From the NCBI RefSeq assembly GCF_028649655.1, contig NZ_JAQSLN010000003.1, positions 806,001-870,000 of the forward strand: a stretch of DNA of 64,000 bases, given 5' to 3'. The stretch comes from Halobacteriovorax sp. GB3 (GTDB taxonomy: Bacteria; Bdellovibrionota; Bacteriovoracia; Bacteriovoracales; Bacteriovoracaceae). The position numbers and the translations under genes are program-made. Below the pieces are notes generated by a model, which was given only the letters and a program-made list of their open reading frames with translations, was not told the DNA's origin and did no database searches. This document shows positions 1-64,000 of this stretch, one piece after another; position 1 is the stretch's first letter, and every line of letters begins with the position of its first letter.

Positions 1-518
1 TTTATTGTAACAATGATTACAATTCATCACATGGTGTTGGGAAAAATCAAATACCGAATCACAAATTTATAAACTGTGAACACACCTGGCCACAGAGTAA
101 ATTCAATTCAAGAATGGATAAGAATCTCCAAAAGACCGATCTTCACCACCTCTACCCTGTCATGTCGAGGGCCAACTCAACTCGTTCCAATAAAATCTTT
201 GGAGAAATCTCCAATGGAACTGTGGTAAACTCTCAGTGTAAGGACTCACGTAAAGGGACGATCGATGGAACGAGAATCAGCGGATACGAACCACCTATAG
301 AACATCGTGGAAATGTCGCTCGCGCTCTGTTTTACTTTTCTGTTCGTTACAAAACAACAATCACTGATGTAGAAGAAGAGTTTCTAAGAAAGTGGCACAA
401 AGAAGATCCTGTTGATGAAGCTGAGAGAATTCGTAACCAGAGAATTTATGAGATCCAGCGAAATAGAAATCCCTTTATTGATGATCCCCAATTAGTTAAT
501 CAAATCAAAGATTTTTAA
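1..518 (+). CDS. Endonuclease I family nuclease, C-terminal part (gene starts before the window)
   Basis: The reading frame is open from base 3, well upstream of the first ATG at 114, so this is the 3' part of a longer gene. The residues before and after that ATG carry the endonuclease I signature NCEHTWPQS, followed by DLHHLYP and a RANSTRSN-like stretch. These form the His-Me finger active site of EndA/Vvn-type periplasmic or secreted DNases. The C-terminal part (FLRKWHKEDPVDEAERIRN, then IQRNRNPFIDDP) is also typical of the family. Such enzymes cut DNA without sequence preference and are usually exported; the signal peptide would lie outside the window. In a predator it could digest prey DNA, which is inference. 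The stop codon abuts the next start with no gap, suggesting translational coupling. Confidence 0.93.
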   Translation, partial: YCNNDYNSSHGVGKNQIPNHKFINCEHTWPQSKFNSRMDKNLQKTDLHHLYPVMSRANSTRSNKIFGEISNGTVVNSQCKDSRKGTIDGTRISGYEPPIEHRGNVARALFYFSVRYKTTITDVEEEFLRKWHKEDPVDEAERIRNQRIYEIQRNRNPFIDDPQLVNQIKDF

Positions 519-971
519 ATGAAGTATTTAATTCCTTTTATCGCAATCTTTATCGTTGGCTGTGCCACAACGACTCCTAAGAAATATCGCAAATTAACCC
601 CGCAAAAACGTCTTAGTGCCGAAGAGCGTAGAAAACAAGCTGTTTTAAATTACTATAAAAAGCTTAGGGCCAATGCCATGAAGCGCGGTCAATATATCAA
701 TAAATCTAAGAAGCGCTATAGCTACATTCCAAAAAGAAAAATGCAAAGAAAGCCCTCAAGGCCTGCTATTCAATTTGTTGATAAGAAATCGCAGAAAGTT
801 GAAATTGAGCAAAACATGATTTTCTTTTGCATGGAAAAGAGAAAATCAAATCGCTTTGATCAAAACAACAGTTGTGAATCGTATGCTAAGAATATTTTTG
901 ATGACTGTTCTATTCGGTATGCTGATGGAGATCCCAGACTCACACGTTGTGTAAAGTCTGGGTTAAGATAG
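519..971 (+). CDS. Small basic lipoprotein, unknown function
   Basis: 150 residues. The N-terminus is a lipoprotein signal peptide with a lipobox ending at Cys15 (FIVGC), so the mature protein is expected to be lipid-anchored. The first half of the mature chain is very basic (many Lys/Arg and Tyr). The second half has four cysteines that could form disulfides in the periplasm. The ATG directly follows the stop of the endonuclease I gene, so the two are probably co-translated and may act together at the cell envelope. I recognise no domain. The 3' end converges with a small minus-strand gene 4 bases away. Confidence 0.75.
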   Translation: MKYLIPFIAIFIVGCATTTPKKYRKLTPQKRLSAEERRKQAVLNYYKKLRANAMKRGQYINKSKKRYSYIPKRKMQRKPSRPAIQFVDKKSQKVEIEQNMIFFCMEKRKSNRFDQNNSCESYAKNIFDDCSIRYADGDPRLTRCVKSGLR

Positions 972-974
972 AAA

Positions 975-1133
975 TTAATTAATTGTTTTGGCTTCTTTCT
1001 TTGTTTCTTCAGGTTGAATGGCTAGCTCGATTGCTGCTTCCTCTACTGAAGGATCTTTCTTAGGAAGTCTTGCTCCCATGAGAAGAGACTCTGATTCGAT
1101 TTCCTCTAGTCTCAATCTTTCTTTTAAACTCAT
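975..1133 (-). CDS. Small charged protein, 52 residues, unknown
   Basis: A short open frame reading MSLKERLRLEEIESESLL and ending KKEAKTIN. It is rich in Glu and Lys and probably helical. It is supported by an excellent ribosome binding site (AAGGAGG, 7 bases before the ATG) and by a promoter-like pair upstream on the same strand. The start overlaps the TGA of a possible upstream mini-ORF (ATGA overlap). The longer plus-strand frame across the same bases has no ribosome binding site and poor composition. No function recognised. Confidence 0.6.
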   Translation of the reverse strand: MSLKERLRLEEIESESLLMGARLPKKDPSVEEAAIELAIQPEETKKEAKTIN

Positions 1134-1231
1134 ACTAAATCCTCCTTATTTTCTGTTCTCTTCATGGCCTTCTGCCATAAGGTTTGGCGGTCTAAAGCAT
1201 CGTCGCTTCTTCCAGTTTTCGTCTCACAAAT
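1130..1231 (-). CDS. Possible mini-ORF without a standard start codon
   Basis: In this frame 33 protein-like codons (beginning ICETKTGRSDDALDR, then QTLWQKAMKRTE) run into a TGA that overlaps the ATG of the next small gene. No ATG, GTG or TTG lies between the upstream in-frame TAG and the first part of the frame. The only plausible start is the ATT at 1229-1231, preceded by AGCAGG. It could be a real mini-gene with a rare ATT start, a decayed gene, or just an untranslated leader. Confidence is low. Confidence 0.25.
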   Translation of the reverse strand: MCETKTGRSDDALDRQTLWQKAMKRTENKEDLV

Positions 1232-1265
1232 GACCTGCTTATTTTCGACTAAACCAAACTAATTT

Positions 1266-1295
1266 AAAATACCACTAAGCCTCACGGATTGTCAA
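1266..1295 (-). promoter_or_regulatory. Sigma-70-like promoter for the small minus-strand unit
   Basis: On the minus strand a perfect TTGACA (1290-1295) is followed after 18 bases by TATTTT (1266-1271). Transcription would begin near 1258. This leaves about 125 bases before the ATG at 1133, spanning the possible mini-ORF. Confidence 0.55.
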
Positions 1296-1368
1296 TTTAC
1301 GGGGCTTTTCTGCCTATTTTAAGTACTCGAAATTATTAATTTTTTCTAAAGATTCCTTTGTAAATTTA

Positions 1369-1395
1369 TTGTCAAATTTTATAAGTCGTTATAAT
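1369..1395 (+). promoter_or_regulatory. Promoter giving a near-leaderless tapT mRNA
   Basis: TTGTCA (1369-1374) and a perfect TATAAT (1390-1395), spacer 15. The expected start of transcription is about 1402, only a few bases before the ATG at 1405. No Shine-Dalgarno sequence is present, so translation would be leaderless or nearly so. Confidence 0.5.
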
Positions 1396-1404
1396 CTCTG
1401 GCCC

Positions 1405-1977
1405 ATGCAAAGCAACAAACGTACTCTATGTCCAAAATGTGAAAGGCCCGATCGCGTCTGCCTTTGTGAATTTGTTAAACCATTTGAAACTAAAATTCAT
1501 TTTCTTATTCTGCGTCATAAAACTGAAGTCAAACATGCTTTCAATACCGCAAAGCTTTGCGCACTGAGTATCTCAAACCTTCTGATCGAAGACGGTGAAG
1601 ACTTCTCACACAATGAAACTCTCCTTGCCTTTTTAAAGCACAAACCTCTTTTGGTTTATCCAGGCAAGGACACAATGGATCTTTCCGCTCTAACGCCTCT
1701 AAAATCGCCCACAAAGCACTTTATTTTAATTGATGGAACTTGGTCTAAGGCCAATAAAATCTATCTTACAAACAAAATTTTGCACGCTCTTCCTAAGCTC
1801 TTAATTGATACTAAAAGTGAGAGTGACTACCTGATTCGAAAGTCGAATAAAGAAGGTGGGATCTCTACTCTCGAATGTGTTTCAGAAATTGGAAAAGCTC
1901 TTGATTGCGAAGTTGATTACTCCACTTTAGATGAATTATTTCTGGGGATGGTCTCTTTGCAAAAGAGTTTTCATTAA
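1405..1977 (+). CDS. tapT: DTW-domain tRNA-uridine aminocarboxypropyltransferase
   Basis: DTW-domain family. Members such as E. coli TapT (YfiP) transfer the aminocarboxypropyl group of S-adenosylmethionine to a uridine in the tRNA variable loop, giving acp3U. Seen here: the N-terminal zinc-site-like cluster C-P-K-C-E-R-P followed by CLC (residues 9-21), and the eponymous motif LIDGTWSKANK in the middle. I chose ATG 1405 (190 residues) rather than the longer TTG frame from 1369, because the family starts just before the cysteine cluster and a TATAAT box lies inside the longer version. Single gene with its own promoter. Confidence 0.88.
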   Translation: MQSNKRTLCPKCERPDRVCLCEFVKPFETKIHFLILRHKTEVKHAFNTAKLCALSISNLLIEDGEDFSHNETLLAFLKHKPLLVYPGKDTMDLSALTPLKSPTKHFILIDGTWSKANKIYLTNKILHALPKLLIDTKSESDYLIRKSNKEGGISTLECVSEIGKALDCEVDYSTLDELFLGMVSLQKSFH

Positions 1978-2189
1978 GCTTTCCAAAGACTGTCCAGATT
2001 TTTTTAAAGTGACCCCCATAAAATTAATTCACAGTTCTCTAAATTTCTTTTTTTTATGAACTCCGTGTTGTACTTACTGTTTTGTGAAAAAAAATGTGAA
2101 TACTTTTTCTGTAAATGACTTTCCAAAAAACAAAGAAACCACTGATTAAGTATGAGTTTTATTTATTACTAAAACGAACAGGAGATAAA

Positions 2190-2651
2190 ATGAAACTTTT
2201 TATTTGTGTACTTTTGTTACCATTTACTGCTTTAGCCACGGATTCACTTAAGACTTGGAATGGAAAATTTGAAAGTCATGTCGAGGGCCTTGATCCATCA
2301 GGACTTAGATCAGGAATATTACATGGAAAGGTTAGCATAAATAGAACTGGAAACCATATTGACCTCGAGGACTGCTTAAACCATGGGGTAACAACTCCTT
2401 ATCGTCATTGCAGCACTGTTTCACTCATCAGTTCTGGAAGTGAACTTTATATTAGAGATGAAAATAACAACGCTGCATTACTGGTTGGAACAATTACAGA
2501 TTCAGAGTTCTCTTATAAAAGTTTACGTCTTGGAATTCGCGGTAGTGTTAAATACTTAGAGAATGGAAATTTATCTGTTTTTATCCAAGATGGCCTTGGT
2601 GACTCTAGCTTTAATTACACTAGAGAGTCTATGGAACTTATACTTGAGTAG
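2190..2651 (+). CDS. Small secreted protein, unknown
   Basis: 153 residues from ATG 2190. A clear signal peptide (MKLFICVLLLPFTALA) with AxA-type cleavage is followed by a beta-rich, Gly/Ser/Asn-rich mature chain with two cysteines. The start is fixed by a strong ribosome binding site (CAGGAG) a few bases upstream. The longer frame from 2115 would bury the signal peptide behind 25 polar residues. First of four short exported proteins in a row (2190-4300), each with its own ribosome binding site and sizable gaps between them. No domain recognised. Confidence 0.7.
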   Translation: MKLFICVLLLPFTALATDSLKTWNGKFESHVEGLDPSGLRSGILHGKVSINRTGNHIDLEDCLNHGVTTPYRHCSTVSLISSGSELYIRDENNNAALLVGTITDSEFSYKSLRLGIRGSVKYLENGNLSVFIQDGLGDSSFNYTRESMELILE

Positions 2652-2829
2652 TTTAATATCTGCCTGAAAGTCAATTTATTACAGATAACAATTCGCTAGG
2701 TTTTGATCGGAGCTTAACGAAACAGGGCCAGCACTTAAAAAATTATATTTTAAAACTGGGCGAGAATGACAACTTTTTCGCTCAAACATAAAGACAAAGA
2801 AATTATTAACAAAGTGAATGGAGGATTTT

Positions 2830-3243
2830 ATGAAAAAAGTACTTTTTGGAATTATGATGATCGGTGCAACTCTTTCTTATGGATCAAGTACACAAGATTA
2901 TTTATGTGGTGGGGATTCCGACTATCCAGTAGTAATTACCGTCACTGATGAAGGCATTACGAATTATAAAGATCAATTTAATGAAACAGAATGTAGCAAT
3001 ATGGCCTCTGATGCAGAGATTGCCTCTCAACAGCAAGCAATTAGAAATCAACTTATCAATCCACCTTCAGAAACAGTTAGGGCCGAACTCGAAATGTATC
3101 TAGAGATACTTTTAAATAAACCAATGGCCTGTAAGGAAAAAGATCCGCCTTCTATTGCTTCATTTAATCCAGCAACAAAAATGTTAACAGAGCTTAATAT
3201 GAAGTATCAGAGATTTGAGCAACTGAAGTGCATCAAGCACTAG
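2830..3243 (+). CDS. Small secreted cysteine-containing protein, unknown
   Basis: 137 residues from ATG 2830, preceded by GGAGG at good spacing; a start at 2818 would add four residues without a ribosome binding site. Signal peptide MKKVLFGIMMIGATLSYG. The mature part is acidic and helical in its second half, with four cysteines suited to disulfides, and ends KCIKH. It shares the C-terminal Cys-x(2-3)-Lys-His ending with the next gene, but the two are otherwise not convincingly similar. No family recognised. Confidence 0.65.
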   Translation: MKKVLFGIMMIGATLSYGSSTQDYLCGGDSDYPVVITVTDEGITNYKDQFNETECSNMASDAEIASQQQAIRNQLINPPSETVRAELEMYLEILLNKPMACKEKDPPSIASFNPATKMLTELNMKYQRFEQLKCIKH

Positions 3244-3254
3244 AGAATCGAACT

Positions 3255-3280
3255 AAGTCTGGGCTAAAAGGCTCAGACTT
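3255..3280. other. Intergenic hairpin
   Basis: AAGTCTG and CAGACTT form a 7-bp stem, with GGC/GGCT closing towards the loop. No T-run follows on the plus strand, so it is not a standard terminator. It could be a processing site or a weak terminator for the 2830-3243 gene. Confidence 0.4.
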
Positions 3281-3401
3281 AAAATATAAAAAGAAAAATT
3301 GTTCGAGGAAGCTAGCTTTTTGAATGATGAACTAAAAACCGAAAAATTTATTAACAAAATATGATTTTAAATCATTACTTAAAAATACAAGGAGCCCTCA
3401 T

Positions 3402-3731
3402 ATGAAAAACTTGCTAATTGTACTTACACTTCTATCGACAACTATTTCTTTTGCTTCAGCGGAGTTAAGCAAGACAGATATTAATGATAATCTTCTTCTT
3501 GATGCTGCATGCAAGTTTGAATGTTCTTTAGGATCATTTTCAGGAAAAACTGGTTCTTATTTTCAAAAGAGAGATGTTCAATATAGAGACTTTAGAGGAC
3601 TGACTTTAAAGGAAATCGAATCAAAAAAAGACTTAGCTTGCAGTAGACTTATTGAGCAAGCAGATGAAGAAGGCAGGTTTACTTTATCGAGAGATGAAGA
3701 AAGAATGACATGTAAGTATTTTAAACACTAG
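3402..3731 (+). CDS. Small secreted cysteine-containing protein, unknown
   Basis: 109 residues. Signal peptide (MKNLLIVLTLLSTTISFASA) with ASA cleavage; the mature part of about 89 residues has four cysteines and many charged residues, ending TCKYFKH. Ribosome binding site AAGGAG upstream. Part of the run of four exported small proteins. The sequence ATTAACAAA occurs upstream of both this gene (3350-3358) and the previous one (2805-2813). An imperfect hairpin follows the stop (about 3744-3771). No domain recognised. Confidence 0.65.
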   Translation: MKNLLIVLTLLSTTISFASAELSKTDINDNLLLDAACKFECSLGSFSGKTGSYFQKRDVQYRDFRGLTLKEIESKKDLACSRLIEQADEEGRFTLSRDEERMTCKYFKH

Positions 3732-3907
3732 CTTTCGATTAAGTCTCTGTTTAGAAAGACAGGGACCTTAAACAAAATCCACTTCGATCACGAAAGATCG
3801 TCTTTAAAATCATGGCATGATGAACATTTAACTTAGTAACAAAGAAGTTATAAACACGGTTTAAAAATAAACTATTAGATAATTGACCAAAGATCGAGGA
3901 TAAGAAA

Positions 3908-4300
3908 ATGAAAAGAATTGTTTTAGGATTAACTATATTTTTATCTTTAATTATTTCAGGGACGGCTAGTGCTCAGACCATAAGTAGCCAATTTAAAGCA
4001 GAAAATCCTGCACATGCTGTGACGTGGGCACTTCTTACTTGGGCATCCTCAGATAAAAGAGGGCTAGATTTTGAGCTTACTGAAAATATGAAAGTTAACG
4101 AGTTTATTAATATTAATGAGGAAAACAGTGAATTAAAGGCTGAGTGGTTCACAAATATGCTTGGGCTAGTAAGACCCGTAAAAAGATTCGTTGATTCTGA
4201 TGAAGCCCTGGCGAACTGGATTGAAGTAAACCATATTCATGGAACAGTTAAGGAATTAGCTTTTGAAGTTCAAAGACTCTATGAGATCACTAAGGACTAA
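3908..4300 (+). CDS. Small secreted protein, unknown
   Basis: 130 residues. Signal peptide (MKRIVLGLTIFLSLIISGTASA) and a helical mature chain without cysteines, rich in Trp, Glu and Asn. Ribosome binding site GAGGA upstream. It is closed by a strong rho-independent terminator, so it ends the run of exported small proteins. No family recognised. Because exported products of this type are common in predatory bacteria, an outside or periplasmic role is possible; that is inference. Confidence 0.65.
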   Translation: MKRIVLGLTIFLSLIISGTASAQTISSQFKAENPAHAVTWALLTWASSDKRGLDFELTENMKVNEFININEENSELKAEWFTNMLGLVRPVKRFVDSDEALANWIEVNHIHGTVKELAFEVQRLYEITKD

Positions 4301-4342
4301 AGTTAAATATCTAGTAAGCTTTAAAAATACTTAGACGATATA

Positions 4343-4374
4343 AGAGGCCCTATTTTTAGGGCCTCTTTCATTTT
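4343..4374 (+). terminator. Rho-independent terminator
   Basis: Perfect 9-bp stem AGAGGCCCT / AGGGCCTCT with a 6-base loop, followed by TTCATTTT. It ends the 3908-4300 transcript. Confidence 0.85.
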
Positions 4375-4428
4375 AGGTGAAATCTGATTTTGGATTTGAA
4401 ATTTATGATGACGGAGGGGGATTGGTTT

Positions 4429-4469
4429 CCTTCGTGGTCGTGACTGCGTTGTTCGGCGTCATTTGCCTT
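4429..4469. repeat. 41-bp direct repeat, copy 1
   Basis: Identical over 41 bases to 4539-4579, exactly 110 bases away. The sequence (CCTTCGTGGTCGTGACTGCG and onwards) is far more GC-rich than its surroundings. This copy lacks the second hairpin arm present in copy 2. It lies in a gene-free stretch. Confidence 0.9.
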
Positions 4470-4538
4470 TGGTGGTTGGATTGATTCTATTTTTGTTTTT
4501 TTGATTCTTATGGGGGGGCGACACGTACGCTGTCACTC

Positions 4539-4579
4539 CCTTCGTGGTCGTGACTGCGTTGTTCGGCGTCATTTGCCTT
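4539..4579. repeat. 41-bp direct repeat, copy 2
   Basis: Second copy of the 41-bp unit. Its last 13-15 bases form the left arm of the hairpin at 4565-4595. Confidence 0.9.
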
Positions 4580-4595
4580 CGTGGCAAATGACGCC
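4565..4595. repeat. 13-bp perfect inverted repeat (hairpin with TTCGT loop)
   Basis: GGCGTCATTTGCC and GGCAAATGACGCC flank a 5-base loop. It partly overlaps direct repeat copy 2. No T-run follows on either strand in a terminator arrangement, so this is more like a REP-type extragenic palindrome or an RNA structural element. Confidence 0.8.
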
Positions 4596-4598
4596 TCC

Positions 4599-4696
4599 AA
4601 AAAAAAAGGGAAACCTTGCGGTTCCCCTTCGGTGACGGAGTCAGTATTGATTCCTCAATACTTCGGAGAGATAAAAAGCTGCCATCTTTTTACCTT
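4599..4696 (-). ncRNA. Candidate small RNA with three hairpins and its own terminator
   Basis: Read on the minus strand, about 95-100 bases could fold into three hairpins. The first is GGTAAAAAG/CTTTTTATC. The second is AGTATTGA/TCAATACT with a GGAA loop. The third is AAGGGGAACC/GGTTTCCCTT with a GCAA (GNRA) loop, followed by seven T, which is a textbook rho-independent terminator (4599-4629). Upstream lie TTGATT (4725-4730) and a weak -10 near 4703-4708. No gene ends here on this strand, so the terminator needs another transcript to explain it. The family is unknown; it matches no riboswitch, SRP, 6S or tmRNA consensus I know. The rest of the gap (4301-4945) shows no coding potential. Confidence 0.5.
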
Positions 4697-4702
4697 GCTT
4701 AT

Positions 4703-4720
4703 AGAATAATGAATTATTCT
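4703..4720. promoter_or_regulatory. Inverted repeat over the putative sRNA promoter
   Basis: AGAATAAT and ATTATTCT flank a 2-base centre, overlapping the suggested -10 region of the minus-strand small RNA. It is placed as an operator would be, but it is AT-rich and could be chance. Confidence 0.35.
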
Positions 4721-4929
4721 TCACAATCAACCCCCTCAAGATAAAGATTTCTTGTTCTTAAAGAGCAAAACTCAAGAGTCAGTAAGATAAACAACTGGAA
4801 TTATTATAAAAAGAGACTATTTAATTGGACCAAATATCTCTAAAAAAATATTTTAATAACCAAATAATTGGCGGAAAATTCAGCCTAGTTTTTTTTGCAT
4901 TCAGTCTAAAAGCTAATTCTTTTCAAAAT

Positions 4930-4938
4930 TGATATAAT
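4930..4938 (+). promoter_or_regulatory. Extended -10 promoter giving a leaderless bpt mRNA
   Basis: TGATATAAT is a perfect extended -10 box. It ends 7 bases before the ATG at 4946, so transcription should start at or next to the A of the start codon. No ribosome binding site is seen, which supports leaderless translation. Confidence 0.55.
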
Positions 4939-4945
4939 TAGATCC

Positions 4946-5656
4946 ATGAGAGTATTGCAAGAGCCCCAAATTTCAAAAGAAGAGCCCTGTCCCTATCTGG
5001 ACAATAGGGCCTCAAAACAGCAATTCTTTTTTGCTTTGGATGTTAAAAAAGAAGAGTTTGAATTCTTGCTTGAAAAAGGATGGAGAAAATTTGGTCTCTT
5101 CTATTTCAAACCAGAGTGCGACAATTGCAGAAAGTGCATTCCCTTGAGAGTTTTAGTTGATCAATTTCAAATAAAAAAATCTCATCGTCGAATTTTAAAG
5201 AAAAATAGCGATCTCACTATTAAAATTAGACCTTTAAAATATAGAGATGAAATCTATGATCTCTATGTTAAGCATTCTAAGGAGCGTTTTGTCGATACTC
5301 CCTATGCTAGTAAAGAGTTTTTCATTGATACCCATTTCATTTCTTCAACAGCATCAAATATGATGGAGTATTGGCTCGATGACAAATTGATTGCCTGTGG
5401 CTTTCTCGACTACTCACATATCTCATTAAGTAGTGTCTATTTTATCTACGATCCTGATTTTAAAAAGCGCTCTCTTGGAATATTTGGTGTTCTAAAAGAA
5501 TTAGAGTTAGCATCAGAGCAACAACTCAAATACTACTACCTTGGCTATTGGATCAAAGAAAACTCATTCATGAACTATAAATCTCAATTTCATCCCTTCG
5601 AAATTTTTGATTGGAAAAGTGGTATCTGGAAGGAAATAGGAAAAGAACTGATCTAA
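4946..5656 (+). CDS. bpt: Aspartate/glutamate leucyltransferase (N-degron pathway)
   Basis: Bpt/ATE family, 236 residues, the usual bacterial length. It transfers leucine from Leu-tRNA to proteins with N-terminal Asp or Glu, marking them for ClpS/ClpAP degradation. Family signatures: CPYLDNRASKQQFF near the N-terminus, then a Cys-rich DNCRKCIPLRV stretch and the acyltransferase core (RFVDTPYAS, then LACGF-like and YFIYDP motifs). ATG 4946 is preceded by an extended -10 box and no ribosome binding site. The partner transferase aat lies in the same window at 49874, so both N-degron branches are present. hemN follows 40 bases downstream. Confidence 0.92.
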   Translation: MRVLQEPQISKEEPCPYLDNRASKQQFFFALDVKKEEFEFLLEKGWRKFGLFYFKPECDNCRKCIPLRVLVDQFQIKKSHRRILKKNSDLTIKIRPLKYRDEIYDLYVKHSKERFVDTPYASKEFFIDTHFISSTASNMMEYWLDDKLIACGFLDYSHISLSSVYFIYDPDFKKRSLGIFGVLKELELASEQQLKYYYLGYWIKENSFMNYKSQFHPFEIFDWKSGIWKEIGKELI

Positions 5657-5666
5657 GTCATGTTTA

Positions 5667-5680
5667 ATTGAGCACTCAAT
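5667..5680. promoter_or_regulatory. Palindrome upstream of hemN
   Basis: ATTGAG-CA-CTCAAT, 17 bases before the hemN ATG. It resembles a redox-regulator half-site pair (TTGAx), but the two-base centre is too short for an FNR box. Possible operator for oxygen control of hemN. Confidence 0.3.
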
Positions 5681-5696
5681 AGGCATACTTTTTTTC

Positions 5697-7034
5697 ATGA
5701 ATAATCTGATAAAAAAATACGATATCAAAGGCCCTCGCTATACGAGCTATCCACCCGTCCCGTTTTGGAATGGAGCTCCTAATGAGCAGACATGGCTCTC
5801 ACACATTGAAAGAAGCTATGATGAAAATGAGGGGATAGATCTCTACATTCACATCCCCTATTGCGAAAAACTCTGCTACTACTGTGGTTGCAACAGAACG
5901 ATTTCTAAAAATAAAAAATTATCGACAATTTACACTGAAATGATTCTCGATGAATGGTCACTCTATAAAAGAAAACTTTCAATCGATTTAAAAATTAGAT
6001 CGATTCACTTTGGTGGTGGAACTCCTACCTTTCTCTCCCCTTTAGACTTTGAAAATCTCTTAGGAGAGCTGAGTGAATTCTTTACGACTGACTTCAAAGG
6101 TTCAATTGAAATTGATCCAAGAACTTGCAAAGAAGAACATCTTCAAGTTTTAAAGAAGTATTCTATCAACAGAATATCAATGGGGATTCAAGACTTTGAC
6201 CCTCAAGTGCAAAAGATCATAAACCGCGAACAAAGTTTTGAACTTGTCGAGAAGCTCGTTTGTCAAATGAGAGATTGTGGTTTCGAATCTATTAACTTTG
6301 ATCTCATCTATGGACTCCCGGGGCAAACGACTCAAACAATTTCAGACACGATAGATCAAGTCATCAAGCTCGATCCCGATATGATTGCATTTTATAGCTA
6401 TGCCCATCTGCCAGAGAGAATTAAAAACCAAAAACTTCTTCCTAATGATTTGATCCCTTTCGGTGACAAGAAAAGAGAGCTCTATGAGATAGGTAAAGAA
6501 AAGCTTATCAACTCATCAATGGAAGAAATTGGGCTCGACCACTTTGCAAAGAAAAGTAACTATCTTTGCAAAGTGAAACGAGAGGGAAAACTTTTAAGAA
6601 ACTTCATGGGCTATACAGATAAGAAATCATCAGTTCTCTTAGGATTAGGTGTCACAAGTATCTCAAATACACCATTTAGCTTTGCTCAGAATGAAAAAGA
6701 GATAAAGGAATACAAGCACGCCTTAGAAGAAGGTGTTCTCCCTCTTTTTCATGGGCATATTCAAAGTCAATACGATCAGCTTATTGAACGCATTATTCAA
6801 GACATTATGTGCAACGAAAAAGCAAACTTTGAAGAGATTTCAGAGTATCCACATATTGATAAAGTCTTATTTGAGCTAGATCAAATGCAAAAAGACGGCC
6901 TTCTGTTATTAGAAACAATGGCCAAAAAAATAAAAGTCCTCCCTAGAGGAAGGACTTTTCTAAGAAATATTGCAATGTGTTTTGATTCTTATCTGAGAGA
7001 GAGAAAAGAAAATAATTTTTCGAGAACGATTTAG
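5697..7034 (+). CDS. hemN: Oxygen-independent coproporphyrinogen III dehydrogenase
   Basis: Radical-SAM enzyme of heme synthesis that converts coproporphyrinogen III to protoporphyrinogen IX without oxygen. The cluster motif C56-x3-C60-x2-C63-x-C65 has the HemN-type extra cysteine. HFGGGTPTFL (SAM binding), ISMGIQDF and NFDLIYGLPGQT follow in the expected order, and the C-terminal HemN domain (GLDHFAKKSN, then LLRNFMGYT) is intact. 445 residues is normal. It converges with the Kazal gene, sharing 4 bases at the stop codons. A short palindrome upstream may be a regulatory site. Confidence 0.95.
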   Translation: MNNLIKKYDIKGPRYTSYPPVPFWNGAPNEQTWLSHIERSYDENEGIDLYIHIPYCEKLCYYCGCNRTISKNKKLSTIYTEMILDEWSLYKRKLSIDLKIRSIHFGGGTPTFLSPLDFENLLGELSEFFTTDFKGSIEIDPRTCKEEHLQVLKKYSINRISMGIQDFDPQVQKIINREQSFELVEKLVCQMRDCGFESINFDLIYGLPGQTTQTISDTIDQVIKLDPDMIAFYSYAHLPERIKNQKLLPNDLIPFGDKKRELYEIGKEKLINSSMEEIGLDHFAKKSNYLCKVKREGKLLRNFMGYTDKKSSVLLGLGVTSISNTPFSFAQNEKEIKEYKHALEEGVLPLFHGHIQSQYDQLIERIIQDIMCNEKANFEEISEYPHIDKVLFELDQMQKDGLLLLETMAKKIKVLPRGRTFLRNIAMCFDSYLRERKENNFSRTI

Positions 7035-7492
7035 AGATCTGCCCCACACTCACCAGCGTGAACAAAGAGAGCTTTTGCAGCATAAAGGTCACAGCTATTT
7101 GAGTAAGTCACATTTCTTGGCATTGATTTTCCACAAGAAAATTCATCTTCACAAATTTCATTCAATGGTTGACCACAAACAGGAGCATAAATTTCAGGAC
7201 AAACTTGAACTTCTTCTGTTTGGTCAAACCAGTTTTCACACTTTTTAACATCTGTAAGTTCGAATTCACCTTCGCTATTTCTAGCAATTTCATACTCACC
7301 ATTTTCGCAGTTCATTCTTTCAATATATTCATTAGCAAGCTTAATTGTTTCTTCATTATCAGTAACTATCATCTTTTGAATTTTTCCACGAAGCCTTAAA
7401 TCATCAAGAAGGTTTCCTCTAACACTGATAACTTCACCGGCGCGAGCTTGAGTAAAAAGAATTGTTGCTGCTAAAACGATCATTGCTTTCAT
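7031..7492 (-). CDS. Secreted protein with a Kazal-type domain
   Basis: 153 residues with a signal peptide (MKAMIVLAATILFTQARAG). The C-terminal half carries the Kazal serine-protease-inhibitor pattern: C-x-E-x-Y-A-PVCG, a spacer with two cysteines, then TYSNSC, an Ala-rich helix and GEC at the end. Such domains block trypsin-like proteases by a canonical loop. The N-terminal half is an unassigned charged segment. An exported inhibitor could protect the cell from its own or prey proteases; that is inference. It has its own ribosome binding site (AAGGA) and stands alone on this strand. Confidence 0.8.
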   Translation of the reverse strand: MKAMIVLAATILFTQARAGEVISVRGNLLDDLRLRGKIQKMIVTDNEETIKLANEYIERMNCENGEYEIARNSEGEFELTDVKKCENWFDQTEEVQVCPEIYAPVCGQPLNEICEDEFSCGKSMPRNVTYSNSCDLYAAKALFVHAGECGADL

Positions 7493-7649
7493 AAATATGT
7501 CCTTACTTAAAAGTTGGTTTGTTTTTTGTTGAGGTGGGTTTTAGCGAATTTATTTAATTAGTAAAAATTATAATAATTAATCATTTAGTATAAATATTTA
7601 TTATACTAAGGAAGATCTAGAAACAAGATAGCCCTAAGGTACTGATATT

Positions 7650-8585
7650 ATGTTAATTGACCAAGTATCACTTCAAACATTGCGCATCTTTGAGACCGTT
7701 TACAGAGAAAAAACGATGTCCAAAGCAGCAATTTATCTCAATATGACTCAACCAGGGGTCTCTCAGCACATTCAATCTCTTGAAGAGAGCCTTGGAAAAA
7801 AACTTTTTGATCGTCTCGGTCGAAAGTTAGTTCCAACACCCAATGCAAAAGAGCTCTACTCAAGTATCAGGGAAACACTCTTTACTCTGGAAGAAACTCT
7901 TCAGCAGGCAAAGGGTGATCGCGATGAGCTCAAAGGAAAAATTACCTTTGGCCTTCCCATAGAATTTGGGAATAATATCATCCTTCCTCTCATGGCCAAG
8001 TGGTCTAAAAACAATCCACGGGTTCAATTTGAAATCCACTACGGACACGCTAAACAGATGAACGACCTACTCGAAGATGGGCGACTCGATTTTGCGATTG
8101 TCGATAGCTATTCATTTAGCGGAAGAATCAAAACTGTAAATTTATCAAAAGAACATCTTGTTCTTTGTAGCTCACATGAATATATCAGTGAAAAGAAACT
8201 ACCTCAGAAAATGAAATTTAAAAATTATCACGATTTAGATTTTCTTGATTACGTTGAAGGCGCTCCACTTTTGAAACAATGGTTCACTCACCATTACAAA
8301 GGACGTATTCCCAATCTTAACATGAAAGCACAACTGATGGATGTTCAAGGTATCTCGCAAATGATCTCTAAGGGTCTTGGCCTTGGCATTCTCCCCATGC
8401 ACATTGTGAATCGCTTAGAAAAACAAGGGAAGAAATTTGCCATCTTTGAAGGCTCTACCTCCCCTTTATATAATGAAATTAACCTCGCAACTCTCTCTAT
8501 GAAAAGCCAAAGTTATACAACTAGCGATTTTATCAATTATCTTTTAGAATCAATGATTGAAAGGGAAATAAGAATGAACGAATAG
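7650..8585 (+). CDS. LysR-family transcriptional regulator
   Basis: 311 residues: an N-terminal winged helix-turn-helix (LRIFETVYREKTMSKAA, then MTQPGVSQHIQSLEE) and a substrate-binding-like effector domain (ITFGLPIEFGNNIILPL onwards). These regulators sense a small molecule and usually control a neighbouring gene. The CDF transporter starts 8 bases after the stop, so the two form an operon and the regulator may answer to metal stress. The 157-base AT-rich region upstream is shared with the divergent Kazal gene. The effector is unknown. Confidence 0.9.
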   Translation: MLIDQVSLQTLRIFETVYREKTMSKAAIYLNMTQPGVSQHIQSLEESLGKKLFDRLGRKLVPTPNAKELYSSIRETLFTLEETLQQAKGDRDELKGKITFGLPIEFGNNIILPLMAKWSKNNPRVQFEIHYGHAKQMNDLLEDGRLDFAIVDSYSFSGRIKTVNLSKEHLVLCSSHEYISEKKLPQKMKFKNYHDLDFLDYVEGAPLLKQWFTHHYKGRIPNLNMKAQLMDVQGISQMISKGLGLGILPMHIVNRLEKQGKKFAIFEGSTSPLYNEINLATLSMKSQSYTTSDFINYLLESMIEREIRMNE

Positions 8586-8593
8586 GAATCATT

Positions 8594-9496
8594 ATGGGAA
8601 ATGATCATGGACACAATCACAACCATCATGCACATAGTGGTTCTAAAAATATTCTCATCGCTTTTCTTTTAAATTTTACCTTTGCCATCGTCGAATTTAT
8701 TGGTGGACTTTATACTAACTCCATGGCCATTCTCTCAGACTCGCTTCATGACTTTGGAGATAGTATGGCGCTACTTCTTAGTTACTTTATGGAAAAGTAT
8801 TCTAAGAAAGACCCTGATGCTAAATACACTTTTGGCTACAAACGCTTTTCCGTTTTGTCGGCGATGATTAACGGACTTATTCTCTTCTTGGGTTCACTCT
8901 TTGTTATAAAAGAAGCGTTTGAAAGAGTCTTTAACCCCTCCGAGATTCATCAAGAGGGAATGCTCATTCTGGCCATTTTAGGTATTGTAGTGAATTCAAT
9001 CGCAGCATGGAGACTCTCAAAAGATGAAGGCCTCAATCAGAAGATGGTTATGCTTCACTTACTCGAGGATATACTAGGTTGGGTTGCCGTTTTCATTGTT
9101 AGTATTGTGCTCTTTTTTAAACCATGGTTCGTTTTAGATAGTATTCTTTCAATTCTTATCTCCATTCTCATTCTAAAAAATGTTTATAAGAATTTATTGG
9201 AAACGTTTAAAATTCTCCTTCAAAAATTTCCAAATGATTTAGAACTGGATTCAATGGAAAAAGAAATAAAATCTCTAAGAGATGTCATCGATATTCATTG
9301 TATTCAAGGATGGTCACTTGATTCATCTAGCTTCGCTCTCAACTTGCATGTTGTTGCTAAAGATCAATCGACAATCAAAGAAATTGATTCTATTAAAAGA
9401 GATATCAAAGAGATTTTAAAGAAATACGATGTTGAACAAAGCTCAATTGAGTTTGAATCACAAAGCTATCATTGTGATCACTCCCTTAAGAAATAA
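8594..9496 (+). CDS. Cation diffusion facilitator metal exporter (CzcD/ZitB type)
   Basis: 300 residues and six membrane helices. The His-rich N-terminus (GNDHGHNHNHHAH) and the first-helix metal site (LSDSLHDFGDS) are hallmarks of zinc/cobalt/cadmium exporters driven by proton exchange. The site on helix V (HLLEDILGW) is also visible, and a cytoplasmic C-terminal domain ends in a His/Cys pair (YHCDH). It is co-transcribed with the LysR gene. Metal specificity cannot be read from the sequence; zinc is the most likely. The 3' end overlaps the convergent alkB-like gene by 11 bases. Confidence 0.92.
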   Translation: MGNDHGHNHNHHAHSGSKNILIAFLLNFTFAIVEFIGGLYTNSMAILSDSLHDFGDSMALLLSYFMEKYSKKDPDAKYTFGYKRFSVLSAMINGLILFLGSLFVIKEAFERVFNPSEIHQEGMLILAILGIVVNSIAAWRLSKDEGLNQKMVMLHLLEDILGWVAVFIVSIVLFFKPWFVLDSILSILISILILKNVYKNLLETFKILLQKFPNDLELDSMEKEIKSLRDVIDIHCIQGWSLDSSSFALNLHVVAKDQSTIKEIDSIKRDIKEILKKYDVEQSSIEFESQSYHCDHSLKK

Positions 9497-10085
9497 CCTT
9501 TCTAAAAGTTAGATTTATACGGGGGCCGACAGCTTTTTGCGTTTTATTCAATTGATGCTTCCAATGATGCTGAAGAGATCCAAGCATAAGAAGTAGACTT
9601 TTATCTTCTAATTCAATTTCAACTTTCTCAATTCCCTTATTCGTTTTGTGCTTAAGAACAAATTTTCGAGTATCACCTAAAGAAACAGATGCGATAACAG
9701 GGTTTCTACCAAGTTCAGGTTCATCATCACTATGCCAAGAAGCGTAGTCTCTTCCTGTTCGATAGAGATTGCAAAGACAGCCATTGAAATGATGGCCCGT
9801 TTTCTGCTCAACGAGAGATTTAATTTCAAGAAGTGATTTTGTCCACGGTTTTGGACTTAAAGGAATATTAGAATAACCGTATTCAACTCCCTCGTCTCCA
9901 TACCAGGCCTGAAGCCTTGGGACATCGTGAGTCTTCCCATAAAGAGTAATTTGATCTTGGCGCCACTCAATTTGTGAATTCAATAAATCGAAGTAATCAT
10001 CTTCTAAAAAATGGGGATAATAGCGAACTTCACCATCGCGATCTAGAACAATCTTGTAGTCTTCGCTAAGAAATAAATCAATCAT
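9486..10085 (-). CDS. alkB: AlkB-type 2-oxoglutarate/Fe(II) dioxygenase (DNA alkylation repair)
   Basis: 199 residues, resembling the ALKBH2/3 group. These enzymes remove methyl groups from 1-methyladenine and 3-methylcytosine by oxidation. The iron ligands appear in order as H-S-D in ASWHSDDEP and a distal His in the QHHWKHQL region. The 2-oxoglutarate-binding Arg lies in RINLTFRKV near the C-terminus. NLYRTGRDYASWH and VSLGDTRKFVLKHK are close to the family consensus. It is more similar to the short eukaryote-like form than to E. coli AlkB, judging by these motifs. Single gene. Confidence 0.9.
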   Translation of the reverse strand: MIDLFLSEDYKIVLDRDGEVRYYPHFLEDDYFDLLNSQIEWRQDQITLYGKTHDVPRLQAWYGDEGVEYGYSNIPLSPKPWTKSLLEIKSLVEQKTGHHFNGCLCNLYRTGRDYASWHSDDEPELGRNPVIASVSLGDTRKFVLKHKTNKGIEKVEIELEDKSLLLMLGSLQHHWKHQLNKTQKAVGPRINLTFRKVIS

Positions 10086-10125
10086 AGAAGCGAAATACCA
10101 CAGAGATGAGGTTTCTTTAAGCTAT

Positions 10126-10383
10126 TTATTTGTAAGTATCAAGAATGGACGGTCCTTTCTTTTGAACCATCTTTGATGCTTTCTGCTGTAGAAGTTTTAA
10201 TTCCCTATCAGAGATCTTTTTAAGCTTCTTACGGGCCAATTCAGCTTGCTCGGAAGTGATTAGGCCTTGTTTATGCATCATATTGACCATCTCAAGCACA
10301 TCGCCCTTTTTCACTTGGTCACTATTTGCCATGGTGGAAAACGAAATAAAAAGAAAACTTAATAATATAAACAAAATCTTCAT
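10126..10383 (-). CDS. Small exported helical protein, unknown
   Basis: 85 residues from ATG 10383, chosen because a GGAG ribosome binding site precedes it and the signal peptide (MKILFILLSFLFISFSTMA) begins there; the longer frame adds eight charged residues. The mature 66 residues are Lys-rich with heptad-like Leu/Met spacing (EMVNMMHKQGLITSEQAEL resembles an SHOCT-like short helix pair). No cysteines. Function unknown. Confidence 0.6.
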   Translation of the reverse strand: MKILFILLSFLFISFSTMANSDQVKKGDVLEMVNMMHKQGLITSEQAELARKKLKKISDRELKLLQQKASKMVQKKGPSILDTYK

Positions 10384-10488
10384 AACAAACTCCAGCTTTC
10401 TAAACAATTATCACTGACAATTGTCATAAATTGAAGACTAGAACTATTTTCGAGGACTTGCTTTATTGTAAATAAATTTTAGTGCCAA

Positions 10489-11226
10489 CTAATCAAGGAT
10501 CTGTGACAAGAATTCACGAGTTCTCTCATGCTTAGGGTCACCAAAGAAACTCTCAGGCTCACTCTCCTCTAGAATTTCTCCACCGTCCATAAAGATGACT
10601 CTATCGGCAACAAGCTTTGCAAAACCCATCTCGTGAGTTACACACAGCATAGTCATTCCCTCTTTGGCCAAATCAACCATAACATCGAGAACCTCTTTAA
10701 CCATCTCCGGATCAAGTGCTGATGTGGGCTCATCAAAGAGCATTATTTTTGGCTGCATACAAAGAGATCTCGCAATGGCCACGCGTTGTTTTTGACCCCC
10801 CGAAAGTTGCCCAGGGTACTTGTGAGCTTGGTCTGCGATTTTTACTCTCTCGAGATACTTCATGGCGATTGCTGCGGCTTCTTTCTTAGGAGTTTTTTTA
10901 ACAAAGCGAGGAGCTAAAGTTAAATTTTCCAAAATCGTAAGATGGGGAAAGAGATTGAAATGTTGAAATACCATTCCTACTTCTTTTCTAATCCCTTCAA
11001 TATTTTTTAGGTTTTCAGTTAACTCAATATTATCAATTTCAATCTTTCCCTGCTGGTGTTCTTCAAGACGATTTAAGCAACGAATTAAAGTCGACTTTCC
11101 AGAACCAGATGGACCACAAATAACAATTCGTTCGCCTTTTTTAACATCCAGATTAATGTTTTTTAAGACATGAAAATCGTCATACCATTTATTAAGCTCA
11201 CTAACGCGAATGATTGAATCAGCCAT
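10489..11226 (-). CDS. aapP: Amino-acid ABC transporter, ATP-binding protein
   Basis: ATPase of a polar amino-acid uptake system (GlnQ/AapP type). Walker [11 protein letters not shown]-loop VFQHFNLFP, signature LSGGQKQR, Walker [13 protein letters not shown] and the switch His (CVTHEMGFA) are all intact. I prefer ATG 11226 because AAAGGTG sits at the right distance. The GTG at 11235 lies within that ribosome binding site and would overlap the aapM stop. Last gene of aapJQMP. Confidence 0.93.
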
Positions 11227-11231
11227 TCTAA

Positions 11232-12287
11232 TCACCTTTCTCTTGAAGTATTAAATTCATATTCTAAACGTCTTGAATATTTTCCCATTGCAAAGCAAAA
11301 GATAAAATAGATTGCTGCAACAAAGAGATACGCTTCAACACTAAATCCAAGCCATTCACTATCTTGTACAGAGGCCTTAGCCCCACTTAAAAGATCAAAA
11401 AGTGCAATAATCACAACAAGAGAAGTATCTTTGAAAAGACCAATGGCCGTGTTAACACTCGGAGGGATAACAATTTTTAAGGCCTGAGGTAAAATAATAT
11501 ATCTCATCGTCTGATAATAATTGAGTCCTAATGATTCAGCTGCTTCATATTGCCCTTGGTCCACAGCTTGAAGTCCTCCTCGAACGACCTCGGCCATATA
11601 AGCAGAAACAAACATAATGATAGCAATTTGAGCACGAACAAGTTTATTTAATTGCACTCCTTCAGGAAGAAATAGCGGAAACATAACAGAGCTCATAAAG
11701 AGAAGTGAAATCATAGGAACACCTCTAATAAGTTCAATATAGCCAACGCAAAGAGACTTGATCAACGGCATCTTTGAGCGTCTTCCAAGTGCGAGAATGA
11801 TACCGATTGGATAACTCGCACCAATTCCAATCACCGATAACATCAAAGTTAAAGGAAGCCCTCCCCACTTTGAAGAATCAACTGTTGAAAGACCAAGCAT
11901 TCCACCTTTCATTAAAAGATAGGCCCAAAAGAAAAAGGCCAACCACTGATAAAGGATTCTCTTATTCCAACGTTTAGGCTCTTTTGAATAGAAAACCAAT
12001 GCAAATAAAAGCCCCATCGCCGTTATTGGTCTCCAGAGAGATTCATCGGGGTAAAAACCGAAAATAATAAAACGTGCCTTATTAATAATGAATGAAACGC
12101 AAGCTCCCTCTGATTGCATGCAAACAGAAGAGTCCCCTCTCCAGACTCCTTTGATAAAAAACCAATCAATAAATTGATAAGAGAAGTAACTTAGTAAAAA
12201 TAAAATAACGACTGTTAAAAAACTATTGATATAGCTACTAAATAGATTCTTCTTCAGCCACTTTTGCATAGATTGATTTTGATTCAT
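11232..12287 (-). CDS. aapM: Amino-acid ABC transporter, permease M
   Basis: 351 residues, His/Glu/Gln/Arg-type permease. Several membrane helices precede the conserved coupling loop [24 protein letters not shown] that contacts the ATPase. As in AapM/YhdY proteins, the N-terminal extension before the permease core is long (about 140 residues with extra helices). It pairs with AapQ, 6 bases upstream. Ribosome binding site AGGTAG precedes the ATG. Confidence 0.9.
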
Positions 12288-12293
12288 AACTAC

Positions 12294-13451
12294 CTATCTC
12301 TCTTTTAAAGCAACTGACTTATTATAGAGGTTCATAACAAAACTAGTCGTTAAACTAAAAAAGAGATAACAAAGCATAATAAGTGCGACCATCTCGACAG
12401 CTTGCCCAGTTTGATTCATCGTTGTATTAGCGACACTCACAAAGTCAGGATAACCAATGGCCACCGCGAGCGAGCTGTTTTTAGTTAGATTTAAAATTTG
12501 TGACGTTATAGGCGGAACGATAACCCTCAATGCTTGGGGAAGAATAACCAGACTCATCGTTCTCGTTCGCGATAAACCGAGAGAGTCAGCTGCTTCCCAT
12601 TGCCCCTTATCAACTGATTCAATTCCCGATCGAACAATCTCAGCATTAAAAGCTGAAGTATAAACAACGAGACCTAAAAGAAGCGCACTAAATTCAGGAG
12701 AGAAGCTATATCCACCACTAAAGTTAAAACCTTTTAGAGCTGGTGAATTTAATTCCATTGGATATCCTCCAATGAGCCACGTTAATAGAGGAATTCCAAT
12801 CAATAGAGCTAGAGAGACAAAGAGTACAGGAAGTTCCTTACCTGTCTCTTCTTGTTTTTTCTTTGAAAAGTAGCGAACGACAAAACATAAGACAACAGAA
12901 AGAGCGAAAGAGATCCCGACATAACTCCAAGTTGGATGAGACTTAAAAACAGGAAAGAAAACGCCCCTATTTGACAGAAAGACTGATCCAAACGGATTAA
13001 GGGCCCCTCGAACACTTGGTAGAGTTTCTGTTATGACAGCATACCAAAAAAAGAGTTGAAGTAATAAAGGAGTATTTCTTGCGACTTCAATATAGCCCTT
13101 AGAAACTTGTGACAGAAGATAATTCTTTGATAGTCGACAAATTCCTAAAATAATTCCCAAGATGAGAGCGAATATATTTCCAATAAAGGCAACTTTCAAT
13201 GTATTGAAAAAACCAACGTATAAAGCACGTGCATAGGAATGATCAGGAGCATAGTTTAAAACGCTCTCGCCTATTTCAAAGCCGGCCTCACTTTTTAAAA
13301 AGGAAAAGCCGCTAGCAATATTTTGCTTTGCTAAATTTGATTGCGTCTCAGTGAATAAAAACCAAGCAGCAAAAACGACGACACTAAATGTGACGAGTTG
13401 ATAGATAATTTGTCTTAACTTTGGATCATTCCATGTCATTTTTTGTTTCAA
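12294..13451 (-). CDS. aapQ: Amino-acid ABC transporter, permease Q
   Basis: 385 residues, the AapQ/YhdX form of the His/Glu/Gln/Arg permeases, with an extended periplasmic insertion between the first helices and the core. The coupling loop EAADSLGLSRTRTMSLVILPQALR is intact. The start is TTG, supported by AAGGGA upstream. It forms the membrane heterodimer with AapM. The operon order J-Q-M-P matches the broad-specificity L-amino-acid transporter of rhizobia, which would suit an organism feeding on host or prey amino acids (inference). Confidence 0.9.
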   Translation of the reverse strand: MKQKMTWNDPKLRQIIYQLVTFSVVVFAAWFLFTETQSNLAKQNIASGFSFLKSEAGFEIGESVLNYAPDHSYARALYVGFFNTLKVAFIGNIFALILGIILGICRLSKNYLLSQVSKGYIEVARNTPLLLQLFFWYAVITETLPSVRGALNPFGSVFLSNRGVFFPVFKSHPTWSYVGISFALSVVLCFVVRYFSKKKQEETGKELPVLFVSLALLIGIPLLTWLIGGYPMELNSPALKGFNFSGGYSFSPEFSALLLGLVVYTSAFNAEIVRSGIESVDKGQWEAADSLGLSRTRTMSLVILPQALRVIVPPITSQILNLTKNSSLAVAIGYPDFVSVANTTMNQTGQAVEMVALIMLCYLFFSLTTSFVMNLYNKSVALKER

Positions 13452-13482
13452 TTAAGCATCCCTTGCTAAAGAAACCTAAGAT

Positions 13483-14499
13483 CTATCTCAAAGGCGGCGC
13501 ATACATCAACCCGCCCTCATTCCAAAGAGCATTTTGTCCCCTTTTTAACTTCAAAGGAGAATCATCGCCAAGATTTCTCTTAAAGACTTCTGCATAATTT
13601 CCAACTTGCTTAACAATATTATAGGCCCACTGCTCATCAACTCCTAGACTTTTTCCGTTTCCAGGTTTGATACCTAGAAGTCTTTGAATTCGAATATCTT
13701 TGCTCTTTTTCATTTGATCAATATTCTTAGAGTCAACATTAAGCTCTTCTGCTTCAATCATGGCATAAACCGACCAAGAGAGAATGTTATAGAGATCAGC
13801 GTCTCCCTGCTTAATCGCAGGAGCTAATGGTTCTTTAGAAACTCGCTCAGGTAAAATTTCAAATTTATTCACCTTGCCTGCTGACGCTCTCGCTGAAGCA
13901 AGGCCTGAGCTATCATTTGTGTACGTATCACAACGCCCCTTAAAAAAGGCCTGAATACTCTCATTATAATTTTCAAAAACAATTGGCTTAAACTTAAGCT
14001 TATTCGTTCTAAAAAAGTCCGTCATATTAAGTTCAGATGTCGTTCCTTGTTGGGTACAAACGCTTGCTCCATCAAGTTCTTTGGCCGACTTTAGCCCAAT
14101 GTCTTTTTTAACCATGAAAGCTTGCCCGTCATAGAAAACAACAGGGCCAAAACGAAGCCCAATACCCGAGTCACGAGAAAGTGTTTTACTCGTTACACGT
14201 GAGAGAACATCAACAGTTCCCGTTTGAAGAGCGACAAAACGCTGCTGTCCACTTAGAGGAACAAATTTTACTTTCTTAGCATTAGAGAAAATTGTCGTTG
14301 CAACCGCTCGGCATACATCCACATCAAAACCTTTCCACTCTCCTTTAGAATTGGGAGAAGAAAAACCAACAAGACCAGTGGAAACACCACAATTAAGGTA
14401 GCCACGCTTCTTAATGGCATCAAGCTGACTTCCAGCCTGAGTTTGAGATATATAAAGCAGGCACAGCCCAACCGTATTAATGAGTGATTTTAATTTCAC
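13483..14499 (-). CDS. aapJ: Amino-acid ABC transporter, periplasmic binding protein
   Basis: 338 residues with a signal peptide. The family-3 solute-binding fold is recognised from the N-terminal RGYLNCGVSTGLVGFS, GEWKGFDVDVCRAVA and VQ/DVLSR-like segments, and a C-terminal WAYNIVKQVGNYAEVF. Two conserved cysteines (near the N-terminus and in DGASVCTQQGT) fit AapJ. The start is GTG with GAGGAG 5 bases away. First gene of the transporter operon. The 250 bases upstream hold no convincing gene and presumably contain the promoters for this operon and the divergent gene at 14753. Confidence 0.92.
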   Translation of the reverse strand: MKLKSLINTVGLCLLYISQTQAGSQLDAIKKRGYLNCGVSTGLVGFSSPNSKGEWKGFDVDVCRAVATTIFSNAKKVKFVPLSGQQRFVALQTGTVDVLSRVTSKTLSRDSGIGLRFGPVVFYDGQAFMVKKDIGLKSAKELDGASVCTQQGTTSELNMTDFFRTNKLKFKPIVFENYNESIQAFFKGRCDTYTNDSSGLASARASAGKVNKFEILPERVSKEPLAPAIKQGDADLYNILSWSVYAMIEAEELNVDSKNIDQMKKSKDIRIQRLLGIKPGNGKSLGVDEQWAYNIVKQVGNYAEVFKRNLGDDSPLKLKRGQNALWNEGGLMYAPPLR

Positions 14500-14752
14500 G
14501 AGTACTCCTCAATTTATATGCCCCTTGATTATAGGCCAAATGCTTAATATTCCAGAACAATCGGAAGTAAATTCCTTCCTCTTTAAGCTAACAATCGCAA
14601 AGGAATTCGTCTTTAGCGCCTTTGAATATAGGCACATTTTACAGGACATAAAATCGCCTAAGTTCTGGGATATAAAGGACTTACTTATTAAGTCTTTAGA
14701 TTTATAGGTCGATAGGTCTACTATAGATACAGACGTGACATAAAGGTTGTTT

Positions 14753-16600
14753 ATGACAATTGCGAAATTTTTTAGATTCTTTATTCTCTCTTACTCCTTA
14801 TTTATTCAAGGATTAAGTTTTGCCGCCAACTCGACGGCAAGTGAAAATCAAAAAGAACCTGAAATACCAAAATTGTCACTCAATGCGACAGAATCTCAAA
14901 GGCGTGAACTCAACGCTTGTCGAAGCACTAAGCAGGCCGAAGTATCTGAGTGTGAATCGAAATCTTCTCGTAAATATAATTGTATCATGAATCAATGTGT
15001 GACGAGTGATGATGACATCAAGTTTAATCAACAATACGTTAATTGCGATAATAAGAAGAGCCCTACTGAACAAGCAAGTTGTAAAGGAGACATGAGAGCT
15101 CTCGCTGAAGAAGTAAAGTCGGGAACTCATGATCTTGAAAGTAGTGATTTTAAAAGTGATGGATTTAGCGAAGCGGCCATGACCATGGCCGGGGCAGTGG
15201 CGGCCCATTATGCAATTAAGGCCGGTCTTATCCCCTCTGCCGGATGTTCGCAAGCAGGATACATTGGTCTTGGAGCTGCTGGGATATCAATTATTGCTAC
15301 AATCATGAACCATAAAGATGCTCAAAAGAAAATGCAAAAACATAAAAGGGCCTACGAGCAACTCGTTAAAAAGATGAAAGATGACGGAATGAGTATGAAA
15401 GTCCAAATGGAAGTTTTCACTCTCATGATTCAAGCACTCTCAGATATGGAACAAATAGCGAATAAGAAGGCGCAAAAACATAAAATGATTATGGGAATTT
15501 ATGGAATCGGAATGGCGGTTGTAGCAGTTGAGCTAGCAACTCAGTGGATAACGTGGAACTGTTCACCTTGGGCCATTGGATACTTAGGCGCTGGACTAGC
15601 TCTTGAATCACTAGGTTTAAGCAAGGCAAAAAAAATGGCCAATGAATATAAGACTCGTCGTGAAGCGGTACAAGAAATACTTGAGCGCTTTATGAAGTCT
15701 ATGACCAACTCAGGTGTTGTTGGAGAACTTGCTATTAACAACTCAACAAATCCAGAATACAAAGCCCTCGGTAGCAGTGGGAACTCGGCCTTTAAAGGAC
15801 TTGATAGTGATGAGAAAGACATTAGCTCTGCAAATGATAGTGGAACTAAAATCTGTGCTGACAAAGATGCCAATCCAGATGAGAGTTGTGCCTGTAAAGA
15901 GAATAATAGTTGTTTTAAAATGATGGATAATCTAAGTAAACTTGGAGCTACAGGAAATCAAATTGCTAAGAGAACAGATTTTGGGGCCATGTCAAAAATG
16001 GCGAATGCTCTAACAAATGGAAATACAGGGCTTGTAACTCTTAACAATGATGCTGTGGATGCCTTTATGAAGAAGGCGCTAAGAATGAAAAAATTCGTTT
16101 CTAAAAATATAAATGATCAGCTTAAAAAAGAGGGTAAATCTCCCCTTCCAAAGCTTGATGCCAGTGCGAGTGAATTGAAGAAAGTTCTTCGTTCTCTTTC
16201 TCCTGTAGATATTGCTCTAGCGAGTCGTTATGATCTAGGAAAAGCGGGAATTAATGATGTCGTTGGAAATTCACTCGATACGATTTCTAAGTCTAATAAA
16301 GATAAAGATGTGAAAAAGTTAAAAGGACTGTACGAGCAATACAAGAAATCAAATGCTAGAAGCAAAGGTACGACTAGTGCCACAGACCTTAGCTCTATGG
16401 ATGATTTAGATCTAGATTTTGATAAGAACCAAGGAAGTCAAATTGCTCTCAATGGCAAAGGATCGAGATCTGACAGTAATTCAAGCGAGCAAAAAGAAGA
16501 AGTAAAACCTCAAATTATCGAAGATACAGGTGTCTCTATTTTTAGAGCAATCTCAAATCGCTATAATGTTATGAGGCTTGAAAAAAGATTTGGAAATTAG
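14753..16600 (+). CDS. Large secreted or membrane protein, unknown
   Basis: 615 residues from ATG 14753 (AAAGG ribosome binding site 6 bases upstream). Signal peptide MTIAKFFRFFILSYSLFIQGLSFAA. About residues 45-110 are cysteine-rich (at least six Cys). Two hydrophobic regions, near 165-190 and 245-295, look like paired membrane or Gly/Ala-rich helices. The rest is charged, helical and low-complexity, with a DLDLDFD acidic patch near the end. No domain recognised. It overlaps the convergent glycosyltransferase by 4 bases. It may be a surface or envelope protein particular to this lineage. Confidence 0.7.
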   Translation: MTIAKFFRFFILSYSLFIQGLSFAANSTASENQKEPEIPKLSLNATESQRRELNACRSTKQAEVSECESKSSRKYNCIMNQCVTSDDDIKFNQQYVNCDNKKSPTEQASCKGDMRALAEEVKSGTHDLESSDFKSDGFSEAAMTMAGAVAAHYAIKAGLIPSAGCSQAGYIGLGAAGISIIATIMNHKDAQKKMQKHKRAYEQLVKKMKDDGMSMKVQMEVFTLMIQALSDMEQIANKKAQKHKMIMGIYGIGMAVVAVELATQWITWNCSPWAIGYLGAGLALESLGLSKAKKMANEYKTRREAVQEILERFMKSMTNSGVVGELAINNSTNPEYKALGSSGNSAFKGLDSDEKDISSANDSGTKICADKDANPDESCACKENNSCFKMMDNLSKLGATGNQIAKRTDFGAMSKMANALTNGNTGLVTLNNDAVDAFMKKALRMKKFVSKNINDQLKKEGKSPLPKLDASASELKKVLRSLSPVDIALASRYDLGKAGINDVVGNSLDTISKSNKDKDVKKLKGLYEQYKKSNARSKGTTSATDLSSMDDLDLDFDKNQGSQIALNGKGSRSDSNSSEQKEEVKPQIIEDTGVSIFRAISNRYNVMRLEKRFGN

Positions 16601-17688
16601 CAGCAGCTATCTTTTTCGATGTCACTTCTCTTTTCTTCTATTTGAAAGAGTTTATCGATTCTTCTCTTAAAGAAGGCCTTAAACTTAATCTCATTATAGT
16701 TTAGAGCGTGAGCGCGAAGCTTTTTCGACTCAACCTGAATGGACGACTTTAAAACCTCTTCAATACATTCTTTTAATGCATCAAAGTCATAGGCACAATG
16801 AGTGATCCCAAGGCCTGTTAAGAAAGCTTTATTTGAGGGAGTATCGAGACTCACTACAGGTCTTCCCGTACCAAGTCCCTTTAACGATGCTACAGGAAAT
16901 GAGCAATCTTCTAAGTCGATAATCGCTCTTGCTCCAGATAAGAGAGGGGCAAGTTCACCCGAACAGCGATCACCAAAAAAGTCCTTATCTTCAGGCCCTT
17001 CTTTCATTTCATTGAGATGACCATCAATTCCAAAGAACTTAAATTTAATTCCCTTTTCTTTGAAAAGAGAGCGGATCTTCTTGGCCATGTCTAAATCGAG
17101 CCCCTTAGCATTGACTGCAAAGTGGTCATAAGTAAAAAGAGGAGAAGGAATGATCTGCCAATCATTAATTTTAAAAGGAGGCTCAACTACTTCACTTTCA
17201 TAACCAATTTGAGCTAGCTCTTGCTTTAGAGAAGAGTTACTAACCCAAAGAATATCAGCATTTTTAAAAGACTTTTTAAAAAACGATTTAACAAAACCTG
17301 AAAAAAATTTTTCTTTGAAAGTCTTTTTCTTTCTCTCATAACGATTGTCGTAGAGATAAGTAATTTGCTTGGTCTTCTCACACTTTTTAATCCCCTGTGA
17401 AAGACCTGAAGAAATATTGATAATCAAATCAACGCTACAAGGAATGAAAAGATTCTTCGCTGCTGAAGGGATGAGATAACTCAACTCTCCCAACCCCTTT
17501 TTAGATTTAACTTTATGTGAAAGAAAAGTTGAATGAATCTTTCTAAGCTCCACAGGCCCTAAGATTCCTTTGGGTTTGTGAGCTAGAGTATAAATTTCTG
17601 CTTCATCGTAAAGGCCAAGAATAGATTCAATGATCTCTGTTACATGGTCTCTTGCTAAAACATCATCACAACTGATTACAACTTTCAC
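16597..17688 (-). CDS. Glycosyltransferase, GT-B fold
   Basis: 363 residues. The pattern is that of GT4-like glycosyltransferases: an N-terminal acceptor domain, then a C-terminal nucleotide-sugar domain containing LLSGARAIIDLEDCSFPVASLKGLGTGRPVVSLD, which includes the E/D-x7-E-like donor site in altered form. The GTG start has AAGGTG upstream. It follows the UDP-glucuronate decarboxylase by 10 bases, so both probably serve the same glycan, perhaps a xylose-containing polysaccharide (inference). The chain ends in Cys-Cys. Donor and acceptor unknown. Confidence 0.75.
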   Translation of the reverse strand: MKVVISCDDVLARDHVTEIIESILGLYDEAEIYTLAHKPKGILGPVELRKIHSTFLSHKVKSKKGLGELSYLIPSAAKNLFIPCSVDLIINISSGLSQGIKKCEKTKQITYLYDNRYERKKKTFKEKFFSGFVKSFFKKSFKNADILWVSNSSLKQELAQIGYESEVVEPPFKINDWQIIPSPLFTYDHFAVNAKGLDLDMAKKIRSLFKEKGIKFKFFGIDGHLNEMKEGPEDKDFFGDRCSGELAPLLSGARAIIDLEDCSFPVASLKGLGTGRPVVSLDTPSNKAFLTGLGITHCAYDFDALKECIEEVLKSSIQVESKKLRAHALNYNEIKFKAFFKRRIDKLFQIEEKRSDIEKDSCC

Positions 17689-17698
17689 TTATTACACC

Positions 17699-18697
17699 TT
17701 AATTCTTTTGCGCAATTTCTTTAAAATAAAGGGCCGTCTTTGCAATTCCATCTTTAAATGAAACCTGTGGCCTATAGTCACTGACTGCTTGTAATTTATC
17801 TAGAACTGGTCTTCTTCTTTTTGGATCATCTTTAGGAAGTTCTAAGTGAACAATCTTTGAAGTACTTCCAAGGGCCTCAATAATGTATTTTGCGGCATCC
17901 AAGATTGTATACTCGTCAGGGTTTCCGATGTTAAATGGAGTATGGTCGTGAGAGAAGAGAACGTTATGGATTGCATTAACAAGGTCTGTTACATAGCAAA
18001 ATGATCTCGTTTGAAGTCCATCACCATAAACAGTTAGGTCTTCACCCTTCATTGCTTGATTGATAAAATTTGGAATAACTCTTCCATCATTAGGGCGCAT
18101 TCTTGGTCCGTAAGTATTGAAGATACGAATAATACGCGTATCAACACCATACTTTGTGTGATAGCTCATTGTCATGGCCTCAGCAAATCTCTTTGCCTCA
18201 TCATAACAAGCACGAGGTCCAATTGGATTGACATGCCCTACGTAGTCTTCTCTTTGGGGGTGAATTTCAGGATCTCCATAAACTTCACTTGTCGAAGCTT
18301 CTAAAAATCTTGCTCCCTTATCTTTTGCTAGCTCTAAAAGGTGCATTGTTCCTTCAGAGTTTACTCTCATAATTTCAAGAGGAAGAACTTTGAAATCGAT
18401 TGGTGATGCAGGAGATGCAAGTGAGAGAATATAGTCGATCTTAACTCCTGAAAAATCAGGAAGTGATTCATAGATATTACACTCATGAAATTCAAAGTTT
18501 TCATACTTATTAAGAATCTCGATATTTGAGCGACTACCAGTCACAAAGTTATCGAGGCCAATAACTTTAGCACCGAGGTTGAGATAAAATTCAGATACAG
18601 TTGATGGAACAAAACCGGCGGCTCCGGCAACAAGGACAGTTTTACCTTCCATTGAGCTTGGAAGCTCTACCCTCTTTGATGGGTCAGAAATTGACAT
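17699..18697 (-). CDS. uxs: UDP-glucuronate decarboxylase (UDP-xylose synthase)
   Basis: Short-chain dehydrogenase-type sugar nucleotide enzyme that converts UDP-glucuronate to UDP-xylose. The UXS-specific blocks are present: LASPASPIDF, STSEVYGDPEIHPQ, HVNPIGPRACYDEAKR (catalytic Tyr and Lys), FNTYGPRMRPNDGRV and VYGDGLQTRSFCYV. 332 residues, cytosolic soluble form. One oddity is the NAD-binding glycine loop, GAAGFVPS here instead of the usual GGAGFxGS, so the third glycine is Pro. The next gene is a glycosyltransferase. Confidence 0.88.
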   Translation of the reverse strand: MSISDPSKRVELPSSMEGKTVLVAGAAGFVPSTVSEFYLNLGAKVIGLDNFVTGSRSNIEILNKYENFEFHECNIYESLPDFSGVKIDYILSLASPASPIDFKVLPLEIMRVNSEGTMHLLELAKDKGARFLEASTSEVYGDPEIHPQREDYVGHVNPIGPRACYDEAKRFAEAMTMSYHTKYGVDTRIIRIFNTYGPRMRPNDGRVIPNFINQAMKGEDLTVYGDGLQTRSFCYVTDLVNAIHNVLFSHDHTPFNIGNPDEYTILDAAKYIIEALGSTSKIVHLELPKDDPKRRRPVLDKLQAVSDYRPQVSFKDGIAKTALYFKEIAQKN

Positions 18698-18717
18698 GAA
18701 AACCTCTATCTTTATAT

Positions 18718-19620
18718 TTAATAATGTTTAATTTGTATCACAGTTGAGCCTAGAAGTAATAGCGCACCACCTAATAATTGAATCATCGTAAGCTCTTTAC
18801 CTAAAACAATCCAATTTATCGCGACAGCGCAAAAAGGAAAAAACATCTCTGCAAGAGCACAAAGCCTGGCAGATATCCTCTTGAGCCCATTATAGTAGAA
18901 ATACATCCCTAAAAGGCCGGAAATAACGACCATAGCAAAGATTTTCCCCCAAAGCTCCCCATGAGGAAGCGTTTTTGTCTCTAATGTAAGAGCAACAGGT
19001 AAAAGACAAATAAATCCTGTTGCAAAGCGTCCGGCCATGATCTCGATCTCACTGAAGCCTTGAAGTGAGAGCTTCTTTCCAAAGACAGTTGAAGCACCCC
19101 AACTAACAACGGCAAGAAGAGTTAGTGCGTAACCAAAGAGAGCTCCCTCTTGAAAAAGGGCCGAGATAGACAACTCACTTCCAGCTAGCCCCTTAGAGAT
19201 ATCACCATAAGAGATCAGCGCTCCACCGATAAGGCAGGGAATTGACCAAATAAAAAACTCTTTTTTCATTCGCTCTTTTAAGAAAAAATAAGCAAATGTT
19301 ATGGCCACGAGAGGCTGGAGTTTCTGTAATAAAATAACAAGCGATGGATTGATTATGGCAAAGGCCTTTGTAAAGGCGAGAGTTCCAATGGCCGATCCCA
19401 AACCACCGATAACAAAGAAATAGAAAACGCCCTTAAGCCTTAATCCCAAAAATTTAGCGCGCGAGTGATAGAGAGCGTAAACAAAGATCAGCGTTAAAAA
19501 AAGGTGCTCAACAAAAACAATACTCTCAGCACTTGTGCCCGACCATAAAAGTGGATAACGGATAAGAGTATCAAGGGCCCATAAAATACAGGCCATAATG
19601 ATAAAGATTACGCCTTTCAT
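18718..19620 (-). CDS. EamA/DMT-family membrane transporter
   Basis: 300 residues with about ten membrane helices arranged as two EamA repeats (five plus five). The end of repeat one has the typical LQKLQPLVAITFAYFFLKERM, and repeat two ends with LGKELTMIQLLGGALLLLGSTVI. Such proteins export or import small metabolites (amino acids, sugars, nucleotides). The substrate cannot be deduced. Its ATG overlaps the trmFO stop by one base (TAATG), so it is translationally coupled downstream of trmFO. Confidence 0.9.
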   Translation of the reverse strand: MKGVIFIIMACILWALDTLIRYPLLWSGTSAESIVFVEHLFLTLIFVYALYHSRAKFLGLRLKGVFYFFVIGGLGSAIGTLAFTKAFAIINPSLVILLQKLQPLVAITFAYFFLKERMKKEFFIWSIPCLIGGALISYGDISKGLAGSELSISALFQEGALFGYALTLLAVVSWGASTVFGKKLSLQGFSEIEIMAGRFATGFICLLPVALTLETKTLPHGELWGKIFAMVVISGLLGMYFYYNGLKRISARLCALAEMFFPFCAVAINWIVLGKELTMIQLLGGALLLLGSTVIQIKHY

Positions 19621-20981
19621 TAAACTTCATTTTCCTTGAAGAAAACATCGGCCACTTCGCGAGCAACTTGCGCTGCGAGGGCCTTTTTTACTTTCTTTCT
19701 ATTCTTTCTGTCTCTTCTTTGCTCTTTAGTAAGCTCCACACTTGGAAGAAGACCAAAGTTGATATTTGAAGGACTTGGACGATCGGCCGTCATAACATAG
19801 TTGACAAGAGCACCAATTCCCGTTGCCACAGGATACTCAACAGGCTCCAATCCTTTAATCTTTCTGAAAACTTGATGAGCAACATAAAGTCCCATCGATG
19901 CGCTTTCAGTATAACCTTCAACACCAGTAATTTGACCAGCAAAGTGGACGCTTGGAAATTCCTTAGAACTCATATCAAAATTCAAAAGTTTTTTAGCATG
20001 AAGAAATGTATTTCTGTGAACAGAGCCAAGGTGAATGAAACTAGCTTCTTCAAAACCAGGAATCATTCTAAAGACGCGAACTTGCTCTTTGTAAGTTAAT
20101 CTCGTTTGAAAACCAACCATATTAAAGGCACTCCCAAGAAGGTTTTCACGCCTTAGCTGAACACAAGCATAAGGTCTTTTTCCATCGGCCATCTCAAGTC
20201 CGATTGGTTTCATACAGCTAAAACGAGCCGTATCAATTCCTCGTTCGGCCATGATATCGATTGGAAGGCAGGACTCGAAAAATTTATAATCTTCGAAGTT
20301 CTGTGCCGGCACTTTTTGTGCCATTTGCAACTCTTTAACAAAGAGCTCGTATTGCTCTTTATTTAAAGGAGCATTCAGATAATCAGCTTCAACACCTTCT
20401 TCTTCAGAAACCTCTTTATGACGATCTTTATAATAGAGCTTAGAATAATCTAGCGATTCAGCATCAACAACAGGAGCAATCGCATCATAAAAATAGAAAT
20501 CATCTTTAGATAGTTTTTCTAAAATCCATGTTTCTAAGTTCTTTGACGTTAAAGGCCCAGTTGCCACGATTGTATATTGGCAGTTAAATTCTTCCTGCAT
20601 AGCAAGAGGGTCACTCGCCTCTTTTTCGATAAATTCGATATTTTCATGAGCTCTTAAAGCTTCACTAACGGCCGCCGAAAATTGCTCACGGTCGACAGCG
20701 AGAGCATCACCAGCTGGAACGCTATGCTCATTTCCCTTTCTTAGAACTATTGAGCCCAATTTATCCATTTCATATTTGAGAACACCATGGGCAGAATCAG
20801 GTGCTTTTGACTTTAATGAATTTGTACAAACAAGTTCAGCACAAGTTTTTAGTTTTTGCGCCTCAGTAGGTTTAAAGCTCTTGCACTCAACAAGAACAAC
20901 TTTAATTCCTCTCTCTGCTAGAAACATTGCCGCATCAGATCCAGCAAGACCTGCACCAATCACAAGAACTCTTGGTTCCAT
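19620..20981 (-). CDS. trmFO: FADH2/folate-dependent tRNA-uridine-54 C5-methyltransferase
   Basis: Makes ribothymidine at position 54 of tRNA using methylene-tetrahydrofolate. N-terminal FAD-binding loop VIGAGLAGSDAA, the conserved CAELVCTNSLKS (catalytic cysteine region), FYDAIAPVVD, CLPIDIMAERG, GFQTRLTYKEQ and the C-terminal GQITGVEGYTESASMG block are all present. About 453 residues, normal for the family. I place the start at ATG 20981 (AAAGGG nine bases before); in-frame ATGs at 20990 and 20999 are possible. Confidence 0.95.
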   Translation of the reverse strand: MEPRVLVIGAGLAGSDAAMFLAERGIKVVLVECKSFKPTEAQKLKTCAELVCTNSLKSKAPDSAHGVLKYEMDKLGSIVLRKGNEHSVPAGDALAVDREQFSAAVSEALRAHENIEFIEKEASDPLAMQEEFNCQYTIVATGPLTSKNLETWILEKLSKDDFYFYDAIAPVVDAESLDYSKLYYKDRHKEVSEEEGVEADYLNAPLNKEQYELFVKELQMAQKVPAQNFEDYKFFESCLPIDIMAERGIDTARFSCMKPIGLEMADGKRPYACVQLRRENLLGSAFNMVGFQTRLTYKEQVRVFRMIPGFEEASFIHLGSVHRNTFLHAKKLLNFDMSSKEFPSVHFAGQITGVEGYTESASMGLYVAHQVFRKIKGLEPVEYPVATGIGALVNYVMTADRPSPSNINFGLLPSVELTKEQRRDRKNRKKVKKALAAQVAREVADVFFKENEV

Positions 20982-21078
20982 ATTTTTCATCCCTTTCATT
21001 TGGCCGTGCCAAATGGGTAATTATATGTTAGATTAACACTTAATTTGACACAGCAAATCTACATTCTAGGAAGCATTC

Positions 21079-22833
21079 ATGCAAATTTATATGCACCAAA
21101 CTCATCATACAATGGCCGATTTCAATGGAATTTTTTCATACCTTGAAAACGTCGTCGATATGATTGAAAAAAATGAATATAAACAAGGACTTCACCTCTT
21201 TCCAGAGAGCTATTCCACAGGCTATCCGCTGCAAGACCTGTGCGTTCAAAGAAGTTTCATTAAAAACTATTTAGAGCTCATAGAAAGAATCGAAAAACTG
21301 GCGAAACGTCTTCAAGGACACGAGAGTGTTATTCTCTTTGGTGGCCAAGTTTATGAGTTTGACGAAGACCAGCTTCCTCTAAGTATCGAAAACGTTATTT
21401 ATGAGCTAAGTGCTAAGGGCCTTAAGGATATTTATTCAAAAAAACTTCTCCCAAATTACGATATTTTTGACGAAAAAAAGTACTACCGAGAAGGAAATAG
21501 ATCATCACTCTATCGCTACCAAGACAAACAACTTGCTCTGCTTATCTGTGAAGATATGTGGTATTCGAGTCACCACGAGGTCAACCCCCTCGATGATCTA
21601 GAAGCAGAAATTACAAAAAACAACATTGAACTTGATGCCATAATTAACCTCAGTGCATCGCCTTTTTATCTTGGAAAAGATAGCGCGCGATTAAAAAGGG
21701 CCAGTGAAATTTCTCAAGACTTTAAATGCCCCTTTATCTATGTCAATAAAGTGGGAGCTGAAGATGAGATTCTCTTTGATGGCTCAAGCTTTGTACTCAT
21801 TGGGAATAAAGTACAAGAAAGAGCGAGCCTCTTCACGCCAGATGTTGTTTCCTTTGCCCTTGAAAAATATCAATGGGATGAGAAGAGAGCAAAAAAGAAC
21901 GTTAAACTGGTCAATAGTTGGGAAGGACTCTTTGCCGCTACACTTACTAAAAAAGAAAAATCCCTGCCAACACTTCGTGAGTTAAGTGATAATGATTGTG
22001 AGCTGATCCTTCACTCCATCAAGCTTGGAGTACAAGATTATGTAAAGAAGACTGGTCTAAAAAACTTTCTCGTTGCCCTTTCAGGGGGAATTGACTCGGC
22101 CCTCGTCCTTGCCATCTTAAAGCTCATTAAAACACCTGAGCAGAATCTTGAAGCAATCTATATGCCTGGATTTTTCTCTGCAACGTTAAGTTACGACCTT
22201 TCAAAAGAGCTTTGTGAAAATATTGGAATCAAGCTTAGAAATCTTCCAATCAAATTTCTCCATAGCAACGTCAACAATCTTTTCAAGGAGACCTTTGGAG
22301 ATGAACTTGATGGCCTTGCCGATGAGAACGTACAAAGTCGCCTTAGGGGTGCACTTCTCTATACGCGCTCAAATCAAACAGGGGCCATGGTTATTAACAC
22401 CTCTAATAAATCAGAGATTGCTGTTGGCTACTCAACTCTCTATGGCGATTCGGTTGGCGCCTTAAGTATTCTTGGGGACCTTTATAAAACGGAAGTCTTT
22501 GCACTGGCCCGCTATATCAATAGAAAGTATAACAATCTTTTACCTGAGCAAATTATTACAAGACCTCCAAGTGCAGAGCTTAGAGAGGACCAGGAAGATT
22601 CACACTCCCTTCCACCGTATGAGCGACTTGATGCCATTTTGGAAGGATTCCTCTCCTATCGCTACGATTGTCAGGATTTAATTAATGAGGGATTTAATCA
22701 AGCTGAAGTTGAAAAAGCCTATAGACTATATAATATTTCCGAGTATAAAAGGAAGCAGTTCTGCCCTATCGTAAAATTAAAGGCGAAGAGCTTTGGTTTT
22801 GGTTACAGAATGCCGATATGTAAAACGTTTTAA
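21079..22833 (+). CDS. nadE: Glutamine-dependent NAD+ synthetase
   Basis: 584 residues with two domains. The N-terminal nitrilase-like amidase releases ammonia from glutamine, with the triad Glu43 (FPESYSTGYP), Lys near 121 (KKLLPNYDIFDE) and Cys157 (LLICEDMW). The C-terminal synthetase has the PP-loop LSGGIDSALV, and further on NTSNKSEIAVGYSTLYGD and RPPSAELREDQ. It makes NAD from deamido-NAD in the cytoplasm. The next gene begins 15 bases later and may be co-transcribed. Confidence 0.95.
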   Translation: MQIYMHQTHHTMADFNGIFSYLENVVDMIEKNEYKQGLHLFPESYSTGYPLQDLCVQRSFIKNYLELIERIEKLAKRLQGHESVILFGGQVYEFDEDQLPLSIENVIYELSAKGLKDIYSKKLLPNYDIFDEKKYYREGNRSSLYRYQDKQLALLICEDMWYSSHHEVNPLDDLEAEITKNNIELDAIINLSASPFYLGKDSARLKRASEISQDFKCPFIYVNKVGAEDEILFDGSSFVLIGNKVQERASLFTPDVVSFALEKYQWDEKRAKKNVKLVNSWEGLFAATLTKKEKSLPTLRELSDNDCELILHSIKLGVQDYVKKTGLKNFLVALSGGIDSALVLAILKLIKTPEQNLEAIYMPGFFSATLSYDLSKELCENIGIKLRNLPIKFLHSNVNNLFKETFGDELDGLADENVQSRLRGALLYTRSNQTGAMVINTSNKSEIAVGYSTLYGDSVGALSILGDLYKTEVFALARYINRKYNNLLPEQIITRPPSAELREDQEDSHSLPPYERLDAILEGFLSYRYDCQDLINEGFNQAEVEKAYRLYNISEYKRKQFCPIVKLKAKSFGFGYRMPICKTF

Positions 22834-22848
22834 CCCTTGGAGAATGAT

Positions 22849-23418
22849 ATGAGCACAAAAGTAAAAGACATTATCAAAACACTAAAAGAAGTAAAAAAAG
22901 AAGCTCAATCGCTTCTTAAAAATAACGATCTAAAAGATCTAAAAAAATCAGTACAATCATTTGTGACTGATGCTGAAAAAGAAATTAAAGGAATGGTTGA
23001 AAAAGATATCATCCTACTAAAGAAGAAAATCAGCGATGAAAAAGATCACTTAGAAAAAATCGTTGAAAAAACGATTCAAGATGAGATTAAAAAAGCAAAA
23101 TCTTTTATGAATGACCAAGTGAAAGAGCTTAATAAGCTTCAAGCAAAGGTTGAAAAAATGGTTTCTTCAACTCAAAAGAAAACGAAAACAACAGAGACGA
23201 AGAAAAAGGCCGTCAAAAAAGCGCCAACGACAGCGAAGAAAAAAAATGCAAAGAAAGTCGTTAAAAAGGCAGCTAAAAAAGTAGCCGCTTCAAAAAAAGC
23301 AACAACGACAAAGAAAAAGGCCACAAAAACTCAAACAACAAAGAAGGCGGCCAAAAAGACAACAACATCTTCTCCAAAGAAGAAAAGCACGAAAAAAGCT
23401 GCAACAAAAAAGAAATAA
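22849..23418 (+). CDS. Histone-H1-like Lys/Ala-rich protein
   Basis: 189 residues from ATG 22849 (GGAG six bases upstream; the longer frame starts at a TTG within that site). About residues 1-110 are a charged helical, coiled-coil-like region (VKDIIKTLKEVKKEAQSLL). From about 110 to the end the chain is almost only Lys, Ala and Thr in KKAxKK-type repeats, like the tail of eukaryotic H1 and of bacterial H1-like proteins. Such tails bind DNA without sequence preference and compact it. Role in nucleoid compaction is inferred. A strong terminator follows. Confidence 0.75.
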   Translation: MSTKVKDIIKTLKEVKKEAQSLLKNNDLKDLKKSVQSFVTDAEKEIKGMVEKDIILLKKKISDEKDHLEKIVEKTIQDEIKKAKSFMNDQVKELNKLQAKVEKMVSSTQKKTKTTETKKKAVKKAPTTAKKKNAKKVVKKAAKKVAASKKATTTKKKATKTQTTKKAAKKTTTSSPKKKSTKKAATKKK

Positions 23419-23426
23419 TTCATAAA

Positions 23427-23464
23427 AGAGGAGCTAGTTCTGCCTAGTTCCTCTCTTTCTTTGC
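23427..23464 (+). terminator. Rho-independent terminator
   Basis: AGAGGAGCTAG pairs with CTAGTTCCTCT (one G-T wobble) around a six-base loop, followed by CTTTCTTTG. It ends the nadE/H1-like transcript. Confidence 0.8.
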
Positions 23465-23597
23465 TTTCTCAAGATAAGCTTTTCTTATTCTCATCAAATG
23501 ATTTAATCAAAATATATTACAAGAAGCATTTTTTTAACTACTTATTCCCACTATCTCAATTTGAGTTTATTCTTGGAAAAGTTGTTCATCTTCTTCT

Positions 23598-23625
23598 TTG
23601 TTTTATTCCAAGTTATTGATATAAT
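23598..23625 (+). promoter_or_regulatory. Extended -10 promoter of the receiver gene
   Basis: TTGTTT (23598-23603), 16-base spacer, and TGATATAAT with TATAAT at 23620-23625. Transcription would start about 23632, leaving a short leader before ATG 23656. Confidence 0.5.
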
Positions 23626-23655
23626 TTGAGAACTAATAACTTTAGGAAAGTCTCT

Positions 23656-24039
23656 ATGCCAAAAACAGTCTTAATTGTTGATGATGAAGAATCAGTACGC
23701 TTTCTCTATACGAGAATGTTTAAAAATGAAGTAAAAAGTGGTGAATTCATTTTAGACTTCTCTATCTCTGGAGAAGATGCACTCACACGCATCAAAGACG
23801 GCAAAATAGAGAATCTTGGTTTAATTATTTCAGACATCAATATGCCTGGTTTAAGTGGATTTGAACTATTAAAAGAAGTGAAAGAACACGACGAGAAACT
23901 CCCAATCTTCATGTCTTCGGCCTATACAGATCAAGAAAGACAAGGCCTTGCAATGGAACTTGGCGCCCTAGAATATATCACAAAGCCAGTCGACTTCCCT
24001 AGTCTGAAAAAGAAAATTGTTGAAATTTTAGCTGATTAA
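23656..24039 (+). CDS. Single-domain response regulator (receiver)
   Basis: 127 residues from ATG 23656, preceded by AGGAAAG. CheY-like receiver with the acidic pair (VDDEES), phospho-acceptor Asp in LIISDINMPGLSG, the Ser/Thr switch (FMSSAY) and the Lys in EYITKPVD. No output domain, so it acts by protein contact or passes phosphate on. It opens the signalling island 23656-29685. The 3' end overlaps the convergent receiver gene by 4 bases. Confidence 0.92.
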   Translation: MPKTVLIVDDEESVRFLYTRMFKNEVKSGEFILDFSISGEDALTRIKDGKIENLGLIISDINMPGLSGFELLKEVKEHDEKLPIFMSSAYTDQERQGLAMELGALEYITKPVDFPSLKKKIVEILAD

Positions 24040-24404
24040 TTTTCGAATTCTTCAATGACTTCTATCATTTTAGCTTTGAGAATTGGTTTAATTAAAACCT
24101 TTGTAAAACCAATATTTTTAAATTCCGTTAATTCGCGATCTGTCGTTGTTCCTGTTAATGCAATAACTGAACAGGGGATTTTCTTATCTTCAAGACACTT
24201 CTTTTTGTATTCAACTAAGAGATCATCACCACTCATCGAAGGCATTTGAATATCGAGAAAGCAAAGATCAACTTCGTTATTTAATAGGTAATCAAGACCT
24301 TCCTGAGGTGAAGAAAAATACTGGATACTATAATCCAGTCCTTTAAGATAGATTTTAAAAAGATTCAGATTATCTGCAGAATCGTCAATAAAAACTAGAT
24401 TCAA
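24036..24404 (-). CDS. Single-domain response regulator (receiver)
   Basis: 122 residues: VFIDDSADNL, phospho-acceptor Asp in LCFLDIQMPSMSG, ALTGTTTD and the conserved Lys in KVLIKPIL. TTG start with GGGAGG four bases away. The start overlaps the end of the hybrid kinase gene by 4 bases, so it is translationally coupled to it and is the likely direct phosphate partner. Confidence 0.92.
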   Translation of the reverse strand: MNLVFIDDSADNLNLFKIYLKGLDYSIQYFSSPQEGLDYLLNNEVDLCFLDIQMPSMSGDDLLVEYKKKCLEDKKIPCSVIALTGTTTDRELTEFKNIGFTKVLIKPILKAKMIEVIEEFEN

Positions 24405-25894
24405 GAGGCCTCCCTTTCATCATTGGCCAGATCGTTAAAGAGAATATAAAAAGTTGTCCCAACATTTTCTTCGCTAACAACTTTTATTTCCGCATTATGC
24501 TTATCGGCTATATCTTTAACAATACTGAGCCCTAGGCCAACAGAGCGCTCTCCCTCAGTCCCCTTTCTCCCGACACCACTCATGCGTTCAAATAGCTTCT
24601 CTTTGAACTCTTCAGGGATACCAATACCAGTGTCTTGAATCTTTAAAATAATTTTATCTTGATCTTGATCTCTTGTAATGGAGCTACGAACAACACCATT
24701 TTTTGGAGTAAACTTATAGGCATTCGATAGTAAGTTTGTTATCAAGCGAACAATCAAGCCACTATTTATATTGGCCAGAATCTGTCCTTGAGTTTCATTG
24801 ATAAATTGAATGTGCTTATCATTGGCCATTTCAATTTTATAAAGGCAGTCTTTCAAAATATCGGAGATACTGACAATCTGAAGTTGAGCATTTGCTTTTC
24901 CAAGTTGAACTTCAGAAAGTTCTAAAAGTTCTTCGACCATATCAAGAACTTGCTTACCAGAATTGTGAATTTGTTTACCCATCTCATGAACATCGTCATT
25001 AAATTCACTGTCTTTTTCCAGTAAATCAGAAAGCCCTAAAATAACATTGAGAGGAGATCTTAAATCGTGAGAAGCAACTGCTAAGAACTGGTCTTTAAGG
25101 CGATCGAGTTCTTCTAATTCCTTCACTTGCTTTAAGAGCATTTTACTTTGTCTTCTCAGTTTTAATATCTGATCAACTTTAATGAAGAGCTCTTCTTTGA
25201 TTAGTGGTTTAGAAATATAATCATTTCCACCGGCCTTATAAAACTTTAAGACTTCTGATGAATCTTGAAGCGCACTAATAAAAATGATTGGAATCGTTTT
25301 AAGACCATATTCACCTCGAATTTTTTTAACAAATTCAATTCCAGACATCTCGGGCATCATATGATCAGTTAAGATGAGATCAACTTCAGGATTTTCTTTG
25401 ATATATTCTAGAGCTTCAAGGGCATTTTGAAAGACTTTAGATTTTGCCCCTTTGGATTTGATAACGTGTGAGATAAATTTTGCGGAAATGATTTCATCAT
25501 CAACGACAACAGCATTTACCCCTTCCCATGCTTTTCCTGGTCTTAAAACCGATTTTACCTTCTGGCATAGTTCTCCAGGATTATTGATATTGATAAGATC
25601 TTGCGCTCCGGCCTGAAAACCGAGAACTCGATGATCAATATTATCTTCGCGATCAATGATAAAAAGAGTCCCATTTTTCTTTATAATTTTTTTAAAGGCA
25701 CTAGATTCTCGTAGAGTTCGACAAATGACATAGGGGTCCTCTTCACTAGCAATAAGCACCAAGTTAAACTTTTGATCAATCGTCTCTATTGCATCTAACT
25801 TTACGAAGAGTGGTTTAAACTCACAGTTTCCAAGTTGCTTTTGAATCAACCCTTGCACTTCTTTTGAATCACAAATAACTAAAAGATCATTCAT
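24401..25894 (-). CDS. Hybrid sensor histidine kinase with two N-terminal receiver domains
   Basis: 497 residues from ATG 25894 (AGGTGA upstream). Order: a degenerate first receiver (about 1-120, no phospho-acceptor Asp), a full receiver (about 125-240; VVVDDEI, LILTDHMMPEMSG, DYISKPL), a short coiled coil, HisKA with the phospho-His in ASHDLRSPLNVILGLSD, and an HATPase domain with NLLSNAYKFTP, DTGIGIP and GLGLSIV. No membrane helix, so it is cytosolic. Its inputs must come through the receivers or partners. With the Hpt gene nearby it could run a multistep phosphorelay. Confidence 0.92.
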   Translation of the reverse strand: MNDLLVICDSKEVQGLIQKQLGNCEFKPLFVKLDAIETIDQKFNLVLIASEEDPYVICRTLRESSAFKKIIKKNGTLFIIDREDNIDHRVLGFQAGAQDLININNPGELCQKVKSVLRPGKAWEGVNAVVVDDEIISAKFISHVIKSKGAKSKVFQNALEALEYIKENPEVDLILTDHMMPEMSGIEFVKKIRGEYGLKTIPIIFISALQDSSEVLKFYKAGGNDYISKPLIKEELFIKVDQILKLRRQSKMLLKQVKELEELDRLKDQFLAVASHDLRSPLNVILGLSDLLEKDSEFNDDVHEMGKQIHNSGKQVLDMVEELLELSEVQLGKANAQLQIVSISDILKDCLYKIEMANDKHIQFINETQGQILANINSGLIVRLITNLLSNAYKFTPKNGVVRSSITRDQDQDKIILKIQDTGIGIPEEFKEKLFERMSGVGRKGTEGERSVGLGLSIVKDIADKHNAEIKVVSEENVGTTFYILFNDLANDEREAS

Positions 25895-26070
25895 TCTCAC
25901 CTACACGAATATGTCTCAATTATTATATAGGATAACTGGCCCAAGCTAAGTGATTTTCCCTAAAAGTTAGGTGAATTTAAGTTTTGGTTAATATTAAGAA
26001 TAAATTAAGGTCTTCAAAATAAGCTCACTCTTCTTTCCAACCGAATAGTTGATAAATATAAGAGGAAAAT

Positions 26071-27411
26071 ATGAAAGTTTTAATCATAGATGATGACCCG
26101 AGTATTCTAGAACTCTACGGTCTCGTCTTAGAAAATATTTTTGGAAAAGATTGCGTTGATCGGGCCCTCGGTCCAAACGATGCCATCTCTACGATCTCCT
26201 CGACTAAAAATAACTATGATCTCGTCATTTCAGACTATGACATGCCACCTCAGGGAAGTGGTAAGGAAGTCTATGATTATATCAAAGAGAATAATCTTAA
26301 TTTAAAGTTCATTCTCTTCACATCAAGACATCCAGATGAAGTTGAAAATATTATCAAAGACAAATTTTTTAATGATAACGACTACCTCTATTTGAATAAA
26401 GTCATTCGCCCCAAAGAGTGGTCAAATAAGGTCAAAGAACTTGTTCACTTTAGTGAAAAGCAAAGAGATTATGCTCCAGTTAGAGTCTACAACTTTATGC
26501 GCCACCAGAAATCACTCTGTGATATCTATATCAAGCTATCCGATAAAAAATTTATCAGAATCATTAATAAAAATGAGAATTATAGTTTAGAAATTCTTGA
26601 AAAATACTATGCCAGAGGAACAAGGCACCTCTATATTGCGAAAACAGACTTTGATCAATTCGTCTCCTCTATGAGTGAGATGTCTTTTCTAGAAACACCA
26701 ACCGTAGGAAAGACTTATCTAGAAGCGGCCAGAAACAATCATACAGTTTTAAAAATGATGGTTCAAAATTTGGGAATTAGCTCCTACACGTTTCAACTTG
26801 CCTCACAAATGGCCGAGAATGTCTTAAATGAAATTGTCGTCGATAGTGGCGTCAAGATGATGATAGAAAAAATGATGAAGTCTGTTGATTATGCCTATGA
26901 TCACTCATTTCTAACGGCCTGTATTAGTGCTGCGATCTGCGAGGAATTATCGCTGGATAGAAATATTATACGAAAACTTACGCTCGCTAGTCTCTTGCAT
27001 GATTTGGCCATCACCAACTCGAATCTATGCCGTATTCATGACTTATTTCCAGAGGAAATCATAAACCTAAACCACTCTCAGAAAGAGCTTATACGCCAAC
27101 ATCATCACCTCTTTGACAATATGAAGATTAAGGGTGATCTACTCGAAGATGTAAAATTAATTATTTCCCACCATCATATCCATGATGATCTCTATCCTTT
27201 TAATTCCTCATTTCACCTCGATCATGCTCAATTAATTCAGAGTATTTTCTTGGTTTCTCACGCTTTTACCGTGGAGTTATTTAAGTCTGACTTCAATGAT
27301 TCCGATAAGCTAACAAATTTAAGCAAGGTAAAGTCTCTCTTTAGAGGCGCCAACTTCGAAAAGGCAATTATGGCGCTTGATCGAGTCATCCTTGTGAAGA
27401 AAAAGGCCTAA
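26071..27411 (+). CDS. Response regulator with degenerate HD-GYP-like output
   Basis: 446 residues. Receiver at 1-125 with phospho-acceptor Asp55 (LVISDYDMPP); the usual Lys region is altered (YLNKVIRPKEW). A middle region of about 125 residues is followed by an HD domain with His278 and the pair His310-Asp311 (LLHDLA). Where HD-GYP phosphodiesterases have HHExxDGxGYP, this one has only HHHIHDDLYP, so c-di-GMP cleavage is doubtful. It has the same layout as the gene at 41424-42767. GAGG ribosome binding site. Confidence 0.85.
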   Translation: MKVLIIDDDPSILELYGLVLENIFGKDCVDRALGPNDAISTISSTKNNYDLVISDYDMPPQGSGKEVYDYIKENNLNLKFILFTSRHPDEVENIIKDKFFNDNDYLYLNKVIRPKEWSNKVKELVHFSEKQRDYAPVRVYNFMRHQKSLCDIYIKLSDKKFIRIINKNENYSLEILEKYYARGTRHLYIAKTDFDQFVSSMSEMSFLETPTVGKTYLEAARNNHTVLKMMVQNLGISSYTFQLASQMAENVLNEIVVDSGVKMMIEKMMKSVDYAYDHSFLTACISAAICEELSLDRNIIRKLTLASLLHDLAITNSNLCRIHDLFPEEIINLNHSQKELIRQHHHLFDNMKIKGDLLEDVKLIISHHHIHDDLYPFNSSFHLDHAQLIQSIFLVSHAFTVELFKSDFNDSDKLTNLSKVKSLFRGANFEKAIMALDRVILVKKKA

Positions 27412-27482
27412 GAAATCATTTTAATAACTTGCTGAATTAATATTAATTAAGGCCAAATAACTAATATTCAACAAACTTCGTG

Positions 27483-27488
27483 TATAAT
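27483..27488 (+). promoter_or_regulatory. -10 box upstream of the Hpt gene
   Basis: Perfect TATAAT, 38 bases before the ATG of the Hpt gene. The -35 region is weak. Confidence 0.4.
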
Positions 27489-27525
27489 TATTAATGACTT
27501 AGTGACAGCGTAACAGGAGAGGCAA

Positions 27526-27831
27526 ATGCCAATTACTATTGAAATTGACCAAGACCTTCAAGAGATCGTTCCAGGGTTTCTTGAAAATCGAGCCAAGGAT
27601 CTAATTGAGCTAAAAGCTGCCGTTGAAAATAATGACATTAAGACACTAGAAAAAATTGGGCACAAAGTTGCTGGAAGTTCGGGAGGCTATGGCTTTGATG
27701 AACTTGGAAAGATGGCCAAGAGCCTTGAGTTGAAAGCTATCGATGGACACTTTGAGGAGTGTGCAGGCCTTGTAGGGCAAATTGAAGCGCACCTTAATGA
27801 ACTTGAAATTGTTTACGTAGAAATGGATTAA
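27526..27831 (+). CDS. Histidine phosphotransfer (Hpt) protein
   Basis: 101 residues, a single Hpt domain. Phospho-acceptor His46 lies in IGHKVAGSSGGYGFDELG, a close match to the Hpt consensus HxxKGSSxxxG. It moves phosphate between receivers in a multistep relay. GGAGAGG ribosome binding site. The next receiver gene starts one base after its stop and the third follows 9 bases later, so Hpt and two regulators form one operon. Confidence 0.92.
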   Translation: MPITIEIDQDLQEIVPGFLENRAKDLIELKAAVENNDIKTLEKIGHKVAGSSGGYGFDELGKMAKSLELKAIDGHFEECAGLVGQIEAHLNELEIVYVEMD

Positions 27832-27832
27832 A

Positions 27833-28525
27833 ATGTCTCTCAATAAAAAAGCAAAGACGATTCTTGTTGTAGACGATGACCCAGATCTTCGCGTTTTCTT
27901 CCACAAAATTTTGACCAATATGGGTCATGAAGTTTTTGAAGCAGAAAATACGACAGATGCTGCCAATATGGTTGATAAGATCGTTCCTCATTTGATTTTT
28001 CTAGATATCAATCTCGATCACGAGAAAGGTTATCTACTTTTAGAAAAGCTAAAAACGATCGACAAATTTAGAAGAATCAAAGTCATCATGGTAACGGCTT
28101 CAACAGCGAAAAAAGATATCGCCCTCTCCAAGAAATACGGTGTTTCAGGCTATCTTGTTAAGCCTGTAACAAACAACCAACTTCTTACGTTAATGAGAAA
28201 AATGGGACCAAAATTACTCTACCCTTCTTACATCATTCCAGAAATGGAAGAGAGTTTACACGTAACGGCAAGGTGCTCGGGGGCGTTAACAAAGATTAAC
28301 GAAACATCGTTTAAATACAATTCAAAAGTTAAGTTTAATCAACAAGTCAAACTCGACATTAACTCTGATTTCTTTTCTGAGTTAAATATCAAGCATGCTC
28401 AATTTCAGATTTTTGAGCCGAGTAAGTCTCTTAGCCCAGGAATTTATGAATCAACGGTTCAACTCATTGGCCTCAGTGACAAAGACATGATTGAAATAAG
28501 AAAAATAAAGACGAAAAAGGTATAG
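27833..28525 (+). CDS. Response regulator with PilZ-like C-terminal domain
   Basis: 230 residues. Receiver at 8-125: VVDDDPDL, Asp in LIFLDINLDHEKG, VTAST and GYLVKPVT. The C-terminal 95 residues form a beta-rich domain with the general layout of PilZ domains (SGALTKINETSFKYNSKVKF), but without the RxxxR and D/NxSxxG c-di-GMP-binding motifs. This makes it a PilZ-like or pseudo-PilZ output. It shares layout with the next gene and is probably a distant tandem duplicate. Co-transcribed with Hpt. Confidence 0.85.
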   Translation: MSLNKKAKTILVVDDDPDLRVFFHKILTNMGHEVFEAENTTDAANMVDKIVPHLIFLDINLDHEKGYLLLEKLKTIDKFRRIKVIMVTASTAKKDIALSKKYGVSGYLVKPVTNNQLLTLMRKMGPKLLYPSYIIPEMEESLHVTARCSGALTKINETSFKYNSKVKFNQQVKLDINSDFFSELNIKHAQFQIFEPSKSLSPGIYESTVQLIGLSDKDMIEIRKIKTKKV

Positions 28526-28534
28526 TACAGCGCT

Positions 28535-29287
28535 ATGAATATGTTTCAAAAGATGAAAATATTAACCATTGATGACGATATCGATATTAATAAATATCTT
28601 GAACTCATATTTAAAAAAAATAATTACGACATTCGCTGTACGACAAATACAAAAGACTTTCTAGAGCAAGTTCTCGCTTTTAAGCCCCATCTCATTATTG
28701 TCGATCTCAATTTAGAGGAGCAAGGATTTGGTTACAAAATCATTCAAACTCTAAGAAAAAAGTTTGGCCCAGAGATGATTATCATTGTCATGTCCAGAAG
28801 AAATACTCATGACGATATCACAAAGGCCCTTGAACTAGGTGCCAATGACTACATCACAAAACCAATTGATGATGCTCTACTTTTTAATAAAGTAAGGCTC
28901 TTTTTAAAACAGAGTTTAGACGAAGACAGCACCTTCGCCTACTATGCTGTGCCAACAAAGAATAATGCCCTTGAATTTACAATCCCTTTAACGCTAAAAA
29001 AATTAACAGAATCAGGTATTCAATTTTTTAGTAAGTCATTAATAGCCAAAGAAGCACCCATACAAATAGAAGGGGCCCTCGCCAAGCAACTCTCCCCTTC
29101 AGGGAAGATACGTTTCCAAGTCAAAGATGTCGTCATTGATAAAATGAACGATGGTTTTCTTGTGACGGTAGAGTTCTCTCTCGACGAACACTACGAAATT
29201 AAGCGAAACGTCAGAAAACTGCTTTTAAAAGTAGCTCCGACAGGCATAGAAACGGATGAATTTGAGGAAGAAGAAGACTCTCTCTAG
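28535..29287 (+). CDS. Response regulator with PilZ-like C-terminal domain
   Basis: 250 residues. Receiver: TIDDDIDI, Asp in LIIVDLNLEEQGFG, VMSRRNTHD and NDYITKPIDD. The C-terminal beta-rich region (about 140-240) resembles that of the upstream neighbour and again lacks the c-di-GMP-binding motif. An acidic tail (EEEED) ends the chain. Last gene of the Hpt operon. Converges with the receiver gene at 29293. Confidence 0.85.
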   Translation: MNMFQKMKILTIDDDIDINKYLELIFKKNNYDIRCTTNTKDFLEQVLAFKPHLIIVDLNLEEQGFGYKIIQTLRKKFGPEMIIIVMSRRNTHDDITKALELGANDYITKPIDDALLFNKVRLFLKQSLDEDSTFAYYAVPTKNNALEFTIPLTLKKLTESGIQFFSKSLIAKEAPIQIEGALAKQLSPSGKIRFQVKDVVIDKMNDGFLVTVEFSLDEHYEIKRNVRKLLLKVAPTGIETDEFEEEEDSL

Positions 29288-29292
29288 AGACT

Positions 29293-29685
29293 TTAAGCAG
29301 CTATTCCCATCATCGACTTCACGACATCATTAAACGTTTTTTGATCAAATGGCTTTTTCATAAAGTAAGTATTTCTTTGGTCCTCTTTATAGAAGTCTTG
29401 AAGCCCATTATTACTTGAAGAAATATAAATAATAGGAACATTGGAATTGAGAATTTCACGGAGAATCTTACCGATCTTAAAACCATTGATTGAGGCGAGA
29501 TAAATGTCGATAACAACCAGGTCCACTTTTGCACCCGAGAGGAAATTGAGAGCATGAAACTCATTTTTAAAGACGTGCGAGTCCCCTAGCTTGCCTTTAT
29601 TAATGTAGACTTTCATTAAATTGAGCATATCCACTGAGTCATCAATCAATAGGATATTAGGCCTTCTTAAAAAAGAGTTCTCCAT
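29293..29685 (-). CDS. Single-domain response regulator (receiver)
   Basis: 130 residues from ATG 29685, set by GGGAGG six bases upstream; the longer frame from 29721 has no such site. Receiver motifs: LIDDSVDML, Asp in LVVIDIYLASINGF, ISSSNN and YFMKKPFD. No output domain. It sits at the end of the signalling island. Confidence 0.88.
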   Translation of the reverse strand: MENSFLRRPNILLIDDSVDMLNLMKVYINKGKLGDSHVFKNEFHALNFLSGAKVDLVVIDIYLASINGFKIGKILREILNSNVPIIYISSSNNGLQDFYKEDQRNTYFMKKPFDQKTFNDVVKSMMGIAA

Positions 29686-29856
29686 AACGCGCCTCCCAAT
29701 ACTCAGTATAACTTTCCACAAAAATAAATAAAGTAAAATGACATTTTCCTAAATTCTCCCGTAACATATTGAAAAAACAAGATATTTAAAACTTGATTTT
29801 TTTAGGCTAAAATACAAACCGACAACTTTTTGAGCATCTAACTAAAGGTAAAATAA

Positions 29857-32031
29857 TTGAAAAAACTTGAACGACGTCTCGGTCTCAACTCCGTTGTGGC
29901 CATTAGCGTAAGCTCTATGCTTGGCTCTGGAATCTTTGTCCTTCCAGGTCTTGCTTTTGCCCAAACAGGTCCCTCTGTTTGGTTGGCCTATATGCTTTCG
30001 GCCATCTGCGTTTTGCCAGCGGCCATCTCTAAATCAGAACTTGCTACGGCCATGCCCACTTCAGGTGGAACTTATGTTTATTTAGAGAGAACTTTTGGAC
30101 CTCTTGTTGGTACAGTTGCAGGGCTTGGCCTTTGGCTCTCGCTCCTTTTAAAGTCGGCCTTTGCCCTTGTTGGTTTTGGAGCCTATCTTTCCGTGCTTGC
30201 CGATGTTCCGATTATTCCAATTAGTGTTGGCTTCACAGTCCTCATTACTTTTTTGAATATTATCGGTGTTGGTAAAGTAAGTAGCATCTTAACTGTCATC
30301 GTCTCTATTGCCATTATCGGTCTTCTTCTGCTTTCGGGAGCGGGAAGCTTCATGATGGACTTTGGACATTTTTCGAATGAATTTCCGATGGGAATGGATG
30401 GGCTACTCAGCGCAACGGGTCTGGTTTTTGTCTCCTATGCAGGAGTGACAAAAGTTGCTGCCATTGCCGAAGAGATTAAAGACCCCGAAAGAAATTTACC
30501 AAGAGGGATTCTTATTTCTCTTGGAATTGTGAGTTTTCTCTACTGCTTTGTCACTTTTGTTCTTGCGGGAACTCTCCCAATAGAAGTCTTGAGTGGGAAT
30601 GTAAAAACAATTCATACTCTTGCCATAAAAGTCGGAGGACCATTCATTGGTTCGGCCATGGCCATCTTAGGTGTGGTGACGATGACGTCAATGGCCAATG
30701 CGGGTCTTCTTGCGGCCTCTCGCTTTCCCTTTGCCATGGGACGAGATAACCTTCTTCCAAGCTCTATTGGAAAACTTAGTAAGAGATTTCTTACGCCAGT
30801 TATCAGTATTGTCATTTCTGGTCTTGTCATTGGGATCTGTCTTACAACTCTCGAAGTCGCAAAAATTGCAAAACTAGCTTCTGCCTTCATGCTTATCATT
30901 TACATGTGTGAGAATATCGCTGTTATTGTCTTACGTGAAATGAGAGTGCAGTGGTATAAGCCGACATACAAGGCCATTTTCTACCCAGGACTTCAAATTT
31001 TTGGAATTATTGCAACGCTTGGACTGCTCTTTGAAATGGGTTTCATTGTTATCGTGGGACTATCGACAATTTCAATTCCAGGAATACTTATCTTTCTCCT
31101 TTACTCTAGAAAGAGAACCTCGAGAAAAGGTGTTATTGGAATTAGAGGAAAGAGAAGTGATCTTGTAGAAGAGCCTCTCTCTCTTCACCCACACTGCTTA
31201 GAAACGGTACGTTTTACAAATGATGCCAATGCCGTTGTCAGTCTTTTTGGAAAAGAGCGCTCGCCAGAAATGCTCGTTGAAATGGGTATTGCTTTAACAG
31301 ATGGTGGAAACTTAGAAGTTGCTCACTTAACCGAAGCTCCAGAACAAACAGATCTCAACGATATGGACGAAGAACCAGCATCATTAAAATCTCTAAGAAG
31401 AAGAGTTAAGGCCATGGCCGTAGAACGAGGGGCCCAAATCACTTTTGATCCCGTTGTCTCACACGATATCATGAAAACAGTTTATGAAATCTCTCTAAGA
31501 CTTCACTGCCGTTGGCTTGTCAAAGAATGGGGAGGACGCTCACGAGGAACCATCACAGTTCACAACCCAATGGGATGGTTGAAAGATCACCTCAATTGTA
31601 AATTGGCCGTCTTTAGAGACGTGGGTATTCGCTATATAAGAAGAGTTTGTGTCATTTTAAATGAAGATGCTAACGATCGTTTGGTCGTCAATACGGCCGA
31701 CCATCTAGCAAAGGTCTATGATGCTACAGAAATTTGCATTATGCGCTTTATTGATGAAAGCGCTAGCGAAGAGGATCTTCAAAAAGTTGAAAGTTATCTG
31801 AATGAAATGTCCAAAGAAACGACAGTGAAAACAACGATCCTCTCTCTGAAGGGAAAGGAGGAAATTGCAACCGTTTTAGCAATTTCAGCCGAATATGACC
31901 TTTTGGTGACAGGGTATCCTAAGCACCACTGGACAGATATATTCTTTGGTTCTAAGGCCGATAAAATTATGGCCGATGCGGCCTGCTCAGTGATGGCCGT
32001 TCAAGACTCCAGAGAAATTAATCCATCATAA
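29857..32031 (+). CDS. APC-family amino-acid permease fused to a universal-stress (USP) region
   Basis: 724 residues. Residues 1-420: twelve helices of the APC superfamily, with the substrate loop VSSMLGSGIFVLPG, TSGGTYVYLERTFG and IAEEIKDPERNLPRGI all intact. Residues 430-724: a cytoplasmic USP-like region ending VTGYPKHHWTDIFFGSKADKI, then the CSVMAVQ strand, typical of the last part of UspA. USP tails on transporters are thought to regulate uptake by nucleotide binding. TTG start with AAAGG upstream. Substrate unknown. Confidence 0.88.
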   Translation: MKKLERRLGLNSVVAISVSSMLGSGIFVLPGLAFAQTGPSVWLAYMLSAICVLPAAISKSELATAMPTSGGTYVYLERTFGPLVGTVAGLGLWLSLLLKSAFALVGFGAYLSVLADVPIIPISVGFTVLITFLNIIGVGKVSSILTVIVSIAIIGLLLLSGAGSFMMDFGHFSNEFPMGMDGLLSATGLVFVSYAGVTKVAAIAEEIKDPERNLPRGILISLGIVSFLYCFVTFVLAGTLPIEVLSGNVKTIHTLAIKVGGPFIGSAMAILGVVTMTSMANAGLLAASRFPFAMGRDNLLPSSIGKLSKRFLTPVISIVISGLVIGICLTTLEVAKIAKLASAFMLIIYMCENIAVIVLREMRVQWYKPTYKAIFYPGLQIFGIIATLGLLFEMGFIVIVGLSTISIPGILIFLLYSRKRTSRKGVIGIRGKRSDLVEEPLSLHPHCLETVRFTNDANAVVSLFGKERSPEMLVEMGIALTDGGNLEVAHLTEAPEQTDLNDMDEEPASLKSLRRRVKAMAVERGAQITFDPVVSHDIMKTVYEISLRLHCRWLVKEWGGRSRGTITVHNPMGWLKDHLNCKLAVFRDVGIRYIRRVCVILNEDANDRLVVNTADHLAKVYDATEICIMRFIDESASEEDLQKVESYLNEMSKETTVKTTILSLKGKEEIATVLAISAEYDLLVTGYPKHHWTDIFFGSKADKIMADAACSVMAVQDSREINPS

Positions 32032-32035
32032 AAAA

Positions 32036-33115
32036 TTAGGAAGTGGCGATCTCAGAAATGAAAGGTTTCCACTTCCCTTTCCAAAGATTCAATGAGCCAT
32101 TAATTAAAGTTTCACTCTTTGTATGAACTTCAATCATACAATAGCTAAGCTTAGTTTCGTTCATATGAGATCCGGCATCAATTGAAGGGATCGTATTCCA
32201 AGTTCCCGTATTGAAATAATACTTACCTTCAGGAAATCGTCTCCACTCTTGAAGATGTGTATGTCCCATAACAACAGAATGAAGTCTAGGGTTACGTTTT
32301 AAAATTCTCTTGGCCTGCTTTTCATAGCGAGGATAAATTGTAATCTGTTTTAGTATACGAAGAGTCGTTTTAAAGTTTCTATTTTGCTTAATATAATTAT
32401 CAGAATTCGTGGTAATTAAATATCGAGCAACAGTTTTTAGCATCGTCATAAAGAAACCAAAATCATGAAAAAAGCACCACTTCACATAAGAGCTCATCGG
32501 CCTAACTTTATCGATATAAGGTCTTTTCTTTTTTAAAACGGGAAGAACAGAAATACAAAAAAGAGAGCCCCAAGGCAGATTTAAGATTTCTTTTCCAAAT
32601 GGTCCTTTGATAAAAAAATCTTTTTTCGGCACTGTATTGATGGCCTCAAAACGATGACCATGCTCGACGTGAAGTCCATGATTCACATACTCATGACAAA
32701 ATTCAACAGGAGCTCCTACAAGTTCATTAAAACACTCTTGTGCACCGTCAAAGGCCATGGCCGCATCGTGATTTCCGATAACATAAGTCACTTTCTTATT
32801 GGGTGCCTTTAAGAAGTTTTGTAAGCTCTTAAAAAATTTACGATGACCTTTATGAATACTTTTTAAAGCGTTTATGGTGTGATTTTCATCAATAATATGA
32901 GTGAAGACACCTTGATGATCGATCTGTATGAGATTGAGGATATCGCCATTTAGAATTAAGTGGACAGGTTTTAAATAGAATTTGCCAGAACTATAATACT
33001 CACAAAATTCCAGCAATCTCTCATCTTCAAAGAAATCCTCAAGAATATTGAGTTGGCCATTTTTTAAAAATCGCCCCTTCCCTAAGTGTAAATCAGAGAG
33101 AATTAAATATAACAT
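32036..33115 (-). CDS. Calcineurin-like metallophosphoesterase
   Basis: 359 residues. All five metal-site blocks are visible: SDLHLG, NGDILN (GD), VIGNHDAAM (GNHD), VEHGHRF (GH) and VVMGHTHLQEW (GHTH). The arrangement resembles LpxH-like and YkuE-like phosphoesterases, but the size and insertions fit neither closely. The long helical insertion around 160-260 may bind membrane (hydrophobic, basic). Substrate unknown. It lies one base after the diguanylate cyclase gene, so both belong to the same operon. Confidence 0.85.
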   Translation of the reverse strand: MLYLILSDLHLGKGRFLKNGQLNILEDFFEDERLLEFCEYYSSGKFYLKPVHLILNGDILNLIQIDHQGVFTHIIDENHTINALKSIHKGHRKFFKSLQNFLKAPNKKVTYVIGNHDAAMAFDGAQECFNELVGAPVEFCHEYVNHGLHVEHGHRFEAINTVPKKDFFIKGPFGKEILNLPWGSLFCISVLPVLKKKRPYIDKVRPMSSYVKWCFFHDFGFFMTMLKTVARYLITTNSDNYIKQNRNFKTTLRILKQITIYPRYEKQAKRILKRNPRLHSVVMGHTHLQEWRRFPEGKYYFNTGTWNTIPSIDAGSHMNETKLSYCMIEVHTKSETLINGSLNLWKGKWKPFISEIATS

Positions 33116-33116
33116 A

Positions 33117-34133
33117 CTACTCTTCTTCTATGATTTCGTTCGCCACGCAGACACGTGATCTTCCCGATTTTTTTGCAGCATACATCATTTGATCAGCAAT
33201 CTTTATAATTTCATTTTTAGAATTGGCATTATCAGGAAAAGTTGCCACTCCAACGGAGACACTCAGACGAAATGTCTTCTCACCATTTTCGAGGCTCATA
33301 TCTTCAGTTATTTTAAACTCTTTTTTTGAGATCTTATTTAAAATACGCTCGCCAATTTTCTTAGCTAAAGAAAGGTCCGATTCGGGAATGAGAAGAACAA
33401 ACTCATCTCCACCATAGCGATAACAAGAATCAGTATTGCGAACACAGTCTTTAATAATCACACCAACTTCTTTTAAAAGAGTTGTCCCAACCAAGTGACC
33501 ATGACCGTCGTTAACCTTTTTAAAGTGGTCGATATCGACAAAAATAATCGAAAAACTTTGCTTATTTAGATTATAGGATTCAATTAATTCATCAATATCT
33601 AAAGAGAATTTTCTTTGATTATAAAGATCTGTTACATCGTCGACATGGATTAAGTTTTTAAGTTCACTTACTTCATCATATCGATTTAGTTTTGTAAAAG
33701 TTGTCTCTAAAAATTGTATGAGGTAATCCATAACAACGTTATTAATTTTTCGATCTGATTTATGAATGGCAAAGTACTCTTGTCCATTGGCAGCACCACA
33801 ATGGAGAAGATAATAGTGAATATTTTCTAATGAAAAGCAATCCCACTTTCTGATAGGGCCATCTTTTTGAATCATCGAAAGTACTTTTTCGACTTCTTTA
33901 TCCGTGTAGAATATGGACTCTTTATCTTTATTCCAAAATGTTCTGTATTGTCCTTCTAATGAACCAGAGGAGTCCTTATTGATTGAATAGACAATCATTG
34001 GAGAGCAATAATATTCACTTTGCCAAAATCCGTCCATTGATTCGAAAAGTTTACGAATGGAATCAACATCTTCAGACTGACAGATAAAATCTAATAACTT
34101 TTTATAATCGAGACTTAGTTCTTCTAAACTCAA
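33117..34133 (-). CDS. Diguanylate cyclase (GGDEF)
   Basis: 338 residues. About 1-150 form a sensor-like region without recognised family. GGDEF domain from about 160: DVTDLYNQRKF, metal-binding FVDIDHFKKVND, and the active site GGDEF (241-245). The inhibitory I-site RxxD (Arg232-Asp235) sits exactly five residues before it, so the enzyme should make c-di-GMP and be product-inhibited. TTG start with AAGGAG six bases upstream. It directly follows the long coiled-coil protein gene and lies next to the phosphoesterase. Confidence 0.92.
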   Translation of the reverse strand: MSLEELSLDYKKLLDFICQSEDVDSIRKLFESMDGFWQSEYYCSPMIVYSINKDSSGSLEGQYRTFWNKDKESIFYTDKEVEKVLSMIQKDGPIRKWDCFSLENIHYYLLHCGAANGQEYFAIHKSDRKINNVVMDYLIQFLETTFTKLNRYDEVSELKNLIHVDDVTDLYNQRKFSLDIDELIESYNLNKQSFSIIFVDIDHFKKVNDGHGHLVGTTLLKEVGVIIKDCVRNTDSCYRYGGDEFVLLIPESDLSLAKKIGERILNKISKKEFKITEDMSLENGEKTFRLSVSVGVATFPDNANSKNEIIKIADQMMYAAKKSGRSRVCVANEIIEEE

Positions 34134-36236
34134 CTATGACTCCTTATCTAAATCAGATAACATCTCACTTTCCTGCTCGTTAGCACCATATTCGATGTCA
34201 TCTTCAAGAAGCTTAATTGAACCTCTCAATGTACGCATAATTTTATTAAGACGATCTTCCGTCTTAACTTTGTCATCTAAGAGTTTCTGCTCTCTAATCG
34301 CAACATTTTCCATATTAAATTCAAGAGCATCAATTTTTCGTTTAAGCTCTAAAATCTTCATATCACGACTTTTTACTTTTGATTCAGAGTCCATCGAAAT
34401 AAGTTCTAATTGACTCTCTAACTCTTTTTCTCTTTGCTTAACTTGATTGATATCTAAGCGTACTTTACTTCCAAGCCTTTCAACTTCTTTTTGAGAATTC
34501 TTGGCCCTTTGCTCATACATATCCTTTTTCTCTTCGCTAAGCTTCCACTGATAACGAAGTTCTTCCACCTCTGAAAGATGTCTCTTTTTGAGAATTGAAA
34601 TTTCAATTTTTAATTCATCAAGTTCGGCCTTAAGCCCCATACTGTCTTGTTCTTTTAGCTTTGCTTCTTTTTTGAGAAATTCGATTTGATCTAGAAACTC
34701 ATGTCTTTCATCACGCAACTGACGTATAGTCCCTTGAAGCCTTAAAAGCTCATCCTCTGTATACTGACTTGCAGAGAGATTTTCAGGACGAGACCTGTGG
34801 TTAAATTCCACAATATTTTCAGGAACACTTTCAGCTTCATTTGATTCAGCACTAAAACTTAAATTCTCACTATCATCGTAGACCGTTTTAGTAGCATCGA
34901 CTTCTTCTGGCACAATAATTGTTTGAGCTGTTTCATGTTGATCAAAATGAATTTCTTCTTCCGTCTCTTCATTTAACTGCTCAACTAGATTTTTAGAACT
35001 ATGAGTCTCTTCTTGTTCACCTAAATCAAAAGAATCTTTTTCTTCATCAAGTTGCATAAGATCAGAGGCATCTTCGACATCTCCTAAGACTTCAGAAAGC
35101 GTTTTCTCACTCTCGTCATCATTAGAAAAAAGCATTTGGTTAAGTGTTTGATCAAGCTCATCGGCATCAATATCACGACTTAATGTATCTGAATCGACAA
35201 CCTTAGTTGGAGAAGCATCATCGTCGAGATCATTTGTAAGATCAATATCTGAGAATTCATTAGAAAAATTATCTTTCATTATCTGATCGAGAGGAATTTC
35301 TCCAGTAACATCAAGCTCAGCACTTGCATCTAAAAGATCATCTGCTTCCTCTAAAAGATCATCACTAGCGAGAAGATCATCGCCGCCATCCTCTACTTTC
35401 TCAGAAGTTTCATCAAATGAAACGTCACCAATTTCCGGCTCTAAACTTTCCATCGGCTCATCACCTTCCTCACTAAGAGAAAGTCCTACATCTGAGTCGG
35501 AATCAGAAAATGAGATATCACTTGGAGATTCCATATCTACAAGCGTCTTTTCATATTCTTCTTTAACAGCATCGTCGATTTCGCCAATAGAAAGTCCATC
35601 AATACTATCATCTCCAAAGTCGAGATCACCCTCATTGTCACTTTGCTCAATCTCGGCTACATGTAAATCGTCATCCCCTTCAGAACTTAGACTCAAACCA
35701 TCTTCGCTTTTTTCTGGGATATTAAATTCTAGAGCGCCCTCTATTTCCTCTTTATCGTCTAAGACATCGGTCATCGTTTGCGACTCATCATCTGCACTGA
35801 AAGCAAGATCATCGTTGAGAGAATCATCGAGAGATTCTTCAGGCCCATCATCAAATACTTCATCGATTACTTTTGAAATCTTCGTTTGCGCGACAAGTGT
35901 CTTATCCTCACTTGCACTATCTGGCTTAATAAAATCATTTATATTGGGTTGATCACTGAGACAATCAACAAGGGCCTTCGAAGAAATTGGCAATTGAATC
36001 ACACTGTGGGAGCTTCCTAAGAAGTTATCACCAAGAAGAACTAGTTTTAATCCCTCTATTTCAGAAGCGGCATAAACAGCGTCATCAATATCATCCATCT
36101 GCGTATCGAGAAAAATAACACCGGCCTCTAAAAAACCAGCTTCTAATTCAAGCATATCAACGACATTGAGCCTCGCCATAAACAGGGCCTTTAGTTGATC
36201 TAGTAACGCATCATTTCCACAAAAATAAAAATTCAT
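34134..36236 (-). CDS. Pseudo-receiver-like head, acidic linker and C-terminal coiled coil
   Basis: About 700 residues from ATG 36236; a TTG frame begins at 36311. The first 110 residues look like a receiver fold (GVIFLDTQMDDIDDA in place of the phospho-Asp segment, then LVLLGD and LPISSKALVDCL) with the DD pair lost. A very acidic, Ser/Asp/Glu-rich low-complexity stretch follows to about 510, then roughly 170 residues of coiled coil (LRQLRDERHEFLDQIEFLKK onwards). The layout recalls the polarity proteins AglZ and FrzS of Myxococcus, though with an acidic linker. It is upstream of the diguanylate cyclase in one operon. Confidence 0.75.
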   Translation of the reverse strand: MNFYFCGNDALLDQLKALFMARLNVVDMLELEAGFLEAGVIFLDTQMDDIDDAVYAASEIEGLKLVLLGDNFLGSSHSVIQLPISSKALVDCLSDQPNINDFIKPDSASEDKTLVAQTKISKVIDEVFDDGPEESLDDSLNDDLAFSADDESQTMTDVLDDKEEIEGALEFNIPEKSEDGLSLSSEGDDDLHVAEIEQSDNEGDLDFGDDSIDGLSIGEIDDAVKEEYEKTLVDMESPSDISFSDSDSDVGLSLSEEGDEPMESLEPEIGDVSFDETSEKVEDGGDDLLASDDLLEEADDLLDASAELDVTGEIPLDQIMKDNFSNEFSDIDLTNDLDDDASPTKVVDSDTLSRDIDADELDQTLNQMLFSNDDESEKTLSEVLGDVEDASDLMQLDEEKDSFDLGEQEETHSSKNLVEQLNEETEEEIHFDQHETAQTIIVPEEVDATKTVYDDSENLSFSAESNEAESVPENIVEFNHRSRPENLSASQYTEDELLRLQGTIRQLRDERHEFLDQIEFLKKEAKLKEQDSMGLKAELDELKIEISILKKRHLSEVEELRYQWKLSEEKKDMYEQRAKNSQKEVERLGSKVRLDINQVKQREKELESQLELISMDSESKVKSRDMKILELKRKIDALEFNMENVAIREQKLLDDKVKTEDRLNKIMRTLRGSIKLLEDDIEYGANEQESEMLSDLDKES

Positions 36237-36345
36237 AGGACATCCATTTTCCTCGTCGCGTCTTAAAAAAGACGTAACTCCATGATAACTCAAACATGAC
36301 CTTATATCCAAATCTGTAAAGCATGAAAAAATAAGGGCTTTGTTA

Positions 36346-36375
36346 TTGATATATCGACTTTTTATGGACTAAAAT
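36346..36375 (+). promoter_or_regulatory. Sigma-70-like promoter of the L,D-transpeptidase/bactofilin operon
   Basis: TTGATA (36346-36351), 18-base spacer, TAAAAT (36370-36375). Predicted start of transcription about 36382, roughly 60 bases before the first gene. Confidence 0.5.
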
Positions 36376-36440
36376 TAAGATATTATTTTAATAAGTTAAT
36401 AAACGAATAACAGACTAAAAAAATCAACAAAGATTCATTT

Positions 36441-37493
36441 ATGAGAAAACTTACATTCCTTGCTCTTTTTGTAACAGGGCTGATTCAAACAACAATCGCT
36501 GATGACCAATTTCTTCCTGAGAACATTCTTCAGACAGATGCTTTTTTTAATCACCACATTATCGTTGCTGAAAAGTCATCGCACAAACTCTACCTCTTCT
36601 CAAACCAAAATGGTCTGCCAAAGCTCATTGAGACTTATCAAGTGGCCACAGGAAAAAAGGCCGGTGACAAATTCTTCCAAGGAGATCACAGAACACCTGA
36701 GGGAATTTATCACTTTACAGAGTTTCTCCCACACCAGGAACTTTTAAAAAGACATGGTAAGGCCGGAGAAATTTATGGAGTAGGTGCCTTCGTTATGAAC
36801 TACCCTAATCCAATTGATAGAAGAGAAGGAAAAACTGGTGGTGGAATTTGGCTTCACTCTACAAATGATGAAACAAGAATTGAAAAAGGTCTCGACTCAA
36901 GAGGATGTATCGTTGCTCACAATGGTAACCTCATCAATATCTCTAAATATATTGAACTAAATCGCACAAACGTTATTGTTGTTCACAATCTAAGATATCT
37001 ACCAAGAGAGTCTTGGCTTCAAGAGAGAGAGAAAATCTCTTCAACAGTTTCAGACTGGGTTGATGCTTGGACTAATGAAGACTTTAACCGCTATATCTCA
37101 CACTACAGCAAGAAAGAATTCTTTGATAAAAATCGTGGTGGATACGCTAATTATCGCCAATACAAAAGAGCGGTATTTGCCAATCCAGGAAAGCCATCAA
37201 TTTCACTTGAAAATGTTTCCATCACAAAAAGTAGAGACTACGCAGTAGTGACATTCAAGCAAGTTTACAACTCATCAAATATCAACGACATTGGAAAGAA
37301 ACTTCTCTATCTTAAAAAGAATGAGTACTACCAATGGAAAATTGTCTCTGAAGTATGGACAAAGCATGGAATTGAAAATCCAGAAAGTGAAACGGTTGCT
37401 TTTCAACCAAAGATGCGCTTTTTTGAAACGACAGATCCGGCCATGATTCTTGGAGAGAATTTTAACCAACAAAATCAAACAGAAAAGAATTAA
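36441..37493 (+). CDS. L,D-transpeptidase (YkuD) with C-terminal NTF2/Cds6-like domain
   Basis: 350 residues with a signal peptide (about 20 residues). The YkuD catalytic domain spans about 38-180 with His139 (IWLHSTND) and the nucleophile Cys156 (DSRGCIVAHNGN). From about 200 a SnoaL/NTF2-like domain follows (VSDWVDAWTNEDFNRYISHY), as in Cds6-type enzymes. L,D-transpeptidases form 3-3 crosslinks in or attach proteins to peptidoglycan. In Bdellovibrio-like predators they also modify prey wall (established for that group; the role here is inference). First of three co-directional genes with a bactofilin. Confidence 0.92.
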   Translation: MRKLTFLALFVTGLIQTTIADDQFLPENILQTDAFFNHHIIVAEKSSHKLYLFSNQNGLPKLIETYQVATGKKAGDKFFQGDHRTPEGIYHFTEFLPHQELLKRHGKAGEIYGVGAFVMNYPNPIDRREGKTGGGIWLHSTNDETRIEKGLDSRGCIVAHNGNLINISKYIELNRTNVIVVHNLRYLPRESWLQEREKISSTVSDWVDAWTNEDFNRYISHYSKKEFFDKNRGGYANYRQYKRAVFANPGKPSISLENVSITKSRDYAVVTFKQVYNSSNINDIGKKLLYLKKNEYYQWKIVSEVWTKHGIENPESETVAFQPKMRFFETTDPAMILGENFNQQNQTEKN

Positions 37494-37496
37494 TAT

Positions 37497-38222
37497 ATGG
37501 AACAGCAGGCCCTTAATAAAGATAAATTCTCTTTCATTGTCTATGAAGGATCGAATTCACCGCGCTATTACGAAATGAAAAAGGCATTCTTTAGAGTTCT
37601 CGTCTTTGGATTGCCGATTATCACTGTCATTTCAATCATCGTTACTTTGAGCCTCATTATTTATTTTAAAGAAATACGAGCTCAGGCCATGAGAAAAGAG
37701 CCGGCCATTATCAACTCACTTAAGCATGAGAACTTTAAACTTCAAACAGAAGTTAATAAAGTGACTCTTCTCAATAAAGAGCTTGAGAACAAACTCACAA
37801 GTACTGATATTGGAAATTCGCTCGATAAGCTTTCTTTTCTTAAAACACCCGCGGGACAACTTGATAAAACAAGCCCAGCCATCTTCAATATTGAAGAGAC
37901 ACAAGTTCTAAGTGATAAAAATAATGTCGTGTTAAAGTTCAATTTGGTTAACTCGACTAAGGATGGAAGCCGTGTTTATGGCTATCTCCACGTTTTTGCG
38001 AGAATCAACGGACACTATGTTCACTACCCAAACTTAGACTCTGAGACGGATCAATTTGCAATTCAATTTAATGAAGGAGAATCGTTTGCGACCTCTCGTT
38101 TTAGACCTGTAAAAGCAAATTTTACGACTCCTAATAGTAAAGGAACTGCAATTTTCCAAGTGTTGGTCTTCTCTAGAACTGGAGATCTCCTTCACAAACA
38201 GATCATTGCGCAAAAACTCTAG
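37497..38222 (+). CDS. Single-pass membrane protein with periplasmic coiled coil, bactofilin neighbour
   Basis: 241 residues. About 30 cytoplasmic residues, a membrane helix at about 30-55 (VLVFGLPIITVISIIVTLSL), a coiled coil (KHENFKLQTEVNKVTLLNKE) and a beta-rich C-terminal domain. The first parts resemble the non-catalytic half of the bactofilin partner M23 peptidases (Csd1/LmdC type), but no peptidase domain is present. Three bases separate it from the transpeptidase and 9 from the bactofilin, so it could connect the cytoskeleton to wall synthesis (inference). Confidence 0.75.
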   Translation: MEQQALNKDKFSFIVYEGSNSPRYYEMKKAFFRVLVFGLPIITVISIIVTLSLIIYFKEIRAQAMRKEPAIINSLKHENFKLQTEVNKVTLLNKELENKLTSTDIGNSLDKLSFLKTPAGQLDKTSPAIFNIEETQVLSDKNNVVLKFNLVNSTKDGSRVYGYLHVFARINGHYVHYPNLDSETDQFAIQFNEGESFATSRFRPVKANFTTPNSKGTAIFQVLVFSRTGDLLHKQIIAQKL

Positions 38223-38231
38223 GACTCTATC

Positions 38232-38597
38232 GTGACAAATTATATTAATATCCAAAACCAAGACTACACTTTCATAGGAAACGGCTCTCAGATTACGGGA
38301 AAGTTTCACTTTAAAGGCCACACAAGAGTCGCAGGCCATATCGAAGGTGAAATCACTATGATTGATGATCATGACCTCTCAATTGAAAGTTCTGGTCAAT
38401 TTGAAGGCACAATCAATTGTCACAATATTGATATTTATGGCGTTTTCAATGGAAAAATTAACGCTACTGGGAAAATCTCCATCTACCCTTCTGCTCTTGT
38501 TCAAGGTGAAATTAAGGGACGCTCTCTTAAAATCTTACCAGGCTCCAGAGTTGACATGAGTGGTCACACTCTTGAAAAGTCAGCCAATCCCCTCTAA
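38232..38597 (+). CDS. Bactofilin
   Basis: 121 residues, DUF583/bactofilin. The central right-handed beta-helix repeat is seen as GNGSQITGKFHFKGHTRVAGHIEGEI, EGTINCHNIDIYGVFNGKIN and KISIYPSALVQGEIKGRSL. Bactofilins polymerise without nucleotide into filaments that position wall enzymes and shape the cell. GTG start with AGGA eight bases away. It is the third gene of the wall-related operon; its end overlaps the FliG-like gene by 4 bases. Confidence 0.92.
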   Translation: MTNYINIQNQDYTFIGNGSQITGKFHFKGHTRVAGHIEGEITMIDDHDLSIESSGQFEGTINCHNIDIYGVFNGKINATGKISIYPSALVQGEIKGRSLKILPGSRVDMSGHTLEKSANPL

Positions 38598-39013
38598 ACA
38601 AATTCATCTGAGCCAAAGTTAATAAGGCCCTTTTCTTGGAGGGCCACTAATAATTCGAGAACTTCCTGCTCAACTTGATAAACTTCATTTAATGGCATTT
38701 TTCGATGATCTAAAATATCCATTGCCTCTGCCCTTAAACCTGTTGGCAGACCCTCTAAAACAGCTTCCCTCGTTTCAATCGACTGCAATTTCAGGCATAT
38801 CGCAATTTTCTCTAAGGAAATATTTTTTAATAGATCAACTTTCATTTTTATTGTTAGACCAGCAAGGTCAGAAACCGAGATTAGAGACTTCTCGATCTTT
38901 GCAACGAGCTCGGGATCCCTCTTGGCCATCTGCTCCAAAATCCTCTTTCTCTCGCTTGAATTTAAGCCCTTCAATAGGAGAATGGCCTCTTGTAAACCGT
39001 TGATTCTAAACAC
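38594..39013 (-). CDS. Free-standing FliG C-terminal-domain-like protein
   Basis: 139 residues. It follows the FliG pattern: an ARM-like helix set (LLLKGLNSSERKRILEQMAKRDPELVAKIEKSL) and then a C-domain-like region (EAVLEGLPTGLRAEAMDIL, then VYQVEQEVLELLVALQEKGLI). The full rotor protein is about 330 residues, so this lacks the N-terminal and most of the middle domain. It is not near flagellar genes and is not obviously truncated: it has a GTG start and AAGGAG. It could modulate the flagellar switch or be a repurposed rotor piece. Confidence 0.7.
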   Translation of the reverse strand: MFRINGLQEAILLLKGLNSSERKRILEQMAKRDPELVAKIEKSLISVSDLAGLTIKMKVDLLKNISLEKIAICLKLQSIETREAVLEGLPTGLRAEAMDILDHRKMPLNEVYQVEQEVLELLVALQEKGLINFGSDEFV

Positions 39014-39169
39014 TCGAAACTCCTTTCTACAAACAGCTTAAATTGTAATTAAATTGACTTCAACCCCTGGCCAGTGTAGCTTTTAAGTGTTTTAAGGCCT
39101 GTCTGTTTATTTTCGATTTTACTGCTGTTTACAGATTTAGCCCATTAATTTAAAAAAGGTTGATCTGTA

Positions 39170-39646
39170 ATGTCATCACAACTCAAAGTAAATGACACTG
39201 TCGTCTCATCAAAATTTGGAATCGGTATTATTGTCGAATTTGAATATATTGAAGGCTTCGGTGGAGAATGTCTCTCGATCCAAGTTCACAACAAGAATGC
39301 CAAAGTTCTTATTCCAAATCGTGAATCTCACAAATTAAGAAAAGTAGCTACGCCAAATGAGTTACATGACTCTATCAAGAGGCTTTCTTCTAACATAACT
39401 GTTCGCGACTTTGAGTCGAAGAAAGATAGAATTAATTTTTTCAAGGAGCATTCAGAGGATCAATCGCTTAATGAGTCGATTGATATGATAAAAGAACTTA
39501 ACACGCTTGACGATCGTGGCTCTGCAGAGAGCAAGATCCTGCAAACCCTAATTGATTCATTGGCCAACGAAATGGTCTTTGTTTTAGAGTCTGAATTTGA
39601 TCACGCCAAAGAAACTATTCTCAATGCACTTGGAGGTAATAAGTGA
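39170..39646 (+). CDS. CarD/CdnL-family transcription regulator
   Basis: 158 residues. The N-terminal RNA-polymerase-interacting domain has the CarD/TRCF pattern (LKVNDTVVSSKFGIGIIVEFE, KVLIPN, LRKVATPNE). The C-terminal part is helical as in CdnL (ELNTLDDRGSAESKILQTLID). These proteins stabilise open complexes at rRNA and growth promoters. The RRM gene starts inside its stop codon (TGATG), so the two are translationally coupled. Confidence 0.8.
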   Translation: MSSQLKVNDTVVSSKFGIGIIVEFEYIEGFGGECLSIQVHNKNAKVLIPNRESHKLRKVATPNELHDSIKRLSSNITVRDFESKKDRINFFKEHSEDQSLNESIDMIKELNTLDDRGSAESKILQTLIDSLANEMVFVLESEFDHAKETILNALGGNK

Positions 39647-39927
39647 TGAATAAGCTATACGTAGGAAATATTTCTTTCCAAACAAACGAAGAAGAACTTA
39701 AAGAAGCATTCTCTCAACATGGAGAAGTACTTTCTGTAAAAATTATAACAGATAGAGATACAGGAAGAAGCCGTGGTTTTGGTTTTGTTGAAATGAACGA
39801 CGCTGACCAAGCTAATGCTTGTGTTGAAAACCTTGATGGATACGAAGTTCAAGGTAGAGCTCTTAGAGTAAACATTGCTCAAGAAAAGCCAAAAGGCGAA
39901 AGAAGAAGCTTCAACAAAAAATGGTAA
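39646..39927 (+). CDS. RRM-domain RNA-binding protein
   Basis: 93 residues. A single RNA-recognition motif with RNP2 KLYVGNISF and RNP1 SRGFGFVEM, plus a basic tail (GERRSFNKKW). Small RRM proteins of this type occur in some bacteria and bind RNA, often in cold or stress response. The ATG shares its A with the CarD-like TGA, and GGAGG is upstream. A bidirectional terminator follows. Confidence 0.93.
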   Translation: MNKLYVGNISFQTNEEELKEAFSQHGEVLSVKIITDRDTGRSRGFGFVEMNDADQANACVENLDGYEVQGRALRVNIAQEKPKGERRSFNKKW

Positions 39928-39934
39928 TAAAAAG

Positions 39935-39959
39935 GCCCTCATATTTGAGGGCTTTTTTA
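39935..39959. terminator. Bidirectional rho-independent terminator
   Basis: GCCCTCA / TGAGGGC stem with a four-base loop, TTTTTT on the plus strand and a matching run of five T on the minus strand. It ends the carD-RRM transcript and the hldD operon. Confidence 0.88.
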
Positions 39960-40919
39960 TTTCATTAAGTAGTTTTTCACATAATCTTCAACACCATCTT
40001 CCACACTCGACCATTTAAAATCTGGTAAAAGCTTAGAAAACTTTTCCATATTGGCCTCTGTAAAATATTGATATTGATTTCTAATACTCATCGGCATATC
40101 GATGAATTCGATATTCTCCTCTTTTCCCATGGCCTTAAAAGTTGCCTTCATAAGATCGAGAAAGCTTCGTGCACGACCTGTTCCCATATTATAGATTCCA
40201 GACGAAGAGCAAAGTTTTTTATCCATCATTTTAACTAAAGCGCGAGCAACATCACGTCCATAAACAAAGTCACGAAGTTGTTCACCATCTTTGAAGCCTT
40301 CTTTATGAGACTTGAATAACTTTACCTTTCCCGTCTCTAAAATCTGACCATAGGCCTTGTGAACGAGAGATCGCATATTGTCCTTGTGAGCTTCATTTGG
40401 CCCATATACATTGAAAAACTTAACACCAAACCAATGAGTCGGCTTCTCTTTTTGACGAAGTACCCATTCATCAAAAAGCTGCTTTGACCAACCATAAGGA
40501 TTAAGTGGTTTTAAATCTTTTATCTTCTCAAGATCATCGTTATAGCCCTGCTCACCTGCTCCATATGTCGCTGCAGAAGATGCATAAATAAAAGGAATAT
40601 TTTTTTGAAGTGCCAAGTGAAATAGATTCTGAGAATAAAGGACATTATTTCTCATAAGATAATCAACATCTCTTTCTGTTGTGGCAGAGCAAGCTCCCAT
40701 ATGAAAAATAGCTGTTACATCTTGAAGAACCTCATCATTTGATCCATCAAAGAGTTCATCAGCATGAATGAATTCATCAAATTTAACATCGCGAAGATTG
40801 AGCCATTTTTGACCCTCTCTCAAACGGTCGACGACAACGATATCCTGACGTCCACTATCATTTAACTCTTTTATAAGTAAGCTACCGATAAAACCGGCAC
40901 CACCAGTTACAAGAATCAT
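39957..40919 (-). CDS. hldD: ADP-L-glycero-D-manno-heptose 6-epimerase
   Basis: 320 residues, short-chain dehydrogenase family. VTGGAGFIGS (NADP loop) and VVDRLREGQKWLNL are characteristic; the catalytic Tyr/Lys lie in PYGWSKQLFD, and VKFFNVYGPNE, EQLRDFVYGRDVA and GTGRARSFLDL are typical. It makes ADP-L,D-heptose for the LPS inner core, so the organism has a heptose-containing LPS. Its ATG overlaps the stop of the membrane protein upstream (ATGA). Confidence 0.93.
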   Translation of the reverse strand: MILVTGGAGFIGSLLIKELNDSGRQDIVVVDRLREGQKWLNLRDVKFDEFIHADELFDGSNDEVLQDVTAIFHMGACSATTERDVDYLMRNNVLYSQNLFHLALQKNIPFIYASSAATYGAGEQGYNDDLEKIKDLKPLNPYGWSKQLFDEWVLRQKEKPTHWFGVKFFNVYGPNEAHKDNMRSLVHKAYGQILETGKVKLFKSHKEGFKDGEQLRDFVYGRDVARALVKMMDKKLCSSSGIYNMGTGRARSFLDLMKATFKAMGKEENIEFIDMPMSIRNQYQYFTEANMEKFSKLLPDFKWSSVEDGVEDYVKNYLMK

Positions 40920-41395
40920 ACTCTTTCACCTTTTGGTAATTGGCGAGAATAAAGGCCAACCATAATCAGTAATAAAATAACTTTAACACTATCCATCTTA
41001 ACATATAAGTGATGATAAAAATTGTGTTGTTGTTCAATTTTCACATAGGCCTCACTCTCCATATCAAGTTCACGCTTTTGCTCACTTAAAGTTGAGATCA
41101 TTGGAGTTATGTGAAAAGTATAGGAAGCTGCGATAAAAAGCAGGAAGAAAGCAAAAGAAAGCTGAAGCTTCTTTACCTTAGAAGGCCTCTTCTTAAGAGC
41201 TAAAAAAGCGAATGAAATTAAAATGAGAGAAAAAATAAATTCTATGGGATTGAAAATAGAAAATAAACGAATCCCAACATTGGCCGCTTCATAGAGTTTA
41301 GAAACAGTTCTAAAAACAATCGGTACGGCCACAAAATCAATGAGACAACTCATTGATAGCCAACCGACACAGAGGGCAAAAATAAATCTTAACAT
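40916..41395 (-). CDS. Four-helix membrane protein, TMEM205/DUF4149-like
   Basis: 159 residues with four hydrophobic helices. Residues FNPIEF after the second and FYHHLYVKMDSVKVILLL before the last helix suit DUF4149/TMEM205-like proteins. Function unknown in bacteria. It is translationally coupled to hldD (4-base overlap), suggesting an envelope role, which is inference. Confidence 0.7.
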   Translation of the reverse strand: MLRFIFALCVGWLSMSCLIDFVAVPIVFRTVSKLYEAANVGIRLFSIFNPIEFIFSLILISFAFLALKKRPSKVKKLQLSFAFFLLFIAASYTFHITPMISTLSEQKRELDMESEAYVKIEQQHNFYHHLYVKMDSVKVILLLIMVGLYSRQLPKGERV

Positions 41396-41423
41396 AAAGA
41401 CTCCTTTGTATAGAGTCTTACAC

Positions 41424-42767
41424 CTATTTACTTAAAATGACCTCTCGCAATGCTTCAATTGGCTTTTTGAAATTCCCACTAGAATACTTCTTGACCACTT
41501 CTTCAAACGCCTTAGGAAGCTTTTGCAGAATAAAGCCAATCTTATAAAGCTCAAGAGCAAGTGCATGGCAAGAAATGAAAATACACTCTAATTGACTCAT
41601 ATTCGTTGCAGGAAGGCCCTTAGGGTAACTATCAGCTCCAGCACCTTCGTGATGGTTAGCAATCATTTTGATCACTTCCATTGAAACATTCATTTCGCCG
41701 GCCAGCATTTCTGCCATTATTTCAGGGTGCTCTTGGATTTCTCTTCTTTGAGCTGGCGTTAAATCGGTCCACGACTCTTTTCCTTGGTGTTCGAAATAAG
41801 CGAGTTTTGAATTTTCAAAACCAAAATCGTGAAACATCGCCGCCATACAGATTTTCTCTCTCACCTGTTCACTTTGCCAGTCCATTTTATTACAGACTTC
41901 AAGGGCGAAAACCATTGTTAAGTAACTATGATCGTAGATGAAAGTATTGCTATCATTTTTAAAGCGCGACATAAGACTTTTAAATTTTGGTGATTTAAAA
42001 TCATCTAAAATTTTATTAATCGTTTGCTTTGAAACACTAATAATATGCTTTGATACACCGAGGTCCTCCACCATTTCGTGAAGTGCTTCATGAGATTTTA
42101 AAGCGTAGTCCTCACAGTCTTTGACGTTATCTGGGTGAACGAGATCTTTTGTAAAAAAGAGTTCTGAATATTTATAAAAATCATCAATCGTTAAAAAGAG
42201 CTCTTTAACACCTTTATCTTTAATCGTTGCAATTCTATCTAAATCAACCTTTTCGCCCTCATTCGCAAACTTCACAAACTTTCTAGAAGAAAGTGAGAGA
42301 AAAATATCACAAGGATAGATATTAATTTTTCTAAAGAGAGTAATACGAATCCCCATGAACTCGGCCTGCTTTTCTGCCCTTGCGCTTGAGACCTCTTTTT
42401 GAAAGAGATCAGAAATACGTGAAGCTGCAGCAATAACGCTCAAAGGCTTCTTTAAGACACTATCGTATCCAAGAGAATCCACTTGCTCCTGTAACTTAGG
42501 ATCAAGAGTGCCATCGGAGATAAAGATGAATTTAACTTTCTTACCATAGATTTTTACGACTTCTGTCAGCCTTGCCTTTTGAGCATCATCAGAAACGATA
42601 TCAAGATCAATAATACACAAATCAAGACTATCGATGAGAGAAAGTCCTTCATTGAGATGGTTAACTTGTGTTGAAATACTGGAGATATTGGCCGAACGAA
42701 TAACCGCACTAACTTTTTCAGCTAGTTCATACTCTTGAATTAGAATTAGAATTCTTAAAGAATCCAT
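41424..42767 (-). CDS. Response regulator with altered HD-GYP domain
   Basis: 447 residues, same layout as the gene at 26071. Receiver at 1-125 with Asp54 (LCIIDLDI) and Lys in VLKKPLS. The HD domain has His280 in YDHSYL, His313-Asp314 (MFHDFG) and HHE (372-374). The GYP part reads GAGADSYPKGL, so the Gly before Tyr-Pro is Ser and the preceding Asp-Gly are lost. It keeps more of the metal site than its relative at 26071, so some phosphodiesterase activity is possible. No neighbour in its operon. Confidence 0.85.
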   Translation of the reverse strand: MDSLRILILIQEYELAEKVSAVIRSANISSISTQVNHLNEGLSLIDSLDLCIIDLDIVSDDAQKARLTEVVKIYGKKVKFIFISDGTLDPKLQEQVDSLGYDSVLKKPLSVIAAASRISDLFQKEVSSARAEKQAEFMGIRITLFRKINIYPCDIFLSLSSRKFVKFANEGEKVDLDRIATIKDKGVKELFLTIDDFYKYSELFFTKDLVHPDNVKDCEDYALKSHEALHEMVEDLGVSKHIISVSKQTINKILDDFKSPKFKSLMSRFKNDSNTFIYDHSYLTMVFALEVCNKMDWQSEQVREKICMAAMFHDFGFENSKLAYFEHQGKESWTDLTPAQRREIQEHPEIMAEMLAGEMNVSMEVIKMIANHHEGAGADSYPKGLPATNMSQLECIFISCHALALELYKIGFILQKLPKAFEEVVKKYSSGNFKKPIEALREVILSK

Positions 42768-42893
42768 TGAATCTCCCCTTTCACATTTATTCTTTTATTA
42801 TATCGGAAAAGAAGAAATTAATTTTAGATAAAACGATAACTTAGCGCATTTTGCCTCTGAAAAGCGAAGAACAAAGGGAATTCTTAAGAGAGC

Positions 42894-43640
42894 CTAACCA
42901 TGCTGGCGCTCAATATAGGGGTGAACGATCAGAGAAACAGCTAAGATTCCGATCTCAAAAAGAAAGGTTAAAGGAATCCAAAGTCCCATCATTGTGATGA
43001 TATCAGGAGGTGTTAAAACAGCTGATATAACGGCAAAACCAACATAGACATAGCGTCTCATATTGCGAAGAGACTGCTTTGTAACAAGCCCCATAAAGCC
43101 TAGAATCAAAAGAACATTGGGAAGCTGAAAGAGAAAGCCTAGAAAAACGAGAACCTTACTAGTTAGAACAAGATATTCTTTAAGACTAATTTGAGCTGTA
43201 ACATCACTGACCCCAAAGTTCATCAGAGTTTCAAATGTCAGCGGGAAAACTAAGAAATATCCAAAGCAAATCCCAAGAGCGAAGAAAATAAAACCAACAA
43301 AAATGAAGGGTCTAGTTGCTTTAACTTCGTATTCATAGAGCCCAGGCTTAATAAACTTCCAAAGCTGATAAAACCAAAATGGAGAGGAAACAATTACAGA
43401 AGTCCAAAAGGCCACCTGAAATTGGGAGAGAACTTTATCGAGAATTCCAAGGTAAACAACTTCACCTAGAGCATCCTTACCGCTACCGCTGAGTGCATTT
43501 CTTAGGGGTTGAAGTAAAAGCTCAGAAATCTGATCCCCAACTCCATAACAAACGAAGAAGCTTATTGTTAAAATGATAACGACTTTGATTAATCGTCCTC
43601 TAAGCTCTTCTAAATGTTCTACTAAAGTCATCTCTTTCAA
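42894..43640 (-). CDS. tatC: Sec-independent (Tat) translocase subunit TatC
   Basis: 249 residues, six membrane helices. TLVEHLEELRGRL near the N-terminus, FWYQLWKFIKPGLYEYE and LGICFGYFLVFPLTF are family signatures. It forms the receptor of the twin-arginine export pathway. I choose TTG 43640 since AGGGGA lies at the right distance, while the ATG at 43631 has no spaced site; the longer frame from 43700 adds unlikely residues. No tatA/tatB is next to it in the window. Confidence 0.92.
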   Translation of the reverse strand: MKEMTLVEHLEELRGRLIKVVIILTISFFVCYGVGDQISELLLQPLRNALSGSGKDALGEVVYLGILDKVLSQFQVAFWTSVIVSSPFWFYQLWKFIKPGLYEYEVKATRPFIFVGFIFFALGICFGYFLVFPLTFETLMNFGVSDVTAQISLKEYLVLTSKVLVFLGFLFQLPNVLLILGFMGLVTKQSLRNMRRYVYVGFAVISAVLTPPDIITMMGLWIPLTFLFEIGILAVSLIVHPYIERQHG

Positions 43641-43764
43641 GAGAAATCCCCTATCAAAATGAAATATGTTAATATTTGCAATAACATACCGATAATGCAA
43701 TATAAGATATTTTCATTGTATAGCTTTTTAGAGCAAAATTGTAACGGGAAAATGTAAAAAGAAG

Positions 43765-44373
43765 ATGCGTATTTATAAATTGATGATCATTCCATTCCTC
43801 TTGTTTAGTTCAAATGTCCTCGCGGTCTCAGACATTCTCAAATGCCTTGCCAAGGAAGAACTTATTATCCACAAGAAGAAGTCCACAGGACCTCTCTATA
43901 GGCTGAATCAAACGCTCATCAATGGCGTCAGTTCACTTGGTTCAATGCCACTAAAAAAAGATTTTTACCAACGCATTTGCGGGGAGAATATCACAAACTC
44001 TCCTTCGCTTAATTTCCTACAAATTGGCCTCATTTATGGCAAGAGAATGTACCCGACCCTAAGTGAAGAAGCTAGCTCTCAGGAGCGTTTCCAATATTCT
44101 GAAATGCAAAGAGTTATGGATGGATTAACTAAGACATTTTTTAATTACGTCTCTCAAGTCCAGGCCTTGAGCCCAAGTGCAAAATGTCTAAAAGAAGAAA
44201 TTCCTGAGCTCGATGAACTCTATCTTAGGTTTCGCTATTTAAGTTCGGAAATATCGCCAGACTGGGCCTACAAAGAAAGAAAATCTCTTACTCGCATTTT
44301 TAACTCGCTCAACAATCTTGAGAATATTTTTAAAAGCTGCAAAGAAAGAGACAATAAGAAGAATAAGAAATAA
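43765..44373 (+). CDS. Exported protein, unknown
   Basis: 202 residues with a signal peptide (MRIYKLMIIPFLLFSSNVLA). The mature chain is helical, Lys-rich at the end (KERDNKKNKK) and has four cysteines, probably two disulfides. It ends one base from the convergent NifU-like gene. Divergent from tatC, but without a twin-arginine signal, so any Tat link is weak. No domain recognised. Confidence 0.65.
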   Translation: MRIYKLMIIPFLLFSSNVLAVSDILKCLAKEELIIHKKKSTGPLYRLNQTLINGVSSLGSMPLKKDFYQRICGENITNSPSLNFLQIGLIYGKRMYPTLSEEASSQERFQYSEMQRVMDGLTKTFFNYVSQVQALSPSAKCLKEEIPELDELYLRFRYLSSEISPDWAYKERKSLTRIFNSLNNLENIFKSCKERDNKKNKK

Positions 44374-44374
44374 C

Positions 44375-45163
44375 TTATAAGACAGGATTAAAATGAATCC
44401 CAGTCTCCTCTTTAAGTTTAGAAAAGACTTCTTTTGCTTTTGAGCTTTCAAGTTCTCCACTTAGAACAACATCGTAGCCACTTAAATCGACAAGATCGAC
44501 ACCTGGGCAGTTAAGATCTAAGAACTCTTGAATATATAAGATCCAATAGGCCGGATTTTTCCCTTGAATAAGAAGGTAGCGCTGATCGCGATCAAAGCGT
44601 GACTGTTCCCCACTTCCAATACTTAAGCCAAGAGAGTCTTTATAAGATTGAATGAACTCTTCTATATCTGGAGAACAGCTTGCACAACCGGCCTGGGCCA
44701 TTGTTAAATTTGTGGCATCAAGAGCACTCGTCACTTCCCCCTTAACTAACAGGGCCAGCAACTTTTCACGACTCACACCAAAACAACGACAAAGAAGAGT
44801 TCCCTCTTCCTCAATTGGTCTTGCAAAGCCTAAGAAGTTTAGCTTCTTGATAAGCTGTTTCGTTAAAGTATAGGGAATGAAAAAAAGCTCCCCCTCTCTT
44901 TGAGCACTCGTCCAGTCGAGAGAATCTAAATTTGAAAGTTCACTTCCCTCTAGAGTTGCCTTTAAATAGGAGAATTGAGAATGTAAAAAGGAATCGACCT
45001 CACCTTTGAAGTCGTAATTAAAACTCTCGATCTTATTTTTTCGACCAAGCTCAATTGAAAGAAGAACCTTTAAGTCACCAAGAGTGAATTCATGTTCAAC
45101 CGTTGGAAGAAATGCTTTGTGGCATCCTGCAGGAGCTTTTAGATGGTCACTAAAAAGTTGCAT
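44375..45163 (-). CDS. NifU-like protein with degenerate scaffold and intact BFD-type [2Fe-2S] site
   Basis: 262 residues in three parts. Residues 1-110 follow the IscU/NifU scaffold (FSDHLKAP, GDLKVLLSIEL, ESFNYDFKG, LHSQFSYLKATLEGSELSNL), but the scaffold cysteines are missing. Residues 120-170 are a BFD/NifU-middle domain with C125-x-C127 and C160-x2-C163, able to hold a stable [2Fe-2S] cluster. The C-terminal 80 residues resemble an alpha-beta NifU-type domain without CxxC. It may carry rather than build clusters. It overlaps map by 14 bases. Confidence 0.7.
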   Translation of the reverse strand: MQLFSDHLKAPAGCHKAFLPTVEHEFTLGDLKVLLSIELGRKNKIESFNYDFKGEVDSFLHSQFSYLKATLEGSELSNLDSLDWTSAQREGELFFIPYTLTKQLIKKLNFLGFARPIEEEGTLLCRCFGVSREKLLALLVKGEVTSALDATNLTMAQAGCASCSPDIEEFIQSYKDSLGLSIGSGEQSRFDRDQRYLLIQGKNPAYWILYIQEFLDLNCPGVDLVDLSGYDVVLSGELESSKAKEVFSKLKEETGIHFNPVL

Positions 45164-45920
45164 TCTCTTCCTTTCTAAGAGTTAGGATTTCATGTCCATC
45201 TTCAGTAACAAGAATCGTATGCTCAAATTGAGCACTCCATTTCCCATCACGAGTGAGTACCGTCCAACCGTCCTTCAAGACTTTTGACTGCTTAACACCT
45301 AAATTAATCATTGGCTCAATTGTAAAAGTCATCCCAGGCTTTATTTCTGGTCCCGTTCCTCGTTTACCTACGTGAACAACTTGAGGCTCTTCGTGAAACT
45401 CTCTCCCAATTCCATGACCACAGTAATCTTCAACAACTGTATAGCCTTGATCGTGGGCAATCTCTTGAATAATTGCTCCGATATCACCAATATGGGCCCC
45501 TGGGCGCACTTGATTGATTCCCTCTCTCATACATTGGTAAGTTACATCAACAAGCTTTTTCACTTCGTCGCTAACGTTTCCAACAAGAAAAGTTTTATTC
45601 GTATCACCATGAAATTTATTTAAATAAGTCGTAACATCAATATTGAGAATATCACCATCTTGAAGAACTTCTTTTTGATTAGGAATACCATGGCAAATAA
45701 CATCGTTTCTCGATGTACACACACTCTTAGGAAAACCGTGATAATTAAGTGGCGAAGGATAGGCACCATGCTTGAGAATATAGTCATGGCAAAGCTGATT
45801 GAGTTCTTCAGTCGTTACACCAGGCTTAACAAATGGTTCAATATACTCGAGAGTTGAAGCAGCTAAGCGGCTTGTCTCTCTCATTAATTCAATTTCTCTT
45901 TTAGATTTAATCGAAATCAT
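45150..45920 (-). CDS. map: Methionine aminopeptidase, type I
   Basis: 256 residues. Removes the N-terminal Met of new proteins. Metal ligands appear in LNIDVTTYLNKFHGDTNKTF (two Asp), GHGIGREFHEEP (His) and FTIEPMINLG (Glu), then QFEHTILVTEDG. CHGIPN with the His is also present. ATG 45920 is selected: AGGACAG precedes it and the conserved SIKSKREIELMRE begins there; a start at 45944 adds eight residues. No N-terminal zinc-finger, so it is the short bacterial form. Followed by the NifU-like gene in one operon. Confidence 0.95.
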   Translation of the reverse strand: MISIKSKREIELMRETSRLAASTLEYIEPFVKPGVTTEELNQLCHDYILKHGAYPSPLNYHGFPKSVCTSRNDVICHGIPNQKEVLQDGDILNIDVTTYLNKFHGDTNKTFLVGNVSDEVKKLVDVTYQCMREGINQVRPGAHIGDIGAIIQEIAHDQGYTVVEDYCGHGIGREFHEEPQVVHVGKRGTGPEIKPGMTFTIEPMINLGVKQSKVLKDGWTVLTRDGKWSAQFEHTILVTEDGHEILTLRKEENATF

Positions 45921-46133
45921 GCTCTGTCCTATTTTTTTATCCATTTTTAACTGTTTTTATGCCCTTCTGGGCTCCAAGTCAAATTGTGAGGTCTGGTTAT
46001 GGCCAAATTTTAGGTTCAACACAGACAAAAAACAATATTTATTTCAACTAGTTAAAGTGTCAGGCTTTTTCAGATGACGAAATGGTCATAAATTGATTCA
46101 ATGGGCTCGAAATTTCAAAGGAAAGGGGATCTA

Positions 46134-47831
46134 ATGAAATTTTTTATTCTTATTACGACTTTATTGGTGGCCTTAACGAGTCAGGCTTCAATAAAAATGG
46201 ACGCACTTCGCTATCCGACAAACTTCTTTTGGGAAACAAGAGAAAAGCTACTTAAAGTTTCCATCAAAAAAGAGAGTAGCGGAAAGTATCTCAAACACAA
46301 TTTGGTACAGTTGATCACACTCTCAGAAATAGCTTCAGACATTAAGGATTACAGTTCCGAATTTTCACTTCAAGTTCAAAATACAATTTCTGATAAAGAT
46401 GTCCTCTCAGGTGAAGACCTCGATATCATGAGTAAATTAGTCGATGCCTACCAGCTTATCTCACTTAAATATCTTCATCTCATCGTTACCTATTCCCCAC
46501 AAAACCCCTATGATGACTATGAAGATCTTTTTCAAAAGGTCTCTCCCTATAGAAAGAAGGCCAATCTCATTTGGTACACAGCTCAGATGGAGCTTTTTAA
46601 TCACTATATTCAAACCTACGATGACTACTGGAAAAATGGTGAGTCTCGACGTGTCATTAAAAATATTTTTCTCTCTAAGAAAAATGTTGAAGGCCTTACA
46701 CAAATCGCCAATAGTCTTTTAAAAAGAGACAATAGATTAAGGCTAAAAGTCTTAACAAAGAAACTTAAAAGAGATTGGAAGAACGTTTTTGTTAACACCA
46801 ATATCGATCTCCAGTTAATTAATCGCATTCTTTTAAAGAACGATTCAGTTAAAGAAATTGTCGAACGCAGATATGGTGTTCTTTGGACCTATAATGTTAC
46901 GGATTCCTTTGTTTCTCTTATAGGAAAGATTACAAACTTCTTTTCTAAAGTATTTGGAAATGTTGTCGGTGCAATTCGTTGGAGACATGGTTACTTACAC
47001 GATGATCCCGTTATCTTTAAACATCTTATTCAAAAACTTAGGCCGCTCGATATTCTCGTTGAAAAAACGCCTTTTGCCCTTACTGATACTTTCATTCCTG
47101 GGCACTTTGGCCATGTTGCCATTTGGGTTGGAACTGAAGAGCAGCTTAAAAAGTATGGACTTTGGGACTCTCCGGCGATTCGACCTTACCAAGAGACGAT
47201 CCGACAAGGTTACACTATTTTTGAAGCAGTCCGCGAAGGTGTTCGCTTTACAACTCTTGAAGACTTCTTAGAAATTGATGAAATTGGGATAATCAGAGAC
47301 CCTTCTCTCATTGCCGATAAGCAAATGGCCGACCTTTCTTTTGAAAGGGCCTTTCAGCATATTGGAAAAGAATACGATTTCAACTTTGACGTCTCAACGA
47401 CTGATAAAATTGTTTGTAGCGAATTGATCTTTCTCGCTCTTGGTCACATTAACTGGCCGACTGAATATGTTTGGGGAAGAAATACAATTTCGCCCGATAA
47501 TGTAAGTGAATTGATATTCTATCAAAACGCCCCGATCTCACTTCAATACTATCTGGTTTCCAAGAAAAAGGGATCGGCCAGAAGTCTTAACTTAGATAAG
47601 TTTGCAAAAAACTTGAATTATGAACAAGACTTCATAAACTCAACGCAAAGTAATCCTATTTATCATAAGAAGATTGATTCATGCCGAACTGTGCGAGTTA
47701 AGTCACCTTTTACAGGAGAAGTGACGACAAAACGTGTTTGTGGTGTAAAATATAAAAAATATTACTATGACGTTTTTAACAAAGGTTCTTCATGGCAGAA
47801 GTGGTACGCACAACCAAACGATTTAAAGTAA
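46134..47831 (+). CDS. Secreted YiiX/YaeF-like permuted papain-type amidase
   Basis: 565 residues from ATG 46134 (AGGGGAT upstream) with a signal peptide (MKFFILITTLLVALTSQA). The N-terminal 270 residues are helical and unassigned. The C-terminal region has the permuted NlpC/P60-like order: PLDILVEKTPF, GHFGHVAIWVG (catalytic His) and IVCSELIFLA (catalytic Cys). Related enzymes cleave cell-wall or lipid-linked amides, so a peptidoglycan or lipoprotein substrate is likely. A Cys-containing repeat-like tail (SCRTVRVKSPFTGEV, VCGVKY) ends it. The next gene starts 40 bases before its stop. Confidence 0.8.
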   Translation: MKFFILITTLLVALTSQASIKMDALRYPTNFFWETREKLLKVSIKKESSGKYLKHNLVQLITLSEIASDIKDYSSEFSLQVQNTISDKDVLSGEDLDIMSKLVDAYQLISLKYLHLIVTYSPQNPYDDYEDLFQKVSPYRKKANLIWYTAQMELFNHYIQTYDDYWKNGESRRVIKNIFLSKKNVEGLTQIANSLLKRDNRLRLKVLTKKLKRDWKNVFVNTNIDLQLINRILLKNDSVKEIVERRYGVLWTYNVTDSFVSLIGKITNFFSKVFGNVVGAIRWRHGYLHDDPVIFKHLIQKLRPLDILVEKTPFALTDTFIPGHFGHVAIWVGTEEQLKKYGLWDSPAIRPYQETIRQGYTIFEAVREGVRFTTLEDFLEIDEIGIIRDPSLIADKQMADLSFERAFQHIGKEYDFNFDVSTTDKIVCSELIFLALGHINWPTEYVWGRNTISPDNVSELIFYQNAPISLQYYLVSKKKGSARSLNLDKFAKNLNYEQDFINSTQSNPIYHKKIDSCRTVRVKSPFTGEVTTKRVCGVKYKKYYYDVFNKGSSWQKWYAQPNDLK

Positions 47832-48766
47832 TCAGAAAAAGAGTCTCTGAGTATCAGGGAAATAACTTTAAACAATTTGAAAAAGATCACTTAGAAATTA
47901 TTCCAGAAATTGATTACATATGGTCAGAAGATGGGTCCAACGAACAGGGCCCACTGATCCTCATAACAAATTCCCAAACAGATATCGAACAATTTAGCGA
48001 TGAAGAACTGGCAAAAACAGAGCTTTTGATTCATCCAAATTCTGGCCACGATAATCTAACAAAGGAATTTGTAGAAAAAGTAAATTTCCCAATCATTCTA
48101 GGAAATCCAATTCGCTCTCATGCTGTAGTCAATTATATTATGAGTGCTCTTTTTAAACACTTTGTTCACTTTGAACATCAAAAAGAATGGGACCCTAATC
48201 GCGAATGGAATCGATCTCTTCTAAAAGAGAAAAATATTCTTCTTATTGGTTATGGGCACATTGGAAAACTCGTCCATCAATCTCTTGGACCCCTCGTTAA
48301 AGACATTCATATCTATGATCCAGACAAAGGTCATAGTGAATTAAAGCTTGAGGATCGAAATATTGTTATTGTCGCCGCGAGCTTAAACCCGACATCCCAT
48401 GGTCTCATTGATAAGAAGTTTTTAAATTCACTTCCAACAGACTTTGTTCTTATCAATCCAGCTCGAGGAAAGATTGTTAACCAACTAGAGCTGATGGAAG
48501 TCTTCTCTAAAAACAAAAGAGCAACTGCCTATCTCGATGTTTTTGAGAACGAACCCTATAGTAGCCTAGACTTTTTGGGATTAAATAATATTATGACCAC
48601 ATCTCACATCGCTGGCGTTTACTCTGGACTCAATAGTGAGATTGTTAAATATGAATTCGATGTCATCAATAAATTTATTGAGTATTACGATGATCTCAAT
48701 GCTTTCAAAGAGCATTTTTCAGATCTATTACTACAAAATAAATTACGTGGTGATTACTTTCTATAG
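47792..48766 (+). CDS. D-2-hydroxyacid dehydrogenase family protein
   Basis: 324 residues. NAD-binding loop LLIGYGHIGK, catalytic Arg (LINPARGKIV), Glu (DVFENEP) and His (TTSHIAG) all in place, so it is a likely active oxidoreductase acting on a 2-hydroxyacid. The N-terminal domain is diverged. Substrate unknown. The ATG overlaps the end of the amidase gene by 40 bases (AAAGG upstream), and an arginase-family gene follows 11 bases later, making an operon. Confidence 0.85.
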   Translation: MAEVVRTTKRFKVIRKRVSEYQGNNFKQFEKDHLEIIPEIDYIWSEDGSNEQGPLILITNSQTDIEQFSDEELAKTELLIHPNSGHDNLTKEFVEKVNFPIILGNPIRSHAVVNYIMSALFKHFVHFEHQKEWDPNREWNRSLLKEKNILLIGYGHIGKLVHQSLGPLVKDIHIYDPDKGHSELKLEDRNIVIVAASLNPTSHGLIDKKFLNSLPTDFVLINPARGKIVNQLELMEVFSKNKRATAYLDVFENEPYSSLDFLGLNNIMTTSHIAGVYSGLNSEIVKYEFDVINKFIEYYDDLNAFKEHFSDLLLQNKLRGDYFL

Positions 48767-48777
48767 GAAGCTTTGCA

Positions 48778-49887
48778 ATGAAAAATAAAATATTAAAAGA
48801 TAAAATGAACGCTTATCTCTGTCCTCCGGGAAATGGAGTCTTTACTGTAAATACAGCAAAAGAGAGAAAAGAAGTTCTTCATAAAAAGATTTACGGTCAA
48901 ACTCAAGAAATTGAAACTCAATGGCAAAAGTCGCTAGAGAATCTTGATGAATCTTCTAAGGCCTGTATCTTAGGGATTTGTTCCGATACAGGAGGTGGGA
49001 TTCTTAGAGGAGCAAACTGGGGTCCACTCTTTTTAAGGCTTCAGCTTCTAAATGACTACCCAGAACTTGTAACGCAAGATTTAGGTGATGTTAGAGTTAT
49101 CCCTCACCTTTTACATGATAAATATCTCAATGACCCAACTATAGCGAATTGTCGAAAGGCACTCTATGGAGAAGACAATTCTTCTCTTCCGGTTAGTTCA
49201 CTTTCGATTGCCGAAGACTTTGTGAGTTCCTTTTATGAGAATTATCCAAAGAAAGGACTCTTCTCAATTGGTGGTGATCACTCAGTAAGTTATCCACTTG
49301 TTAAGAGTTATCTCCAATCGAGAAAGAAACAAGGAATTAAAGCAGCCGTTATCCACTTTGATGCTCATACCGACCTTCTTGTTGAAAGACTTGGAATTGA
49401 TATTTGTTTTGGCTCATGGGCAACCCATATCTTAGGAGATCTCGAATCTCCAGACCTACTTTTCCAAATAGGAATTAGATCATCAGGAAGGCCAAAAGAA
49501 CACTGGGAGTCGACTTTTGGTGTTCGCCAATTCTGGGCCAATGAAGTTCTCAAGCAAGGTCCATCGGCCATTAGTGCGGCAATTCTTAAAAGTCTAAAAG
49601 AGCAAAATGTAGATGAACTCTATGTTAGTTTTGATATTGATGCCCTCGATGCCAAGTACGCATCAGCTACGGGAACTCCAGAAATCGGTGGACTTGCTCC
49701 GCACGATGCTATGGTCATCCTAAAAGAACTCGAAAAAGAGTTTCCAATTAAAAGTGCTGACATGGTAGAGATTGCTCCATTTCTAGCAACAGAAAATGCA
49801 GATCAATCTGAGCCCGATTCTACATTGGCCGTAGGTGCAAGCCTGTCTGCTTTTATGATTGAGGCCATCAACCGTGCCAATACTTAA
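48778..49887 (+). CDS. Arginase/agmatinase-family hydrolase
   Basis: 369 residues. The binuclear manganese sites are clear: SIGGDHSVSYP, HFDAHTDL and SFDIDALDAKY. GGILRGANWGP and EIGGLAPHDAM are also typical. The family splits guanidino compounds (arginine, agmatine, formiminoglutamate); the exact substrate cannot be decided. The N-terminal 80 residues are an unusual extension. It overlaps aat by 14 bases at its 3' end. Nitrogen released from amino acids would fit the aap transporter, which is inference. Confidence 0.85.
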   Translation: MKNKILKDKMNAYLCPPGNGVFTVNTAKERKEVLHKKIYGQTQEIETQWQKSLENLDESSKACILGICSDTGGGILRGANWGPLFLRLQLLNDYPELVTQDLGDVRVIPHLLHDKYLNDPTIANCRKALYGEDNSSLPVSSLSIAEDFVSSFYENYPKKGLFSIGGDHSVSYPLVKSYLQSRKKQGIKAAVIHFDAHTDLLVERLGIDICFGSWATHILGDLESPDLLFQIGIRSSGRPKEHWESTFGVRQFWANEVLKQGPSAISAAILKSLKEQNVDELYVSFDIDALDAKYASATGTPEIGGLAPHDAMVILKELEKEFPIKSADMVEIAPFLATENADQSEPDSTLAVGASLSAFMIEAINRANT

Positions 49888-50533
49888 ATTCCCCCCGCTC
49901 GTTCAGGCCGATGAGAATGGTCTCCTCGCAATTGGAGGAGACCTAAGTATTGACTCACTTTTATTGGCCTATATGCACGGAATATTCCCCTGGCCAATTA
50001 ATGATGAATATCCGCTTGCCTGGTTTAGTCCAGACCCAAGAGGTTTAATCGAATTAAAAGATTTTCATCTTCCACGTTCTTTAAAAAAGTTCTTAAAAAA
50101 ATGTGACTATCAGATAACCTATAATCAAGCGTTCAAAGAAGTTATGCTTAAATGCCAAGAACTAACAAATCGAACAGATCAAGATGGAACGTGGATCACT
50201 GAAGAAATTTTAAAGGCCTATCATGATCTCTTTCTAGCGGGATTCGCTTATAGCGTAGAATGCTGGAGTGATGGTGAGTTAATCGGTGGTCTTTATGGTG
50301 TGAAAATTAATCGTTATTTTTCTGGTGAATCGATGTTCTATAGAAAAGAGAATGCATCCAAAGTTGTTCTCTATTCTCTGTGCCAAAAATTGGATGAACT
50401 CGGAGTTGAGTTTCTCGATACTCAAATGGTAACTCCAGTTGTTGCATCTCTAGGTGGTAGAGAAATGGATCGTGATGAGTTTATCAAGCGACTCCAATCG
50501 GCAATTGCCAGACCTTTAGAGAGTGACTTTTAA
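49874..50533 (+). CDS. aat: Leucyl/phenylalanyl-tRNA-protein transferase
   Basis: 219 residues. Adds Leu or Phe to proteins with N-terminal Lys or Arg, creating N-degrons for ClpS/ClpAP. Diagnostic motifs: FPPLVQADENGLLAIGGDL, YMHGIFPWP, WFSPDPRG, QDGTWITEEI, YSVECWSDGELIGGLYG and FSGESMF. I chose GTG 49874, since the family begins just before this FPP motif and GAGG is upstream; the frame could extend to a TTG at 49859. It complements bpt at 4946. Confidence 0.95.
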   Translation: MPILKFPPLVQADENGLLAIGGDLSIDSLLLAYMHGIFPWPINDEYPLAWFSPDPRGLIELKDFHLPRSLKKFLKKCDYQITYNQAFKEVMLKCQELTNRTDQDGTWITEEILKAYHDLFLAGFAYSVECWSDGELIGGLYGVKINRYFSGESMFYRKENASKVVLYSLCQKLDELGVEFLDTQMVTPVVASLGGREMDRDEFIKRLQSAIARPLESDF

Positions 50534-51216
50534 TTTAAAAAAAGGCCCTTTTCATAAAACTTATTCATATCTTTGTGATCGATATTTAATAGAAAAGCTA
50601 ATTTTAAGAGTTGGTTTTTAAAAGACTGTTTCCAAAATCCGTTTTGATGAAATCGAATCGCCGAAGTGGTCGAATAAAAATTTAACATATGCGCTTGATA
50701 GCGTTTATTAAATTTCTGGCTAATTAACGTATCTTCAAAGATCTCCACCTCATCAAAAGAGAGATCACCCATTGCTCTTTGAACAAAGATACAATGATCT
50801 AAATAAAAAACTTCTTTAATCTTTGCTCTTACATTATTTGAATACCAAGAAGTAAAAAGAAGCCCCAGAGACCTTTGATCAAAGCGATGAACAAAACCAC
50901 CCCACATTTGATCAGCGCGAAGTTTTGTTAATTGCAATAACCCCAATCGATCGACAAATGATCTTGGATGGTGAAAGAGAATCACATCGCCACATGCGCT
51001 TTTAAGGGCATGATTCATTTTTATGGCGCGAGAGGGATCTGAAAATTCTAAGGGAGAAAAGCCATAACTTGATATCAACTCACTTGTTCCATCACTTGAT
51101 GAACCGACAAAGAGTATCTCAAATTGGTTACCAAGAGTTTTAAAACTGATCAGGTTCTTTAAAAAGACGGTGGACTCCATCTCATTTTTAAAGGGATAGA
51201 TAATACTAACCTTCAT
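50530..51216 (-). CDS. Family-2-like glycosyltransferase (TIGR04283-like) lacking catalytic Asp residues
   Basis: About 228 residues from ATG 51216. The family pattern holds: VSIIYPFKNE, SRAIKMNHALKSACGDVILF, LDHCIFVQR, then an ED pair (EIFEDTLISQKF). Yet both Asp-rich sites are changed. The first, normally VDGGSTDGT, is VGSSSDGT; the DxD-type HADT becomes HHPR. Transfer activity is therefore doubtful. It overlaps the ferredoxin gene by 11 bases and is the last gene of the complex-I-like operon. Its 3' end overlaps aat by 4 bases on the other strand. Confidence 0.75.
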   Translation of the reverse strand: MKVSIIYPFKNEMESTVFLKNLISFKTLGNQFEILFVGSSSDGTSELISSYGFSPLEFSDPSRAIKMNHALKSACGDVILFHHPRSFVDRLGLLQLTKLRADQMWGGFVHRFDQRSLGLLFTSWYSNNVRAKIKEVFYLDHCIFVQRAMGDLSFDEVEIFEDTLISQKFNKRYQAHMLNFYSTTSAIRFHQNGFWKQSFKNQLLKLAFLLNIDHKDMNKFYEKGLFLN

Positions 51217-51601
51217 CAGACTCACGATCTAAATTAATAATAAACTCTTTATTCTCTCCATGAGAACAAAATGAACTCTCTGTTGAAGAAATAAGGATTT
51301 TATCTGGACAGAAATCGACACAGTCTTGGCAATAAATACACTTCTCTACATCGAGATAGAGATTTGTTTGTTTCAATTCAAGGGCATTCGTTGGACATAT
51401 ATCCACACAGACCTGACAGTCTTTACAATAAAGTGGCGTTTTCTTTTTTGGGATGCCCCTAAAGTCGAGTGAACTTAAAAACTCTGGAGTTCTCTTATTC
51501 TTAGTAACGAGATAAAAGAGATCTCTAAAAAAGAGAATAATTGTCTCTTTGAAAGCTGCTAGAGCACCTCTTTCTTGATAGAGGTCTTTATCTAAAATCA
51601 T
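51206..51601 (-). CDS. NuoI-like ferredoxin with two [4Fe-4S] sites
   Basis: 131 residues. The two cluster motifs are complete: CKDCQVCVDICP and CIYCQDCVDFCP, with the preceding FRGIPKKKTPLY matching the RGxP region of NuoI. The N-terminal 35 residues are amphipathic, as in NuoI and HyfH. These would be clusters N6a and N6b of complex I. The ATG overlaps the stop of the NuoCD-like gene (ATGA). The extra tail after the second motif has one more Cys. Confidence 0.88.
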   Translation of the reverse strand: MILDKDLYQERGALAAFKETIILFFRDLFYLVTKNKRTPEFLSSLDFRGIPKKKTPLYCKDCQVCVDICPTNALELKQTNLYLDVEKCIYCQDCVDFCPDKILISSTESSFCSHGENKEFIINLDRESDEG

Positions 51602-53154
51602 CTATCGACCTCTCTGGTTTCAATTCCAAAGATTGAAAAGCTCGTTGATAGATCAACGAGAGATGCATCTTTAAGAAGTGTCTCTAAAGATTGCAATTGT
51701 GAATATGAAGGCGTTCTAAGCTTCACCATTGCAGGAGAATTCTTAGAAATTGGACCAATAAACATCTGCCCTAACTCTCCGTTGGTCCCCTCTATGGAGC
51801 TATAAAAAAGATCACTCTCAACGACAATTCCCTGTCTGACTTTTTCAATATACTGTTCGCGATCAACTTTTCTTAATTCTTCTAAATCTCTTAAAGGTCC
51901 CGTTTGAGACTCTCCTAAAGGCAGATTATCAAGAACCTGAAGAATAATTTGAATCGACTGAAATATTTCTTCCAAACGAACAAGATAGCGATCGTAATTT
52001 GTACCATTGATTCCTAAAGGGATTTCAAATTGGACTTCATTATAAAAGTAAAAAGGGTCAACTTTCCTAAGATCATAATTAATTCCACTTGATCTTAAAC
52101 TAGGACCAGTAAGGCCATAAGACAAAGCATCTGTTGCCTCGATTTCAAATGTTTTTGTTTTACTCATCCAATGATTAGAATTTGTAAAAGACCTTTTTAA
52201 CAAATGAAGGGACTTGGATAATTCCGATAAAACGCTAAGACACTTTGATATCCAACCAACAGGAAGATCACTACATACTCCACCAAGTTTTATAATACCT
52301 TCTCCATACTGAGACTTATTGTAGGCATTAAATAGTGAATGAATGCTATTTTTGAATCCTAGAAGTTGAAAACTCTCAATATCTACTTTGAATTGACTGA
52401 AAACTCTTTCAAAAACATAGAGATGACCAGAGATTCGCGATAACTCTAAAAGAACCATACGAATGGCCTGAGCTCTTTCAGTAATCGATAGGTTAAGTTT
52501 TAACTCGATGGCATGATACCAACTAAAAGCATACTCAACAGAATAAGGTGCAAAATAAGATTCTAAAAGAGATGGAATTTGAAGGTAGCTCTTAGTACGA
52601 AGCGAGTCCTCTAAAGCTATGCGATGAAATCCTGGCAAGAACTCCAATCGACATATTCGATCACCATCTAATTCAAGACCAATCTTAGCAATATTTTGTC
52701 CATGAGGACCAAGAGGGCCCACTTCCAAATATTCTCTAGACAACTCAATCTCTTCACTTACTGAAAGATCACGCTTAAATCCATTGAGTTCAGGATGCTC
52801 TTTTGAGACAAAGAGTGGACTGAGTTTTTTATGATCAGAAATGATAAATTGATTAACATACTCTCTTTCATACCAGCTCGCACTCGGATAAATATCACTA
52901 ATACTTTCTCGGTAATGATGATTGAGAGGAAATGTCACGATCAACTTTTTATGAAATTCTAAATTAACGAGAACAAAGTAAATTTGAGATTCAAATGTTG
53001 CCACATCGGCCAATTGAATAAATCCATAAGTGTTTTTCAGTTCATAGAAAATGGACTTTTCAAATTGATCGACAGTTAGCTTACTTTGTAGCTCTCCTAA
53101 CTGATACTTTTCTTTAAAACGTTCTTTAAGAGCAGTTTCTAAACTAGCCAACAT
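51598..53154 (-). CDS. Fused NuoC/NuoD-like complex I subunit
   Basis: 518 residues from ATG 53154 (AAGGAG upstream). NuoC part: YPSASWYEREYVNQF and ELNGFKRDL. NuoD part: GPLGPHGQNIAKIGLELDG, LLELSRISGHL, GGVCSDLP, YGLTGPSLRSSGINYDLRK, NGTNYDRYLVRLEE, and the terminal FSIFGIETREVDR. The sequence aligns well to fused NuoCD throughout. The [NiFe] cysteine pairs are absent as expected for NuoD, and the quinone-site loop (normally GPQHPxTHG) is altered. It partners the NuoB-like and NuoI-like proteins. Confidence 0.85.
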   Translation of the reverse strand: MLASLETALKERFKEKYQLGELQSKLTVDQFEKSIFYELKNTYGFIQLADVATFESQIYFVLVNLEFHKKLIVTFPLNHHYRESISDIYPSASWYEREYVNQFIISDHKKLSPLFVSKEHPELNGFKRDLSVSEEIELSREYLEVGPLGPHGQNIAKIGLELDGDRICRLEFLPGFHRIALEDSLRTKSYLQIPSLLESYFAPYSVEYAFSWYHAIELKLNLSITERAQAIRMVLLELSRISGHLYVFERVFSQFKVDIESFQLLGFKNSIHSLFNAYNKSQYGEGIIKLGGVCSDLPVGWISKCLSVLSELSKSLHLLKRSFTNSNHWMSKTKTFEIEATDALSYGLTGPSLRSSGINYDLRKVDPFYFYNEVQFEIPLGINGTNYDRYLVRLEEIFQSIQIILQVLDNLPLGESQTGPLRDLEELRKVDREQYIEKVRQGIVVESDLFYSSIEGTNGELGQMFIGPISKNSPAMVKLRTPSYSQLQSLETLLKDASLVDLSTSFSIFGIETREVDR

Positions 53155-53671
53155 GAGCGCAGACTCCTTTTTCAACTCTCTGATAAAGAAGCTCCATTCC
53201 CTCTAAAATCGCTTTTGAGGAGGGCCTTCCGCCTGGAATGTAGACATCTATCGGAATCAACTCATCACTCCAATAACAAGGGCGTTCACTTGAAAAATGT
53301 GATCTCGTATTTTTTGCACCTACAAAGACGACCCACTTTCGACTAGGCATCTTCTGGTAAATGTCATAAATTTCAGCAAAGAGTGCTTCTGTAATTGGTC
53401 CTCTCACAATGAGGACATCTGCTTCAAAAGCAGAGTCAGACAGAGCAAGAAAAGTTCTAACCTTAGATTTTTTGATCTCACCAAGAAGCCAAGATCCATT
53501 AATTTTGGAAATGCCAAGGGGATCGAGAACTTGAAAGAATGAAAGCCTTTTGAGGCTCATCCAGCGAATCACTTTCTCTTTGAATGTTTTTGGTTCATGA
53601 GTAACCGCGAGTTTTTCCAAAGAATATTGATCTTTGCTAAATCGGGATACTCTATCATCTTGAACGCCCAA
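53144..53671 (-). CDS. NuoB-like subunit lacking all N2-cluster cysteines
   Basis: 175 residues. The fold is recognised by FEADVLIVRGPITEA (residues 82-96), SRKWVVFVGAKN (110-121) and PIDVYIPGGRPSSKA (140-154), which match the NuoB blocks before the cluster. In NuoB these are followed by Cys (GxCA, GCPP) and preceded by a CC pair. Here they read GAKN, GGRP, and no Cys near residue 53. The only two Cys are at 132 and in the tail. Cluster N2 can therefore not bind in the usual way. TTG start with AGGAG. First gene of the operon. Confidence 0.8.
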   Translation of the reverse strand: MGVQDDRVSRFSKDQYSLEKLAVTHEPKTFKEKVIRWMSLKRLSFFQVLDPLGISKINGSWLLGEIKKSKVRTFLALSDSAFEADVLIVRGPITEALFAEIYDIYQKMPSRKWVVFVGAKNTRSHFSSERPCYWSDELIPIDVYIPGGRPSSKAILEGMELLYQRVEKGVCAHVG

Positions 53672-53741
53672 AGGCGGTCTCCTAGTAATACGTATAGTGT
53701 CTTACTATTCTAAAAACAGCCCCTTAACTTGTAAACCTTTG

Positions 53742-55250
53742 TTAAAAGATATAACCATCCTTTAAGTTAATTTTTTCAGGCGAAATGGGGCTCCACGTTA
53801 CATCTTCAGGAAAGATATGCTCATCTCTCTTTTTCTCACAGCTTAACTTCTTACCACTCTCATAAACCCAACTATACATTTTATTGTGACTTCCACCAAT
53901 TCCCGAATCATATTCAATATAACGATAATGAGCACGGTTATTACCTTTATTACCACTCATTACTGTAATACTACGGTCAAAGGCCTTCTCAAGTTCCTCA
54001 TCACTACAAGTATGCAAGAGTGCGCGAGCATTATAGAATTTCTTTCCACTGCTCAGAACAGGGTTTTCAACCCAACTTCCCTTTGAGCAGCTATAGACAT
54101 AACCAAGAGATTCTAGCTGAAAGTAACTAGCAAAATAAGAAAAGAACCAGTGACGCTCAACATCATCGTTAATAGAGCTCATCTGAACAAATTTCGAACA
54201 AGTCATAAATTCTGAACGATATTTCTGATAGAAGTACTTAAAAAACTTATGAAACTTCTTAGCGTGAACGCGAGCAAGTTCCTTCTTACTTCTATTTGCT
54301 TTTATTTCACCGTTATAAACGTTACCTTTGAGTGATGGCTTCTTCGTTAGCTTTCTATATTTACTCTCTTTTTCGCCCTTTCTAATCTTTTCAGTCTCTC
54401 TAATATTTTCTACGTTACTCCAAACATAATCATAAAGAGCATGACAGCTTTTTTGCATAGACCTTGAGCTCTCAAAAGAGAAGATATGATTTGTTCTTGC
54501 GATAAAATCGAGAGTCTTTGTTAAATCCACATCATTGAGCAATCGATAAGCAGGTCTTATCTCCCCGCTCGTTTCGATAGTGGAACCGCGAAAGTTTTCC
54601 ATATAGGCCTTGGCCTTTTCCCAATCAACTTTCTTTTTTAAATCGTCTAAATTTTGAACCTGAGAAAAGGACTCATCTCCATCAATAACGGCATAGAGAA
54701 CCATTCTTGAGAGCCACTTAGAGCGAGAACCGCATGGGAAGCTATCGCAAAATTGCTCAACCCCACCGCCAAGGAGTCTAATTGAGTAAACATTGTCTTT
54801 GTAGCGCTCATATTCATTTAATGCACCCTTCGAAGAGAAGATATAAACTTCTTGCTTCTGACCTAGTTGATCGAGATAGCCAGGGATGAAACCAACTGAA
54901 AAATTTGGAGAGAATAAGTCGCCTCCATATCTTTTCCACGAATCCTCATACTCACAATTTTGAGTCTTCTTATAAAGTGAGCCACTTTTAATATCAAAAT
55001 CATAAATAAAAGGTGAACCCATCGGGGTCATAACAACAGCGTTATAAATATTTTTCGTTTCACTGCTTTCTTTAAAAGGAACATCAAAAAAGGCATTGAG
55101 ACGCATCTCTTTAGTCTGACTGAGATAGCGATACTTTTTATCGACATCAAACCACGTTCCCCTCGGAACACTTTTTCTCAACTTTAATGCCCCGCCTGCA
55201 CAGGCCATTAAAAAAATGCATGAAAGAGTGAGAATTAAAATCCTTTTCAA
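53742..55250 (-). CDS. Large lipoprotein, unknown
   Basis: About 502 residues from TTG 55250 (or 506 from GTG 55262). Lipobox FLMAC follows a short signal peptide. The mature chain is basic, Tyr- and Lys-rich with scattered cysteines and no recognised domain or repeat. The protein is expected to be lipid-anchored in the envelope. It stands 70 bases upstream of the complex-I-like operon on the same strand, but the gap makes co-transcription uncertain. Divergent from the tRNA-Leu gene. Confidence 0.7.
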   Translation of the reverse strand: MKRILILTLSCIFLMACAGGALKLRKSVPRGTWFDVDKKYRYLSQTKEMRLNAFFDVPFKESSETKNIYNAVVMTPMGSPFIYDFDIKSGSLYKKTQNCEYEDSWKRYGGDLFSPNFSVGFIPGYLDQLGQKQEVYIFSSKGALNEYERYKDNVYSIRLLGGGVEQFCDSFPCGSRSKWLSRMVLYAVIDGDESFSQVQNLDDLKKKVDWEKAKAYMENFRGSTIETSGEIRPAYRLLNDVDLTKTLDFIARTNHIFSFESSRSMQKSCHALYDYVWSNVENIRETEKIRKGEKESKYRKLTKKPSLKGNVYNGEIKANRSKKELARVHAKKFHKFFKYFYQKYRSEFMTCSKFVQMSSINDDVERHWFFSYFASYFQLESLGYVYSCSKGSWVENPVLSSGKKFYNARALLHTCSDEELEKAFDRSITVMSGNKGNNRAHYRYIEYDSGIGGSHNKMYSWVYESGKKLSCEKKRDEHIFPEDVTWSPISPEKINLKDGYIF

Positions 55251-55279
55251 TTGACAACCCACTGTTAATGATTCAAAAT
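55251..55279 (+). promoter_or_regulatory. Candidate promoter for tRNA-Leu
   Basis: TTGACA (55251-55256), 17-base spacer, CAAAAT (55274-55279). Transcription would begin about 55286, leaving a short leader before the tRNA. A TATACT at 55283-55288 is an alternative -10 but is too close to the tRNA. Confidence 0.35.
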
Positions 55280-55292
55280 TACTATACTTTTT

Positions 55293-55379
55293 GGCCTCGT
55301 GACGAAATTGGTAGACGTAGTGGATTTAAAATCCGCGGGACTTTAGTCCGTGCCGGTTCGAGTCCGGCCGAGGCCACCA
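55293..55379 (+). tRNA. tRNA-Leu (anticodon UAA), CCA encoded
   Basis: Acceptor stem GGCCTCG/CGAGGCC with discriminator A and encoded CCA. The anticodon stem-loop GTGGA-TTTAAAA-TCCGC holds anticodon TAA. A long variable arm (class II) and the T-arm GCCGGTTCGAGTCCGGC are intact. 87 bases, including CCA. Confidence 0.96.
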
Positions 55380-55457
55380 ACCCATCCCTTGTCTGATCCA
55401 AATCTCCATGAAATTATTATGACATGAAATATTGGATCTTCATAGGGTTGTATCTTC

Positions 55458-56603
55458 ATGTCACATTCAAATAACGATTCACTTTCTAATAAATTTCAAA
55501 TGATGTTTGAAAGGTATTGCTCGTACATTCATTCACTCGAAAAGATTAGCAACAAGGATGTCGACAAGTTGATTCACTTTGAAACAACACTTGAATCACT
55601 CTTAGAGTTCGATGTTTTAAAAGAAGAGAACTTCATTTTTCAAACCCAAAAAGATCTCTATAACCAAGAGAGCTATATCAGCGAGCAACTCAACACTCTT
55701 GCCCTCAACACATCCTTCTTTGAATGGAAAACAATACTTGATCAAATTGAACCCCGCGAGACACTGTGTGACCTTGGATCGGGCTACAGCAAAGGTACAC
55801 TCCTCTCAAACTTACTCGATCAATGGACTGTCCACTCTTTGGAGCTAGTTGAAAGACGAGTTGAAGTGGCAACAAAGGCCCTTAAAAAAGCAACCCATGA
55901 TACAAGTCGAATAAGAGGTTCTATTAAAAGATCAGATCTTTTAAAAGATTCATTTCCAATATGTGATAACTACTTTCTCTATCTTCCCTGTGGAGAACTT
56001 CTCGAACATCTTCTTGATGGCCTAGAGAAATTATCTCAAACTAATAATCTTCAAATTATTGCTATAGAATCTCATGGAGATCTCATCAATACGCTTAAGC
56101 GTTGCTCTTGGTTAGAATTGGATAGATCTATAAAAATGAAGATGCCACGACATGATCAAATGCTCTATTTTTTTAAACCCAGAGAAATCTCCTCTCGCCT
56201 AGAAGAAAAAAGAGAATTAGATAAAAAAGTTAAATCCCTTATTGATGAACTCAATAAAAAAAAGAAAATCAATCTCACTCTTGAACTTGATGAATTTTGC
56301 CAATTAAAAAAACACTCAGATAGCGATACGCAATTAATCATTCAAGACGATGATCATCTATGGCTATGTGACCTTAGCTCCAGTGTTCCCTGTCACCTTG
56401 ATGCGAGACATGTTTACTTGGAATCAACTTATCCAAAAAGAAGATTTCTTCTTTCAAAATGCACGGGACTTCTCATTCCAGATGGAAAATTAAAAAAGAT
56501 TGTGAATGAGAGAAGATTAGAAAATCAAATTAGAAAGATAATTATTGAACCGCAAAAGCTTATTGAATACAAAAATGGGCAAAGAAAAAAGGCCAGCTTT
56601 TAA
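55458..56603 (+). CDS. SAM-dependent methyltransferase-like protein
   Basis: 381 residues. The central region has a class I motif I (LCDLGSGYSKGTLL), a motif II-like acidic end (LELVERRVEVA) and a DNYFLYLPCGE motif IV equivalent. The resemblance is to DOT1-type folds, but only at the core. The N-terminal 95 residues are helical; the C-terminal 150 are charged with no known domain (VPCHLDARHVYLE). Substrate unknown. The stop lies within the terminator of the opposite gene. Confidence 0.65.
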   Translation: MSHSNNDSLSNKFQMMFERYCSYIHSLEKISNKDVDKLIHFETTLESLLEFDVLKEENFIFQTQKDLYNQESYISEQLNTLALNTSFFEWKTILDQIEPRETLCDLGSGYSKGTLLSNLLDQWTVHSLELVERRVEVATKALKKATHDTSRIRGSIKRSDLLKDSFPICDNYFLYLPCGELLEHLLDGLEKLSQTNNLQIIAIESHGDLINTLKRCSWLELDRSIKMKMPRHDQMLYFFKPREISSRLEEKRELDKKVKSLIDELNKKKKINLTLELDEFCQLKKHSDSDTQLIIQDDDHLWLCDLSSSVPCHLDARHVYLESTYPKRRFLLSKCTGLLIPDGKLKKIVNERRLENQIRKIIIEPQKLIEYKNGQRKKASF

Positions 56604-56609
56604 CTGGCC
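56585..56609 (-). terminator. Rho-independent terminator of the small minus-strand gene
   Basis: Minus strand GGCCAG/CTGGCC stem followed by TTTTTTC. It lies at the very 3' end of the plus-strand methyltransferase gene, overlapping its coding sequence, and may slow both transcripts. Confidence 0.7.
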
Positions 56610-56615
56610 CTCTGC

Positions 56616-56957
56616 TTATTCTTTACAATTTAATTCGTAATTAATCTCTGGCGTTACATAAGAAAGTTTATAACGACCATTGGGATCAAGAGAGCCCGTT
56701 GAAAGGTTTCCATATTGATAAGTAGGGGCCAGTGTAATCATTGCTGTGATTCTTCCATCAACATACATAACAGAGGCATATGCATCTTCAATATCAACAG
56801 ATAATTTTTCTCCACCAGGAATGCTCACTGGTTCAAGTTTTTTAGAAATCTTTCTAAAAATACTTCCACTATTATCTCTTTTAACGATTGAACAATCTAA
56901 GGCCATAGTACTTAATGAACCTAGTGTAAGAAGTGAAATGATAAATATTTTTTTCAT
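56616..56957 (-). CDS. Small secreted protein, unknown
   Basis: 113 residues from ATG 56957, set by AAGGAG upstream; the longer frame from 56975 adds six residues before the signal peptide (MKKIFIISLLTLGSLSTMALDC). The mature part is beta-rich with two cysteines, near each end, that could form a disulfide. No domain recognised. It is ended by a strong terminator and preceded by the lpdA terminator, so it is a single unit. Confidence 0.65.
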   Translation of the reverse strand: MKKIFIISLLTLGSLSTMALDCSIVKRDNSGSIFRKISKKLEPVSIPGGEKLSVDIEDAYASVMYVDGRITAMITLAPTYQYGNLSTGSLDPNGRYKLSYVTPEINYELNCKE

Positions 56958-57054
56958 TGTGAGCTCCTTTAGCAACGACTTAAAGGGCCATCATGAAAGA
57001 TAAATAAAATTTGCGCCAGAGATCTTGAAAAAATAACAATTATTTTTAAGAAGA

Positions 57055-57083
57055 TAAAAAAAAGAGGCCTTTTCAGACCTCTT
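57055..57083 (-). terminator. Rho-independent terminator of the sucA-odhB-lpdA operon
   Basis: On the minus strand AAGAGGTC and GGCCTCTT (one wobble) form the stem, followed by TTTTTTT, just after the lpdA stop codon. Confidence 0.85.
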
Positions 57084-57092
57084 TTCAGATAT

Positions 57093-58496
57093 TTACATAT
57101 TGAGTGCGCGATTATCACTTGCGGCGAGGGCCGCTTCTTTAAGCGCTTCAGAATACGTCGGGTGAGCATGGCAAATGCGCCCAACATCTTCAGCAGAAGC
57201 TCTAAATTCCATCGCAACGACCGCTTCATTGATGATATCAGCAACTCTTGGACCAACCATATGAACTCCAAGAATTTCATCAGTATCTTTATGTGCGAGA
57301 ACTTTGATAAATCCTTCAGACTCATTAGAAGCTTTCGCTCTTCCTGAGGCCATAAAAGGAAAAGATCCCGACTTATAAGGAACTTTTGAATCCTTAAGTT
57401 CTTGCTCTGTTTTTCCAACAGCTGCAACCTCTGGCCAAGTATAGATAACACCTGGAATAAGGTTGTAATCAATGTGTGGCTTTTCATTATTTAAAAGCTC
57501 AGCAACAAAGACACCTTCTTCCTCAGCTTTATGAGCAAGCATAGCTCCTTTAACAACATCACCAATCGCATAGATATGTGGAGCACTTGTTTGAAGATGA
57601 CCATTTGTTTCAATGCGTCCTCTTTCATCCATTTTCACACCAGCATTTTCTAAACCTAAACCATCAGTGTAAGGACGACGTCCAACAGCAACAAGACAGT
57701 AATCCCCCTCTAGAACGAGTTCTTTTCCGTCTTTATTAGCTTTTGCCTTAACAATAACTTTCTTACCTTTTCTCGTTACTTCTGTAACGCCATGATCAAG
57801 ATGAAACTTCATACCATCTTTTTTAAGAGCACGTTGAAGGTGCTTTGAGCAGTCTTTATCCATTGTGGCGATAATGTCTTTTGCATATTCAACGACAGAC
57901 ACTTCAGCACCAAGTCTTTGGAAAACAGAACCAAGCTCAAGACCAATAACACCACCACCAATAACGATCATGTGCTTTGGTACTTCTTCAAGCTTAAGAG
58001 CTTCCGTAGAGGTAATGATTCTTTCTTTATCAATTTCAGCAAAAGGAAGAGATGTTGGCTTTGAACCAGTGGCAATAATAAACTTCTTTGCCTTAATCTC
58101 AACTTCTTTCTCACCTTTAACAACAACAGTATTGGCATCTTTAAAAGAACCATGACCGTGGAAAACCTCAATCTTATTTTTCTTCATAAGAAATTGAACA
58201 CCACCAGTGATCCCCTCAACAACCTTAGCAACACGAGAACTCATTTTCTTAACATCAAGCTTAAGCTTTCCTGTTTCAATTCCGTGATCCGCAGCTTCGT
58301 GGGCCATTTGATGGTATCTCTCAGATGAGTCTAACCACGCTTTTGAAGGAATACATCCAACATTTAAGCATGTTCCACCGAGTGTATTATACTTTTCTAC
58401 AATTGCTGTTTTCATTCCAAGTTGAGCACAACGAATCGCTCCTACATAACCACCTGGACCTGAACCAATTACAACTACATCAAATTCTTGAGACAT
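57093..58496 (-). CDS. lpdA: Dihydrolipoyl dehydrogenase (E3)
   Basis: 467 residues. FAD-binding VIGSGPGGYVGAIRCAQ, redox-active Cys43/Cys48 in GGTCLNVGCIPSKA, NAD-binding IGGGVIGLELGSV, and the C-terminal His-Glu pair (HAHPTYSEAL). It reoxidises dihydrolipoamide on the odhB subunit and passes electrons to NAD. Third gene of the 2-oxoglutarate dehydrogenase operon; the downstream terminator suggests it is dedicated to it, though it could also serve pyruvate dehydrogenase. Confidence 0.96.
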   Translation of the reverse strand: MSQEFDVVVIGSGPGGYVGAIRCAQLGMKTAIVEKYNTLGGTCLNVGCIPSKAWLDSSERYHQMAHEAADHGIETGKLKLDVKKMSSRVAKVVEGITGGVQFLMKKNKIEVFHGHGSFKDANTVVVKGEKEVEIKAKKFIIATGSKPTSLPFAEIDKERIITSTEALKLEEVPKHMIVIGGGVIGLELGSVFQRLGAEVSVVEYAKDIIATMDKDCSKHLQRALKKDGMKFHLDHGVTEVTRKGKKVIVKAKANKDGKELVLEGDYCLVAVGRRPYTDGLGLENAGVKMDERGRIETNGHLQTSAPHIYAIGDVVKGAMLAHKAEEEGVFVAELLNNEKPHIDYNLIPGVIYTWPEVAAVGKTEQELKDSKVPYKSGSFPFMASGRAKASNESEGFIKVLAHKDTDEILGVHMVGPRVADIINEAVVAMEFRASAEDVGRICHAHPTYSEALKEAALAASDNRALNM

Positions 58497-58518
58497 AATA
58501 TCTTCCTTAACTTTTTAA

Positions 58519-59733
58519 TTAAACGTCTAGTAGCATTCTTGCTGGATCTTCAATTAATTCCTTAACCGTCTTTAGGAATCCAACAGATTCACGACCATCG
58601 ATAATTCTGTGGTCATATGAAAGAGCAACCATCATGACAGGGTGAACAACAACTTCCCCATTAATAGCAACAGGTCTTTCAACAATATTGTGCATCCCAA
58701 GAATTGCTGATTGTGGAATATTAATAATTGGAGTTGAAAGCATTGAACCGAAAACACCACCATTAGTAATCGTGAATGTTCCACCTTGCATTTCATCTAC
58801 AGTTAACTTTCCATCACGCCCCTTAAGGGCCAGTCTTTTAATATCTTTTTCAATTCCAGCAAGGCTTAGAGATTCAGCATTTCTAACCACCGGAACAACA
58901 AGTCCCTTTGGAGTTGAAACGGCAATCCCAATATCTGCATAGTCATGATAAATAATATTTTCGCCATTGATTTGAGCATTTACAGCAGGAAAGTCCTTAA
59001 GGGCCATTGTACAAGCTTTAGTAAAGAAGCTCATGAAACCTAGACCAATGTCGTGCTTCTTTCCAAATTGTTCTTTATATCTCTTACGAAGCTCCATTAC
59101 ATTGTGCATGTCGATTTCATTAAAAGTAGTTAGCATCGCCGTAGAGTTTTTAGCCTCAGTAAGTCTTGAAGCGATTGTCTTTCTAAGACGAGACATTTTT
59201 TCAACTCTCTGCTCTCTTGAAAAAGCAACAGAAGCACTTGGAGCTTCTTGTGCAGGAGCACCAGCAGGAGCTGATTTTTTCGCTGCACTTGCATTCATAG
59301 CATCGGCTTTCGTGATTCTTCCATCTTTTCCAGTTCCTGAAACAGATTGAGCATCAACACCTTTTTCATCAAGAATCTTTCTCGCAGCAGGAGAAGGATA
59401 ATTCTTATCTCCACCCGTTGCAGCCGCAGGAGCAGATTCGACAGGAGCAGCCTCAGCAGGAGCTTCTGATTTTTCAGCACCACCAGCAGGTGCCGCCGCA
59501 GAAGTATCAACTTCAGCAATCGTTGCACCGATAGCTAGGTCTGTATCTTCTTCTACGAGAAGCTTAATTACACCTGATTCTTCACATGGCATTTCAAGTG
59601 TTGCTTTATCTGACTCGATTTCAGCAATAATATCACCTTCATTAACATAGTCGCCATCAGCAACAGTCCATGAAGCAAGGGTAACTTCTGTAATTGATTC
59701 ACCAATACTTGGGATCGTAATTTTAACACTCAT
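58519..59733 (-). CDS. odhB: Dihydrolipoyllysine-residue succinyltransferase (E2)
   Basis: 404 residues: an N-terminal lipoyl domain with the lipoylated Lys43 ([10 protein letters not shown]), an Ala/Pro-rich linker, a peripheral subunit-binding domain ([16 protein letters not shown]) and the catalytic domain ([30 protein letters not shown]). The C-terminal catalytic His is in [17 protein letters not shown]. Second gene of the 2-oxoglutarate dehydrogenase operon, 13 bases after sucA. Confidence 0.96.
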
Positions 59734-59746
59734 AGTTTAATCCTTA

Positions 59747-62473
59747 TTATTTGAAAGCTTTTGTAACGATTTCTTCTTGTTCTCTTATGTGAGTTGCCGA
59801 GTAACCTGTAGCAGGCGAAGCAGAAGCTTTTCTCGCAACAACATCAAAGTCTTTGAAAGTATCACGCCATCTTAATAGGTATGTCCAGTAACCCATGTTA
59901 ACCGGTTCTTCTTGTACCCATAGGCAACTAGCACCTTTATACTTTTTAAGCACTTCAGCAATTTTCTTTTCAGGAAGAGGATAAAGCTGCTCTAGGCGAA
60001 CAATCGCAACATCCTTTCTCTTATCTTCTTCTTGTTTCTTCAGAAGATCGTAGAAAACCTTTCCTGTACAAAAAAGAACTTTCTTAACGTCTTTGGCCTT
60101 AACACTTTCATCATCGATAAGCTCTTGAAAGCTCCCCTTAGTGAAATCTTCAACAGTTGAAGTACACGCGGGGTGGCGAAGAAGTGATTTTGGAGTGAAA
60201 ACAACAAGTGGTTTTCTAAACTCCCACTTTAGCTGTCTTCTTAGTGCGTGAAAGAGGTTTGCTGGCTTAGTAAAGTTACCAACAACCATATTGTATTCAG
60301 CACACATTTGAAGATATCTTTCAGGGCGACAAGAAGAGTGTTCAGGACCTGCACCTTCGTATCCGTGTGGAAGAAGAAGGACAAGACCACTCATTCTTTG
60401 CCACTTAGACTCTGCAGCTGAGATGAATTGGTCAATAAGGATTTGGGCACCATTTGAGAAATCTCCAAACTGAGCTTCCCAGATATTGAGTGCGTGTGGC
60501 GTTCCTTGAGAATATCCATACTCAAAACCAACGACAGCATATTCAGAAAGAAGTGAGTTATAAATATGAACTCTCCCCTGATCTTCTGTAATATTGTCTA
60601 GACCACAATATGGTGTATTTGTATTTTCATCAAAAACTTTTGCATGACGGTGTGAGAACGTACCACGAATAACGTCTTGACCAGTGAAACGAATATTTGA
60701 TCCTTCCATAAGAAGAGATCCATAAGCAAACATTTCGGCCATCGACCAATCGATTGCATCACCGTTGAAAAACTTCTTTCTTCCATCGAGAAGTTTTTGC
60801 GCTTTTCTTAGAGTTTTAAATCCTTCAGGAACAGTTGTAATGGCCTCAAGAATTTTTTCTAGATCAGCTTTTTTCACAGCAGTCTTTGGCGATTGATCAA
60901 AGTCTTCAGCTTTAGACCAACGAAGATTTTTCCACTCTTGGTGTGGTCCTTTTTTCTTCTTAGGAAGTTCTGCTTGCTTAACATTATTGAAACGATCTGA
61001 AAGAAGGTTTTTAAACTCATCTTGCATTTCTTTCGCTAGTTCTTTATTCATTGCCCCACTTGTAAGGAGCTTGTCTAGGTAAAGCTCTCTTGGGTTCTTA
61101 GCTTTAGAAATAAGTCCATAAAGATGTGGTTGAGTATATTTCGGCTCATCCCCTTCATTGTGTCCGTGCTTTCTATAACAAACCATATCGACAAAAACAT
61201 CTTTCTTAAATTTTTGTCTGAATTCCATTGCTAGTTCACAAGCAAAGACAACTTCTTCTGGTTCATCTCCATTTACGTGAATAACTGGAATATCGAGCAT
61301 TTTAGCTACAGATGTTGAGTAGTTTGAAGAACGAGCATCTGTGAAGTCTGTCGTAAAACCAATCTGGTTATTGATAACAAAGTGAATTGAACCACCAGCT
61401 CTATAACCTTCAAGTTCTGACATTTGTAGTGTTTCGTAAACAATCCCTTGTCCTGCAACGGCTGCATCACCATGAATAACAATCGGAACAATCTTTGATT
61501 CATCGTTGTCGTAAGCAATGTCTATTTGAGCACGACAATAACCTGTAGCAACAGGAGAGATCGTTTCAAGGTGAGATGGGTTTGGAAGAATTTTTAATGT
61601 TACTTCCTCATCATTAGATGCTTTTTTAATTGAAGTAAATCCCATGTGGTATTTAACATCACCATCACCTTGATGCTGTTGCTGTTCAATTGAGTTCCCT
61701 TCAAATTCAGAGAAAATATACTCGTATGTTTTTCCGATAATGTTAGCTAGAACATTGAGACGTCCACGGTGGGCCATACCGATAACAAATTCTTTAGCAC
61801 CAAGCTCACTCCCTTTGTTAATAAGAGCATCAAGAGCTGGAATTGTCGTTTCACCACCTTCAAGTGAGAAACGTTTTTGTCCCGTGTACTTTGTTTGAAG
61901 AAAAGATTCGAAAACATTCGCTTCATTTAGCTTAGAGAGAATTCTCTTCTTTTTATCGATTGGAAAATTGACAGACTTAGCACCTGTTTCAAATTTCTCT
62001 CTTACCCAACGGCGAACATCTGTGTTGTTAATATGAGAAAATTCAATCCCAATTTTTCCACAATAGATTGCTTGCATGTGAGCAACGATATCTTTCAATT
62101 TCGAGGGACCTAGTCCAACAAATTCACCAACCATGAAAACAGAGTCTAAGTCTTTTTCAGTTAGGTCGTAATACGAAAGAGAAATTCTTGCATCACGATC
62201 TCTTCTTGGACGAATAGGGTTTGTATCAGAAAGAAGATGTCCTCTAGACCTGTAGGCCTGGATTAATCTAAAAACATTAAATTCTTTTCTTAGTTTCGTT
62301 TCACTAACTTCACTTGCACCACCTGCTCCAGTATTGGCAGCGAATTCAAATCCTTGAAAGAATTTAAGCCACGAGTGCTCAACCTCTTCAGGGTTTTGTT
62401 GATACTGCTCATACAGAGAATCAATGTAAGTAATGTCGGAACTTGATAGATGGGTAAAATCTAGGTTTTTCAT
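59747..62473 (-). CDS. sucA: 2-oxoglutarate dehydrogenase, E1 subunit
   Basis: 908 residues, the usual length. Thiamine diphosphate enzyme that decarboxylates 2-oxoglutarate in the TCA cycle. Motifs: N-terminal YEQYQQNPEEVEHSWLKFF (binding to E2), IGMAHRGRLNVLAN, GDAAVAGQGIVYET, HGHNEGDEP (metal and cofactor), and RHAKVFDENT. First gene of sucA-odhB-lpdA. The 172 bases upstream hold no gene, with a near-palindromic AT-rich stretch (about 62534-62548) that could be regulatory. The ribosome binding site is weak. Confidence 0.97.
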   Translation of the reverse strand: MKNLDFTHLSSSDITYIDSLYEQYQQNPEEVEHSWLKFFQGFEFAANTGAGGASEVSETKLRKEFNVFRLIQAYRSRGHLLSDTNPIRPRRDRDARISLSYYDLTEKDLDSVFMVGEFVGLGPSKLKDIVAHMQAIYCGKIGIEFSHINNTDVRRWVREKFETGAKSVNFPIDKKKRILSKLNEANVFESFLQTKYTGQKRFSLEGGETTIPALDALINKGSELGAKEFVIGMAHRGRLNVLANIIGKTYEYIFSEFEGNSIEQQQHQGDGDVKYHMGFTSIKKASNDEEVTLKILPNPSHLETISPVATGYCRAQIDIAYDNDESKIVPIVIHGDAAVAGQGIVYETLQMSELEGYRAGGSIHFVINNQIGFTTDFTDARSSNYSTSVAKMLDIPVIHVNGDEPEEVVFACELAMEFRQKFKKDVFVDMVCYRKHGHNEGDEPKYTQPHLYGLISKAKNPRELYLDKLLTSGAMNKELAKEMQDEFKNLLSDRFNNVKQAELPKKKKGPHQEWKNLRWSKAEDFDQSPKTAVKKADLEKILEAITTVPEGFKTLRKAQKLLDGRKKFFNGDAIDWSMAEMFAYGSLLMEGSNIRFTGQDVIRGTFSHRHAKVFDENTNTPYCGLDNITEDQGRVHIYNSLLSEYAVVGFEYGYSQGTPHALNIWEAQFGDFSNGAQILIDQFISAAESKWQRMSGLVLLLPHGYEGAGPEHSSCRPERYLQMCAEYNMVVGNFTKPANLFHALRRQLKWEFRKPLVVFTPKSLLRHPACTSTVEDFTKGSFQELIDDESVKAKDVKKVLFCTGKVFYDLLKKQEEDKRKDVAIVRLEQLYPLPEKKIAEVLKKYKGASCLWVQEEPVNMGYWTYLLRWRDTFKDFDVVARKASASPATGYSATHIREQEEIVTKAFK

Positions 62474-62645
62474 AGCTGTAAAAATCCGTTTTAGACCGAA
62501 GTCTGAGTTATTGAATCAACTTAAAATAAACGCGTAATAATATATTACTAAGTTACCACTTCGTGAAGGATTCTTTTAGGCTAGGAAGATTTATCTAGGT
62601 GAAAAGACTTCGCAAAATTTGAGTTCGAAAACACTAAATATTTAG

Positions 62646-62888
62646 CTATTGTTGAACACTAAGTTCAACTTTTCCATCTTCCGTGCACTCAAGCTTAACG
62701 CACTCACCCTTTAGTTCTGGGTCTTCGTCACATTCTTCTTTTTTGTCGCAGAACATGCAGTCCTCGCCCATAATTTTTCCAAGTCCACCACAAGAACCTT
62801 TGAGTTCTTTTTTAGAAAAAATATAACCGACGGCCATACCGAGACATGTGATTAATAGAACACCGAGTGTAATGATAAAGTATTTCAT
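62646..62888 (-). CDS. nqrM: Na+-NQR maturation protein NqrM
   Basis: 80 residues, DUF539 type: one membrane helix, the GYIFSKKELKGSCGGLGK block and four cysteines (33, 44, 47, 53), which are required to deliver iron to the NqrD/NqrE site. The chain carries an extra tail of about 25 residues relative to the core. It overlaps apbE by 4 bases (ATGA). The nqrABCDEF genes probably lie beyond the window on the same strand. Confidence 0.88.
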   Translation of the reverse strand: MKYFIITLGVLLITCLGMAVGYIFSKKELKGSCGGLGKIMGEDCMFCDKKEECDEDPELKGECVKLECTEDGKVELSVQQ

Positions 62889-63916
62889 TGGGCAGACTCC
62901 CCTTCAAACATCTTCTTAAATTCGCTTGTCGCTTTAGTAACAAATCCTTCTTCTTTTTGACCATCCAGTCGATAAATAAAATATGCGGCAACCTGTAGTT
63001 TTTCTGCTAATTCAAAGGCCTTCACTGGACCCATGGCCATAAAAGCCGTCGCCCACGCATCGGCCTTCATGCAACTTGACTCATCTACAACGCTCACGCT
63101 TGCCAAAGTATGGCGAGCTGGCTTTCCAGTTTTAAAGTCAATCGTATGCGAGTACTTCTTGCCACCTTCGACAAAGAAGTTTCTATAATCACCTGATGTG
63201 GCCAGGGCCTTATTAGAAATAGGCAGGACTTTTTGATAAGATTCGTGAACAATATCTGGATGCGGAGCTTCAATTGCTATGCGCCAGCTACGTCCTTTCG
63301 TTTGACCACTTGTACGAATCTCTCCACCAATTTCTACCATAAAATTATGGATGCCTTTAGCTAAAAGGTAATCACTGACAGCGTCAACGCCGTAACCTTT
63401 AGCAGAGGCACTTAAATCCACATAAACTTTATCGAGGCTCTTTTTCACGGCCATCTTCTTTGGATCTAATTCAATCTTATCATGACCAACGACGCTCATC
63501 GTACTCTCTAGTTCTTCTTGAGATGGAACCTTTCTCTTTCCATCAGGTCCAAAGCCCCAGAGATTAACTAAAGGTCCAAGAGTTGGATCAAAGCTACCAT
63601 TCGTTTTCTCTGCCACGTCCATAGAGAATGATAGAACGTGAAAGAAGTCTTTGTGAATGGGAAACCAAATATCTTTTTTTGATTGATTTAATTGTGAGAT
63701 CTCTGAAGTTGGAATGTAAGTCGACATCAAAGCGTTGACGTGAACGAGAATTTTGTCGATATCTTGATGAATCTTATTTTGGTCTAGATTACTTTCATTT
63801 GAAGAAAGTTTGACTGAGTAAGTCGTCCCCATTGTCTTGCCTTGAAGGGAGATTTGATTCTCTTTTTGACAAGCAATAAAGCTAAACAAAAAACAAATAA
63901 GAATTAATTTTTTCAT
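62885..63916 (-). CDS. apbE: FAD:protein FMN transferase
   Basis: 343 residues with a lipoprotein signal (FSFIAC, lipobox). ApbE attaches FMN covalently to Thr in NqrB and NqrC. Signature parts: GKTMGTTYSV near the start, KGYGVDAVSDYL, MVEIGGEIRTSG, YSHTIDFKTGKPARH, ADAWATAFMAMG. Metal- and FAD-binding residues appear complete. Upstream of nqrM and overlapping it. The remaining 84 bases to the window end hold no gene and may contain its promoter or the end of nqrF. Confidence 0.95.
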   Translation of the reverse strand: MKKLILICFLFSFIACQKENQISLQGKTMGTTYSVKLSSNESNLDQNKIHQDIDKILVHVNALMSTYIPTSEISQLNQSKKDIWFPIHKDFFHVLSFSMDVAEKTNGSFDPTLGPLVNLWGFGPDGKRKVPSQEELESTMSVVGHDKIELDPKKMAVKKSLDKVYVDLSASAKGYGVDAVSDYLLAKGIHNFMVEIGGEIRTSGQTKGRSWRIAIEAPHPDIVHESYQKVLPISNKALATSGDYRNFFVEGGKKYSHTIDFKTGKPARHTLASVSVVDESSCMKADAWATAFMAMGPVKAFELAEKLQVAAYFIYRLDGQKEEGFVTKATSEFKKMFEGESAQ

Positions 63917-64000
63917 AACTCTTTATTAACGAAATTGTTACAACAACGCCACCTTGTTTTTACTATTTGCCGCAAATTGTTGCACCCACTATTAAAACGT

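Follow-up and report, generated by a model that had tools for sequence, protein, structure and literature searches.

A split second complex I in Halobacteriovorax and its relatives, predicted to form a non-catalytic membrane assembly

A stretch of 64,000 nucleotides from the predatory-type bacterium Halobacteriovorax sp. GB3 (contig NZ_JAQSLN010000003.1, positions 806,001 to 870,000; hereafter the window) contains an operon that very probably encodes the peripheral half of a derived second complex I, here called Nuo2, whose genes are split over two loci. Nuo2 descends from complex I and has repeatedly lost redox subunits, N2 ligands and pump residues, and its membrane ORFs and NuoD2 stay intact through those losses. 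In the window genus (g1) it is quite probably dead both as a redox enzyme and as a pump, and it is likely that it has been kept for a function. On balance, sequence comparison leads us to predict that Nuo2 forms a membrane assembly of complex I descent without catalytic activity. A preliminary description of the operon as complex-I-derived, built largely from pseudo-enzymes and N2-free is supported by the analysis, which also found the operon intact and present in related genomes; several further proposals of that description had to be revised.

The window operon and its gene products

Five minus-strand genes run from position 55262 to position 50530: a 506-aa lipoprotein (LP, 53742..55262), a NuoB-like subunit (NuoB2, 53144..53671), a fused NuoC-NuoD-like subunit (NuoCD2, 51598..53175), a 2x[4Fe-4S] ferredoxin-like subunit (NuoI2, 51206..51601) and a family-2, TIGR04283-like glycosyltransferase (GT, 50530..51225). 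ORF calls agree with the preliminary description as to the positions and mutual overlap of the last four genes, and NuoCD2 likely starts at an ATG (53154) that overlaps the stop of NuoB2; the operon had been taken to consist of these four genes, leaving out the first one, LP. Genes for NuoE, NuoF or NuoG were not found in the operon.

NuoB2 matches the families Oxidored_q6 (2.6e-7) and TIGR01957 (nuoB, 2.8e-15), and complex I chains of the NuoB type (NdhK/PSST/NuoB) are the first Foldseek matches of its AF2 model (pTM 0.68; E 1e-9, TMt up to 0.74), so the structure model bears out a NuoB fold. In the alignment it lacks all four N2 cysteines, reading SKIN at the CC region together with GAKN and GGRP, and the lack of a CC pair noticed at the outset is thereby confirmed. 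This loss is not a sequencing error, since NuoB2 of G001, an independent genome from the same genus, is also without all four cysteines (38% identity); together with three g33 genomes, in which the cysteines are likewise gone, it also excludes a lone occurrence. Across lineages, NuoB2 carries four, three (g16, g40), one (g38) or none of these cysteines, the last state being found in g1, g33, g5, g10, g18, g21, g24, g27, g35, g43 and g47. Replacement residues are constant inside lineages and unlike between them: the former cysteine sites hold K or a hydrophobic residue, K, and GR in g1, and all three g33 genomes have E in place of the third cysteine, so the conserved replacements that the preliminary description had proposed to look for are seen in both. 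On a marker-protein tree, parsimony requires at least eight changes for the loss of the N2 ligands or of the whole NuoB2, an exact number that is unsure because some tips have incomplete markers, and at least four of the eight are forced by well-supported branches. A NuoB tree drawn for the origin of Nuo2 had long branches and did not place that origin.

NuoCD2 matches Complex1_49kDa (5e-49) and Complex1_30kDa (3e-5) and retains the NuoD core motifs GLTGPSLRSSGINYDLRK, NGELG and the C-terminal DR. Its quinone-site region is altered, with a His motif that is degenerate in g1 and g33 and in which some residues can still be aligned. The two NiFe-binding CxxC motifs of the group 4 [NiFe] hydrogenase large subunit are absent from the NuoCD2 sequence.

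NuoI2 (Fer4, 2.8e-10) keeps all eight cluster cysteines in g1 and g33, as had been observed for the window protein and although the N2 ligands are gone there. This retention speaks for the view that Nuo2 is still redox-active in the window genus, with NuoI2 taking electrons from ferredoxin or flavodoxin and handing them on to some partner that is not N2, be it for storage, for sensing or to a non-quinone acceptor. We consider this improbable, as the cluster cysteines are lost in g5, g12, g24, g21, g35 and g47, g15, g19 and g25 have no NuoI2 gene while CD2 stays, and the operon holds no candidate for an alternative donor or acceptor. Electron storage, an earlier suggestion, is thus possible in the window genus with its eight cysteines, but is not a general role, because several other lineages have lost the cluster cysteines or the gene.

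The glycosyltransferase matches TIGR04283 over its full length (4.7e-28, 98 bits), below the 182-bit family cut-off, and the alignment agrees with the initial observation that both Asp motifs are gone: GT reads VGSSSDGT where its g3 relatives read VDGGSTDGT, and LFHHPRS at the place of the DXD-type motif of GT2 enzymes, this second motif being gone in g3 too. Among the loci read, GT occurs at this operon position only in the window genome and in genus g3. An ORF of ~360 aa that follows NuoI2 in one clade was judged by its sequence to be a fatty-acid desaturase and is outside the system.

LP is a previously unnoticed lipoprotein that is co-linear with complex-I-like genes, and it reached no known family in Pfam and NCBIfam searches. 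Its lipobox cysteine (C21) is invariant in a 17-genome alignment, and its AF2 model (pLDDT 82, pTM 0.81) has the fold of family-I inorganic pyrophosphatase (PPase; Foldseek E 8e-9, TMt 0.75). Unlike these soluble enzymes, LP is exported as a lipoprotein, has large helical and Cys-rich additions, and has lost the catalytic DGDPxD aspartates (GDPLD to gqpqk in the sequence alignment), a loss that the family alignment bears out. It is present in 109 of the 129 genomes of the bacterial family and hardly outside that family; a scan of genome contigs with an eight-row LP alignment returned 22 named loci, whose carriers include Bacteriovorax sp. BSW11_IV, Bacteriovoracaceae MAGs and Halobacteriovorax MAGs.

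The membrane half at a second locus

The window genome (G000; 3.62 Mb, 99.8% complete) also encodes a canonical NuoB-C-D-I cluster and, on a contig other than that of the window, a canonical nuoAHJKLMN set. The preliminary description had asked whether a complete nuo operon exists elsewhere in the genome; these clusters are present, and NuoF was found nowhere in G000, so that the canonical set lacks it too. Directly downstream of canonical nuoN and on the same strand lie seven membrane ORFs of 113, 329, 156, 81, 493, 316 and 356 aa, whose sizes and TM numbers fit shortened A, H, J, K, L, M and N subunits. Membrane subunits are therefore missing from the window, as first reported, but not from the genome, and the proposal of a soluble complex is not supported: these ORFs stand in complex I order beside the canonical operon in a linkage that recurs across the family. 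A complex without a membrane arm was likewise rejected on the result of a NuoH search, in which second copies of NuoH, divergent in sequence, turned up next to the canonical genes.

The assignment is carried by relatives in which the same site is less diverged. In G014, G097, G098 and G020 this position holds recognisable complex I subunits in the order A-H-J-K-L-M-N, and in G031 A, H, J and K can be recognised up to the contig end, which identifies the window operon as the peripheral half of Nuo2. The linkage of the two loci and the seven-gene order were found in 36 genomes. Complex I Pfam models were reached by none of the seven G000 membrane proteins. In profile-profile comparisons, each of the seven proteins from 11 intermediate genomes scored best on its own subunit (E 7e-7 to 2e-38), and comparison of the 21 most degenerate genomes, G000 included, with these intermediates placed NuoH2 (2e-11), NuoK2 (2e-6), NuoJ2 (3e-5) and NuoN2 (7e-5), and NuoA2 weakly. 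NuoL2 and NuoM2 of the degenerate set gave no profile signal, even against the intermediates; their identification in G000 thus depends on synteny, size and TM count only, and is the weak point of the assignment.

These two unrecognisable subunits, the missing Pfam matches in G000 and the occurrence of one locus without the other in g24 and g47 could be taken to mean that the hydrophobic ORFs after canonical nuoN are unrelated in the degenerate genomes and that the window operon encodes a soluble N2-free module. We regard this as highly unlikely, given that unmistakable NuoA, H, J and K (and L, M and N) occupy the same positions in the five relatives named above, that the intermediates bridge the degenerate and the recognisable sets, and that both loci co-occur in most of the genomes read.

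As to the pump residues, every position checked in NuoH, K, L, M and N is complex-I-like in g14. Alignment columns of the degenerate genomes, including G000, have replacements at NuoK Glu36/Glu72 and in the NuoH acidic (Glu) cluster; in the antiporter-like subunits, the Glu of TM5 and the Lys of TM7 are replaced as well, the L and M alignments being unsure. Some neighbouring genes were set aside: a TPR/GYF protein (~1040 aa) and SerS, which lie downstream of NuoN2, also follow canonical nuoN where NuoA2-NuoN2 is absent, and an ordinary second NuoH near LP in g24 is part of a separate complex I operon.

Stepwise loss and evolutionary constraint

The search for the same gene order in relatives, recommended at the outset, found the peripheral order LP-B-CD-(E-F-G)-I across the family, in ~20 genera and mostly adjoining aat. 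This locus 1 reads LP-B-CD-E-F-G-I in g14 and g31, with diverged E/F/G in g6; LP-B-CD-I in most genomes; LP-CD in G012, g15, g19 and g25; and LP alone in G007, G018 and G030. Nuo2 is an ordinary complex I in a few genera, two of them with E, F and G, and G014 and its relatives combine E/F/G with all checked key residues; in most genera it lacks both E/F/G and the pump residues. As to the membrane locus, g24 and g47 retain B2-CD2-I2 with no NuoA2-NuoN2 at the usual site, eight of the genomes read have no NuoA2-NuoN2 there (G002, G007, G018, G024, G032, G047, G143, G160) and G005, G013 and G025 have only five or six membrane genes. The genomes read, those with the full seven genes included, are not a random sample: they were picked because they have locus 1 or because their nuo/mfd region could be found.

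Canonical complex I was undetectable, as judged by NuoB/NuoH, in G010, G112, G036, G015 and G011 (completeness 87-99%), in all of which Nuo2 is kept and NuoA2-NuoN2 directly adjoins mfd. This persistence indicates that Nuo2 is kept independently of canonical complex I. A regulator, assembly factor or decoy of the canonical enzyme, perhaps acting through hybrids with the canonical membrane arm, would agree with the position of the membrane half directly downstream of the canonical operon, and a regulatory or assembly role was among the earlier suggestions. Such a role is disfavoured and very unlikely: at least five genomes that keep Nuo2 have no detectable canonical NuoB or NuoH, and Nuo2 has membrane subunits of its own.

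The membrane subunits of Nuo2 evolve fast. Within the g1 pair their dN is ~0.75-1.0 as compared with 0.05-0.15 for canonical subunits, a rate ~8-10x higher (dN ~0.9 vs ~0.1), and in g14 Nuo2 and the canonical set evolve at about equal rate. Mean pairwise identity across 11 genomes is 15-18% for NuoA2-NuoN2, 29-39% for LP, B2, CD2 and I2, and 67-82% for the canonical membrane subunits; across genera, the NuoA2-NuoN2 values would correspond to close to no sequence constraint. The dN/dS ratio, which says little for most pairs owing to saturated dS, is ~0.1-0.2 for B2 and A2 in the closest g3 pairs. All seven membrane ORFs are nevertheless intact in 36 genomes, and in a neutral simulation 0.1 substitutions per site were already enough to close at least one of the seven in each of 500 runs.

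These data have to be weighed against slow decay, in which a redundant Nuo2 would be dying in parallel in different lineages, the remnant would be functionless and selection would only remove toxic truncated membrane proteins. A loss series from E/F/G through N2, B/I and CD to the whole system, the fast membrane subunits, the five or six membrane genes of G005, G013 and G025 and total loss in some genomes all fit this explanation, and weak membrane constraint with repeated complete loss keeps it alive as a rival. We nonetheless judge it unlikely, because the ORFs are open far past neutral expectation with the full seven-gene cluster in 36 genomes, the replacement residues and NuoD motifs are conserved, and Nuo2 is retained where canonical complex I has been lost. 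Open ORFs together with this retention favour a function.

Relation to known systems and possible role

Nuo2 resembles respiratory complex I (bacterial NDH-1 with a fused NuoCD) in its subunit set, in the NuoB and NuoD folds and in the gene orders B-CD-(E-F-G)-I and A-H-J-K-L-M-N, and the G014 type has the full set of checked residues. It differs from that enzyme in having two separate loci, one of them with a lipoprotein gene, and, in the window genus, in lacking E/F/G, the N2 ligands and the pump residues; the membrane subunits of the window genome are also shrunk (L2 493 vs 727 aa, M2 316 vs 510 aa). The 11-subunit photosynthetic NDH-1 and Fpo-type complexes, like Nuo2 of the window genus, are without NuoE/F/G, but they keep N2 and pump residues, neither of which is found in window-genus Nuo2, and are active. 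Group 4 [NiFe] hydrogenases (FHL, Mbh, Ech) and Ehr-type complexes share with Nuo2 homologues of NuoB, NuoD and NuoI and antiporter-like subunits, and Ehr is an example of ligand loss within this group 4 hydrogenase/complex I superfamily. Sequence and subunit set, however, put Nuo2 with complex I, and the top matches among solved structures are complex I chains. A description of Nuo2 was not found in the open literature, subscription papers being outside that scope; Na+-NQR has been noted in Bacteriovorax marinus (PMC4014512), and NADH, complex I and Nuo all go unmentioned in a study that compares predatory Bdellovibrionota (PMC11656739).

That the genes remain intact and ordered despite their worn parts suggests that the frame of the complex has acquired a non-respiratory job. 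The Nuo2 assembly would still form, with electron transfer no longer coupled to pumping. Its frame would comprise LP with its PPase fold in the periplasm, the seven membrane subunits and, in the cytosol, NuoCD2, accompanied or not by B2 and I2, and might link the two sides of the inner membrane as a scaffold, gate or signal relay. A trans-membrane scaffold or relay that includes LP is a tentative proposal. Binding of LP to the complex is suggested by gene linkage only, and LP persists without the rest of Nuo2 in G007 and G018, so the tie may be only genomic; in G030 it stands alone at its own locus. It is conceivable, and we put it forward with similar reserve, that a machine on the complex I frame, free of redox and ion-pumping chemistry and joined to a pseudo-pyrophosphatase lipoprotein, has a structural or signalling role across the inner membrane in this family, the steps towards it being visible in living genera.

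Complex I counts as a conserved coupling machine. Within one bacterial family, a whole complex I paralogue can be traced from an intact enzyme to a form free of the NADH module, of N2 and of the pump residues, with intermediates at each step of degeneration and with reading frames that have stayed open. The small gene set can be tested in cultivated Bacteriovorax and Halobacteriovorax. If Nuo2 is functional, its natural variants would show which parts assembly alone needs, and the complex I frame would be recruitable for a job other than energy conversion.

Ordinary complex I genes

The canonical complex I of the window's own genome is encoded at two loci (stretch L052, positions 9110-11914, and stretch L055, positions 5543-13276), and NuoE, NuoF and NuoG are missing from it as well. 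No NuoF was found anywhere in this genome, nor in the related genomes G001 and G003. In genome G025, the canonical membrane arm (L158, 2384-5612) contains a short NuoL (94 aa) and divergent NuoM and NuoN, and it, too, appears to be degenerating. An additional ordinary complex I operon, with nuoE-F-G-H-I-J-K-L-M-N visible, was observed in genus g24 (genome G160; L180, 183-11039), approximately 26 kb from the lipoprotein gene LP.

Genes near Nuo2

Directly downstream of N2, the last gene of the Nuo2 membrane half, lies a gene encoding a TPR protein of ~1035 aa with a GYF-like N-terminus (L179, 8834-11941), which follows nuoN also where A2-N2 is absent. Around the peripheral half, a putative Na+-NQR operon and an ApbE-like gene, assigned by sequence, are located a few kb upstream in G053 (L040, 74-4786), and in one clade (L101, L106, L111, L116, L124, L137) a ~360-aa fatty-acid-desaturase-like gene directly follows NuoI2. 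A 381-aa protein (window 55458-56603) is encoded close to LP here and in genus g3 and G001; it had no family matches, and by eye its sequence resembles a methyltransferase.

The LP lipoprotein family

LP (window 53742-55262), the first gene of the window's Nuo2 operon, encodes a lipoprotein with homologues family-wide. LP and its homologues have a pyrophosphatase fold that has lost the catalytic Asp. A few genomes possess LP and lack Nuo2. LP and its homologues constitute an undescribed, family-wide lipoprotein family.
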